From Aliicoccus persicus (GTDB lineage: Bacteria > Bacillota > Bacilli > Staphylococcales > Salinicoccaceae), in NCBI RefSeq assembly GCF_900110815.1, contig NZ_FOIT01000004.1, positions 156,079 through 209,326 of the forward strand: DNA of 53,248 bases, written 5' to 3'. Of the stretch, positions 1-53,248 are shown one piece after another. The notes beneath the pieces were generated by a model. The model saw nothing but the letters and a program-made list of their open reading frames with translations. It searched no databases and was not told the origin of the DNA. Each line of letters begins with the position of its first letter. Positions within the stretch are counted from its first letter, which is position 1. The position numbers were made by a program, and so were the translations under genes.

Positions 1-180
1 AGTAGCTCACAGACACGCAGATTGGTTTGCGTTCCAATGAGAGTAGCTCACAGACACGCAGATTGCTTTGCATTCCAATGAGAGTAGCTCACTGACACGC
101 AGATTGCTTTGCATTCCAATGAGAGTAGCTCACTGACAAGCAGATTGATTTGCGTTCCAATGAAACTTTCTCACTGACAG
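1..180. repeat. Tandem array, 41-bp period (left copy)
   Basis: Units begin at 2, 43, 84, 125 and about 166, a constant 41-bp spacing. The shared core reads GCTCACTGACACGCAGATTG followed by TTTGCGTTCCAATGA. The array probably continues beyond the left window edge. It is the reverse complement of the larger array at 32521-33053. Each junction has TGCGT and ACGCA arms that can form a small hairpin. No unique spacers separate the units, so it is not a CRISPR array. Function unknown. Confidence 0.9.
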
Positions 181-223
181 TCAAGCACACGACTTTGTCT
201 CAGAAGTAAAACTTCAACTCCTG

Positions 224-268
224 AAAGTGTTCCTCAGCACCATGATTACAGCTCGTGAGGAACACTTT
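224..268. repeat. Inverted repeat, TGTTCCTCA family
   Basis: A perfect 13-bp stem is formed by AAAGTGTTCCTCA (224-236) and TGAGGAACACTTT (256-268) around a 19-nt loop. Related hairpins lie beside the other 41-bp array at 33068-33210, so this is a dispersed hairpin repeat. It could end transcription of the reversed gene to its right, but the T-run is weak. Confidence 0.8.
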
Positions 269-280
269 TATCCATGATTT

Positions 281-484
281 GTGCGTCAGCTCGGATTTTC
301 CGGAGTTGCCGCACACTTTGGAACTCCATTTGTGCGTCAGCTCGGATTTTCCGGAGTTGCCGCACACTTTGGAACTCCATCTGTGCGTCAGCTCGGATTT
401 TCCGGAGTTGCCGCACACTTTGAAACTCTATCTGTGCGTCAGCTCGAGATTTCCGGAGTTGCCGCACACTTTGGAATTCTGAGC
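281..484. repeat. Four tandem 51-bp hairpin repeats
   Basis: Units start at 281, 332, 383 and 434. Each begins GTGCGTCAGCTCGGATTTTC and contains GTGCG/CGCAC outer arms and CTCGGA/TCCGGAG inner arms, so each can fold into a hairpin on either strand. Because 51 is divisible by three, the array gives repetitive open frames on both strands. These have no convincing ribosome binding site and are best read as by-products of the repeat. The array ends a few bases from the stop codon of the DUF2529 gene. Confidence 0.9.
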
Positions 485-494
485 CGCTCATCAA

Positions 495-1145
495 TCACTC
501 ATCACTGTTCATTTCTTGAATCAGTGCGTACATTTGATAGTACAAATACATGAACGACATGATATATGGATTTACGATTCGGTCTAGATCTGGTGTCGGC
601 ACGACTTCTCGTGGTGACTTCAGATCAATAAAGTGATGAACGGACTCGAAGTCCACCGGACTTTCACCTGCGGAACCTTCTCCACCTGTTCCAGCGATCC
701 CACCAGCACCAGCACCGCTAGCACCACTACCACCAGCACCGCTAGCACCACTACCACCAGCACCAGCACTGCCAGCACCACCAGCAATTCCACCACCAGC
801 TCTGCCACCTTTCTTATTACACACCAACACGTATTCAATGTTCTCGACCTCGAGCTCCTCCAAAAACACAGATAACGGCTCGTCTGCGTATTTGCTGAGA
901 ACTAACACGCGGTCAGCGCTCGTGATCGGGGCAATACCGCCGAACTTCAATGCGCCGGGCAACGCTGTCTCACTCTCAGTTAAAAAGTCTTCGAGTAACT
1001 CGAAGTCGCCGAACCCTCGAATATAAACATTTCCTTCTCCAAATGATGCTTGTGCGAGTAGACGTGCTGCCATTTCAATTTCTTCTGTTTGATCATGTAA
1101 GCCGTTCAAAATGTGTGTGAACTGTGTTTGTAGTATTTTATCCAA
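495..1145 (-). CDS. DUF2529 family protein with Gly/Ala/Ser-rich insert
   Basis: 216 aa. The N-terminal 110 residues (ARLLAQA, GEGNVYIRG, DRVLVLSKY) and the C-terminal 50 resemble the DUF2529/YwjG family, an SIS-like fold of unknown function usually found between pyrG and fbaA in Bacilli. Residues about 112-161 are an inserted low-complexity Gly/Ala/Ser tract that looks like an expanded 21-24 bp DNA repeat. The start is TTG, set by AGGAGG seven to eight bases upstream. The gene points away from tal, whereas YwjG, FbaA and the transaldolase normally run together, so a rearrangement has occurred. Family call is from memory of conserved motifs and is fairly secure; role unknown. Confidence 0.75.
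   Translation of the reverse strand: MDKILQTQFTHILNGLHDQTEEIEMAARLLAQASFGEGNVYIRGFGDFELLEDFLTESETALPGALKFGGIAPITSADRVLVLSKYADEPLSVFLEELEVENIEYVLVCNKKGGRAGGGIAGGAGSAGAGGSGASGAGGSGASGAGAGGIAGTGGEGSAGESPVDFESVHHFIDLKSPREVVPTPDLDRIVNPYIMSFMYLYYQMYALIQEMNSDE
663..811 (-). repeat. Coding minisatellite (GGT/GCT/AGC codons)
   Basis: On the minus strand this stretch is built almost wholly from GGT, GCT, AGT and AGC codons. A near-exact duplicated block encodes GAGGSGAS twice. It lies inside the DUF2529 gene and keeps the reading frame. Slippage-prone composition predicts length variation among strains. Confidence 0.75.
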
Positions 1146-1245
1146 TTAAAACCCTCCTAATTTTCTCCGAAATAACAACCAACCAACCAATCAATCGATA
1201 AACCTCCATATCTCCATCACATAAAAGCGTTTTTCCATTACTGAA

Positions 1246-1274
1246 AGTTTAAGATTTAGTAACAGTGATGTCAA
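1246..1274 (-). promoter_or_regulatory. SigA-type promoter of the DUF2529 gene
   Basis: On the minus strand a perfect TTGACA (1269-1274) is followed by a 17-bp spacer and TAAACT (1246-1251). It is about 100 bp upstream of the TTG start and shares the divergent region with the tal promoter. Confidence 0.55.
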
Positions 1275-1278
1275 AATC

Positions 1279-1307
1279 TTTAATATAAAGTAAACTTAAA
1301 CTATAAT
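1279..1307 (+). promoter_or_regulatory. Probable promoter of tal
   Basis: A perfect TATAAT at 1302-1307 lies 30 bp before the tal start. The -35 region (TTTAAT) is weak. Confidence 0.45.
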
Positions 1308-1336
1308 GTAGGAAATAATACTTTAGGAGACGCTAA

Positions 1337-1984
1337 ATGAAATACTTTATTGACACTGCAAACATGGATGAGATTAATGAGGTTTTTGAATGGGGCGTAT
1401 TGAGTGGTGTGACAACGAATCCTTCACTTGTTGCGAAGGAGAAAGATATTTCATTTCATGATCGTTTAGTTGAGATTGCGGACTTAGTTCAAGGGCCAGT
1501 CAGTGGTGAGGTTATCGCACTGGATGCTGAGGGTATGATTGAAGAAGGTCGTGAGCTTGCGAAGTTACATGAACATATCATCGTGAAGATTCCGATGACT
1601 GAAGAAGGTATGAAGGCTGTCAAAGTATTATCTGAAGAAAATATAAAAACAAATGTGACTTTAGTGTTTAATACAGTTCAAGCATTGACTGCTGCTCGCG
1701 CGGGTGCGACGTATGTATCACCGTTTATTGGACGTTTAGATGATATTGGACTTGATGGTTTACAATTAATTGAAGAAATTTCATATATATTTAATTCACA
1801 CGGTATCGATACAGAAATTATTGCAGCATCTATCCGTAACAAGTTACATGTTCATGGTGCTGCGCTTCGTGGTGCACATATCGCGACGATTCCATATAAA
1901 GTGTTAAAAGAATTAACGAAACATCCATTGACGGATCAAGGTATAGACAAATTCTTAGCGGATTGGAAAAAAACGAACGCTTGA
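1337..1984 (+). CDS. tal: Transaldolase (TalC/fructose-6-phosphate aldolase-like)
   Basis: 215 aa, the normal length of the short TalC/YwjH class. It is a TIM-barrel class I aldolase of the pentose phosphate pathway; the Firmicutes members transfer dihydroxyacetone units between sugar phosphates. The Schiff-base lysine is K84 in IIVKIP, and the GVTTNPSL and SPFIGRLDD signatures are present. ATG start follows AGGAGA. It lies 25 bp before murA2 and is likely co-transcribed. The usual upstream partner fbaA is not present. Transaldolase rather than true fructose-6-phosphate aldolase activity is inferred from the Bacillus homologue. Confidence 0.9.
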
Positions 1985-2009
1985 ATTTATTGAGTTAGGA
2001 GATTTTTAC

Positions 2010-3275
2010 ATGACAAAAGAAGTGATTAAAGTACGCGGTGGCAAAAAGCTCACTGGCGAAGTGAGTATCAGCGGTGCAAAGAATAGTGCGGTCGCACTGA
2101 TTCCTTCATCGATATTGGCATCGAGTGGCAAAGTTGTTTTAGAAGGTTTACCAGAAATTTCAGATGTAAAAACATTGATGAGTTTACTCAATGATTTAAA
2201 TATAGAGACGAAGTTAAATGGGACGACGCTAGAAGTGGATAGTTCAAACGCTGAGAACGTGCCGTTACCAAACCAAAAGGTGCAATCGCTGCGCGCATCA
2301 TACTATATGATGGGTGCACTTTTAGCGCGCTTTAAGCGCTGTGTGATTGGATTGCCGGGTGGTTGTCCACTTGGGCCGAGACCGATTGACCAGCATATCA
2401 AAGGTTTTGAAGCGCTCGGTGTTAAGGTGACAAACGAACATGGTGCGATGTATTTAGAAGCTGAAAATCTAAAGGGTGCAACAATTTTCTTTGATGTTGT
2501 ATCTGTTGGTGCAACAATCAATATTATGATTGCAGCATGTATGGCTGAAGGACGTACAATTTTAGAAAATGTTGCGAAGGAACCTGAAATTGTTGACGTG
2601 GCAACACTCTTAAACAACATGGGTGCAGACATTAGAGGTGCCGGTACTGACACGATAAAAATTCGTGGTGTTAAGGAACTTACAGGCACGCGCCACAACA
2701 TTATTCCAGACCGCATTGAAGCGGGTACATACATGATTGCCGGTGCTGCGATGGGTGAGGAATTCACAGTGCGCAACATCATTCCGACACACCTTGAATC
2801 GTTGACTGCGAAGCTGACTGAGTTTGGCGTAGACGTTGATATTCATGATGATTATGCCGTGATTTCAAGACCGAAGTCAGTGACGCCGATTAATGTTAAA
2901 ACACAAGTATACCCAGGTTTTGCGACAGACTTGCAACAGCCGATTACGCCGCTTTTATTCTTAGGTGATCAGCCGAGCAAAATTACTGAAACAATTTATC
3001 CTGCAAGATTTAGACATATCGATGAATTGACGCGAATGAATGGAAAGATTGAAAACAACAGTGGGTCTGCAATTATTTATCCTTCTACATTACGCGGTGC
3101 TGATGTTGCTGCGAGTGACTTACGCGCAGGTGCATCACTTCTTATCGCGGGATTGATGGCTGAAGGTGTAACGACTGTGCACAACGTCAATCACATCGAC
3201 CGAGGCTATACCGATATTGTGGAGAAATTAAAAGCAGTTGGCGCAGATATTTGGCGAGAAACGATTGAGGATTAA
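2010..3275 (+). CDS. murA2: UDP-GlcNAc 1-carboxyvinyltransferase, second paralogue (MurA2/MurZ)
   Basis: 421 aa. First committed step of peptidoglycan synthesis: enolpyruvyl transfer from PEP to UDP-GlcNAc in the cytoplasm. The substrate pair K24-N25 (SGAKNSA), the catalytic cysteine C119 ([11 protein letters not shown]), PDRIEAGTY and FATDLQQP are all intact. Gene order tal-murA2-glpX-rho matches Bacillus murAB, which identifies it as the second paralogue; murA1 is at 22841-24124. AGGAG precedes the ATG. Ends in a clear terminator. Confidence 0.95.
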
Positions 3276-3283
3276 TCTAGAAT

Positions 3284-3307
3284 CCACTCAAGCGAGTGGT
3301 TTCTTTT
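3284..3307 (+). terminator. Rho-independent terminator after murA2
   Basis: Stem CCACTC (3284-3289) / GAGTGG (3294-3299), AAGC loop, then TTTCTTTT. Confidence 0.8.
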
Positions 3308-3308
3308 G

Positions 3309-3317
3309 TGTTACAAT
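3309..3317 (+). promoter_or_regulatory. Extended -10 promoter for glpX
   Basis: TGTTACAAT is an extended -10 (TGn plus TACAAT) 36 bp before the glpX ATG. No good -35 is visible because the preceding terminator occupies that position. Confidence 0.45.
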
Positions 3318-3353
3318 TGAGAAAAGTTTTACACATTCAAGGGGGACTTGTTA

Positions 3354-4319
3354 ATGGAAAGAAGTTTGTCGATGGAACTTGTACGTGTTACAGAAGCTGC
3401 GGCACTACAAAGTGCACGTTGGGTAGGTAAAGGCCTAAAAGATGATGCAGATGATGCTGCGACTACTGCGATGCGCACAGTGTTTGACACAATACCGATG
3501 CGCGGTACGGTCGTGATTGGTGAAGGTGAGATGGACGAGGCACCGATGTTATATATCGGTGAAGAACTCGGTACAGGTGAAGGTCCTGATATCGATATCG
3601 CAGTCGATCCACTTGAGGGGACATCAATCGTAGCGAACGGTGGTTGGAACGCGATGACAGTTCTAGCTGTTGCAGATAAAGGAAACTTACTCCATGCACC
3701 GGATATGTACATGCATAAAATCGCAGTTGGACCAGACTGTAATGGTGTCGTTGATCTAGATGCCAGCGTACGCGAAAATATCGAAGCGGTCGCAAAGGCT
3801 AAAAATAAAGATGTTTCAGAAGTAACGGTAACAATTCTTAAACGTGAACGTAACCAACAAATCATCGATGAAATCCGCGAGGTCGGTTCTCGTATTAAGC
3901 TGATTGATAACGGGGACGTTGCAGCAGCAGTTAATACATGTTTCGATTGGACTGGCGTGGACATGATGCTCGGTTCGGGCGGCGCACCTGAAGGTGTCAT
4001 CGCAGCCGTTGCCATGAAATGTTTAGGCGGCGACTTCCAAGCAAGACTTTTCCCACATAGTGATGAAGAACGTGAACGTTGTAAACATATGGGTATCGAC
4101 CCAGATAAAAAACTCGTATTAGATGATTTAGTGACTGGAGACGATGCAATTTTTGCAGCCACTGCTGTCACTGAAGGTGAATTGATGCGCGGTGTACGCT
4201 TTAAAGGTCAGCATGCAGAAACATCTTCAATCGTTATGCGTGCGAAGAGTGGTACGCTGCGTTTTATCAATGGCACACACAGACTCGATAAAAAACCAAA
4301 CATGGTATTAGATAACTAA
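3354..4319 (+). CDS. glpX: Class II fructose-1,6-bisphosphatase
   Basis: 321 aa, typical of GlpX. It hydrolyses fructose-1,6-bisphosphate in gluconeogenesis and needs a divalent metal. Metal and phosphate motifs GEGEMDEAP (57-64) and DPLEGTS (85-91) are intact. The ATG at 3354 is chosen because GGGGGA sits seven bases upstream and the N-terminus [20 protein letters not shown] matches the family; a TTG two codons earlier is too close to that site. Position between murA2 and rho matches Bacillus ywjI. Confidence 0.93.
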
Positions 4320-4327
4320 GGTGATAA

Positions 4328-4357
4328 GAGTAGTCCAGCAAACAAGTTGGACTACTC
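4328..4357 (+). terminator. Hairpin after glpX
   Basis: GAGTAGTCCA pairs with TTGGACTACTC around a short loop. The T-run is poor (AATTTG), so it may act as a weak terminator or an mRNA 3'-end stabiliser. Confidence 0.5.
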
Positions 4358-4360
4358 AAT

Positions 4361-4389
4361 TTGCATGTAGCTCTCCAACTGTGTAAAAT
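4361..4389 (+). promoter_or_regulatory. Candidate rho promoter and long leader
   Basis: TTGCAT and TAAAAT are spaced by 17 bp. This gives a leader of about 115 nt that is rich in T and C before the rho ATG. Rho leaders are autoregulated by Rho-dependent attenuation in several bacteria, so the pyrimidine-rich leader could be a rut-like site; that is inference. Confidence 0.35.
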
Positions 4390-4509
4390 ACATATTTGTA
4401 ATTAACTCCTTGAAGATTACCACTATTATTTTCTTTTTTAGCTTCCTTAATATTTAAAAACTCTAATTTACATATAACAATTTAAAGAAAGCGATGTGAC
4501 TTTATATTT

Positions 4510-5811
4510 ATGGCAGACATGAAATATAAGTCTTTTGACGAGTATTATCGTAATTACACGACAAAAGATCTTACGGAAATGGCAAAGGGTTTAGATTTAC
4601 AAAACTATAGCCGATTGAATAAAAAAGAGCTTGTCTTAGCAGTGATGGAAAAAGAGATGGAAAAAGACGGCAACCATTATATGGAGGGTGTATTAGATGA
4701 TATCCAAGCAGATGGTTACGGTTTTTTAAGAACGGTAAACTTCTCTAAAGGTGAGAAGGACATTTATATCTCAGCATCACAAATCAGACGTTTTGAATTA
4801 AAAAAAGGGGATAAGGTGACAGGGAAGGTACGTAAACCAAAAGATAATGAGAAATATTATGGTTTACTGCAAGTAGACTTTATCAATGATCAGAACGCTG
4901 AACAGATTAAAAAACGTCCGCACTTCCAAGCGTTAACTCCGCTTTATCCTGATAAGCATATCCGACTTGAAAATGAACCGAATGAAATATCAACACGTAT
5001 CATGGACTTAGTTGCACCGATTGGATTTGGGCAACGTGGATTAATCGTCGCACCACCAAAAGCCGGGAAGACGACGATTTTAAAAGAGATTGCAAACTCA
5101 ATTACGACGAATCATCCAGACGCAAAGCTTTTTATCTTGTTGATTGGGGAACGTCCAGAAGAAGTGACAGATATCGAACGTTCTGTTGTTAAAGCTGAAG
5201 TTGTGCACTCTACGTTTGATGAGCCACCAGAACACCACGTAAAAGTGGCGGAGCTTGCGCTTGAACGCTCGAAACGTATGGTGGAGATGGGTGAAGACGT
5301 TATTATTTTAATGGATTCGATTACGCGACTGGCTAGAACGTATAACTTGGTCATTCCACCGAGTGGTCGTACGTTAAGTGGTGGTCTTGACCCTGCATCA
5401 TTACACCGTCCGAAGCATTTCTTTGGTGCTGCGCGTAACATTGAAGCGGGTGGCTCACTGACTATTCTTTCGACTGCACTAGTCGATACAGGCTCTCGTA
5501 TGGATGATGTAATCTATGAAGAGTTCAAAGGAACGGGTAACATGGAGCTACACTTAGACCGGAACTTAAGTGAACGACGTGTGTATCCTGCAATTGATAT
5601 TCGCAGATCATCGACGCGAAAAGAAGACTTACTACTCGATAAAAAAGAGCTCGACGTACTATGGCAGTTGCGCAACTTGTTTACGGATTCATCAGATTTC
5701 ACAGAGCGTTTCTTGCGCGTGTTGAAATCGACGAAAACAAATGAAGAATTCTTTGATGTGCTGGCGGGCAGAATGGTTGAATCGAAGAAAACGGGCAAGC
5801 CGATTATATAG
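4510..5811 (+). CDS. rho: Transcription termination factor Rho
   Basis: 433 aa, close to the S. aureus length. Hexameric RNA helicase that ends transcription. N-terminal helical domain, cold-shock-like RNA-binding OB fold with DGYGFLR (68-74), Walker A APPKAGKT (181-188), Walker B VIILMDSITRLAR and the R-loop GRTLSGGLDP. The ATG at 4510 has no strong Shine-Dalgarno, which suggests weak or controlled initiation; ATG 4519 is an alternative. The usual neighbour rpmE is displaced about 2 kb by the accessory region. Confidence 0.95.
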   Translation: MADMKYKSFDEYYRNYTTKDLTEMAKGLDLQNYSRLNKKELVLAVMEKEMEKDGNHYMEGVLDDIQADGYGFLRTVNFSKGEKDIYISASQIRRFELKKGDKVTGKVRKPKDNEKYYGLLQVDFINDQNAEQIKKRPHFQALTPLYPDKHIRLENEPNEISTRIMDLVAPIGFGQRGLIVAPPKAGKTTILKEIANSITTNHPDAKLFILLIGERPEEVTDIERSVVKAEVVHSTFDEPPEHHVKVAELALERSKRMVEMGEDVIILMDSITRLARTYNLVIPPSGRTLSGGLDPASLHRPKHFFGAARNIEAGGSLTILSTALVDTGSRMDDVIYEEFKGTGNMELHLDRNLSERRVYPAIDIRRSSTRKEDLLLDKKELDVLWQLRNLFTDSSDFTERFLRVLKSTKTNEEFFDVLAGRMVESKKTGKPII

Positions 5812-5880
5812 AGATACGATTTGTGAATAGTCAAAAAGCATGAAACATTATTAAATGTGATTGTTCTAAAGTAGTACAAA

Positions 5881-5945
5881 CATAGTAAAGCGTCTTGAAA
5901 ATCTTAGTCAAAAGATTTTCAAGACGCTTTTCAATCTTTACTATG
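5881..5945. terminator. Long nested inverted repeat after rho
   Basis: A perfect 19-bp stem (5887-5905 with 5912-5930, loop AGTCAA) is enclosed by CATAGTAAAG (5881-5890) and CTTTACTATG (5936-5945). It is longer than an ordinary terminator and marks the start of the accessory region. It could end rho transcription in both directions or be a remnant of a small mobile repeat. Confidence 0.6.
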
Positions 5946-6667
5946 ATTTTGAATAGTTCAATTTTTAGGTCATGTACTATACTTCTGAGTAAAATTTAAA
6001 AGTTTCATGCTTTGAACACGATAATCTACATGGAAAAGGACCTAAGATACAAAATAATACTGTGTTGTGTTTATGATTTTTCTACAAGTGCTTATAGAAT
6101 GGAGAACGAGGTATTTTATATAAAAAAATCCAAAAAATCAGAAAATTCTAAAAAATAGTTTACATCTACAATAAATATGGTTTAATTGAAATAATAATAC
6201 TTTGTTGCCAACAAAAAAATTAAAATGAATCTTGATATCAAAATAATTATGTCGAAAGGAGATAGATACTATTAGTTTTTCAATATTGTTGATGTAAAAT
6301 GACGAATCAGGATTGGATGTGATTGATGTTTCGATTTTAATATTATAGTAAGAGCGTTTTGTGCACGTGCTTGTGTTATGAGTTAATCGAGATTTAGGTA
6401 ATTCATTGTGAAATGTAAAGTTTTAATGTTGTTAACAATGGAGTATTCATAAGATGTATTGAGAAATGTAATGGAAACCTTCCTAAAACAACTAGGTCGA
6501 TATGAAAAGTAATTGTTCTTAAATGATTGGATTAAAAACAATTGTATTCTTTTGACAATTAAATTGTTCGATTCAGAATCAGTAGATTTATATTTTTGTT
6601 GTGATTGAGATTTTATACTAAAAACATCGTAATGCTATAAAAATAAAAATTTTAAAATGGTGATTGT
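5946..6667. other. AT-rich gene-free stretch upstream of the Cys-rich protein unit
   Basis: No coding frame of normal size is visible. Seen here: a strong ribosome-binding-like AAAGGAGAT at about 6255 that is followed only by a tiny open stretch without ATG, GTG or TTG at the right distance; a TTGTTAACAA palindrome (6429-6438); and repeated ACAATT/AATTGT boxes between 6511 and 6567. The composition is much more AT-rich than the flanking housekeeping genes. Confidence 0.5.
6552..6580 (+). promoter_or_regulatory. Candidate promoter with overlapping palindromes
   Basis: TTGACA (6552-6557) followed 16 bp later by CAGAAT (6574-6579). Two perfect palindromes overlap it: ACAATTAAATTGT (6555-6567) and GATTCAGAATC (6570-6580). 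This looks like a repressor-controlled promoter for the two genes at 6668-7658. Confidence 0.4.
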
Positions 6668-6850
6668 ATGAAATATATGTATTTGCATATCGTTAACGTT
6701 ATTGTTCATGTTGTGGTCATTATAGTTATTGGGATGATGTCTCATGGAGGTATTCTTCCGTCGGTTTATATACCGGTAACATTGCTGTTTGCGACGATTA
6801 GTATAATTTTGCTAAATATACACACTAGAAAGGCTGGGAAAAATGATTAA
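6668..6850 (+). CDS. Small two-helix membrane protein
   Basis: 60 aa with two hydrophobic segments (about 7-24 and 30-49) and a basic end NIHTRKAGKND. No family recognised. Its last 8 bases overlap the next gene, so the two are translationally coupled. A weak GGTGA lies before the ATG. Small two-helix proteins of this shape beside secreted peptide genes are often immunity or export helpers, which is the favoured but unproven role here. Confidence 0.65.
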   Translation: MKYMYLHIVNVIVHVVVIIVIGMMSHGGILPSVYIPVTLLFATISIILLNIHTRKAGKND

Positions 6851-7658
6851 AATTACACGTTTATTTATGATAGTTGCAATTATTGTTACTAGTTATGTAT
6901 CTCAAATCGGTCTGGTTCAAGCATATGATGGTGAAGAATTTAAGAAACAGTTACTTATAAAAAAAATTGAGTCTACTGAATTTTTTAATGAACATGAGAA
7001 TCAAATGATTAGCGAAAAACCACACGTTATAAATGATTTGCTAGATATAAATCAAGAGAAAATTGGCTATTTAGTGCAATATGAAGTGGAAATGGTAAGT
7101 GAGGAACATTTAATTCAAAATGATAGTGAAGAAGATTTTATTGTAGAAACAACCATAACTTCGCTACTAACTTTTTTATACAATGAAAAAGAAAGTGTGA
7201 TGGAGGTACTTTTGGTTGATTACTCATCTATTGAGTCAGAAGGGATTATTTATCTTAGAAACTTTACTAGTGATGTAGTTGAGGAAATTTTGCTTGCTGA
7301 TTCTAGTAACAAAGGCTTGAAAGAAATGTCAAGTGATGTTAAGAAATCTAAAGATATGGCAGTTGCAGCAGCAAAACAAAATATAGGATCAGGTAAAGTA
7401 GGGGAAGATGCAGAGTTAAATCCAGATTATCTACCGGGTTGCAGATATTGGTACTGTTCTGAGTTTATAACAGGTGGAGGAGATTATCATGGTAATTGTA
7501 GTGCTCTCGCTGGTGGGGTTTGTGGCGTCACTGGGGCATTTACAAGGGTTGGTAGTGCGATATGTTATGGATCAAGCCTTTTAGGTTGTTATGTGCCTAA
7601 GTACAAGCAGTGTGTGAGAGGATATTGGTTAACAAAGAACTGTCCAATTCAATCATAA
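6843..7658 (+). CDS. Secreted Cys-rich protein, putative halocin C8-like bacteriocin precursor
   Basis: 271 aa. A signal peptide (hydrophobic 7-25, likely cleavage after VQA, residue 27) is followed by an acidic middle region (28-190) without cysteine. All eight cysteines (200, 205, 219, 227, 241, 249, 257, 267) are in the last 72 residues. The segment NCSALAGGVCG and the spacing of the following cysteines resemble the halocin C8-like bacteriocin domain, whose precursor also carries a long N-terminal part that gives immunity. By analogy the C-terminal 75 residues would be the released peptide. No protease, ABC exporter or modification gene is nearby. Alternative: an uncharacterised disulfide-rich secreted protein. 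Confidence 0.55.
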   Translation: MIKITRLFMIVAIIVTSYVSQIGLVQAYDGEEFKKQLLIKKIESTEFFNEHENQMISEKPHVINDLLDINQEKIGYLVQYEVEMVSEEHLIQNDSEEDFIVETTITSLLTFLYNEKESVMEVLLVDYSSIESEGIIYLRNFTSDVVEEILLADSSNKGLKEMSSDVKKSKDMAVAAAKQNIGSGKVGEDAELNPDYLPGCRYWYCSEFITGGGDYHGNCSALAGGVCGVTGAFTRVGSAICYGSSLLGCYVPKYKQCVRGYWLTKNCPIQS

Positions 7659-7686
7659 TAATTGTTATTATAGGGAAACTTCATGC

Positions 7687-7715
7687 TTGACCGCAATGAA
7701 ACATGCGTGTATAAT
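7687..7715 (+). promoter_or_regulatory. rpmE promoter
   Basis: TTGACC, 17-bp spacer, perfect TATAAT (7710-7715). It gives a leader of about 65 nt. Confidence 0.8.
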
Positions 7716-7721
7716 AACTAA

Positions 7722-7781
7722 TTGCGACGCGTGAAAGACGCGAATAACTCTGTTCCAGATGGTTCAGGGCAAAGGAGAGTA
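7722..7781 (+). promoter_or_regulatory. Structured 5' leader of rpmE, candidate L31 autoregulatory RNA
   Basis: Contains GACGCG...CGCG arms (GCGACGCGTGAAAGACGCGA) and a second region CTCTG...CAGGG just before AAAGGAGAG. Ribosomal-protein leaders for L31 are known in Firmicutes; whether this matches that class was not tested. Confidence 0.4.
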
Positions 7782-7786
7782 TAATT

Positions 7787-7999
7787 ATGAAAACAGAAAT
7801 TCATCCAACGTACAACACTGTAAAGGTGACTTGTTCTTGTGGTAACGAATTTGAAACAGGTTCAGTATTAGATAAAGATATCTCGGTAGAGCTTTGCAAC
7901 GAATGTCATCCATTCTACACTGGCCGTCAGAAGTTCGCATCTGCAGATGGACGTGTTGAGAAATTCAACAAAAAATTCGGTCTTAAATCAGACAACTAA
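7787..7999 (+). CDS. rpmE: 50S ribosomal protein L31, zinc-binding (type A)
   Basis: 70 aa. Four cysteines C16, C18, C37 and C40 form the zinc site of the C+ form. HPFYTGRQK and KFNKKFGL are family signatures. S. aureus carries at this locus the longer cysteine-free type B form, so the type here differs. In many Firmicutes a zinc-containing L31 is exchanged for the C- paralogue under zinc limitation. Strong AAAGGAGAG site and its own promoter and terminator. Confidence 0.95.
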
Positions 8000-8016
8000 G
8001 TCAAATCGAAATATTC

Positions 8017-8051
8017 CAGGGCGCATCCATTTCATGGGTGTGCCCTGTTTT
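8017..8051 (+). terminator. Terminator after rpmE
   Basis: CAGGGCGCATCCAT pairs with ATGGGTGTGCCCTG, followed by TTTTT. Confidence 0.9.
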
Positions 8052-8079
8052 TATGTAAACGAAGAAAAAGAATGAATTG

Positions 8080-8088
8080 TGATATAAT
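8080..8088 (+). promoter_or_regulatory. Extended -10 promoter for the prfA operon
   Basis: TGATATAAT (TGn plus perfect TATAAT) lies 36 bp before prfA. No clear -35. Confidence 0.55.
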
Positions 8089-8123
8089 AATAGAGATATT
8101 TTAGAAGAAAAAAGGAGAACTAC

Positions 8124-9203
8124 ATGTTTGATAAACTAGAGATTATTGAAGAACGCTACGAGCAATTAAACGAGCTGTTAAGCGATCCGGATGTCGTCAG
8201 TGATCCAAACAAATTACGAGAATATTCTAAGGAGCAAAGTGACCTTCAAAAGACGGTCGATGTTTATCGGGAATATAAACAGCACAAAGAGACGATCGCT
8301 GAGTCAACAGAGATGCTTGGAGATACCGATGACAAAGAGATGATCATGATGCTCAAAGAAGAAATCTCGGACAGTGAGAAGAAAATTCCAGAGCTTGAAA
8401 AATCATTGAAAGTGTTGTTGATTCCGAAAGATCCAAACGATGATAAGAACGTAATTATGGAAATTCGTGGCGCTGCAGGAGGAGATGAAGCGCAAATTTT
8501 CGCGGGTGATTTATTCCGTATGTACTCACGATTCGCTGAAAACCAAGGGTGGAAAACTGAAATCGTTGAGTCGACGCAAAGTGAACACGGTGGATTTAAA
8601 GAAATCAGCTTTTTAATCGTCGGTCAAGGTGCATATTCGAAACTGAAATTTGAAAATGGCGCACACCGTGTGCAACGTGTACCTGAAACAGAATCACAAG
8701 GGCGCGTGCATACGTCAACAGCAACGGTTGCAGTATTGCCTGAAGTTGAAGATGTAGAGATCGAAATCCGTAATGAGGATTTAAAAATTGATACGTACCG
8801 TTCAAGTGGAGCGGGTGGACAGCACGTCAATACGACAGACTCTGCCGTGCGTATCACACACTTACCGACGGGCACTGTCGTGACATCTCAAGATGAGAAA
8901 TCACAGATAAAAAACCGTGAACGTGCGATGAAAGTCTTAAAAGCACGAGTCTATGATTTAAAACAACAAGAAGCACAAAAAGAATATGCGGACCAACGTA
9001 AGACAGCTGTCGGTACAGGTGACCGTTCAGAACGCATACGTACGTATAACTATCCACAGAGCCGTGTGACAGATCATAGAATTGGATTGACACTACAAAA
9101 ATTAGATCAAATCATTGAAGGAAAACTCGATGAAGTCATCGATGCATTAACAATTTCAGAACAGACAGAAAAACTTGAGGAATTAAACAATGCAAGTTTC
9201 TAA
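8124..9203 (+). CDS. prfA: Peptide chain release factor 1
   Basis: 359 aa. Ends translation at UAA and UAG. The GGQ motif that triggers peptide release is at 231-233 (SGAGGQHVN), and the codon-recognition region follows [23 protein letters not shown] follows AAGGAGAA. Its last 14 bases overlap prmC, which encodes the methylase that acts on the GGQ glutamine, so supply of enzyme and substrate is coupled. Confidence 0.97.
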
Positions 9204-10047
9204 ACAAGCTGCAATCTTTCAAGCGGAAAAACGATTGAAAGAAAGTGGCTTAGAACCGCGGGTCGCGACACTCGTGTTTCAAGATTTATTTAATGTGTAC
9301 CAGGTGGCATTTACACTCGCACTGAGTGAACCAATCAGTGAACGTGACCAAGCAAAATATGATGCAGCCATTGCGCGTGTATTGACAGGTGAACCGTATC
9401 AGTACGTCGTAGGGTTTGCACATTTCTACGATGCGAAGTTCACAGTGAATCCGAATGTGCTCATTCCACGCTTTGAAACAGAAGAGCTGGTTGACTTCAT
9501 CTTAAAGAGAGAATCGAATGAAAATCTTACGATTGCTGATATTGGCACAGGGACTGGCGCAATCGGTTTAACACTCGCGCAGCATGCGGATAATCACGTA
9601 TATATGACAGACAAGTTTGAAGCGGCCATTCAAGTCGCTAAGTCAAACGCATCGATGCTGAATGCCGATAAACAACAAAACGTGCATTTTTTAGTCGGGG
9701 ATATGTTCGAGCCGTTGATTGAGAACAACATCAAAGTCGACGTCCTCGTGTCCAATCCACCATATATCGCTGCGTATGAACGAGACGTCATGAGTGCAGA
9801 TACACTGTTTGAACCACAGACCGCACTATTTGCACCAGAAGAAGGATTGTATTTCTACAAACAGATGGTGGAACAATTAGAGCGTGTATTGAATCCGGGT
9901 GGCCGTGTTTATTTCGAAATCGGATATAAACAAGGTGACGTGCTAAAGAATTACATTCACGGATTACATCCAAATATAACTGTTGAAGTTATTAAAGATA
10001 TTAATCAAAATGATCGAATCATACACTTCACTTGGGAGGCGATGTGA
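9190..10047 (+). CDS. prmC: Release factor glutamine methyltransferase
   Basis: 285 aa. SAM-dependent N5-methylation of the GGQ glutamine in release factors. SAM loop [11 protein letters not shown] (117-127) and catalytic NPPY (189-192) are intact. GAGGAA lies upstream inside the prfA end. Overlaps both neighbours. Confidence 0.95.
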
Positions 10048-11057
10048 CGGTGCTAAAGGTCTGGAATATTCATGAATCAGAACTGAATACTGATCAAGTG
10101 TTACAGTCACTTAATCAAATTGCACAAGCGCTCAAGTCGGGTGAAGTAATTGGCATGCCGACAGAAACGGTTTACGGATTAGCAGCAGATGCAACGAATG
10201 ATGAAGCGATTCAGAAAGTGTTCCAAGCAAAGGGAAGACCTGGCGACAATCCGCTGATCATTCATATATATGATATCTCTCAACTCGATGCCTTCGTTAC
10301 TCAAATCGATAAAAAAGCACAACGATTAATGGATGCGTTTTGGCCAGGGCCAATCTCATTTATTTTACCGCTTAAACCAGATTTTTTATCTGAACATGCT
10401 ACAGTCGGTCTCAACACAGTCGCCGTGCGCATGCCAAAGCATCCGGTTGCACGCGCAGTGTTACAACATGCAGATGTACCGATTGCGGCACCGAGTGCGA
10501 ACACGAGTGGGCGACCGTCGCCGACGCGTGCTGCGCATGTTTCACATGATTTGGGAGATACTATATACGGTGTTATCGAAAGTGAAATATCTGAGTTTGG
10601 GCTTGAGAGTACGGTGCTCGATTGTACATCGATTCCGTTTCGCATTTTAAGACCGGGTGCGATTTCTCATAAACAAATAGAAACGGTATTAAACGAATCC
10701 ATTCAAATCGACGATACACATTCAGATAAACCAGTCTCTCCTGGCATGAAGTATCAGCATTATGCGCCACACCAACAGGTCAGCGTTATTCGAGATTGGG
10801 AAACGATAGAATTACCAAAGGATGTCGGTGTTATTGCGCCTGCAACTGTGAAACAATACATACGTGAAGATGTGTATTTTATCGCTTTATGTGAAGATGA
10901 GTTCGCGTATCAAGAAGCTGGACAAAACTTATACCATGCACTGCGTGAAATGGATAACTCAACTGTCAATGAGATTTATATACATGGTTTTAACGAAAAT
11001 GATGATACCGCAGCACTGAATAACAGAATTTTTAGAGCTGCTGGCATCAAGTCGTAG
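10044..11057 (+). CDS. ywlC: Threonylcarbamoyl-AMP synthase (Sua5/YwlC)
   Basis: 337 aa two-domain Sua5 form. Makes threonylcarbamoyl-AMP for the t6A modification of tRNAs reading ANN codons. Seen: PTETVYGLA, the AKGRPGDNPLIIHI nucleotide-binding stretch, SANTSGRPSPT and the C-terminal Sua5 domain after SPGMKYQHYAP. The start is placed at GTG 10044, four bases after GGGAGG and overlapping the prmC stop; GTG 10050 is an equal alternative. The in-frame TTG at 10032 overlaps the ribosome binding site and is unlikely. Confidence 0.92.
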   Translation: MTVLKVWNIHESELNTDQVLQSLNQIAQALKSGEVIGMPTETVYGLAADATNDEAIQKVFQAKGRPGDNPLIIHIYDISQLDAFVTQIDKKAQRLMDAFWPGPISFILPLKPDFLSEHATVGLNTVAVRMPKHPVARAVLQHADVPIAAPSANTSGRPSPTRAAHVSHDLGDTIYGVIESEISEFGLESTVLDCTSIPFRILRPGAISHKQIETVLNESIQIDDTHSDKPVSPGMKYQHYAPHQQVSVIRDWETIELPKDVGVIAPATVKQYIREDVYFIALCEDEFAYQEAGQNLYHALREMDNSTVNEIYIHGFNENDDTAALNNRIFRAAGIKS

Positions 11058-11066
11058 AGGGATAAT

Positions 11067-11468
11067 ATGAAAATAATATTTGTCTGCACAGGGAATACAT
11101 GTCGCTCACCGCTTGCAGAAAGCTACGCGAAGACGATTCACTCGAATAAGAATTTTGAATCGCGCGGTATCATGGTGACCAGCGATGAAATCAGTCGTGA
11201 ATCTCTCAGAATCATTGAGAGTGAAAGTTTAGCTCAACCAACAGAGCCAAAACAGCTGAACGCAAATGATATAGAAGATAGCTTATTGCTAACAATGACG
11301 AACGGTCACAAGGCGCATATTGAGCAAATGTATCCAGACGCAAATGTGAAATTGCTGAGCGAGCATACATATGGCACATTAAATGATGTCATGGACCCAT
11401 TTGGTGGTAATAGTCATATATATGATGAAGTGTTCAAAGAGCTAAAGGACTATATTGATCGATTATAG
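11067..11468 (+). CDS. ywlE: Protein-arginine phosphatase (YwlE family)
   Basis: 133 aa low-molecular-weight phosphatase. P-loop CTGNTCRS with nucleophile C7, R13 and the general acid D110 (MDPFGG). T11 in the loop is the residue that separates arginine phosphatases of the YwlE type from tyrosine phosphatases. It would reverse McsB arginine phosphorylation linked to ClpCP and CtsR. GAGGGAT precedes the ATG. Confidence 0.88.
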   Translation: MKIIFVCTGNTCRSPLAESYAKTIHSNKNFESRGIMVTSDEISRESLRIIESESLAQPTEPKQLNANDIEDSLLLTMTNGHKAHIEQMYPDANVKLLSEHTYGTLNDVMDPFGGNSHIYDEVFKELKDYIDRL

Positions 11469-11482
11469 AAAGGATGAATTTA

Positions 11483-11911
11483 ATGAAAGTCGCAATTGCA
11501 AGTGATCACGGTGGGTATAACTTAAAGCGAGAGGTCGTACGTTATTTAGAAGATAAAGGGATTGACTACGAAGATTTTGGCACAGACTCTAGCGATTCCG
11601 TTGATTATCCAGACTTTGCGAGACCTTTATCTGAAAAGGTGAAAAATGGTGAGTTTGACCGTGGTATTTTAATTTGTGGTACGGGTATCGGTATGTCGAT
11701 TGCAGCGAACAGAATTTCAGGAGTCAGATGTGCACTCGTACATGATACGTTTTCAGCGAAAGCGACGAGAGAACATAACAACTCAAATGTTCTAGCGATG
11801 GGCGAGCGTGTCATTGGTGTTGGATTAGCACTCGAAATCGTGGATGTATGGTTAAATACAGAATTTGAAGGTGGTAGACATGAACGAAGAGTTAACAAAA
11901 TTGAAGGATGA
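11483..11911 (+). CDS. rpiB: Ribose-5-phosphate isomerase B
   Basis: 142 aa. Interconverts ribose-5-phosphate and ribulose-5-phosphate. ASDHGGYNLK, catalytic C65 in LICGTGIGMSIAANR, and the H-D-T segment are present. The start is ATG 11483 because AAAGGATG, which includes an earlier in-frame ATG at 11474, serves as the ribosome binding site. Overlaps ywlG by 32 bases. Confidence 0.92.
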   Translation: MKVAIASDHGGYNLKREVVRYLEDKGIDYEDFGTDSSDSVDYPDFARPLSEKVKNGEFDRGILICGTGIGMSIAANRISGVRCALVHDTFSAKATREHNNSNVLAMGERVIGVGLALEIVDVWLNTEFEGGRHERRVNKIEG

Positions 11912-12428
11912 TTTAACTGCGATTACAGACGAGCTTGAAGCAGATGGTTTTTTTGAGGAGAAACAACTGGTAATCGGATGTTCGACTTCAGAAGTGATGG
12001 GTAAGCGCATCGGTTCTGACTCATCTAAAGAAGTCGCTGAAATCATCTATAAACACTTTGAAGCATTGCGTGAAAAGTATAATTTTCATTTAATTTTTCA
12101 AGGGTGCGAGCATATTAACTGTGCGCTCACGATGAGTAAACAAACAGCGGAACAATTCGGCTATGAAATCGTCTCAGTAGTCCCACATCGCGAGGCGGGA
12201 GGTAGTTTAAGTGAGTATGCGTATAAGCACTTAGAAGACCCAGTCGTTGTCGAGGCGGTTTCTGCAGATATAGGCATAGATATCGGTCAGACTTTAATCG
12301 GTATGCATATCAAAGCTGTCGTCGTTCCAAAGCGCACAAAAATGACTACAATTGGTCATGCAAATGTTACAATTGCTACGAGACGACCGAAGTTAATCGG
12401 TGGCGTCCGAGCTAAATATAATTCATAA
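11880..12428 (+). CDS. ywlG: YwlG family protein (DUF436, TIGR01440-like)
   Basis: 182 aa. Conserved in Firmicutes between rpiB and glyA; function unknown. Conserved stretches include GCSTSEVMGKRIG, QGCEHINCAL and VPHREAGGSLSEYAY. The start is ATG 11880, preceded by AAGGTGGT; the TTG at 11865 is upstream of that site. Position just before glyA is conserved in Bacillus and Staphylococcus. Confidence 0.88.
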   Translation: MNEELTKLKDDLTAITDELEADGFFEEKQLVIGCSTSEVMGKRIGSDSSKEVAEIIYKHFEALREKYNFHLIFQGCEHINCALTMSKQTAEQFGYEIVSVVPHREAGGSLSEYAYKHLEDPVVVEAVSADIGIDIGQTLIGMHIKAVVVPKRTKMTTIGHANVTIATRRPKLIGGVRAKYNS

Positions 12429-12446
12429 ATCTAAGGAGTGAACTCA

Positions 12447-13685
12447 ATGTCGTACATTGAAAAGCAAGACACCGCATTATTTGATGCTATGGAAAAGGAA
12501 TTCCAACGTCAAAATAACAACATTGAATTGATTGCATCTGAAAACTTCGTATCACGTGCAGTGATGGAAGCGCAAGGTTCAACGTTAACGAACAAATATG
12601 CAGAAGGCTATCCAAACAAGCGCTATTATGGCGGTTGTGAATTCGTTGATATCGCCGAAGATCTCGCGCGTGACCGTGCGAAAGAACTTTTTGGTGCAGA
12701 ACATGCAAACGTACAGCCACACTCTGGTTCACAAGCAAACATGGCCGTATACTTCACAATTCTTAAAGCGGGCGATACGGTACTGGGCATGAACTTAAGT
12801 CATGGTGGTCACTTAACACATGGATCGCCTGTTAACTTCAGTGGAAAGATGTACAACTTTGTTGAGTATGGCGTTGATAAGGACAATGAAAAAATTAACT
12901 ATGATGAGTTACAGCGTTTAGCTGAGGAGCACAAACCTAAATTAATCATTGCAGGTGGTAGTGCATATGCAGGCACGCTCGATTTCAAACGATTTAGAGA
13001 AATTGCTGATAGTGTCGATGCATACTTAATGGTCGATATGGCACATATCGCAGGTTTAGTTGCTGCAGGTGTTCATCCAAACCCTGTACCACATGCGCAC
13101 TTTGTGACGTCAACGACACACAAAACGTTGCGGGGACCACGCGGTGGTTTAATTTTAACGACAGAAGAGTTCGCTAAAAAAATCGATAAAACAATCTTCC
13201 CTGGCATCCAAGGTGGACCATTAATGCACGTAATTGCTGCAAAAGCAGTTGCATTTGGTGAGGCATTGACGCCAGAATTTAATGAATATCAACAGCGCGT
13301 GCTAGATAATGCAAAAGCGTTAGCCAACAGCTTAAAAGAAAAAGGGATTCGCATCGTCGGTGACGGTACAGACAACCACCTTGTACTTGTTGATGTGAAG
13401 AGCATTGGTTTAACAGGAAAAGTGGCAGAAGAAGCATTGGATGAAATCGGAATTACTTGTAACAAAAACACAATTCCATTTGATGAAGAGTCACCATTTG
13501 TTACTTCAGGTATCCGCTTAGGTACACCTGCAATGACAACGCGTGGATTTACAACGGAAGATATGACTAGAGTTGGAGAATTAATCGCTGAAGTATTGAC
13601 AAGTGTTAAAGAAGAAAAAGACTTCTCACATGTTAAAGATGAAGTACTTGCTTTAACATCAAAGTATCCGTTATATCAAGATTAA
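12447..13685 (+). CDS. glyA: Serine hydroxymethyltransferase
   Basis: 412 aa PLP enzyme. Converts serine and tetrahydrofolate to glycine and 5,10-methylene-THF, the main one-carbon source. PLP lysine K226 in [25 protein letters not shown] holds the cofactor aspartate. ATG 12447 follows AAGGAG; the GTG at 12438 overlaps it and is rejected. Confidence 0.97.
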
Positions 13686-13717
13686 TTCAAATGAACTGTT
13701 CCGAAGGGAGAGATAAT

Positions 13718-14347
13718 ATGCCAAAAGTACACGTGATGGATCACCCTTTGATCCAGCATAAAATGAGTTACATCAGAGATAAAGAAACATCAACAAAAGT
13801 GTTCCGTGAACTCGTGGATGAAGTCGGTGCGCTAATGGCCTATGAAGTGACGCGCGAATTAGAACTTGAAGACGTCGAAGTCGAAACGCCGATTACGAAG
13901 ATGACAGCAAAACGCCTAAGTGGTAAAAAGATTGCTATTGTACCTATATTACGTGCGGGACTAGGGATGCAAGAAGGTATGCTACGTTTGATCCCATCTG
14001 CACGTGTTGGGCATGTTGGACTATACAGAGATCCAGTAACGCTTGAAGCGATTGAATATTATGCGAAGTTCCCTGGTGATATCGAAGAGCGAGATATCTT
14101 CGTCATTGACCCGATGTTAGCAACGGGTGCTTCAGCAGTAGAAGCAATCAAAGCGATCAAAAAGCGTGGAGCTAAAAAGATTAGTTTCCTTTGTTTAATT
14201 GCAGCACCAGAAGGTGTCGAAGTATTAAAAGAAGCGCATCCGGATGTAAATATTTATATTGCAGCACTTGATGAAAAATTAAATGATAAGAGTTACATCG
14301 TGCCTGGTTTAGGTGATGCAGGCGATAGATTATTTGGTACAAAGTAG
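13718..14347 (+). CDS. upp: Uracil phosphoribosyltransferase
   Basis: 209 aa. Salvages uracil to UMP using PRPP. PRPP loop [10 protein letters not shown] (131-140) and uracil site [12 protein letters not shown] are intact. Start ATG 13718 follows AAGGGAGAG; an upstream ATG at 13691 lacks a ribosome binding site. Sits between glyA and mnaA as in staphylococci. Confidence 0.97.
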
Positions 14348-14359
14348 GAGGAAATAGTT

Positions 14360-15496
14360 GTGAAAAAAATAATGACGATTTTCGGCACGCGCCCAGAAGC
14401 AATTAAAATGGCGCCGCTTGTCTTAGCTTTAGAACAAGACCCTGAATTAGAGCCCATCGTAGTCGTTACAGCACAGCACCGTGAGATGCTTGATCAGGTA
14501 CTCGAAATTTTTAAAGTGACTCCTGACTACGATTTAAATATTATGAAACAAGGTCAAACGCTCGCTGAAGTGACAGCGCGAGTCGTGATGGGTCTTGATG
14601 GTGTGATTAAAGAAGCAAAACCCGATATGATCTTGGTTCATGGTGATACGTCAACAACGTTCGCAGCGTCTGTTGCAGCATTTTACAACGAAGTGGATAT
14701 CGGTCATGTCGAAGCTGGATTAAGAACAAATAACAAGTATTCACCTTATCCAGAAGAGATGAACCGTCAGATGACAGGTGTACTCGCTGACTTACATTTT
14801 TCGCCGACTGAAACGTCTCGTCAAAACTTGCTGATAGAAAATAAGCCGGCAGATAAAATCGTTGTCACTGGTAACACTGCGATTGATGCGCTCAACACAA
14901 CGGTGGATGAAACGTATCACAGTGAAATCATTGAGAGACATAAAGACAACAAAGTGATCTTACTTACAGCACATCGTCGTGAAAACATTGGCCAGCCGAT
15001 GGAAAATATTTTCAGTGCAGTGCGAGATATTGTCGATGAATTTGAAGATGTGACGGTTGTTTATCCGATGCACAAAAACCCGAAAGTACGTGAGATTGCA
15101 GGCAAGCATTTGAGTGATCATCCACGTATTGAATTGATTGAACCGTTAGATGTGTTTGATTTCCATAACTTTGCAGCGCGCAGTCATATTATTCTTTCTG
15201 ACTCTGGTGGTGTCCAAGAGGAAGCACCATCGCTTGGGAAACCAGTTGTTGTACTCAGAGATACGACGGAGCGTCCAGAAGGTGTTGAAGCGGGCACATT
15301 AAAGCTCGCAGGTGTTGAAAAAGAAAACATCTATAACCTAACAAAAGAATTGCTGACGGATGATGAAATGTATAACACGATGTCAAAAGCTTCGAATCCT
15401 TATGGTGACGGCTTAGCATCGAAGAGAATTTGTGAAAATATTAAATATTATTACGGATTAATCGAGGAATTACCAGCAAGCTTTGAGATTAACTAA
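14360..15496 (+). CDS. mnaA: UDP-N-acetylglucosamine 2-epimerase (non-hydrolysing)
   Basis: 378 aa. Makes UDP-ManNAc for the linkage unit of wall teichoic acid. Seen: FGTRPEAIKMAP, VHGDTSTTFA, GHVEAGLRT, TAHRRENIG, SDSGGVQEEAPSLGKPV. GTG start after GTAGGAGG. Last gene before the atp operon, as in S. aureus. Ends with a large hairpin. Confidence 0.95.
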   Translation: MKKIMTIFGTRPEAIKMAPLVLALEQDPELEPIVVVTAQHREMLDQVLEIFKVTPDYDLNIMKQGQTLAEVTARVVMGLDGVIKEAKPDMILVHGDTSTTFAASVAAFYNEVDIGHVEAGLRTNNKYSPYPEEMNRQMTGVLADLHFSPTETSRQNLLIENKPADKIVVTGNTAIDALNTTVDETYHSEIIERHKDNKVILLTAHRRENIGQPMENIFSAVRDIVDEFEDVTVVYPMHKNPKVREIAGKHLSDHPRIELIEPLDVFDFHNFAARSHIILSDSGGVQEEAPSLGKPVVVLRDTTERPEGVEAGTLKLAGVEKENIYNLTKELLTDDEMYNTMSKASNPYGDGLASKRICENIKYYYGLIEELPASFEIN

Positions 15497-15504
15497 TTAA
15501 TTAT

Positions 15505-15560
15505 GTCAAAATTGTGGAGGATGCCAGTAAATTTAATTTATTGCCTCCATTTTATTGACA
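15505..15560 (+). terminator. Hairpin after mnaA
   Basis: TGGAGG/CCTCCA core arms extended by GTCAAAAT and ATTTTATTGAC. The right arm ends in the TTGACA of the atp promoter, so the two signals overlap. Confidence 0.5.
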
Positions 15561-15583
15561 TGAAAAATGGACTCCTATATCAT
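15555..15583 (+). promoter_or_regulatory. atp operon promoter
   Basis: Perfect TTGACA (15555-15560), 17-bp spacer, TATCAT (15578-15583). About 60 bp upstream of atpI. Confidence 0.8.
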
Positions 15584-15644
15584 TACAAGAGGAGTGTAAA
15601 GGTGCATCACACTCATTAAATTTTGATGGGAGACCATAGATGAA

Positions 15645-16746
<1,102 letters not shown>

Positions 16747-16778
16747 TATAAAATAAAAAATTACTTAATTTATCTTAG

Positions 16779-17009
<231 letters not shown>

Positions 17010-17024
17010 CTAACTCTTTAATGA

Positions 17025-17050
17025 TGGCGAGCTCTTGAGGGAACTCGCCA
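17025..17050 (+). terminator. Intra-operon hairpin between atpE and atpF
   Basis: TGGCGAG (17025-17031) pairs with CTCGCCA (17044-17050). The following sequence is only moderately T-rich. It probably stabilises or partly attenuates mRNA so that atpE is expressed above the distal genes. Confidence 0.5.
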
Positions 17051-17107
17051 GTTTATTATGTTTAATACGTCAATGAGTGAAAACCCGCGAAAGGAGAGAG
17101 TACATAA

Positions 17108-17623
17108 GTGGAACTGTTTATACTTGGTGCTGCGGATTCAATGGTCGTTGCAGTTGGTAGTTCATTAGTTCAGCTTGCTGGTTTCTTAGTGCTATTAGCC
17201 TTATTAGGTAAATTTGCATGGGGACCAATCAAAAAGGTGATGGACGAGCGTGAACAACTAATCAACTCAGAAATTGATGACGCTGAAGCGCGCAGTAAAG
17301 AAGCGAAACGCCTTAAAGAAGAAAACGATAGAATTCTTAAAGAAACACAAGCAGATATCTCTAGTATGATGGAGAACGCTAAACTTCAAGCGAAGAAAGA
17401 ACAAGAATCAATTATCAGTGATGCAAATCAAAGAGCGAATCAACTTATTCAAGATGCGAAATCAGATATTGATAGAGAAAAACAAAATGCAATTCAAGAA
17501 ATCAACGCTCAAGTTTCAGAGATTTCTGTACTAATCGCTGAGAAGATGATTAGAAAAGAAATCAACGCGGATGATCAAAAAGCATTGATTGAAGAGTACT
17601 TAAAGGAAGCGGGGAGTAAATAA
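17108..17623 (+). CDS. atpF: ATP synthase subunit b
   Basis: 171 aa. N-terminal membrane helix (about 10-38), then a long charged coiled coil forming the peripheral stalk. GTG start after AAAGGAGAG. The stop overlaps the atpH ATG by one base (TAATG). Confidence 0.96.
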
Positions 17624-18165
17624 TGGCAAGTAGTGTTCAGAATTACTCTCAGTCGCTAATCAGTGTCCTCGATGATGAAAAAACAATCAAGAAAGTTAAG
17701 AAACAACTGGATACGATTGTTAAGTCACTGAGCGACAATGAATCATTTTATGATCTGATGTCTAACCCTAGGCTTAAGCAGAGCGATAGACATACAATTA
17801 TTAAAAATGTATTTGGCGATGTGCAACCGGAACTATTAAATACAATGTTATTGCTATCTGACCGTGGAAAATTCAACCAACTTCCAGGAATTCACCATGC
17901 TTATGTTGCTGAATATAATAAGATGCATAAGCAAGATGAAGTGACGATTGAGTCAGCATATGAACTCAGCGAAGAAGAATTAAATCAAATCGGTCAAAGA
18001 TTTTTAGATGAAACAGGTTTAGAGCGTTTGATTATAGACAACAAAGTCAATGAAGATTTAATAGGTGGATTTAAAGCGTTTATCGGTACGAAAGTATACG
18101 ATACTTCAATCCAAACACAGTTAAATGATTTAAAACAACGATTTAAAGTTCGTACTAATAGCTAG
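17623..18165 (+). CDS. atpH: ATP synthase subunit delta
   Basis: 180 aa. Connects the b stalk to the top of F1. N-terminal helical bundle with YSQSL and the C-terminal GGFKAFIGTKVYDTSI signature. Translationally coupled to atpF. Confidence 0.96.
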   Translation: MASSVQNYSQSLISVLDDEKTIKKVKKQLDTIVKSLSDNESFYDLMSNPRLKQSDRHTIIKNVFGDVQPELLNTMLLLSDRGKFNQLPGIHHAYVAEYNKMHKQDEVTIESAYELSEEELNQIGQRFLDETGLERLIIDNKVNEDLIGGFKAFIGTKVYDTSIQTQLNDLKQRFKVRTNS

Positions 18166-18177
18166 TTTAAGGAGTGA

Positions 18178-19698
<1,521 letters not shown>

Positions 19699-19708
19699 TA
19701 CAAATTAA

Positions 19709-20602
<894 letters not shown>

Positions 20603-20628
20603 TGAATTTAAACGAGGAGGAAAAGTGA

Positions 20629-22041
<1,413 letters not shown>

Positions 22042-22059
22042 AATACGGGAGGTTAGGAA

Positions 22060-22467
22060 ATGAATACAATTGCATTAGACATTGTAACGCCTAATGGTAC
22101 CGTATTTCACGATGATGAATGTGAAATTGTTGTGGTAAATTCTGTTCAAGGTGAACTTGGAATTATGGCAGGACATGTCCCTGTCGTTGCAGCGTTAAAA
22201 ATCGGCGTATTACGTGCGAAAATTAATGGTGTAACAGAAATGTTCGCTGTGACGGATGGATTCTGTGAAATCCGACCGAACAAAGTAACGGCCTTCGTTC
22301 AAGCAGCAGAGTTTGCTAAAGATATCGATACTGAGCGTGCAATGGAAGCACGTGATCGTGCTGAAGCTTTACTTCAAAAGCTTCAAGATGAACGTGTGGA
22401 TGATTTTGAAGCACGTACTGCATTACTACGTGCGACTAACCGACTCAACGTCGCAAAAGGCAAATAA
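22060..22467 (+). CDS. atpC: ATP synthase subunit epsilon
   Basis: 135 aa. N-terminal beta sandwich (VVNSVQGELGIMAGHVPVVA) and a C-terminal helical hairpin that inhibits F1. GGAGGTTAGG precedes the ATG. Last gene of the operon before a strong terminator. Confidence 0.97.
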   Translation: MNTIALDIVTPNGTVFHDDECEIVVVNSVQGELGIMAGHVPVVAALKIGVLRAKINGVTEMFAVTDGFCEIRPNKVTAFVQAAEFAKDIDTERAMEARDRAEALLQKLQDERVDDFEARTALLRATNRLNVAKGK

Positions 22468-22474
22468 TTGATAC

Positions 22475-22506
22475 AATCGACCCTTTGAATCAAGGGTCGA
22501 TTTTTT
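22475..22506 (+). terminator. Terminator of the atp operon
   Basis: AATCGACCCTT pairs with AAGGGTCGATT, followed by a T6 run. Confidence 0.93.
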
Positions 22507-22529
22507 ATTTAAGGAGTGATTAATTAAAA

Positions 22530-22763
22530 ATGTTAGGATTTAGTGAACTCGCACTCATGCAGTTAGTTTTACACATCGCTTGTGTTATACTTGCGTTCTG
22601 GTTACTTCAATCAATTAGAATTGAAGGTATTTTCAGAAAAGGTGAGATTGGAAAGTACAGATTGTTATTGATCTTGTTTGCTATCGTACTCGGTAGTTTA
22701 ACTAGCAATTACATCATGGATTTTTTCAGACTCGTACAAGAAGCATCGTTAATGTTTAATTAA
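22530..22763 (+). CDS. DUF1146 family membrane protein (YwzB-like)
   Basis: 77 aa with two hydrophobic helices (about 8-26 and 44-60). Conserved directly between atpC and murA1 in Staphylococcaceae and Bacillaceae. Function unknown. AAGGAGTG lies 13 bases before the ATG, a rather long distance. Confidence 0.85.
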   Translation: MLGFSELALMQLVLHIACVILAFWLLQSIRIEGIFRKGEIGKYRLLLILFAIVLGSLTSNYIMDFFRLVQEASLMFN

Positions 22764-22775
22764 CGAAATTACAAC

Positions 22776-22805
22776 TATACATGTTATTATTGTATAGTGT
22801 ATGAT
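22776..22805 (+). promoter_or_regulatory. Candidate murA1 promoter
   Basis: TATACA (22776-22781), 18 bp, TATGAT (22800-22805). A CTATACA/TGTATAG inverted repeat lies between them. Confidence 0.4.
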
Positions 22806-22840
22806 ATAAAGAGATGTGAAAAACTCAGGAGTGATTGTTA

Positions 22841-24124
22841 ATGGATACGATTATCGTTAAAGGCGGGCAGAAGTTGTCCGGTACGGTAAAAATTGAAGGG
22901 TCTAAAAATGCTGTTCTACCAATTATAACGGCATCATTGTTGGCCTCAAAAAACAAATCAAACATTAAAAATGTACCAAGGTTTTCTGACGTTGGTATTT
23001 TATCAGAATTATTATCATTTATTGGCGCAGATGTAAATTTAAAAGAAAATGAACTCGTTGTAGATGCAACACCAAAACTCAACTGTAATGCACCATTCCA
23101 TCTCGTGAGCCAAATGCGCGCGAGCATGCTTGTCATGGGGCCATTACTTGCGAGATACGGCTACTGTAACGTTGCAATGCCAGGTGGATGTGCAATTGGT
23201 TCTAGACCGATTGATTTCCATATTAAAGGTTTTGAAAAAATGGGCGTTCAATTTACGACGAAAGATGGAAGCTATGAAGGTCGCATTGACGGCCGTCTTA
23301 AAGCTGCAAACATTTACCTAGACTTCCCAAGTGTCGGTGCGACTCAAAACTTGATGATGGGAGCTTCGCTCGCAGAAGGCACGACGATTATTGATAACGT
23401 TGCAAAAGAACCTGAAATTGTTGATCTTGCAAATTATATCAACGCGATGGGCGGTAAGGTACGTGGTGCAGGTACAAGCCGCTTAAAAATCGAAGGTGTA
23501 GAATCATTAACGGGCTGTGAGTACACAGTAATTCCTGATCGTATCGAAGCAGGAACGTTTATGATTGCAGGTGCAATTACGCGTAGTGAAATCCGCTTAG
23601 AAAACGTGATGAGTGAACATTTAACTGCACTGATTTCTAAACTAGAAGAAGTGGGTATCGACATTATTCAAGATGGTAATGACGTTATCGTTAAACCGAT
23701 GCGCAGCTATAAACCAATCAAAGTAAAAACGATGCCACATCCAGGTTTCCCGACTGACCTTCAGAGCCAAATGATGGCGTTACTAACGACGGTTGAAGGT
23801 ACGAGTACAATCACCGAAACAATTTTTGAAAACCGCTTTATGCACGTGAATGAGTTTAACCGTATGAGTACGGACATTGAAGTTGATGATAACCGCGCAG
23901 TTATTAAAGGCGGTACAGAAATGAAGGGTGCACGTGTAAGAGCGACAGATTTACGTGCTGCTGCTTCACTTATTCTTGCAGGTTTAGTGAGTGATGGATA
24001 TACTGAAGTGACGGAATTAAAGCACTTAGATCGAGGCTATGTTGATTTCCATCTGAAATTACGCAATCTAGGCGCGAATATCGAACGCACAGGTGATGTG
24101 TCAGACACGACAGTCCTGTCATAG
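22841..24124 (+). CDS. murA: UDP-GlcNAc 1-carboxyvinyltransferase, main paralogue (MurA1)
   Basis: 427 aa. Same reaction as MurA2. K22-N23 (GSKNAV), catalytic C117 ([11 protein letters not shown]), PDRIEAGTF and FPTDLQSQ are intact. Location after the atp operon and before fabZ identifies the housekeeping murA1 of low-GC Gram-positives. ATG 22841 follows CAGGAGTG; the TTG at 22835 is too close to that site. Confidence 0.96.
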
Positions 24125-24139
24125 TGAGAGGTTAGAAAT

Positions 24140-24331
24140 ATGGCAATTACAAAAGAGAAGAAACTCGTACATCGTAGATTTCCATTAATCGTTAGAATCT
24201 TATTGTATATTTATGTCGCAATTATTCTGTTTTTCTTAGGTTTAATGATTGGCTTTGGAATTTTAGAAAATCCACTAGAAGTATTTAGATTAGAAACATG
24301 GGAACATATTATTAACTTAACGAGGGAATGA
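24140..24331 (+). CDS. EpuA-like single-helix membrane protein
   Basis: 63 aa. Basic N-terminus, one membrane helix (about 15-43), short cytosolic or external tail. Matches by position and shape the small protein annotated in staphylococci as 'DNA-directed RNA polymerase subunit beta' (EpuA family), a name that does not reflect a proven role. Sits 4 bp from fabZ and is co-transcribed with murA1. Confidence 0.75.
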
Positions 24332-24335
24332 TATC

Positions 24336-24779
24336 ATGCTGAACTATGATCAGATTAAAGCGATTATTCCACACCGTCCACCGATGCTGTTAATAGATAA
24401 GATTACAGAGATTGAACCAGGTAAAAAAAGTGTTGGAATTAAGCAAGTGTCGGGAAATGAACCATTTTTCCCAGGACATTTTCCTGAATATGCAGTAATG
24501 CCTGGTGTTTTAATCGTGGAAGCACTCGCTCAAGTCGGTGCAGTAGCATTATTACAAGAAGAGAACTTTAAAGGTAAACTGGCATTTTTTGCAGGTATCG
24601 ACAAATGTAAATTTAAACGTCAAGTCGTTCCAGGTGATACACTTGAACTTCAAGTAGAGATTACGCGACTAAGAGGCGTCATTGGTAAAGGTGAAGCAGT
24701 TGCCACAGTAGATGGTGAAATCGCATGTAAATGTGAGATCACGTTTGCTATTGGCGACGCACCAAAAGAAGAATCCTAA
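24336..24779 (+). CDS. fabZ: 3-hydroxyacyl-ACP dehydratase
   Basis: 147 aa hotdog-fold enzyme of type II fatty acid synthesis. Catalytic H48 and E62 in [28 protein letters not shown] before the ATG. Its stop codon is inside the downstream terminator stem. Confidence 0.97.
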
Positions 24780-24806
24780 AGATATTTATCTTTAGGATTC
24801 TTTTCT
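24771..24806. terminator. Bidirectional terminator between fabZ and ywpF
   Basis: GAATCCTAAAGATA (24771-24784) and TATCTTTAGGATTC (24787-24800), then CTTTTCTT; A-rich on the left, so it serves both converging genes and contains both stop codons. Confidence 0.85.
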
Positions 24807-25202
24807 TGTACCGAGGTTTTGTCTAAAACGATCAACGAGATCTTCGCCTGAGTATCCCTTATCTAACAGTTCTTCTAGTAAATCGACAGGATAGTTTGGG
24901 TCTCTCGTTTCCAGACGGCCTTTAAAAATAACAGAGATAAATTCCTCGACATCATTGATGTCGACAAGTTTACCGACAAAATGTGCAGGGTTATTCGTTG
25001 GGCGAGTAATCTTTACGAGAATGTCTATGTCTTGATTTAAATACTTCTCCAGTCGATCTTTCCATGAATTTTTAAGTGACACTTCAATTAACCATGGATC
25101 TTCTCCGATTTCACTATTGATAATAATACCTTCTGAAAAATTTAACTCATAATACTCTGTATTTTCTTTTAAATGAATGCTAACAACGTTAAAAGACTTC
25201 AT
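24792..25202 (-). CDS. ywpF: YwpF-like family protein
   Basis: 136 aa acidic protein. The IIINSE and DPWLIEV strands and the C-terminal helical GYSGEDLVDRFR fit the YwpF-like family that lies next to fabZ in staphylococci and Bacillus. Function unknown. AGGTGG is 13 bases before the ATG; an in-frame stop immediately upstream fixes the start. Confidence 0.75.
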   Translation of the reverse strand: MKSFNVVSIHLKENTEYYELNFSEGIIINSEIGEDPWLIEVSLKNSWKDRLEKYLNQDIDILVKITRPTNNPAHFVGKLVDINDVEEFISVIFKGRLETRDPNYPVDLLEELLDKGYSGEDLVDRFRQNLGTRKES

Positions 25203-25419
25203 ACGGTTTCATTCACCACCTACATATTTTTGACTCATTTAACACGTTCAAATTACTTTGTTCTATTCCAATTTACCAAAGATACAACATTATTTAAATG
25301 AATAGGTTAATTTCTTCGTGTATATAATATTTTTCATATAACAGTATAGATTATTAATATTGGTACGTTTCTTAAATTTATCGAACAATATAGATAACAA
25401 CATAAAAGGGGATTTTAAA
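25203..25419. other. Divergent intergenic region ywpF/class V aminotransferase
   Basis: AT-rich. On the plus strand TTGACT (25230) and a perfect TATAAT (25323-25328) are visible but not well paired. No hairpin of note. Confidence 0.35.
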
Positions 25420-26700
25420 ATGAGCCATGTGACAGAAGGAAGATTGTTTGATTCACAATTGATGGGTGAAATTAGAGATAAATTTGCTTACATAGATGTA
25501 GACCCATTAACCAATAAAAAGCGTATCTTTTTTGATAATGCAGGTGGATCATTTCGCTTAAAGCGAGCAAACGAACGCTTTGCTGAAGTCGATTTGTTTC
25601 CTGACCACCCGATGAGAGGTCACGAGACTGCGGTTTACTTAGCGAACATCGAGAAACAAGGCATCGATGATGTGAGAACAATCTTTAATGCAAAGAACGG
25701 TTATATCGTTCCGTATTATACAGCCTCACAGGCGATGTTCAATTTAACAGGTGTTGTCTTAGAACATATTGAAGGGACGAATGTCGTAACGACTGAACTG
25801 GAGCATCCTTCACTATTTGATTCAGCTAAATTTTATGCGGATAAACTCGGCAAAGAACTGAGAGTTGCACCAACGAACAAAGTGACGGGTGGCGTGGATG
25901 TCGAGGAGATTACTAAGTTAATCGACCAAGATACCATTTCACTCAACTTTATCTACGCATCAAATATATCCGGTGCAATTTTAGATGTTGAAAAGATTAT
26001 TAAAGCAGCAAGAGAGATTAAGCCAGATCTTTATATCATTGTCGATGCCGTTCAACATGCACCACACGGACTCATCGATTTAGAAAAGACGGATGTCGAT
26101 GTGATCAACATCGCACCATATAAATTTTTTGGTGTTCGAGGTGTTGGGTTCGCCTATGTATCCGACCGTGCAGCACAGCTACCACACCAACGATTACTTG
26201 GAAAGGTTGGCGGAGAGTTAGGATTAGGTAGTGTGACACCTGGCCACTTTGCAGCCATTAGCGAAGTTGTTGATTATGTCTGCTGGTTAGGGGAGAAGTT
26301 TACAGATGCAAAAGAGCGTCGTGCACTGTATGAAGCAGGAATGACTGCAATCGCATCGCATGAACGTGCCTTGCTTGAAGTGTTGCTTGAGGGAAATGAT
26401 AACGTCAAAGGACTGAGAGAAATAATCGGCGTAACTGTACACCTAGACTATGAAGACTTATCGACACGTGACTTTATCGTTGGCATTACTTTAGATGGCA
26501 TCGGTTATGAAGAAGCAGTTCGTCTGTACGGGGAAGAAGATGTTGTTGTTTATGAACGCGTTGCGTCGAGTATATATTCTAAACGAATGCTAGAATCGTT
26601 CGATCTAACAGGGACAATTCGAATTTCACCGATGCACTGCCAAACGGTGGAAGAGATTGAGACATTTTTAAACGTGACTGAGAAAATTATTAGCAAATAA
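25420..26700 (+). CDS. Class V aminotransferase / cysteine desulfurase-like PLP enzyme
   Basis: 426 aa. PLP fold type I. RIFFDNAGGSF at the N-terminus, IIVDAVQHAPH with D209 for the pyridine nitrogen, and Schiff-base K235 in NIAPYKFFGVRGVG. The family includes cysteine desulfurases, isopenicillin-N epimerase-like and kynureninase-like enzymes; no SufS-type catalytic Cys loop is evident, so an amino-acid lyase or transaminase role is more likely. ATG 25420 follows AAAAGGGGA. It converges on a LysR gene that divides it from a second aminotransferase and a RidA gene; a common amino-acid pathway is inferred. Confidence 0.75.
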   Translation: MSHVTEGRLFDSQLMGEIRDKFAYIDVDPLTNKKRIFFDNAGGSFRLKRANERFAEVDLFPDHPMRGHETAVYLANIEKQGIDDVRTIFNAKNGYIVPYYTASQAMFNLTGVVLEHIEGTNVVTTELEHPSLFDSAKFYADKLGKELRVAPTNKVTGGVDVEEITKLIDQDTISLNFIYASNISGAILDVEKIIKAAREIKPDLYIIVDAVQHAPHGLIDLEKTDVDVINIAPYKFFGVRGVGFAYVSDRAAQLPHQRLLGKVGGELGLGSVTPGHFAAISEVVDYVCWLGEKFTDAKERRALYEAGMTAIASHERALLEVLLEGNDNVKGLREIIGVTVHLDYEDLSTRDFIVGITLDGIGYEEAVRLYGEEDVVVYERVASSIYSKRMLESFDLTGTIRISPMHCQTVEEIETFLNVTEKIISK

Positions 26701-26720
26701 AAATAGCGACCAATTGGGCG

Positions 26721-27677
26721 CTACACTGTTTTCGGTGTGTGTTGCAATAGGTAATCGATAAAGTCTTGTCTGATCTCCGAAGGTGATACTTCTTTTTTAT
26801 AATAGAGTTTAATATTTTGTTTACTATTGTCGTCATTTAACTTATAAAAGTATACATCGTCAGTTGGCTCTAAATAGTTCGTTAAGCCTGCGCGCACGAA
26901 CGTTGCACCGATGCCTTTACATGCGATTCGGAATGATGTCAGCATTTGATCTAAGTACATGGATACCTTTGGTGTATACTCAGCGTTTTTAAACATTCTC
27001 ATACTTCTGTTGTACATGTCATTGCCTTCTTTTAACAAAAGAAATCGTTCATCTTTAAACGTATATAAGTCAACTTTTAAATAATCATCGTTGTGATAGT
27101 CACCACTTCGCACGGTGTCATAAGTCAGTTGACTGTCGATAAGTGTTGCGTTTACTTTAGAAGCTTTCGGTACGACGAGTAATATATCGTCTTCAGCCCA
27201 AATCACGGACTCATAGTGATAGTGTTCACCTCTCGTTTCAACATCGATAATTAAGTCAATGACGCCGGATTTTAAATATTTCATTAAATCATCAGCATTC
27301 GCTTCTAGCACGTTCACTGTATACTGAGGATGTTTATCCTGGAAATCTTGAATCAAGTCAGGCAGTACATAAGTACAAAAGAATGAAGCAGCACCGATAT
27401 TAATCGTACTTTTGTTCAGTTCGCTTAATGCTTTAAATTTAAGCTTCATGTCTTCCTCAATCTGCATGACTCTTTCAACGGACTCAATATAATATTTCCC
27501 CGCCTCAGTTAGGCTGATTGGATTCGTACGCCGATCAAACAGCGGTGTACCGACTTCAATTTCTACTTTTTTAATAGCCGCACTCAGCGCAGGTTGTGAA
27601 ATGTACAGTGCTTCAGCAGCTTTTGAAAAACTTTTATTTACATAGACGGCGTACACATAATCCATGCTTTTTAACAT
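26721..27677 (-). CDS. LysR family transcriptional regulator
   Basis: 318 aa. N-terminal winged HTH (about 10-60; SFSKAAEALYISQPALSAAI is the recognition region) and a C-terminal periplasmic-binding-like effector domain. Diverges from the aminotransferase-ridA pair, the classic arrangement for a LysR activator and its target. ATG 27677 is eight bases after GGGAG; GTG 27680 is an alternative. Effector unknown, possibly the amino acid or imine handled by the neighbours. Confidence 0.88.
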   Translation of the reverse strand: MLKSMDYVYAVYVNKSFSKAAEALYISQPALSAAIKKVEIEVGTPLFDRRTNPISLTEAGKYYIESVERVMQIEEDMKLKFKALSELNKSTINIGAASFFCTYVLPDLIQDFQDKHPQYTVNVLEANADDLMKYLKSGVIDLIIDVETRGEHYHYESVIWAEDDILLVVPKASKVNATLIDSQLTYDTVRSGDYHNDDYLKVDLYTFKDERFLLLKEGNDMYNRSMRMFKNAEYTPKVSMYLDQMLTSFRIACKGIGATFVRAGLTNYLEPTDDVYFYKLNDDNSKQNIKLYYKKEVSPSEIRQDFIDYLLQHTPKTV

Positions 27678-27739
27678 CACTCAGACTCCCTTCGTATCAC
27701 CGTATAATAAGAAACATATATTATTATAAAATAAACCTA

Positions 27740-27755
27740 TTGGGCACGTGCTCAA
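27740..27755. promoter_or_regulatory. Candidate LysR operator
   Basis: TTGGGCACGTGCTCAA is a near-perfect palindrome with a GCACGTGC core in the divergent region. LysR sites are usually interrupted dyads of this kind. Confidence 0.45.
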
Positions 27756-27827
27756 CAATGTATTAACATTATTAACTATAGAGTAGAATAAATTCATATG
27801 CAAAATATAAAAAGGAAGCGTGATTAA

Positions 27828-29042
27828 ATGTCATCTATTGAAGATAAGTTTGCTAAGTTGAATGCAGAATTTGCGCCAGGTCAAGAAGTCAGACAAAGTA
27901 TAGATGAAGTATCTATTGAAATCGATAAAATCCCAGGCACGTCAGTTGATTTTTCACATGGAGATATCGATGCACATGCGCCGATACCAGGATCCATTGA
28001 AGTATTTAACGAAGGCTTTGAAGTCGGTGGGGCGCAAGCATACACGGAATATAGAGGTAGTCTAGAAATCCGTGAATATCTTGCAGAGAAACTCACAAAT
28101 TTTACAGGATGGCAAATTAAAGCAGATGATCAATTACTTATCACGCCAGGGACACAAGGTGCACTATTCCTAGCGATGGGTGCGCTTGTTTCTCGTGGAG
28201 ACAAAGTGGCGATAGTAGAACCGGATTACTTTGCGAATAGAAAACTCGTGCACTTCTTTGACGGTGAACTCGTACCAGTGAAGTTGGATTATTATAATAC
28301 GGATACACGTGCTGGACTCAACTTAGAAGAATTAGAAGCTGCGTTTAAAAATGGTGTGAAAACATTTCTGTTCTCTAATCCAAATAACCCCACAGGTGTC
28401 ATCTACTCTCGAGATGAAGTGAAAAAGATTGCTGAACTTGCAGCACAGTATAATGTGTCCGTCATCGTTGATGAACTCTATTCACGTCAATTGTTTGATG
28501 AGAGAGACTACACACATCTCATTGCACAAGATGAAATCAATTCGGACAATGTCATTACTATTATCGGACCATCGAAGACTGAATCTCTCTCTGGTTACCG
28601 ATTGGGTGTTGCTTTTGGCTCACCTAAAATAATCGAGCGTATGGAGCAACTGCAAGCAATTGTTTCACTGCGTGCGAGCGGTTATAACCAAAGGGTTTTA
28701 AAGTTATGGTTTGATGAGCCAGAAGGATGGATAGAAAATAGAATTAAAGACCACCAAGCAATCCGTGATGACCTCGTTTCGTTAATCAATACACAAGACG
28801 GTTTCAAGGTACGACCGACAGAAGCGGGCAGCTACCTATTCCCGGAGTTTCCTAAACTTAAAGTGTCACTCAGTGAGTTTGTAAAAATACTTCGGGTAAA
28901 AGCAGGTGTCACAGTGACGCCGGGATCTGAGTTTGGTCCTGGTTTTGAAAACAGCTTTAGAGTGAACTTCTCTCAAGACCATCAAGCATCTGTAGACGCG
29001 ATGAAACGCATCATTCAAGTTGTGGAGGAATTAAGACAATGA
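27828..29042 (+). CDS. Class I/II PLP-dependent aminotransferase
   Basis: 404 aa fold type I enzyme. SNPNNPTG (183-190), D215 and Y218 (VDELYSR), Schiff-base K250 in GPSKTESLSGYRLG and a C-terminal arginine in SFRVNFS. Related to aspartate/aromatic transaminases and MalY-type lyases; substrate cannot be told from sequence. AAAAGGAAG before the ATG. Overlaps ridA by four bases (ATGA). Confidence 0.85.
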   Translation: MSSIEDKFAKLNAEFAPGQEVRQSIDEVSIEIDKIPGTSVDFSHGDIDAHAPIPGSIEVFNEGFEVGGAQAYTEYRGSLEIREYLAEKLTNFTGWQIKADDQLLITPGTQGALFLAMGALVSRGDKVAIVEPDYFANRKLVHFFDGELVPVKLDYYNTDTRAGLNLEELEAAFKNGVKTFLFSNPNNPTGVIYSRDEVKKIAELAAQYNVSVIVDELYSRQLFDERDYTHLIAQDEINSDNVITIIGPSKTESLSGYRLGVAFGSPKIIERMEQLQAIVSLRASGYNQRVLKLWFDEPEGWIENRIKDHQAIRDDLVSLINTQDGFKVRPTEAGSYLFPEFPKLKVSLSEFVKILRVKAGVTVTPGSEFGPGFENSFRVNFSQDHQASVDAMKRIIQVVEELRQ

Positions 29043-29467
29043 GTGAAGTGAACAAGCCAATTCCACAAGGCAATTACACACCTGCATCACGTTTTGAAAA
29101 TATTATATCGACTGCGGGCATGACACCGAGAAAGAATGGCGAACTCGTTCATGTCGGAAGAATTTCATCGACAGAATCATTAGAGACTTATGAAAAGGCG
29201 ATACTTCAGTCCATCGATAATGCTTACAGTGCTGCCATTCAGTTGGTCGAGAACGATGAACGTGTACATCAAGTCATCTCGATGACGGTTTATGTCAATG
29301 CAGATGAAGACTTCACATCTCACTCAAAAGTCGCTGATGTGGCGTCGGACTACTTATTTGAACATTTGGGCGAGGCTGGTATCGGCTCAAGAGCAGCAAT
29401 CGGTGTTAAATCCTTACCAGGCAATGCACCTGTTGAAATCCAGTTGGTCGTGGGCGTTACGATATAA
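29039..29467 (+). CDS. RidA/YjgF family enamine/imine deaminase
   Basis: 142 aa. RidA family: trimeric enzyme that hydrolyses reactive 2-aminoacrylate-type intermediates released by PLP enzymes. The substrate-carboxylate arginine is in GSRAAIGVKSLPGNAPVEI. Translationally coupled to the aminotransferase, which supports a joint role in PLP-dependent elimination or transamination chemistry. Slightly longer at the N-terminus than classical RidA. Confidence 0.88.
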   Translation: MSEVNKPIPQGNYTPASRFENIISTAGMTPRKNGELVHVGRISSTESLETYEKAILQSIDNAYSAAIQLVENDERVHQVISMTVYVNADEDFTSHSKVADVASDYLFEHLGEAGIGSRAAIGVKSLPGNAPVEIQLVVGVTI

Positions 29468-29469
29468 AT

Positions 29470-29507
29470 ATAGGAATGTTCTCATAATTTTTTGAGGACA
29501 TTCCTAT
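29470..29507 (+). terminator. Terminator after the RidA gene
   Basis: ATAGGAATGTTCTCA pairs with TGAGGACATTCCTAT, followed by TAATTTTG. Confidence 0.8.
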
Positions 29508-29775
29508 TAATTTTGTAATGTTGTTTTAAAAGATGTTAGATAAAGAGCGGAATCATTGGTTTCTTTAAAAATATGATATGTTTTTCGGATGAAATTTCCA
29601 CAAAAAAACTTCATGACATACGAATTTTATAAAATTGTATCGATCTTTTACAATTTTTAAATTATTGTATGTGTTTATCCTCAAAAAGCGAAAATTATCT
29701 CTCAATTTACGTATTATTGTATTTTGCCAAAATTTTTAATTGCTTATATGCTCGCTTTGGAGAGGAGGTGAGAGA
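29508..29775. other. AT-rich region before the SSB gene
   Basis: Contains a hairpin AAAATTGTA (29631-29639) / TACAATTTT (29649-29657) with a T-run, perhaps a second terminator or leader structure. No ORF, and no good promoter pair. Confidence 0.4.
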
Positions 29776-30312
29776 TTGAATAAAGTACTAATAGTTGGAG
29801 AACTAGTGAAACAATTCACACTTGGCACAAACAATCAGTTTACTGAACAAGGATTTATTGTTGCAACGATTCGTGAACCAAAAGACCCTAAAAAGCCAAA
29901 GGAACTCCATTTCATTTATTGTAAAGCGTTCGGAAAAGTGCTGCCAGAAGTACTCACACAAATAAATGAAGGCGATATTTTATGCGTCAGTGGACAACTT
30001 GCGACGGTGACGAAACATACGAGTAATGGAAGAGAATACAGAGTGGAGCTCTGGGCTGAATCCATCCGTGCCATGCCAGAGAAAGTACACAAACAAAACC
30101 TAATTAACCCTGACCGTCAATTGAATGAAGCCATTCGTTCATATGGCTTATGGGATGAAAAAGGTGAAAAATCAATTTACATTTTGCCAGAAGTCGTACA
30201 ACAGACAGACGATCATATCCGTTCCCTCCAGAATGTGATGAAAACGTTAAACGTAGAAAGTAAATCGACTGAAACGGAACAAAAGAAAGAAAAAGAGCCT
30301 GTAAAGTCGTAA
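29776..30312 (+). CDS. Single-stranded DNA-binding protein paralogue
   Basis: 178 aa. OB fold in the first 110 residues (NKVLIVGELVKQF, FIYCKAFGKVLPEVL, GDILCVSGQLATV) followed by a charged tail. It lacks the acidic DDDLPF-type C-terminal tip used by the main SSB to recruit partners and ends KEKEPVKS. Staphylococci carry a similar minor SSB between ywpF and sceD, possibly for transformation or recombination. Start is TTG 29776 after GAGGAGGTGA. Confidence 0.8.
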   Translation: MNKVLIVGELVKQFTLGTNNQFTEQGFIVATIREPKDPKKPKELHFIYCKAFGKVLPEVLTQINEGDILCVSGQLATVTKHTSNGREYRVELWAESIRAMPEKVHKQNLINPDRQLNEAIRSYGLWDEKGEKSIYILPEVVQQTDDHIRSLQNVMKTLNVESKSTETEQKKEKEPVKS

Positions 30313-30364
30313 CCCGCCACCTGACACATCATAAACACCTCTATAATTTCATACACTCACATTA

Positions 30365-30408
30365 GACACTTACATTGATTGCACCTCAATGTAGGTGTCT
30401 TTCTTTTC
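30365..30408 (+). terminator. Terminator after the SSB gene
   Basis: GACACTTACATTGA pairs with TCAATGTAGGTGTC, then TTTCTTTTC. Confidence 0.85.
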
Positions 30409-30415
30409 TGACAAC

Positions 30416-30432
30416 GGTAACAGACTTGTAAC
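30416..30432 (+). promoter_or_regulatory. Candidate WalR box
   Basis: GGTAAC-5 nt-TGTAAC matches the WalR direct repeat TGTWAH-N5-TGTWAH at 11 of 12 positions. It lies about 105 bp upstream of a cell-wall lytic-type gene, as in the S. aureus WalKR regulon. Confidence 0.6.
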
Positions 30433-30536
30433 ATAAGGTGAAAAATAACACATAGCTGTAACCTAACACGATAATTTATTTGGTAAAATAACAAAGACTT
30501 TCGGAAATTATTGGTCAGAATAGATGGAGGCGCACT

Positions 30537-31349
30537 ATGAAAAAGGTTATTGCACTGTTTGGTGGAATCTTTCTTTCACTCATTGCTGTATTGAACGTCC
30601 ACGCGATGACGGATACAACAATTGTTGAAAGTTCAGACTTCGATGTTCAATCTTTAAATGTTGATACCGACATCAAAGATGAGCAACTATTACCACGAAC
30701 AGCTATTTCAGAAATAGAATCAGATAATTATAAAGAAAATTCACAAGTATGGCAGCAAGTTGTTGAATTGCATGAAACAGAAACTGCAGATCGCCATACG
30801 ACATATCTTAAAGAACAAGCATTATTAAGAGAAGCAGCACTCGAAGCGGTTGAAGAAAAAGAAATGGAACATGAATCAGAAGTTGTCAGTGAAACATACG
30901 AAGAAGCAGCAGAAGAGACGTATGAAGTAACTGATTCAGAAAATGCATATGTTGAGAGTGAGCAGCCAAAGCAGCAAGTCCAAACGCAGCAATCACAACA
31001 AGTAGTTCAAAATAAACAACCTGAACAACAGGTACAGAATGAACAGCCACAAGAGCAAGTTCAATCACAACCACCAGTTCAGGAAAATACACAACCACAG
31101 CAACAACAATCAGGATTAAATTGGTCAGCACTTGCACAATGTGAATCTGGTGGTAACGCATCAATTGTCAGTGCAAACGGTCTGTACCACGGATTATATC
31201 AGTTCAATGTTGAAACATGGCAAGCAGTCGGTGGTAGTGGGCTACCATCAAATGCATCAGCATCAGAACAGACGATGCGTGCACAAATGCTCTACGATAT
31301 GCGTGGATCACAACCATGGCCACACTGTGGTGGACTATTATTTTCATAA
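30537..31349 (+). CDS. Secreted Rpf-like transglycosylase
   Basis: 270 aa. Signal peptide (hydrophobic 4-20, cleavage near VHA), acidic region (25-140), Gln/Pro/Glu-rich linker (141-191) that would span the wall, then a C-terminal lysozyme-like domain (195-270). The domain has catalytic-type E203 in AQCESGGN and paired cysteines C202 and C264 (WPHC), a pattern typical of resuscitation-promoting factors, rather than the cysteine-free QRESGG of staphylococcal SceD and IsaA. Position next to SSB and yidC matches sceD. It likely cleaves peptidoglycan glycan strands. The WalR box supports this. Confidence 0.8.
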   Translation: MKKVIALFGGIFLSLIAVLNVHAMTDTTIVESSDFDVQSLNVDTDIKDEQLLPRTAISEIESDNYKENSQVWQQVVELHETETADRHTTYLKEQALLREAALEAVEEKEMEHESEVVSETYEEAAEETYEVTDSENAYVESEQPKQQVQTQQSQQVVQNKQPEQQVQNEQPQEQVQSQPPVQENTQPQQQQSGLNWSALAQCESGGNASIVSANGLYHGLYQFNVETWQAVGGSGLPSNASASEQTMRAQMLYDMRGSQPWPHCGGLLFS

Positions 31350-31356
31350 CTTATAT

Positions 31357-31397
31357 AAACGACATGCAGAAGTATAACTTCGATGTCGTTTTTTTTA
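31357..31397 (+). terminator. Terminator after the Rpf-like gene
   Basis: AAACGACAT and ATGTCGTTT arms with an inner GAAGT/ACTTC pairing, followed by a T-run. Confidence 0.9.
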
Positions 31398-31535
31398 TCG
31401 TTTTAATTAGGCAACAATATGACAATTTAAGATTAAGAACGAATGAATGGATGCATATATACTATTTTTGATTTTTTTGTTAGAGTGTTTATGGTACAAT
31501 CTATCTTATGTGATAAATAATTAGAGGTGAACAAA

Positions 31536-32414
31536 TTGAACAAGAAGTGGCTACTCGCAGGCTCTATGATGCTTGTTTTGCTACTGGCTGGGTGTGACTA
31601 CTCACAAGAAGAAAACCGAGATGGATTTTTCTTTAATTTCTTCGTCAGACCGATGGATTGGTTAGTCAACTGGTTAGGTGGTAACTTAGATCATAACTAT
31701 GGTTTTGCAATCATTATCATTACATTAGTGGTGAGATTTGCAATCTTCCCATTCATGATGAAAACATATAAAAACCAAATGTTAATGCGTGAAAAAATGA
31801 AAATAGTTAAGCCTGAAATGCAAGCAATTCAGGAAAAAATTAAAGTTGCAACAACACAAGAAGAAAAGATGGCAGCACAACAAGAATTAATGGCTGTATA
31901 CAAAAAGCACGACATGAACCCGCTCAATATGGGATGTTTACCAATATTGATACAGATGCCAGTCGTCATGGGTCTATACTTCGCACTAAGATTCCCGTCA
32001 GATGGAGGAATCGAGCGATACCCAGAATTCTTATGGATGGACTTAACAAGCCCTGACATTACGATGGTCATCATCGCAGGTTTAGTATACTTAGCACAAG
32101 CATTTGTATCTGTACAATACGTACCAGAAGAACAGCGTAAACAAATGCAAATTTTCATGTACATATCACCGATCCTGATCGTTTGGATTTCATTCATTTC
32201 ACCAGCAGCATTACCGTTATACTGGGCTGTCGGTGGGGTATTCTTAATATTCCAAACAATCATTGGTAACCGTTATTGGAAGAAAAAGGTTGAAGAAGAG
32301 ATGGCACCAATCATTGCCGCACATGAAAAAGAAAAAATGGAAAAAGAACAGCGTTTGAAAAACGCTAAGATCGTTCCTAAAAAGAAAAAGAAAGTTAAGA
32401 AGAAGCCAAGATAG
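31536..32414 (+). CDS. yidC: Membrane protein insertase YidC (lipoprotein)
   Basis: 292 aa. Inserts proteins in the membrane alone or with SecYEG. Lipobox LLLAGC with lipidated C20, then the conserved five-helix core (RFAIFPFMMKTYKNQ, NPLNMGCLPILIQMPV) and a basic tail rich in Lys. The start is TTG 31536; the GTG at 31527 lies within the AGAGGTGA ribosome binding site. Single gene with its own terminator. Confidence 0.93.
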   Translation: MNKKWLLAGSMMLVLLLAGCDYSQEENRDGFFFNFFVRPMDWLVNWLGGNLDHNYGFAIIIITLVVRFAIFPFMMKTYKNQMLMREKMKIVKPEMQAIQEKIKVATTQEEKMAAQQELMAVYKKHDMNPLNMGCLPILIQMPVVMGLYFALRFPSDGGIERYPEFLWMDLTSPDITMVIIAGLVYLAQAFVSVQYVPEEQRKQMQIFMYISPILIVWISFISPAALPLYWAVGGVFLIFQTIIGNRYWKKKVEEEMAPIIAAHEKEKMEKEQRLKNAKIVPKKKKKVKKKPR

Positions 32415-32428
32415 TCTAGCTTGATTAT

Positions 32429-32464
32429 GCAACCCGCTCACACTTGTGAGTGGGTTGCTTTTTG
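32429..32464 (+). terminator. Terminator after yidC
   Basis: GCAACCCGCTCAC pairs with GTGAGTGGGTTGC over an ACTT loop, followed by TTTTTGTG. Confidence 0.93.
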
Positions 32465-32520
32465 TGTCGGTGGTGAAATGAGGCTTATTAACCTCATTGG
32501 TATTTGCGCGAAAACGCGTT

Positions 32521-33053
32521 TGCGTGTCAGTGAGCAAGTTTCATTGGAACGCAAACCAAACTGCGTGTCAGTGAGCTAGTTTCATTGGAACGCAAATTCG
32601 TTTGCGTGTCAGTGAGCAAGTTTCATTGGAACGCAAATCAATCTGCGTGTCAGTGAGCAAGTTTCATTGGAACGCAAATCAATCTGCGCGTCAGTGAGAG
32701 AGTCTCATTGGAACGCAAATCAATCTGCGTGTCAGTGAGCGAGTCTCATTGGAACGCAAACCAATCTGCGTGTCAGTGAGCGAGTTTCATTGGAACGCAA
32801 ATCAATCTGCGTGTCAGTGAGCGAGTCTCATTGGAACGCAAACCAATCTGCGTGTCAGTGAGCTACTCTCATTGGAACGCAAACCAATCTGCGTGTCCGT
32901 GAGCGAGTTTCATTGGAACGCAGATCAATCTGCGCGTCAGTGAGCAAGTTTCATTGGAACGCAAATCAATCTGCATGTCTGTGAGCAAGTCTCATTGGAA
33001 TGCAAATCAATTTGCGAGTCAGTGAGCAAGTTTCATTGGAACGCAAATCAACT
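32521..33053. repeat. Tandem array, 41-bp period, 13 units (right copy)
   Basis: Units start every 41 bases from 32521 to 33013. The unit contains TGCGTGTCAGTGAGC, TTTCATTGGAACGC and a variable AAATCAATC. It is in reverse orientation to the array at 1-180. ACGCA and TGCGT flanking the variable octamer can form a hairpin at each junction. Between yidC and cls, two converging genes, so it lies where two transcripts meet. Open frames across it are not considered genes. Confidence 0.93.
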
Positions 33054-33067
33054 GCTAGACCGTTTAC

Positions 33068-33210
33068 TGTTCCTCACGAGCTAAAAATCGTAGCTGAGGA
33101 ACACTTGGGACGTTTTAACTGTTCCTCACGAGTTGGAAAGCGTGTGCTGAGTCCCACTAAGGGCTACAAAGTGTTACTCCCGAGATAAAAAATAAGAGTT
33201 GAGGAACACT
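33068..33210. repeat. Three degenerate TGTTCCTCA hairpin units
   Basis: TGTTCCTCA...TGAGGAACA arms occur at 33068-33103. A second, decayed unit begins at 33120, and a third ends with TTGAGGAACACT near 33210. Same family as 224-268, again beside a 41-bp array. Confidence 0.7.
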
Positions 33211-33246
33211 CAGAGGTCTTCAAGGAGAGAAACTATAAAACCAAAT

Positions 33247-33288
33247 AAAAATCCCGCTAGTGCTCGCTCATTTCCGTACTAACGGGAT
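33247..33288 (-). terminator. Terminator of cls
   Basis: On the minus strand ATCCCGTTAGT pairs with ACTAGCGGGAT and is followed by TTTTTATTTGG. Confidence 0.85.
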
Positions 33289-33369
33289 CCCCAATTCTTA
33301 ATCAAACGACAATCTCCAACCCACCTCAAATCCAACCAATCTCCAACCCCAAAACCACCAACCTAACAC

Positions 33370-34854
33370 CTACAATATCGGTGCAATCAGATTAGCAATT
33401 GCTTCTTTAAATCGGATCATCTTTCCGCGTTCATTATAAATTTTTGGTGTTAACAACTCTGAGTCTTCGATGTCTTTCTCGAATATTTTACGGTGTTTCA
33501 CTGCTTCGTCAATACTGTAAATGAAAGTATTGATTTCAAAATTCAATGCGAAACTTCGATTGTCAATATTTGTTGTTCCGACGGATAAGACTTCATCATC
33601 TACAATCAAAATTTTTTGGTGTAAAAAGCCTTTCTTATAGACATATACTTTTGCGCCAAGTTCCGCAAAGAATCCTGCATTCGCATATGTTCCCCAGTAG
33701 ACGAATGGATGGTCAGGAAAACTTGGTATCATAATCTTTACTTCGATGCCGGATAGGATCGCCATCTTCAATGCTTCTGAAAATGACTGATCGGGGATAA
33801 AATACGGCGACTGTATATGTATGGAGTGTTGTGCTGTTGCAATCATTTTAATATAGCTGAATTTTATCTGTTGAAAGTGTTCTGTTGGTCCACTCGAACC
33901 GATTTGCATCGGTACGTTTCCTTTATAATCCACATTAGGGAAGAATGCATCTTGGTATTTTAACTGTTCGCGTTTCTCCTGTGAATTCCAGTCCATCATA
34001 AATCGGCGTTGCAATGCTTTCACAGCGTCTCCTTTAACACGGAGGTGTGTATCTCGCCAATAGCCAAATTTTTCTGACTGGCCGACATATTCTTCACCGA
34101 CGTTGAATCCGCCGGTATATCCGATTTCCCCATCTATCACCACGATTTTTCTATGGTTTCTATTGTTCAATCGGAAGTTAATCAAAGGCAGCTTGTTCGG
34201 GAAGAATGCATAGACGTGTCCGCCTGCTTTTTTTAGCTTCCTGAAGTTGCGCATATTCAATGAACGTGATCCAATATCATCATACAATATGCGTACTTCA
34301 ACACCTTCTTTTTGTTTTTCAATCATTGCATTGTATAATTTCTTGCCTAGGCCATCTAATTTAAAAATATAATACTGGAAATGAATATGGTGTTTGGCGT
34401 TTTTAATATCTTCAAGCAATGCATCGAACTTAACGTTTCCATCCGTATATGTCGTGATTTCATTATTCACTGTGACATAGGCATGGTTGGAGTAGAGAAG
34501 GAGATGGACTAGTTTATAGTACTTTTGATAGATTGGATTTTCGAGAATAAACTCTCTATTTCTTAATTTTTGCATCTGCTGCTGTACGTGCTCTTCTAAG
34601 TTACGTTGAACTGTTTCATCGGCTTTAAATAAATCTTCATTATAAATGCGCCGTCCGAATACGAGGTACAATATGAAACCGAGACCAGGTAGGAAGAACA
34701 ATACAAGCAGCCATGCCCAAACACTCTGTGCACTTCTACGCTCGATAAAGATCATGGAAATACCAAACAGAATGTTGACAAAGAGTAGTGTCGCAACGAA
34801 AATATTAAAAGGTGTAATCTGTTCTCCGATGAAGTCTGTCAGTTGATTTATCAA
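33370..34854 (-). CDS. cls: Cardiolipin synthase
   Basis: 494 aa. Condenses two phosphatidylglycerols to cardiolipin. Two N-terminal membrane helices (about 14-36 and 45-66) and two phospholipase-D motifs: H234-K236-D241 (NHRKIVVIDG) and H412-K414-D419 (LHQKILIVDD). TTG start eight or so bases after GAGAGGTGA. Faces the 41-bp array at its 3' end. Confidence 0.94.
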   Translation of the reverse strand: MINQLTDFIGEQITPFNIFVATLLFVNILFGISMIFIERRSAQSVWAWLLVLFFLPGLGFILYLVFGRRIYNEDLFKADETVQRNLEEHVQQQMQKLRNREFILENPIYQKYYKLVHLLLYSNHAYVTVNNEITTYTDGNVKFDALLEDIKNAKHHIHFQYYIFKLDGLGKKLYNAMIEKQKEGVEVRILYDDIGSRSLNMRNFRKLKKAGGHVYAFFPNKLPLINFRLNNRNHRKIVVIDGEIGYTGGFNVGEEYVGQSEKFGYWRDTHLRVKGDAVKALQRRFMMDWNSQEKREQLKYQDAFFPNVDYKGNVPMQIGSSGPTEHFQQIKFSYIKMIATAQHSIHIQSPYFIPDQSFSEALKMAILSGIEVKIMIPSFPDHPFVYWGTYANAGFFAELGAKVYVYKKGFLHQKILIVDDEVLSVGTTNIDNRSFALNFEINTFIYSIDEAVKHRKIFEKDIEDSELLTPKIYNERGKMIRFKEAIANLIAPIL

Positions 34855-34933
34855 TTAAATCACCTCTCTTTAGTGATATTATATGTGAATGTGCACAAAA
34901 TTGTAATAAATTCCACGAAACTCTTCTAGTATT

Positions 34934-34962
34934 TTCAAACAGAAGGGTGTAAAATGTATACT
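34934..34962 (+). promoter_or_regulatory. Promoter of the 49-aa gene
   Basis: TTCAAA, 17-bp spacer, TATACT (34957-34962), 28 bp before the GTG start. Confidence 0.5.
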
Positions 34963-34989
34963 AACTACAGATGTAGGGAGATGTATATC

Positions 34990-35139
34990 GTGAAAGAACA
35001 AAGTAACAGCAAAGTTGAAGCAATTGTAGAGATTCTTAAAGAACTTGGCGTGAAAGTATCAGTCACTAAGTCGAAATTCGAAATGGTAAACGCGATTACA
35101 CATAAGGAAGTCTTAAAGCTAAAGGAAAGCAATATATAA
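34990..35139 (+). CDS. Small conserved-position protein, 49 aa
   Basis: 49 aa, helical N-terminal half (VEAIVEILKELG) and basic end; no family recognised. GTG start nine bases after GGGAG, own promoter and terminator, so it is very probably expressed. S. aureus has a small hypothetical gene at about this place, between rodA and cls; homology not checked. The ATG at 34981 abuts the ribosome binding site and is unlikely. Confidence 0.7.
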   Translation: MKEQSNSKVEAIVEILKELGVKVSVTKSKFEMVNAITHKEVLKLKESNI

Positions 35140-35140
35140 A

Positions 35141-35175
35141 AAACTACAAACATTTCAATTGTTTGTAGTTTTTTT
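35141..35175. terminator. Bidirectional terminator
   Basis: AAACTACAAACA pairs with TGTTTGTAGTTT, with a T9 run on the right and an A-run on the left; used by the 49-aa gene and the converging rodA. Confidence 0.92.
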
Positions 35176-35179
35176 TTGG

Positions 35180-36367
35180 CTAAATTGCTGTTTTATAACG
35201 CATGCGATAGAACTGGATACTGAGTACAATTCCGATTGCGAGCATATTACTCCACAGTGCCGTACCACCATAGCTAAGAAATGGTAGCGGTAAACCGGTA
35301 ATTGGTAACAGCTGAATCGTCATTCCAATATTTTGGAATACTTGGAACATCAACATCGAGATGTAACCCACGATGAAGTAAGCAGAGAAACTATCCATCG
35401 ATGCACTCGCAATGCGAGCGAGATGCAACATCAATACGAATAGTATCATGATTACAACCGTAGAACCAATGAAGCCGAACTCCTCACCGATGATCGTAAA
35501 GATAAAGTCTGTATGGTTCTCTGGTATGTAAATAGAGCCCTGTCCATAACCCTGCCCCTGTAATCCACCTGAACCGATTGCTTGGAGTGAGTTCGCGAGT
35601 TGGAATCCACCTTCACGGAAATATTCATAGGGTCTCAGCCACGTATAGATACGTTCTAATTGGTATGATTGTACACCGAGCAAGTTTTGGATGATGTCTG
35701 GGCGATACAATATGCCGAGTATCGTCGTCACGCCGATTGAAACAAATACGATTAAAGTGGGTAAAATCAACCACCAACTAATTCCAGAAACAACCACCAT
35801 ACCAAGTATAATCGCGATGAATACAAGCACGGTACCTAGGTCATTTTGGGATAGTATAAAGAATAAAGGTAGTGCTGTGACGAGCACCATTTTAAAGAGC
35901 AATTTGAAATCTTCAATAAGATCGTTAGATTGCTTAAATTGGTTATGCTGACTAATGACATAGGCAAGTGTCAATATGTATATAATTTTCACAAATTCAG
36001 ACGGTTGTAAGCTGAGTCCTCCGATACGATACCAACTTTGGGCACCGTTGATGATAGGTGTGAATGGCGTATCTGGCATTATAAATAAAACAAGTAATGA
36101 AAGAACACCTGCACCGTAAATCAGCCATATATATTGTTTCATCAGGGTCATCGGAATCACCATAACAACAAATGCGATTCCAAAACCAATGACATAGAAG
36201 ACAATCTGGCGCATTCTAAAATCACCGATGTATTGGTTGCTTGTCATTGCGGAAGTAATGACGACAACACTGATGACTGCTAGCACTGCAATTATGGCAA
36301 TCAACACATAATCGATGCGTGCAAAGAAAAAATTTTTTTCGCGTGTTGAACGATCCTGTCTCTCCAC
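35180..36367 (-). CDS. rodA: Peptidoglycan polymerase RodA (SEDS family)
   Basis: 395 aa, about ten membrane helices. SEDS glycosyltransferase that polymerises lipid II with a class B PBP. Conserved NGAQSWYRIGGLSLQPSEFVK region (109-129 or so), SQNDLGT, and ENHTDFIFTIIGEEFGFIG. GTG 36367 is chosen because GAGGAGAG precedes it; the in-frame TTG at 36382 overlaps that site. RodA rather than FtsW is inferred from the neighbourhood with cls and murF, as in S. aureus. Confidence 0.88.
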   Translation of the reverse strand: MERQDRSTREKNFFFARIDYVLIAIIAVLAVISVVVITSAMTSNQYIGDFRMRQIVFYVIGFGIAFVVMVIPMTLMKQYIWLIYGAGVLSLLVLFIMPDTPFTPIINGAQSWYRIGGLSLQPSEFVKIIYILTLAYVISQHNQFKQSNDLIEDFKLLFKMVLVTALPLFFILSQNDLGTVLVFIAIILGMVVVSGISWWLILPTLIVFVSIGVTTILGILYRPDIIQNLLGVQSYQLERIYTWLRPYEYFREGGFQLANSLQAIGSGGLQGQGYGQGSIYIPENHTDFIFTIIGEEFGFIGSTVVIMILFVLMLHLARIASASMDSFSAYFIVGYISMLMFQVFQNIGMTIQLLPITGLPLPFLSYGGTALWSNMLAIGIVLSIQFYRMRYKTAI

Positions 36368-36482
36368 AATTTCTCTCCTCAATATTTCAAAAATTAACTG
36401 TATAATATTATACTATGAACGAATAAGAAATTCAGTGAAAAAATAACATTGTAATTAAAATGATGAATTGGACGATGCCAAA

Positions 36483-37847
36483 ATGATTGAAATGACTTTA
36501 GAAAATGTAGCAAAAAGTGTGAATGGAACATTGAACAAGGCGGCAGAACGCCAAGCACTAGAGATGATTAAGGGCGTGTCGATCGATACGCGAACGATTC
36601 AAGCGGGAAATCTGTTTATTCCGTTTTTAGGTGAACACGTCGATGGGCACAAATTTATTGATATGGCATTCGATAAAAAGGCGAGCGCCTCGCTATCTGA
36701 GCACCATGAAGATTTAGAACGAGATGTGCCAATCATTCTCGTGGAAGATGGACTCATTGCGCTCCAGAAGTTATCACAGGTCTATCTGAACGAAGTGAAT
36801 CCAAAAGTAGTAGCAATCACTGGTTCAAACGGGAAAACGACAACGAAGGATATGATTGAATGTGTACTGACGCCATATTTTAAAGTGCAAAAAACAATTG
36901 GTAACTTCAATAATGAAATTGGTTTGCCGCTGACCGTGCTACAGCTAAAGAAAGATACGGAAGTTTCTATTTTAGAGATGGGTATGGATCAGACGGGAGA
37001 TATTGATTTTTTAAGTCAGTTAACAGAACCGAGTGTCGCAGTCATAACGAACGTAGGGGAATCACACATTGAGAAACTCGGAAGTAGAGAAGCAATTGCA
37101 CGAGGAAAGTTCGAAATCGTCAATGGTTTAAAAAAAGATGGGACTTTTATCTATAATGGAGACTATCCAAGATTGAATGAATTGATTGATCATGCTGCTC
37201 CTTACAAACAGATGAATGCCGGGACAGCCGATACGAATGATTTTGTCGTGTCGAATGTTAAGCAGACGAGTGAAGGGACATCGTTATCGATGACAGGTAT
37301 CACTGAGGAGATTCATATTCCACAACTCGGTGCACACAACGCACAAAATGCAGCACTGGCATTGCTTGTTGCACAAACGTTAGGTATATCTTTAGATGAA
37401 GCACAGAAACATTTTGCCAATCTAAAAGTTACGGACATGCGCATGCAACAGATGACACTAGCGAGTGGTGCATTGCTCATTAATGATTCTTACAATGCTT
37501 CTGTATCAAGTATGAATAGTGCGTTAGACAGCATCGCTACGATTGATAGTGACAGACGCATCGTTGTACTTGCTGACATTTTAGAGCTTGGCAGTTATAC
37601 TGAGGAACTGCACAAGCAAGTCGGTGCACATATTAACACGCTCGGGCATTCAATTTCGGAAGTTATCACTTTTGGTGATCGAGCGAAATATATACATGAC
37701 ACAGTTGAACAAACGCGTAAGCAACATATGCGCTCAATTGAAGAAATTGTGTCACACTTACAAGGTAAACTGGGTGATAGTACAGTAATTCTTCTCAAAG
37801 GCTCGCGTGGTATGCAACTGGAGAGAATAATTGAAATGCTTGAATAA
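36483..37847 (+). CDS. murF: UDP-MurNAc-tripeptide--D-Ala-D-Ala ligase
   Basis: 454 aa. Last cytoplasmic step of the peptidoglycan precursor. ATP loop AITGSNGKTTTKDMIE (P-loop 114-120), NIGESHIEKLGSRE region and NDSYNASVSSMNSAL. The start is uncertain: ATG 36483 is preceded only by a weak TTGGA, and ATG 36492 is possible. The D-Ala-D-Ala ligase gene ddl, which precedes murF in S. aureus, is missing from this locus. Confidence 0.93.
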   Translation: MIEMTLENVAKSVNGTLNKAAERQALEMIKGVSIDTRTIQAGNLFIPFLGEHVDGHKFIDMAFDKKASASLSEHHEDLERDVPIILVEDGLIALQKLSQVYLNEVNPKVVAITGSNGKTTTKDMIECVLTPYFKVQKTIGNFNNEIGLPLTVLQLKKDTEVSILEMGMDQTGDIDFLSQLTEPSVAVITNVGESHIEKLGSREAIARGKFEIVNGLKKDGTFIYNGDYPRLNELIDHAAPYKQMNAGTADTNDFVVSNVKQTSEGTSLSMTGITEEIHIPQLGAHNAQNAALALLVAQTLGISLDEAQKHFANLKVTDMRMQQMTLASGALLINDSYNASVSSMNSALDSIATIDSDRRIVVLADILELGSYTEELHKQVGAHINTLGHSISEVITFGDRAKYIHDTVEQTRKQHMRSIEEIVSHLQGKLGDSTVILLKGSRGMQLERIIEMLE

Positions 37848-37872
37848 GCAATTGAAAAGTGTTAGTATTTAG

Positions 37873-39447
<1,575 letters not shown>

Positions 39448-39462
39448 TCGATTGAAAATAAT

Positions 39463-39500
39463 AACGCACATGCAATCAACTGATTGTATGTGCGTTTTTT
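39463..39500 (+). terminator. Terminator after cshA
   Basis: AACGCACATGCAATCA pairs with TGATTGTATGTGCGTT, then a T-run. Confidence 0.92.
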
Positions 39501-39544
39501 GGTATACTCATGCTAGATGTTTTATCATCTTTATGGAGGTAAAA

Positions 39545-40009
39545 ATGAAGCGTTTAGAACCAAAAGTAGCGAACTATATTCGCGTTAAATTTTTGTTAGG
39601 ATTAATCATTCAAGTGCCATTGATCATTGTTTATGTCTTTATTCATCAACATTATGATCTTGATCTTTGGCTGTTATATGTACCGATTGGATTGATCGTT
39701 CTCGGATACATCTGGTCGCTATTCATCAGACCCGGAATTTATATGCGCGTGACGAAATATGATCATAGTAAGACAGCGTTTGAATTAAAGTATGGTCTAA
39801 TTTTCGTGCGTAAAGAAATGTTACCGCTGCGACGAATTCAAGATGTGACGATGCAGTCAGGTGTCATTTCCAGACGCTTTAATCTTGGCATACTCCGCAT
39901 TTCTTCAGCGAGTCAAACAATCGTGACGTCGCCGTTAGATATTGATGAGTTAGAGCAATTGCAGAAAGATTTAATAGAAATAGTAAAGGCGGTGGACAAT
40001 CATGCATGA
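39545..40009 (+). CDS. Bacterial PH domain membrane protein (YdbS-like)
   Basis: 154 aa. Two N-terminal membrane helices (about 14-32 and 41-57), then one bPH2/DUF304 domain (LRRIQDVTMQSGVISRRFNL). First of three overlapping PH genes before acpS, as in staphylococci. ATG 39545 follows GGAGGT. B. subtilis YdbS/YdbT influence resistance to antimicrobial peptides, so a membrane-envelope role is likely. Confidence 0.82.
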   Translation: MKRLEPKVANYIRVKFLLGLIIQVPLIIVYVFIHQHYDLDLWLLYVPIGLIVLGYIWSLFIRPGIYMRVTKYDHSKTAFELKYGLIFVRKEMLPLRRIQDVTMQSGVISRRFNLGILRISSASQTIVTSPLDIDELEQLQKDLIEIVKAVDNHA

Positions 40010-41594
40010 ACCACAAAAACTCCATCCGCTGGCTTACTTGTCCAGTGCGTTTAGTTTCGTGAAAAATATGTTCGTTCCTATTTTTCTTGTAGCTTTGAAT
40101 ACGAATTTTTCAAATTTGAATTTTATTGAATTAGTACGTTCGATATCGACAGTCGCTATGCTCGTGTTATCCATAGTCGTCATATTAATCATAGTCTCTG
40201 CTTTGGTTGAAATGCTAAACATTTACCGTACACGGTTTTGGATTGAAGACAATAAATTCCACTATCACGATGGTGTTTTCGTTAAACGAGAAAAAGAACT
40301 AAATATTAGACGTATTGATTCCGTAGACATATCTGAACCTGTCTACTTAAGAATATTTGGTGCAAGCCGGTTAAAAGTAACGACACCAGGTGAAGGTTTA
40401 ACGATTTCAGTCATGAAAAAAACACAGGCGAATGAGCTTCAAGAAACATTGTATTATGAAAAAGAGAAACTTGAAGCCATCGATGAAGGACAGACTGAGT
40501 CAACGGATGTTATCGATGAAGAAGTGGATGAAACAGAAGAAGTTTCATCAGCAGGAGCGTCGAAATCAGAACCGAAAGAACGTGAACTTCTCTATGCCAT
40601 GACGGGACGCATGCTTGTCCTCATGGCAATGACAAGCGGTGCCCTCGGTACATTTTTAGCAGTTATTCTCGGTATCGTAGGTTCATTCTCAGGTGTTTTT
40701 ATTGAAGAGATTGTGGAAAGATATTTTGATGTGTTTGAAAACTTTATCAGCATGCCAATCCTTGCGATATCTGTTGCATCGATTCTGTTTGTTATCTTTG
40801 CTTATGTGATGGGTACGATTCTTTTAGCAGTTAAGTATTACGATTATAAGCTTTATAAACGCGGCGAAGATCTGATGGTTGAATATGGATTGCTCGAGAA
40901 AAAGCACCAAAGTGTGAACATCAACCGTGTGCAAGGTATTGTAATAGAAGACAGCATTATCCGACGCATATTTGGTTTCTATAGTTTAAGTGTCATCATT
41001 TCTTCTGATGCGTTGAGTTTATCTGAAGGTGGAAATAAAATATCGTTGCTTCCATTCGTTAGAAGAAAACAATTGTACGAAGTTATTCATGATATTTTCC
41101 CGAACTATCATATGGAAGTACCACCGCGTAAAGTACCACTCCGTGCATATAGAAGGTTTTTCCAAATTCAGGCGTTAGTAATCATTACTGCGACAATCGT
41201 CGTGCAAATACTTTACTGGGAATACGCATGGATTGTCGGTATCGTTTTATTCGCTGCTATAACATGCGCTGGTATTTATAGTGCACGTAATACGGGCTAT
41301 CGCATCGATGAATCAGAAGACGAAATCAATCTTATGTCGACATCTTTCTTTAGTCGTTCGCACTATGCAATGAAACGCAACCGTGTGATTCATGTTAGCA
41401 CATTTACACAACCACTATTGCGCTTCGATAAACTAGCAATCATCCATGTTAAAATGGCAGCTGGATTACTTGGAGAGAAAATCACATTGCGTTATTTAGA
41501 CATCAAAGATATCGACAAAATTTGGCATTGGATTAAAAGGGGGATGAAGCATGAAGCAAATATCGAAACGCGCGATCACGCTGTGGAGGATTAA
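40002..41594 (+). CDS. Multi-PH-domain membrane protein (YdbT-like)
   Basis: 530 aa. Three DUF304/bPH2 units (around 70-140, 275-355 and 420-510), each preceded by membrane helices, and an acidic linker at 150-190. Recurrent RRIDSVDI/NRVQGIVIEDS motifs show internal duplication. Overlaps the previous gene by 8 bases and the next by 44. Partner of the small YdbS-like protein in one membrane complex is inferred. Confidence 0.82.
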   Translation: MHEPQKLHPLAYLSSAFSFVKNMFVPIFLVALNTNFSNLNFIELVRSISTVAMLVLSIVVILIIVSALVEMLNIYRTRFWIEDNKFHYHDGVFVKREKELNIRRIDSVDISEPVYLRIFGASRLKVTTPGEGLTISVMKKTQANELQETLYYEKEKLEAIDEGQTESTDVIDEEVDETEEVSSAGASKSEPKERELLYAMTGRMLVLMAMTSGALGTFLAVILGIVGSFSGVFIEEIVERYFDVFENFISMPILAISVASILFVIFAYVMGTILLAVKYYDYKLYKRGEDLMVEYGLLEKKHQSVNINRVQGIVIEDSIIRRIFGFYSLSVIISSDALSLSEGGNKISLLPFVRRKQLYEVIHDIFPNYHMEVPPRKVPLRAYRRFFQIQALVIITATIVVQILYWEYAWIVGIVLFAAITCAGIYSARNTGYRIDESEDEINLMSTSFFSRSHYAMKRNRVIHVSTFTQPLLRFDKLAIIHVKMAAGLLGEKITLRYLDIKDIDKIWHWIKRGMKHEANIETRDHAVED

Positions 41595-42021
41595 AAATGC
41601 AGTGGTAGCTATTGTCGTAGGTTTATTAGCGGTCGTTGTCTATGTTTTGTCTGAGATGTTTGATTGGATGCCACTTTTTGTGACTTGGATATTAGCAGCA
41701 ATTGCTTTGATTATATTACTTACAGATGTAATCATCATTCCGAACTTGAAATACAGAACGACAACATACGGCATCGTTGATGATGTTCTGAAAGTGCATA
41801 AAGGTGTGTTCACGAAGTCCAGACAACATGTGCCGCTTATTCGAATCCAAAACATTGATACGAAACAAGGGCCGTTGATGGAGTTTTATAATTTAAAAGG
41901 GGTGCAGCTCAGAACTGCATCAAGCATCGTGTATATCCCAGAACTAGAGTCCGATGAAGCAGATTCACTACGTGACGAAATTCGTCAAATCGTCAATGAA
42001 AACGTCGGGCGTAGTATATGA
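41551..42021 (+). CDS. Bacterial PH domain membrane protein
   Basis: 156 aa. Two helices (about 15-34 and 39-58) and one bPH2 domain with VPLIRIQNIDTKQGP. Third member of the cluster. Starts within the end of the preceding gene, preceded by AAAGGGGGATG, and shares an ATGA with acpS. Confidence 0.82.
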   Translation: MKQISKRAITLWRIKNAVVAIVVGLLAVVVYVLSEMFDWMPLFVTWILAAIALIILLTDVIIIPNLKYRTTTYGIVDDVLKVHKGVFTKSRQHVPLIRIQNIDTKQGPLMEFYNLKGVQLRTASSIVYIPELESDEADSLRDEIRQIVNENVGRSI

Positions 42022-42374
42022 TTATAGGACTTGGTACAGATATTGTTGAAATCGACCGCATCAGAGCTGTTGAAGATAAAAACAAACGCTTATCAAAACG
42101 TATTTTAAGTGAAGATGAAGCACGATATTATGAAACATTGACGAGTGATTCGAGAAAGATTGAATATTTAGCAGGAAGATATGCTGTGAAAGAAGCATAT
42201 AGCAAAGCGCTTGGCTCGGGAATTGGCGCAACCATTTCATTTAAAGAAATCATCTGTTTGAATGATGAGATGGGTAAGCCGTATTTACAAAATGATCAAG
42301 CTGCTCTCGTTTCTATTTCACACACCGAGCATTACGCAACAGCGACAGTAATTATCCAAACCGTTAAGGAGTGA
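42018..42374 (+). CDS. acpS: Holo-ACP synthase
   Basis: 118 aa. Transfers 4'-phosphopantetheine from CoA to acyl carrier protein. Magnesium ligands D8 (GTDIVEIDRI) and E59 (AGRYAVKEAYSKALG). Coupled to the upstream PH gene and 4 bp from alr. Confidence 0.96.
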   Translation: MIIGLGTDIVEIDRIRAVEDKNKRLSKRILSEDEARYYETLTSDSRKIEYLAGRYAVKEAYSKALGSGIGATISFKEIICLNDEMGKPYLQNDQAALVSISHTEHYATATVIIQTVKE

Positions 42375-42378
42375 CGCT

Positions 42379-43527
42379 ATGTCTAGTAAGTATTATCGTT
42401 CTACAATTATGGAAGTAGATTTGGAACGCATTGAGCATAACTTAAGCGAATATAAACGCGTGGTGCCGAACAAGCAGATGATCGCAGTCATTAAAGCGAA
42501 TGGCTATGGGCTTGGCAGTACAGTGCTCGCTGAATTTTTATCTGAAAAAGGTATAGATTTTTTTGCGGTTGCGACACTTGATGAAGCGATTGAACTTCGC
42601 ATGCATGGTATACGCGATAAAATACTCGTGCTCGGTGCGATTATTCCGAAAGATATAAACAAAGCGATTCAACACCGCATCGCTGTTACAGCACCGAGTC
42701 TTAACTGGGTAAAACAGGCGAAAGCAAAGGTGAAGGATAAATACGAAAAAGAAGTATGGATTCATATTAAAGTGAATAACGGCTTTAATCGGCAGGGGAC
42801 AAATGATGTCGGAGAGTTAAAGCAGATGGTGGAAGAGATTAAAAATTTCAAATACTTTAAGTATGAAGGTCTGTATTCTCATTTCAGTTCGGCGAATGAA
42901 GATAACGATAAGACATCTGTTGAATATGAACGCTTTAAAGGAATCATACAAGCGCTTGAGCATCCACCATATGTGCATATACAAAATACTGCTGGTGCAT
43001 TAACGATTGATGCATCAGTGTGCAATGCAATGCGCATAGGTATCGGACTGTTCGGCTATTATCCGAGTGAATTCGTCCGTCAGTCAACAGATATCAAATT
43101 ATGCGCAGCAGTACAGCTAAAAACGAAAGTGTTAGATGAACAATTCTTAGATGAAAATGATGTTGTTGGTTACGGTCAAACGTACAGTGCAAAGTCTAAA
43201 GAAAAGATTGTCATCTTACCGATCGGATATGCGGATGGGTTTACGCGTCAGATGAAAGGTTACAAAATGATAATTAATGATTCAGAATGCGAAGTCGTCG
43301 GAAATGTATGTATGGATATGACGATGGTACGTGTGCCAGATAGCGTTCAAATTGGTGATGAAGTGACAATCGTCTCAAACGAAGATTCACATACGAATTC
43401 ATTATATATTTATGCAGAACATATGGATTCTATCACCTATGAGGCGCTTTGTTTAATTTCTAGAAGAGTCCCGAGAAAGTATGTTTATGGGGACTCAGAG
43501 TTCGTGAATAACGATGTTTTAAAATAA
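42379..43527 (+). CDS. alr: Alanine racemase
   Basis: 382 aa PLP barrel enzyme that supplies D-alanine for the wall and teichoic acids. PLP lysine K39 in VIKANGYGLG, VGYGQTY with the catalytic tyrosine, and CMDMTMVRVP. The usual KxDTGMxRxG segment reads IKVNNGFNRQG, keeping the Lys and Arg but changing the Asp-Thr. AAGGAGTG precedes the ATG. Confidence 0.95.
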   Translation: MSSKYYRSTIMEVDLERIEHNLSEYKRVVPNKQMIAVIKANGYGLGSTVLAEFLSEKGIDFFAVATLDEAIELRMHGIRDKILVLGAIIPKDINKAIQHRIAVTAPSLNWVKQAKAKVKDKYEKEVWIHIKVNNGFNRQGTNDVGELKQMVEEIKNFKYFKYEGLYSHFSSANEDNDKTSVEYERFKGIIQALEHPPYVHIQNTAGALTIDASVCNAMRIGIGLFGYYPSEFVRQSTDIKLCAAVQLKTKVLDEQFLDENDVVGYGQTYSAKSKEKIVILPIGYADGFTRQMKGYKMIINDSECEVVGNVCMDMTMVRVPDSVQIGDEVTIVSNEDSHTNSLYIYAEHMDSITYEALCLISRRVPRKYVYGDSEFVNNDVLK

Positions 43528-43580
43528 GTAGTCCATAATAATATAAAGTGGTATTATTGAACGTATAGGAGTGAGATATT

Positions 43581-43775
43581 GTGTCAGTATTTAAGTGCGA
43601 AACTACAGATGACGCGATGCGGAAAGGTTATGCAGAAATGTATGAGATTAATCTATCTATCTCCAAAGCTTATTTTTCTACAGAATCAGAAGCAGCAGTT
43701 TTAAGTGATAAAAATATAATGTCAAAAAGATGGTGTCTAGATGAAACGAGGAGAGATTTATCTAGCCAATCTTGA
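43581..43775 (+). CDS. mazE: Antitoxin MazE
   Basis: 64 aa. The core [20 protein letters not shown] aligns with staphylococcal MazE (KEGYSQMADLNLSL). GTG start after GGAGTGAG. The C-terminal 12 residues are encoded in a 35-base overlap with mazF, longer than in S. aureus. Neutralises MazF. Directly upstream of mazF and rsbU, the normal staphylococcal position. Confidence 0.82.
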
Positions 43776-44115
43776 TCCGGTAGAAGGTTCTGAACAGGGT
43801 GGTAACCGACCTGTACTGGTCATTCAAAATAATGTGGGTAACTATCACAGTCCGACTGTGATAGTTGCGGCAATAACAGGACGGATCAATAAGGCAAAAA
43901 TACCGACACATGTGGAAATTGCAAAAGATACATATAACTTGGAGAAAGACTCCGTCATTCTCCTTGAGCAGATTAGAACAATCGACAAGAAGCGACTGCA
44001 GGAAAAGCTGACGAGCTTATCAAAAGATAAAATGCAAGAAGTTAATGAAGCGTTGAAAGTCAGTCTGGAATTAAATCCATCCAAGAAGAAAAAACATAAA
44101 AAGCATTACTCATAA
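43741..44115 (+). CDS. mazF: Endoribonuclease toxin MazF
   Basis: 124 aa. Sequence-specific mRNA interferase. [20 protein letters not shown] with the catalytic arginine in the following [10 protein letters not shown], and IPTHVEI. Lys-rich tail. Tight overlap with mazE supports coupled translation in which antitoxin is made first. Confidence 0.95.
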
Positions 44116-44144
44116 TTGACGTCAAACATACGTCACTTTATGTT
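44116..44144 (+). promoter_or_regulatory. SigA-type promoter of rsbU
   Basis: TTGACG, 17-bp spacer, TATGTT. The spacer carries TGACGT/ACGTCA arms. Confidence 0.55.
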
Positions 44145-44168
44145 ATTAATTTGATGGAGGGAATGGAT

Positions 44169-45179
44169 TTGCCATATACACAAAACATATATGATGACTA
44201 TAAAGACATAGTCAGGCGCTATGTATTAGGCCAAGAACAAGAAGCACTCCATCAGTGTCTTGGTTTTTGCGAGCGCGTGATTAAAATGAATTCTGCTACA
44301 GAAGAACTTGTTCAAATACATATGGATGTTGTCGATGAAATCGATTTAAAAGATGCATCAGAAATTAAAAAGAGCTTAGAAATTTTAAGAGAAGTACATA
44401 TTAAACTGGGTGTATCATTTAAAGTTTACCGAGACATGGCAGAAAAAATTGAAGTTCACGATAAAGAGCTAGATGTCGCTTCTCAATTACAGGATTCGAT
44501 GTTAAAGACGACGATTCCAAAATTCGATGGTATCGATCTCGGTGTGCTCAGCGTACCTGCAAACAAGGTGAGTGGAGATTATTTTAATATCATTGACCAC
44601 AATGACGGCATGATGACATTTGGTGTCGCTGACGTCATTGGTAAAGGTATTCCTGCAGCACTAGCAATGAGCATGATCAAGTTTAGTATGGATAGCAACG
44701 GCTATAGTCAATACCCGAGTGATTCATTGAGAAAACTTAACCGTGTCGTTGAAAAGAATATCAATCAAAATATGTTTATTACGATGTTTTACGGCATGTT
44801 TGATAACAATACAAAGTTACTATACTATGCTTCAGCTGGACATGAACCAGCACTTGTCTATCGCTATGAGACGGATACGTTTGAAGAGATCGATGCCAAG
44901 GGAATCGTCCTGGGTGTCAAGAAGTTTGTGACTTATGAGCAACGCCAAGTGAGGATGGCAGAGCGAGATATGTTGATCGTATTTACAGATGGTGTCAGTG
45001 AACTAAGAAAACGCGATGATACGATTATAGATTTTAATGAAATAAAAGAAATGATACGAGTAAACCGAGATGGACACCCACAAGATATTGTGCAGTTCAT
45101 CTATGAGAAATTGATTTCCATTACACACCCGACAAAACGTGATGATTTAACACTATTTATTTTAAAGAATTTAAATTAA
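44169..45179 (+). CDS. rsbU: PP2C-type phosphatase RsbU
   Basis: 336 aa. Dephosphorylates RsbV to release SigB. N-terminal helical domain (1-105), then the PP2C-like domain with SGDYFNI, FGVADVIGKGIPAALAM, SAGHEPALV and FTDGVSELR. TTG 44169 lies eight bases after GGAGGG; the ATGs at 44154 and 44163 overlap or abut that site. No rsbR/S/T genes are present, as in staphylococci. Confidence 0.92.
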   Translation: MPYTQNIYDDYKDIVRRYVLGQEQEALHQCLGFCERVIKMNSATEELVQIHMDVVDEIDLKDASEIKKSLEILREVHIKLGVSFKVYRDMAEKIEVHDKELDVASQLQDSMLKTTIPKFDGIDLGVLSVPANKVSGDYFNIIDHNDGMMTFGVADVIGKGIPAALAMSMIKFSMDSNGYSQYPSDSLRKLNRVVEKNINQNMFITMFYGMFDNNTKLLYYASAGHEPALVYRYETDTFEEIDAKGIVLGVKKFVTYEQRQVRMAERDMLIVFTDGVSELRKRDDTIIDFNEIKEMIRVNRDGHPQDIVQFIYEKLISITHPTKRDDLTLFILKNLN

Positions 45180-45182
45180 TAC

Positions 45183-45208
45183 GGTTAAAATGGTATGTAT
45201 GAGGGTAT
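45183..45208 (+). promoter_or_regulatory. SigB-dependent promoter upstream of rsbV
   Basis: GGTTAA, 14-bp spacer, GGGTAT. This fits the SigB consensus (GTTTAA, 12-15, GGGTAT) with one mismatch and gives positive autoregulation of rsbV-rsbW-sigB as in S. aureus and B. subtilis. Confidence 0.8.
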
Positions 45209-45252
45209 TTTAATCTAAATGCATATCATTTTTTTAGTGAAAGGGATTAATG

Positions 45253-45576
45253 ATGAACTTAACTATAATGACTGAAAAACGCGATTCACATTACTTTATG
45301 ACACTTGACGGGGAACTCGATCTATACACAGCTTCAAAGTTTCAAGAAGCACTTGAACCAATAAAATCCGAAGGGACACATGATATAAAGATAGATTTAT
45401 CAAAGTTATCATATATGGATTCTACTGGTTTAGGTATTTTTGTGGGTACTTTGAAATCTCTTGGAAAGAATAATAATGAGTTATACGTTATCGGCGCATC
45501 TGAAAGAATTGAGCGCTTATTCGAAATTACTGGTTTGAAGGATCTTATGAATATTACAAAGGGTGACGAATCATGA
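45253..45576 (+). CDS. rsbV: Anti-sigma-B factor antagonist RsbV
   Basis: 107 aa STAS domain. Phosphorylation site S57 in [10 protein letters not shown]. Unphosphorylated RsbV binds RsbW and frees SigB. ATG 45253 gives the better spacing from AAAGGG; ATG 45250 is one codon earlier. ATGA overlap with rsbW. Confidence 0.95.
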
Positions 45577-46049
45577 GCGTAAACTATGACTATGTAGAGA
45601 TGAAATTTCCTGCAAGTGCAGAATACGTTGGCTTAATTCGATTAACATTATCTGGAGTCTTCTCTAGAGCAGGTGCATCATACGACCAGATAGAGGATTC
45701 AAAAATTGCCGTTTCTGAAGCGGTAACGAATGCAGTTAAACATGCATACAAAGATGGTGAACAAGGTGATATTACAATTGGTTTTGCTATTTATCCTGAA
45801 AAAATAGAAATTGTTGTGTCGGACAAAGGAAAGAGCTTTAACTATGAAGAAGTTAGAGAAGACCTTGGACCATATGACAAAGATGAGAATGTTGATTTTC
45901 TTAGAGAAGGTGGGCTAGGGTTATTCTTAATCGAAGCGTTGATGGATGAAGTGTTTGTTAAAAAAGATTCAGGTGTTACAATTAGCATGACGAAGTATAT
46001 GGATGAAAGCCAGGTGCACGCGGATGGAGAATCAATCACTAACGGATAA
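45573..46049 (+). CDS. rsbW: Anti-sigma-B factor / serine kinase RsbW
   Basis: 158 aa GHKL-fold kinase. N box [16 protein letters not shown] and [11 protein letters not shown]-binding motifs. Holds SigB inactive and phosphorylates RsbV. The C-terminal end overlaps sigB by 26 bases. Confidence 0.95.
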
Positions 46050-46803
46050 TAATCAATCGAGCGATGATATCAACGCACTCATAAAGGCATACCAGACTGA
46101 AGGTGACGAGGAAGCACAAACTGAGCTCGTTAAACACTACACGAAACTGATTGAATCACTTGCATATCGTTATTCTAAAGGTCAGAGTCACCACGAAGAT
46201 TTAGTACAGGTCGGCATGGTCGGACTACTCGGTGCAATTAAGCGTTTCGATACTTCATTTGAACGAAAGTTCGAAGCTTTTTTAGTACCGACGGTTGCAG
46301 GTGAAATTAAACGTTATTTACGTGATAAGACGTGGAGTGTACATGTTCCACGACGCATTAAAGAGATTGGCCCAAAGATTAAATCTGCAACGGATGAACT
46401 GACTAATGAACTGGGACGTTCACCGCGAGTGGATGAGATTGCTGATTTTTTAGAAGTGACGACTGAAGAAGTGTTAGAGGCGATGGAAATGGGCCAAAGC
46501 TATAATGCACTCAGTGTCGATCACGCCATTGAAGCGGATAAGGAAGGCTCGACTGTGACATTGCTCGATGTCATGGGGCAAGCTGATGATAACTATGAGC
46601 TCACTGAAAAACGCATGATATTAGAGCGTGTGCTGCCCCTTTTAAGTGATCGAGAACGTCAAATTATACAATATACATTTATTGAAGAACTTTCTCAAAA
46701 AGAAGTCGGAGAAAAAATTGGTTTGAGTCAAATGCACGTCTCGCGATTACAGCGTGTCGCGATAGAGAAACTCAGACATGCAGTTCAAAATGCTGATAAT
46801 TAG
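46024..46803 (+). CDS. sigB: RNA polymerase sigma factor SigB
   Basis: 259 aa general stress sigma factor. Region 2 [14 protein letters not shown]...[20 protein letters not shown], region 3 with KEIGPKIK, and region 4 [23 protein letters not shown] 46024 is preceded by CAGGTG. The N-terminal ~20 residues differ from S. aureus; the rest is highly similar. Confidence 0.96.
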
Positions 46804-46806
46804 AAG

Positions 46807-46837
46807 ACCTCTTAATTCGTTAAGAGGTTTTTATTTT
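46807..46837 (+). terminator. Terminator after sigB
   Basis: ACCTCTTAA-TTCG-TTAAGAGGT then TTTTATTTTT; the UUCG-type loop is very stable. Confidence 0.92.
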
Positions 46838-46850
46838 TAGGAGAATACAT

Positions 46851-48989
46851 ATGAATGAATCATTGGTTAAACTGCTCGTGCAGTCGTTAAAACTTAAAGA
46901 AAGTAACATCAAGAATGTCATCCAGCTATTAGATGAAGGGAACACGGTCCCATTCATCGCACGCTATCGTAAAGAGATGACGGGCAACATGGATGAAGAG
47001 CAGATCAATACGATTGAAACAGAGTACAAGTATTTAGAAAATCTGGAGAAAAGAAAACAAGAAGTCATTCGATTGATCGATGAACAAGGGATGCTTGATG
47101 ATGAGTTAAAGTCTGATATCTTACGTCAAACAAAGCTCAACCGTGTTGAAGATTTATATCGCCCGTTTAAGCAAAAGAAGAAGACACGTGCGACAGAAGC
47201 GAAGCGAATGGGGCTAGAACCACTCGCGAAATTTATTTTTTCACAACAGTCCGATGCTGTTGAATCAGAAGCGACGAAGTATTTGAATGAAGAAGTCGAA
47301 ACGACAGAATCTGCAATCAGTGGGGCACTTGATATCATCGCAGAGCAAATGTCAGATTCCCCAAAATATCGAAGCTATATTTTAAGAGTGTTCAAAGTAG
47401 ACGGTGTCATTGAATCTAAGAAAAAGAGAAATGCTGTCGATGAACAAGGCATTTTTGAAATGTACTATGACTACACAGAAAAAGTAGAGACCATTGTTCC
47501 GCACCGTGTTTTGGCACTGAACCGTGGTGAGCGAGAAAATGTGTTAACGGTGAAAATAACAATCGACGAATCACGCCTCGTGCGCTATATAATGAATCAG
47601 ATTATTAGACCAAATTCTAAAACGCGTGATTATTTAGAAACGGCAGTTATGGATGGATTAAAGCGATTGATTCTGCCAAGTATCGAACGTGAAGTGAGAG
47701 CCGATTTAAGCGAGATGAGTGAAGCGCATGCTGTAAACATCTTCAAAGAAAACTTAACGAAGCTACTCTTGACACCACCATTAAAAGGGAAGGTCATTCT
47801 CGGTGTCGATCCAGCATTCAGAACAGGTTGTAAGCTTGCAGTCATTAACCGCGACGGTGCATTTATAGATAAAGGCGTCATCTACCCACATCCACCACAA
47901 GTAAAAGTGGATGATGCGAAATCAACCGTTAAGAAAATGATTAAGGAATTCGATGTTGAATTAATTGCAATCGGTAATGGGACCGCATCGCGAGAGACGG
48001 AGAGCTTTATCAGTGAAGTCATCAATGAAATGGACGCGGATGTGCCATTTATTATCGCGAATGAGGCGGGTGCATCTGTCTATTCAGCATCTCAGATTGC
48101 TCGTGATGAATTCCCGAACTTAAATGTTGAAGAACGCAGTGCAATTTCTATTGCACGACGTGTGCAAGACCCACTGAGTGAACTTGTGAAAATTGATCCG
48201 AAATCGATCGGTGTTGGACAGTACCAACATGATTTAAATCAGAAATTTTTAACGGAGTCATTAGATTTCGTCGTCGATACATCAGTGAACAGAGTTGGGG
48301 TCAATGTGAATACAGCATCACCTATATTATTGCAACACGTCTCTGGTTTGTCTGCAACGATTAGTAATAATATCGTTAAGGAAAGAGAAGCTAAAGGTGG
48401 CTTTAAACGACGCAGTGAACTTGCGTCAGTACCGAGACTTGGTAAGAAGACATTCGAACAAAGCGTTGGATTTTTACGCGTGTACGATGGGGACGAACCA
48501 CTTGATGTCACACCGATTCACCCGGAAAATTATGATGTGGCATACAAGGTCTTAGATTTGCTTGGTGTAGCAGCAAATACACTCGGGACAGATGAAGCGA
48601 TCTCAAAGATAGAAATTGCAGATAGTAAAGCATTGGCGGAACAATTTGATGTCGGGATGCCAACAATGACTGATATATTAGAAAGTTTAAAAGCACCGCT
48701 TAGAGATATTCGTGAAGACTTTGAAACACCACTATTAAAAACAGAAGTCAGAACACTGGAAGATTTAAAAGAGGGCATGAAGTTAACAGGAACCGTGCGC
48801 AACGTGACCGATTTCGGTGCATTTGTTGATATCGGTGTGAAAAATGACGGACTTGTCCATGTATCTCAACTGAGCAATCGATTTGTAAAAAATCCAATGG
48901 ATATTGTTTCAGTCGGGGATATTGTAGATGTGACAGTTATCGGCGTCGATATGAATAAGGGTAGAGTGAGTCTATCTATGAAGAAATAA
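46851..48989 (+). CDS. tex: Tex family RNA-binding transcription accessory protein
   Basis: 712 aa. N-terminal helical Tex domain, YqgF-like nuclease-fold domain (ILGVDPAFRTGCK), helix-hairpin-helix stretch (NTASPILLQHVSGL, VPRLGKKTFEQ) and a C-terminal S1 domain (about 643-712, GTVRNVTDFGAFVDIGVKND). Conserved next to sigB in staphylococci. TTAGGAGAA precedes the ATG. Confidence 0.95.
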   Translation: MNESLVKLLVQSLKLKESNIKNVIQLLDEGNTVPFIARYRKEMTGNMDEEQINTIETEYKYLENLEKRKQEVIRLIDEQGMLDDELKSDILRQTKLNRVEDLYRPFKQKKKTRATEAKRMGLEPLAKFIFSQQSDAVESEATKYLNEEVETTESAISGALDIIAEQMSDSPKYRSYILRVFKVDGVIESKKKRNAVDEQGIFEMYYDYTEKVETIVPHRVLALNRGERENVLTVKITIDESRLVRYIMNQIIRPNSKTRDYLETAVMDGLKRLILPSIEREVRADLSEMSEAHAVNIFKENLTKLLLTPPLKGKVILGVDPAFRTGCKLAVINRDGAFIDKGVIYPHPPQVKVDDAKSTVKKMIKEFDVELIAIGNGTASRETESFISEVINEMDADVPFIIANEAGASVYSASQIARDEFPNLNVEERSAISIARRVQDPLSELVKIDPKSIGVGQYQHDLNQKFLTESLDFVVDTSVNRVGVNVNTASPILLQHVSGLSATISNNIVKEREAKGGFKRRSELASVPRLGKKTFEQSVGFLRVYDGDEPLDVTPIHPENYDVAYKVLDLLGVAANTLGTDEAISKIEIADSKALAEQFDVGMPTMTDILESLKAPLRDIREDFETPLLKTEVRTLEDLKEGMKLTGTVRNVTDFGAFVDIGVKNDGLVHVSQLSNRFVKNPMDIVSVGDIVDVTVIGVDMNKGRVSLSMKK

Positions 48990-48993
48990 AAAT

Positions 48994-49034
48994 AAGCAGT
49001 GATTGACAATATATCTGTCAATCGCTGCTTTATT
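48994..49034. terminator. Bidirectional terminator between tex and the symporter
   Basis: AAGCAGTGATTGACA (48994-49008) pairs with TGTCAATCGCTGCTT (49016-49030). Confidence 0.85.
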
Positions 49035-49041
49035 GTGTAAA

Positions 49042-50442
49042 TTATAGTTCTCGATGTATTTCTCTGGAACGTACTTTCAAGTACTTCTTCGTTTCGTTTG
49101 CAACGACACCGGATAGGAGTAACAATCCGATTAAGTTTGGTATTGCCATCATCGCATTGAAGATATCCGCGAAGTTCCAAACAAGTTGTAATGGAACAAC
49201 AGCACCGAAGAAAATAGCAATTGTGAAAATAACACGGTATAGCATTGTGAAATTGTCACCGACTAAGTATGTGAAACATTTCTCACCGAAGTAACTCCAA
49301 CCGACCATCGTTGAGAAGATAAACGTCACGAGCGTAATGGCGATGACGTACTGACCGATATTACCTGGTAAAAGGGCGTCGAAGCTCATCGCGGTTAATG
49401 TTGCACCTTCAAGTCCTGTTGAGTATAAATCTGCCATCGTTAAAGCTAAGCCAGTCACGGTACAAACGATAATCGTATCGATGAATACTTGAGTCATCGC
49501 AATGACTGCTTGGCGTCCAGGTAAATCAGTGACAGCGGCAGCAGAAGCAATAGCCCCTGTACCAAGACCAGCTTCGTTTGAGAATAGACCACGTGCGACC
49601 CCCCAACGAATTACTGAACCGATCGCTCCACCTGCGACAGCTTGCCCCGTAAATGCATCATAGAAAATTAGTCCAAAAGCTGCAGGCACATCAGCCAGGT
49701 TGAAGACGATGATACCTATACCTGCGATCATATAGAAGACAATCATCAATGGAACGAAGAATGCAACGACGCGTCCGATTGATTTAATCCCACCTATAAT
49801 AACGAGACCAACAAGTACGGCGAATACGATACCTGTGACAAATGTTGGTACATTAAATGTACCTTGCATAACATCTGAAGCAGTGTTCGCTTGTACCATG
49901 TTACCGATTCCAAAAATTGCAGAAACTGTTGCAAAGAATGCAAACATGACACCTAACCATTTACCAAAGTTAATTTTTTTGTATCGAAGGTTAAGACCGT
50001 GCTCCAAGAAGTACATCGGACCACCTGACATTTCACCCTTCGCATTCTTTTGACGGTACTTAACACCGAGAATACCTTCAGAGTATTTCGTAGCTAGACC
50101 AACTAAAGCGGTCATCCACATCCAAAACACTGCACCAGGACCACCGAGTACGACGGCAGTTGCAACACCGGCAACGTTACCGGTACCAACTGTCGCAGCA
50201 AGTGAAGTCATAACAGCTTGGAAATGTGAAATATCTCCTTCCTCACCAGGTACATCTTTAGACCTTTTGAACAGCATTCTAAGTGCATGTGGTAACATTC
50301 TAAAAGAGAAGAAAGACAAACGCACTGTTAAAATGAGTCCTGTACCGACAAGTAATACGAGGAGCGGGATCCCCCAAACGAAATCACTAATAGATCCAGT
50401 AATATCAAGTAAAAAGGTGTTTATATCATTAAACCAATCCAT
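49042..50442 (-). CDS. Alanine/glycine:cation symporter (AGCS family)
   Basis: 466 aa, ten or so membrane helices. AGCS signatures GNVAGVATAVVLGGPGAVFW, RGLFSNEAGLGTGAIA and the N-terminal FxWGIPLLVLL. Takes up alanine or glycine with sodium or protons; S. aureus and B. subtilis AlsT-like proteins are close in type. ATG follows TTAGGAGGA. May supply alanine to the Alr pathway, an inference from substrate only. Confidence 0.92.
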   Translation of the reverse strand: MDWFNDINTFLLDITGSISDFVWGIPLLVLLVGTGLILTVRLSFFSFRMLPHALRMLFKRSKDVPGEEGDISHFQAVMTSLAATVGTGNVAGVATAVVLGGPGAVFWMWMTALVGLATKYSEGILGVKYRQKNAKGEMSGGPMYFLEHGLNLRYKKINFGKWLGVMFAFFATVSAIFGIGNMVQANTASDVMQGTFNVPTFVTGIVFAVLVGLVIIGGIKSIGRVVAFFVPLMIVFYMIAGIGIIVFNLADVPAAFGLIFYDAFTGQAVAGGAIGSVIRWGVARGLFSNEAGLGTGAIASAAAVTDLPGRQAVIAMTQVFIDTIIVCTVTGLALTMADLYSTGLEGATLTAMSFDALLPGNIGQYVIAITLVTFIFSTMVGWSYFGEKCFTYLVGDNFTMLYRVIFTIAIFFGAVVPLQLVWNFADIFNAMMAIPNLIGLLLLSGVVANETKKYLKVRSREIHREL

Positions 50443-50486
50443 AGAAATCCTCCTAATATGTAAATTTACTACTAAACCATGTTTTT

Positions 50487-50515
50487 AATTTACTGAACAT
50501 TATGAATACTGTCAA
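50487..50515 (-). promoter_or_regulatory. Promoter of the alanine symporter gene
   Basis: Minus strand: perfect TTGACA (50510-50515), 17-bp spacer, TAAATT (50487-50492), about 45 bp before the ATG. Confidence 0.6.
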
Positions 50516-50589
50516 TGGCAATTTTAAATAATTATACAAAATTTTATAAAACGTTGCATAATTCTAGAAAATGTGATAGTTGATAAAAT

Positions 50590-50628
50590 ATAAAAAACTC
50601 GGAAATCCAATTGAAGATTTCCGAGTTT
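50590..50628 (-). terminator. Terminator of the catalase gene
   Basis: AAACTCGGAAATC (50595-50607) / GATTTCCGAGTTT (50616-50628), with a T-run on the minus strand. Confidence 0.9.
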
Positions 50629-50649
50629 AATTTATTTTAAATCATTTAA

Positions 50650-52155
50650 TTATCTGTTGTGGAAGAAGTCACCGTTCTCTAAATCAACATCATTGATGTC
50701 AATGCCAAGTGCTTCTGCTACACCTTTACCGTAATCTGGGTCTGCATGGTAGCAGTTAAAGATATGACGGTGTTTTGTACGTGTCGTTGTGCCTTGCATT
50801 TCAGCTGCTGTATTTTTGAATAAGCGTTGTTTATCTTCATCTGATTGAAGACGGAATAACTTACCAGGTTGTTCATAGTAATGATCATCGTCTTCTCTGA
50901 AGTTATGCTCGTAAACTGAAGCAAGTTCTAAATCTAATGCCGGTTGTTTTTTATCTTTTTGTGATTCGAACGCACCGTAACTATTTGGATAGTAGTTGAT
51001 GTGACTACCTAAGTTACCATCTGTACGCATTGCACCATCACGAGAGAATGGGCAAACATTTGTTGCACCTTTCGGACTGTTTACCGGAATTTGGTGATGG
51101 TTCACACCTAAGCGGTAGCGCTGTGCATCACCGTAAGAGAACAAACGTCCTTGTAACATTTTGTCTGGTGAGAATCCAATACCAGGGATGATGTTCGTCG
51201 GTGCAAATGCTGCTTGTTCTACTTCAGCGAAGTAGTTCTCAGGGTTTTTGTTTAATTCGAATTCACCGACCTCGATCAGTGGGTATTCACCTTTGTACCA
51301 AACTTTAGTTAAATCAAATGGGTTATGGTAATGATTTTTCGCTTGTTCTTCAGTCATTACTTGGATATAAACTTTCCATTTAGGGAAGTCGCCACGCTCG
51401 ATTGCATCGAATAGGTCACGTTGAGATGATTCTCTGTCTTGACCAACAACATTCTCTGCTTCTTCAGCACTATAGTTTTCGATACCTTGTTGTGTTCTGA
51501 AGTGGAATTTCACCCAGACACGCTCATTATTTTCATTGATCATAGAATAAGTGTGAGAACCGAACCCGTGCATGTTTCTGAATCCTTTCGGAATTCCACG
51601 CTCAGTCATGATAATTGTTACTTGGTGTAATGACTCTGGTAAGTTTGTCCAGAAGTCCCAGTTGCTTTCAGCATTATGCATGTTTGTTTTAGGGTCGCGC
51701 TTTACAACGTGGTTTAAACTTGGGAATAGTTTAGGATCACGGAAGAAGAAGACAGGCGTATTATTACCAACTAAGTCCCAGTTCCCTTCTTCAGTATAGA
51801 ACTTCAGTGCGAATCCACGGATATCACGCTCAGCATCCGCAGCACCACGTTCACCAGCAACAGTAGAGAAGCGTGCGAACATGTCTGTTTTCTTTCCAAC
51901 TTCACTGAAGATATTTGCTTTTGTATATTGTGTAATGTCATGTGTTACGGTGAATGTACCGTAAGCACCTGAACCTTTTGCATGCATACGACGCTCAGGA
52001 ATCACTTCACGGTCGAAGTGTGCCATCATGTCTAAGAAATATGGATCTTCCATCACTAATGGACCACGTGGACCAGCAGTTCTAGAATTTTCACGATCGC
52101 CAACAGGATTACCAAACAGAGTTGTTAACTTTGAATCTTTGTACTCTTTACTCAT
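50650..52155 (-). CDS. katA: Monofunctional haem catalase
   Basis: 501 aa, clade 3 small-subunit size. Degrades hydrogen peroxide. Distal H58 ([12 protein letters not shown]), the asparagine in [14 protein letters not shown] and the proximal haem tyrosine in [23 protein letters not shown] precedes the ATG. The PerR box upstream indicates peroxide-induced expression. Staphylococcal katA belongs to the same regulon. Confidence 0.96.
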
Positions 52156-52188
52156 TTAAAATTATCCTCCTAAAGTTTATAATCTTAT

Positions 52189-52203
52189 TTAGAATGATTA
52201 TAA
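52189..52203 (-). promoter_or_regulatory. PerR box upstream of katA
   Basis: On the minus strand TTATAATCATTCTAA matches the PerR consensus TTATAATNATTATAA at all but one defined position. It overlaps a likely promoter (TTTATA, 17 bp, TATAAA). Confidence 0.8.
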
Positions 52204-52274
52204 ATAAAGTTTATCAATAAACGGCGGATAATTCAATTGGGTTGCTTATCTTTCCTCAACATTTTTTAAAAAAC

Positions 52275-52305
52275 TTTTAAAGCTTATTATTTTAAAGCTT
52301 ATTAT
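52275..52305. repeat. Two direct copies of a 16-bp AT-rich sequence
   Basis: TTTTAAAGCTTATTAT occurs at 52275-52290 and 52290-52305, sharing one base. It lies between katA and the tRNA cluster. No known operator recognised. Confidence 0.6.
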
Positions 52306-52378
52306 AATGAAGAAACTATTCAGAAAGCGTCCGAACAAGATAAAAATACAACCTCAGAATTATTTTTAATTAAAAGTG

Positions 52379-52407
52379 TTGACATTAAAGTCTGTACGTT
52401 ATATTAT
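52379..52407 (+). promoter_or_regulatory. tRNA-Glu / rRNA operon promoter
   Basis: Perfect TTGACA, 17-bp spacer, TATTAT, about 20 bp upstream of the first tRNA. Confidence 0.8.
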
Positions 52408-52428
52408 AAATATCGTTGCACCAAACAC

Positions 52429-52503
52429 GGCCCCTTGGTCAAGCGGTTAAGACACCGCCCTTTCACGGCGGTAACACGGGTTCGAATCCCGTAGGGGTCA
52501 CCA
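52429..52503 (+). tRNA. tRNA-Glu (TTC)
   Basis: Full cloverleaf: acceptor GGCCCCT/AGGGGTC, anticodon stem CCGCC/GGCGG with loop CTTTCAC (anticodon TTC at 52462-52464), T arm GTTCGAATC, and encoded CCA. Confidence 0.97.
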
Positions 52504-52524
52504 TCTAAATTTTTAAATTTGTTG

Positions 52525-52553
52525 TTGACAATTAGAATCGCATGTTATACAAT
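52525..52553 (+). promoter_or_regulatory. Second promoter, before tRNA-Leu
   Basis: Perfect TTGACA (52525-52530), 17-bp spacer, TACAAT (52548-52553). Confidence 0.7.
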
Positions 52554-52597
52554 AAATAATGTCGCTAAAATAGTTATTTGAAATAAAATATGAGTTA

Positions 52598-52683
<86 letters not shown>

Positions 52684-52736
52684 TCAATCTTTAGCCACAT
52701 AGAAAATAAATTCATAATAGATTTACTATATACCGT

Positions 52737-52810
52737 GCGGGTGTAGTTAAATGGTATAACCTCAGCCTTCCAAGCTGATGTTGTCGGTTCGATTCCGGTC
52801 ACCCGCTCCA
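52737..52810 (+). tRNA. tRNA-Gly (TCC)
   Basis: Acceptor GCGGGTG/CACCCGC, anticodon loop CTTCCAA with anticodon TCC, T arm GGTTCGATTCC, encoded CCA. Confidence 0.97.
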
Positions 52811-52893
52811 TTTTTATGTATTTTTTGATTTGCACATTGAAAACTGAATGACAATAAGTCAACGTTAATTCTAATAATTTTGGTAAATAACCA

Positions 52894-52910
52894 ACTTGGT
52901 GTAACCAAGT
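52894..52910 (+). other. Hairpin in the 16S rRNA leader
   Basis: ACTTGG and CCAAGT pair over TGTAA, followed by an A-run, about 40 bp upstream of the mature 16S. Possibly a processing or antitermination element; TTGAAAACTGAATG just upstream is a usual pre-16S sequence. Confidence 0.4.
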
Positions 52911-52951
52911 AAAAAAATGCAAACGAGCTATAAACTTAAATATAGTTTTTA

Positions 52952-53248
<297 letters not shown>

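Follow-up and report, generated by a model that had tools for sequence, protein, structure and literature searches.

Two overlapping genes lodged between rho and rpmE of Aliicoccus persicus appear to form a bacteriocin unit: with a probability that we put at about two in three, they encode a prepro-bacteriocin of halocin C8 type, secreted by Sec, released by proteolysis and disulfide-bonded, together with a membrane protein that is a candidate guardian of the producer. The window in which they lie, to which all positions refer unless another locus is named, is the whole analysed stretch of 53,248 nucleotides. The genes, their architecture, the family to which they belong, a distant relationship in both tail and pro-region and the recurrence of a small membrane partner all come out of the computations. 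Since NCBI curators already model bacterial precursors of halocin C8 type (TIGR04450 and NF040679), the kind itself is known; what appears to be new is an eight-cysteine branch matching none of TIGR04449, TIGR04450 and NF040679.

The larger gene (6843–7658, plus strand) encodes a putatively secreted precursor of 271 aa. Residues 1–27 (6843–6923) resemble a Sec-type signal peptide, whose cleavage at VQA/YDG was placed by eye. They are followed by a cysteine-free pro-region (residues 28–199, 6924–7439), a candidate inhibitor and/or immunity part, and by the candidate mature peptide (residues 200–271, 7440–7655), which gathers all eight cysteines of the protein, none occurring earlier. Acidic in its middle region (charge −20.8, pI 4.3), the protein has a basic tail (charge +3.8, pI 8.7). 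This contrast is strong in the A. persicus precursor and its paralogue and weaker or absent in other members, so that it may not be a general feature. A preliminary description of this DNA had announced open reading frames at 6668–6850 and 6843–7658, a signal-like start, an acidic region free of cysteine and eight cysteines in the last 72 residues; all of them are found in the sequence. Moreover the precursor frame is more than a chance opening, as it has a paralogue in the same genome and homologues in other genera. No significant NCBIfam or Pfam family was found for the precursor, the PADLOC and PHROGs searches returned nothing significant, and the tail profile and full profile found no meaningful match among PDB sequences. 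Three Pfam matches below the cut-off—Staphostatin B for the precursor (E 0.36), Gtr1/RagA for the paralogue L002 (E 6e-4) and YkuD_2 for the homologue L055 (E 0.004)—were set aside as unrelated; they are not common to the homologues scanned.

The rho–rpmE interval (5812–7786) spans 1,978 nt in A. persicus against 116–139 nt in the six relatives compared (six of the 32 other genomes of the taxonomic family, from five genera), the count starting in each case at the last sense codon of rho. The unit thus sits in an insertion of about 1.85 kb that all six relatives lack, and its sporadic occurrence is not that of a core gene present throughout the group. In 300-nt windows the GC content is 24–31% over 5800–7299, 34–41% at the Cys-tail end and 32–49% in rho; the AT-rich insertion between normally adjacent genes, as first described, is therefore real, except that the tail end of the gene is not AT-rich. 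Behind rho the terminator scan places a long terminator-like hairpin (5887–5930, scored on the minus strand), and the region holds two terminator-like sites for a mean of 0.3 in shuffles. The promoter scan returned 11 sites, shuffles 11.8, and hence we make no claim on promoters. Neither of the two genes identified in the interval is a kinase, a regulator or a transporter, and the unit contains no protease, transporter or redox gene; without the latter it would depend on the oxidoreductases of the host. Elsewhere in the window, units of 41 and 51 nt are repeated in tandem at 1–179, 280–476 and 32521–33055, the last stretch holding about 13 copies of the 41-nt unit, and a 216-aa ORF (495–1145, minus strand) is broken up by a low-complexity stretch, rich in Gly, Ala and Ser, that short tandem repeats encode (repeat part 700–798).

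Judged from its sequence, the precursor belongs to a separate family that has no curated model and that occurs in Bacilli and also elsewhere in the phylum. The own-genome paralogue (G000:C2, L002) matches residues 38–270 with an E of 2.3e-17. Relatives were detected in two of 33 genomes of the taxonomic family, A. persicus and Phocicoccus schoeneichii (G020), and in two of 157 genomes of the order. From an even draw of 398 genomes of the class, 26 matched at E ≤0.1; among the loci that were read, those of A. persicus, G320 (E 5e-34) and G170 (E 4.6e-10) were accepted and the weak matches L057, L063 and L068 were rejected as members. A draw of 398 genomes over the phylum gave five at E 0.01, i.e. 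A. persicus, G871, and G648, G701 and G749 from one genus. The plasmid collection contained no relative and the viral contigs no confirmed one. The phage collection yielded matches in two contigs that bear the label Listeria phage, L105 (2.9 kb) and L106; the ORF of L105, a low-coverage contig, matches the precursor pro-region at E 9e-6 and has no Cys tail. This locus looks broken by deletion or misassembly, and its true host uncertain.

Nine members could be aligned over the tail: A. persicus, its paralogue, P. schoeneichii, G320, G170, G871, two of G701 and one of G749. All nine share the eight cysteines and a proline three residues past the sixth of them, mostly as C[YW]VP. The G871 member (L078) has only 107 aa and consists of hardly more than the tail behind a signal peptide; another copy in G871 (L083), with an odd end and no clear signal, was dropped, so that the tail profile holds nine of the ten tails assembled. 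In G701 the array of contig C4 (L099, 7462–11342) runs redox-like protein, precursor, membrane gene, precursor, membrane gene, and its two precursors have nearly identical pro-regions and different tails, which suggests a diversification of the putative toxin. The paralogue was counted as a member despite the missing signal in its open frame (1426–2151 of L002); a signal-like ORF (1371–1484) overlaps the start in another frame, and thus the paralogue may be broken, as if by a frameshift. Its precursor and a divergent 90-aa membrane gene are bracketed by a 160-nt direct repeat (697–856 and 2193–2352 of L002, 99% identical, 1,496 nt apart), which looks like a removable or duplicated cassette.

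The cysteines of the A. persicus precursor are spaced 4-13-7-13-7-7-9, a slight deviation at both ends from the nine-member consensus 2-13-7-13-7-7-8, whose fourth gap is variable. Among haloarchaeal tails, L052 is spaced 2-7-3-7-13-7-8-8-6—2-11-7-13-7-8-8 if its two extra cysteines are removed—and L053 and L054 are both spaced 2-7-3-7-12-7-8-8-7. The A. persicus spacing differs from the haloarchaeal one by a total deviation of 6, and random placements of eight cysteines came equally close in 6 of 20,000 trials. For each of the eight members tested (L078 was left out of the nine), between 0 and 6 of 20,000 random placements in an equally long tail matched its closeness to L052. The 7-13-7 core is identical to that of L052, two of the ten archaeal cysteines being missing. 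The cysteine order was thus rightly compared with that of halocin C8 in the preliminary description. The same C-x7-C unit is present in the NF040679 tails (7-7-21-7-7) and the TIGR04450 tails (7-3-13-3-7).

A match to TIGR04449 had been proposed as a check, and this expectation fails: the precursor gives no hit up to E 10 and its genome none (cut-off 24 bits). The best homologue scores 11.8 bits as a protein and 14.1 bits in the genome search, whose matches above E 0.001 in G020 and L022 were looked at. TIGR04450 (cut-off 27 bits; loci read in G126 and G223) hits neither the precursor nor its genome; NF040679 (cut-off 200 bits) does not hit the precursor and gives 8.5 bits (E 1.3) to the paralogue. 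When the homologues L003 and L002 were run up to E 10 against 18,950 NCBIfam models, each had a single match and both matches were of halocin C8 type, TIGR04449 for L003 (E 0.38) and NF040679 for L002. L055, L056 and the isolated tails of the precursor and of L002 matched none of the halocin models, nor did the members of G701, G749 and G871 at E 0.1.

Kinship appears when profiles are compared. With hhalign, a tail profile of the three nearest members matched three haloarchaeal halocin-C8-type proteins (probability 80, P 1.3e-5), with a score reached by none of 150 full-profile shuffles and none of 200 tail shuffles in which the Cys columns were fixed. The match falls to P 2.5e-4 with five members and is weaker with the nine-member tail profile (probability 2.6; 0/100 and 1/100 shuffles), which has no similarity to the TIGR04450 tails (37/100 and 31/100 shuffles). 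As to the pro-region, a five-member profile matches the NF040679 family with probability 78 and P 1.9e-5 over 109 columns (0/150 shuffles). The best-aligned piece is the first helix, I-K-x-[ST]-[DE]-x-[FY] with exceptions; a helix-loop-helix is predicted by AlphaFold2 at the start of the pro-region (residues 30–54, 6930–7004), in a stretch that aligns with the staphylococcal family. This piece is significantly similar between the staphylococcal and haloarchaeal families (0/150 shuffles) and not between the A. persicus family and archaea directly (14/150); over the whole pro-region the latter two do not match (68/200). In a broad sense the A. persicus family is halocin-C8-like, its tail and its pro-region being each homologous by profile to a curated family. 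The likeness first described thus stands for the kinship of tail and pro-region and for the cysteine framework, but does not extend to membership of TIGR04449. As no curated model matches and as the kinship weakens with nine tails, we consider the family a sister branch by distant homology, outside TIGR04449, TIGR04450 and NF040679, and not a member of any.

The smaller gene (6668–6850, plus strand) lies upstream of the precursor gene and overlaps it by 8 nt (6843–6850), which suggests translational coupling. It encodes a 60-aa protein with two hydrophobic segments (residues 6–24 and 33–51, mean hydropathy 2.59 and 2.22), a candidate dedicated immunity protein, for which NCBIfam, Pfam, PADLOC and PHROGs gave no significant family match. 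The membrane partner pointed out in the preliminary description proves to be recurrent: an ORF of 40–120 aa with at least two hydrophobic segments and no more than 600 nt away accompanies 11 of 14 precursors—loci that are not all independent, the two G701 precursors sharing one counted neighbour and L053 and L054 being closely related—versus 14 of 129 control genes taken by a simple longest-ORF rule (Fisher p 1.4e-7). The partner is found at 7/9 loci of the A. persicus family, 2/2 of TIGR04450 and 2/3 of haloarchaea; the five staphylococcal NF040679 loci, which bring the precursors counted to 19, stand outside this tally and have a partner at 1/5. The misses are L081, L100 and L052, although L081 and L100 do have a membrane gene, which the rule on hydropathy or distance excludes. 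The count omits L083, the broken precursors L103 and L105/L106, as well as L084/L104, L087 and other partial NF040679 copies; L101 served solely in the control count.

The arrangement of the partner changes from locus to locus. It is divergent in the paralogue locus and in P. schoeneichii, divergent with another ORF in between in G320, and 26 nt downstream of the precursor in G170; in G701 the members of each of the two successive precursor-partner pairs overlap by 4 nt, as they do in G749 and in the broken copy of G648. Sequence similarity between partners is low: for ten partners, 7 of 45 pairs stand at ≤12/400 shuffles, strongly so only the two TIGR04450 partners, and the two G701 partners are 40% identical. 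The family searches gave no significant domain in the partners. Such rapid divergence of small membrane proteins encoded next to a toxin gene would be expected of dedicated immunity proteins.

At some loci redox-like genes are also present. In G701 a protein of 354 aa is encoded upstream of the pairs; its N-terminal stretch is thioredoxin-like and its membrane part, judged by eye, resembles DsbD/CcdA, with Pfam thioredoxin hits below the cut-off and no DsbD hit. Behind the short precursor of G871 comes a WCLYC-motif protein—a long frame of unclear start with weak ResA/TraF hits only—and then a 118-aa multi-helix ORF. On L105 the precursor-like ORF is followed by a protein with a thioredoxin-like C-terminal half (below the cut-off) and by a hydrophobic ORF of 79 aa. 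In A. persicus itself, the membrane gene beside the paralogue is about 0.7 kb from a ResA-CcsB-DsbD-like cluster, a proximity that could be due to chance. On the structural side, the AlphaFold2 model of the precursor has a mean pLDDT of 44.9, with the tail below 50 and helices at residues 30–43 and 46–54 (block pLDDT 70–77), and that of the P. schoeneichii homologue a mean of 34.0, both runs using an alignment of these two sequences only. Queried with the first model, Foldseek gave 624 matches at E 10, of which 50 were listed, but not one at E 0.001, and hence we make no claim on the fold.

For secretion, cleavage, disulfide formation, killing and immunity we infer a scheme that follows the processing of halocin C8, as set out in PMC11509114 and PMC12893001. 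The 271-aa precursor would be exported by Sec and lose its signal peptide, while the acidic pro-region would keep the basic cysteine-rich part inactive; the pro-region may itself confer immunity, by analogy with HalI, the immunity part of halocin C8 according to PMC11509114. A general extracellular protease encoded outside the unit would cut the linker before residue 200; for halocin C8 the protease is described as unidentified in PMC12893001. The freed peptide, of about 72–76 residues and with up to four disulfides, would then act at the envelope of related bacteria, and the co-translated 60-aa protein, seated with its two helices in the membrane of the producer, would protect the latter.

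Even if the unit makes a bacteriocin, immunity might come solely from the 60-aa membrane protein, the pro-region being merely a chaperone or an inhibitor lost after cleavage. We regard this as a real possibility, towards which we do not quite lean. Small membrane genes do accompany 11 of the 14 precursors, and in G871 the 107-aa member suggests that the pro-region is dispensable; on the other hand it is precisely the pro-region that matches the staphylococcal halocin-precursor family, and in halocin C8 immunity resides in HalI, as stated in PMC11509114. A more radical doubt bears on descent: the resemblance to halocin C8 could be a convergence towards the C-x7-C disulfide pattern, in line with a tail similarity that is strong only with three members and with a precursor that TIGR04449 misses. 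We find this unlikely, as shuffles that keep the cysteines never reach the three-member score (0/200) and as the pro-region independently matches another family of halocin C8 type.

The tail could also be a secreted domain without antimicrobial activity, such as a protease inhibitor, an adhesin or a structural element bound to the wall, with the membrane gene as its anchor or processing partner. The lack of any profile hit for the precursor would fit, as would small partners that vary in sequence, order and orientation; yet the kinship of both tail and pro-region with halocin-C8-type precursors, the scattered occurrence, in 2 of 157 genomes of the order, and the tandem precursor-partner pairs of G701 make it more doubtful still than convergence. 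Pairing with a membrane gene is also seen with genes for signal peptides, so that one might think of a secreted signalling peptide with the small membrane protein as its receptor or exporter. This appears very improbable for a unit that comprises no kinase, regulator or transporter and whose partners show no significant domain, the more so as an eight-cysteine tail of about 75 aa is large for a pheromone. We retain the halocin-C8-type bacteriocin with its membrane guardian as the most probable reading.

A wider reading, which we hold tentatively and at a little less than even odds, is that halocin C8 belongs, as its archaeal branch, to a cross-domain superfamily of prepro-bacteriocins secreted by Sec or Tat, with tails built of C-x7-C disulfide units and a dedicated two-helix partner, joined in places by a thioredoxin/DsbD-type module, that travels with the toxin; the A. 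persicus family would be a new bacterial branch of it. As part of the same reading, the two-helix protein would be a second layer of immunity besides the HalI-like pro-region, also at the archaeal loci. We found no description of this membrane partner recurring across bacteria and archaea in the open-access literature, a search that left subscription papers largely uncovered. The small membrane gene, found as well beside two of the three archaeal loci, offers a specific candidate for the immunity factor. With a bacterial sister family whose Gram-positive host is easy to handle, it would besides become possible to test the protease, the formation of disulfides and the site of immunity—pro-region, membrane protein or both.

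Among known systems, NF040679 (halocin_of_epi, “halocin C8 precursor-like protein”, Staphylococcus) shares with the A. persicus family a signal, a pro-region homologous by profile that bears the first-helix motif I-K-x-S-[DE]-x-[FY], and a C-x7-C tail. It differs by its six-Cys tail (7-7-21-7-7, or 19 for 21 in L042), by a basic pro-region, by a small membrane partner at only one of five loci and by a model that the A. persicus precursor does not match. Several of its copies in genomes of the staphylococcal order (L043, L044, L045, L046 and L048) are truncated or have an inner stop, which suggests that the NF040679 family frequently decays in that order. TIGR04450 (Gpos_C8_like, “putative immunity/bacteriocin fusion bifunctional protein”) is likewise a secreted fusion, in Firmicutes, of a pro-region and a Cys-rich tail, with a divergent two-helix gene of 67–77 aa at both loci examined; but its tail has about 42 aa and six cysteines (7-3-13-3-7) and no profile similarity, and its model is unmatched.

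The haloarchaeal precursor of halocin C8 (ProC8, TIGR04449, halocin_C8_dom) differs by ten cysteines instead of eight, a CxxC start where the A. persicus precursor has C-x4-C, an acidic rather than basic tail, and a Tat signal (PMC11509114) where that of A. persicus is Sec-type by eye; the C[YW]xP-type motif after the sixth cysteine, conserved in the A. persicus family, is absent from the three archaeal tails. The halC8-like gene of L053 is flanked by a divergent gene for a two-helix protein of 75 aa (2033–2260) and, downstream, by a gene for a one-helix protein of 68 aa (3304–3510); genes of the same kinds flank that of L054 (2026–2253 and 3299–3505), and all are annotated only as hypothetical. 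The two systems nevertheless share a signal, a large acidic pro-region (HalI in the archaeon), a Cys-rich C-terminus, of 72–88 aa in halocin C8 precursors, the core 7-13-7 (L052) or 7-12-7 (L053 and L054), an initial CxxC in archaea as in most members of the family, and, at two of the three archaeal loci, a divergent two-helix gene next to the precursor.
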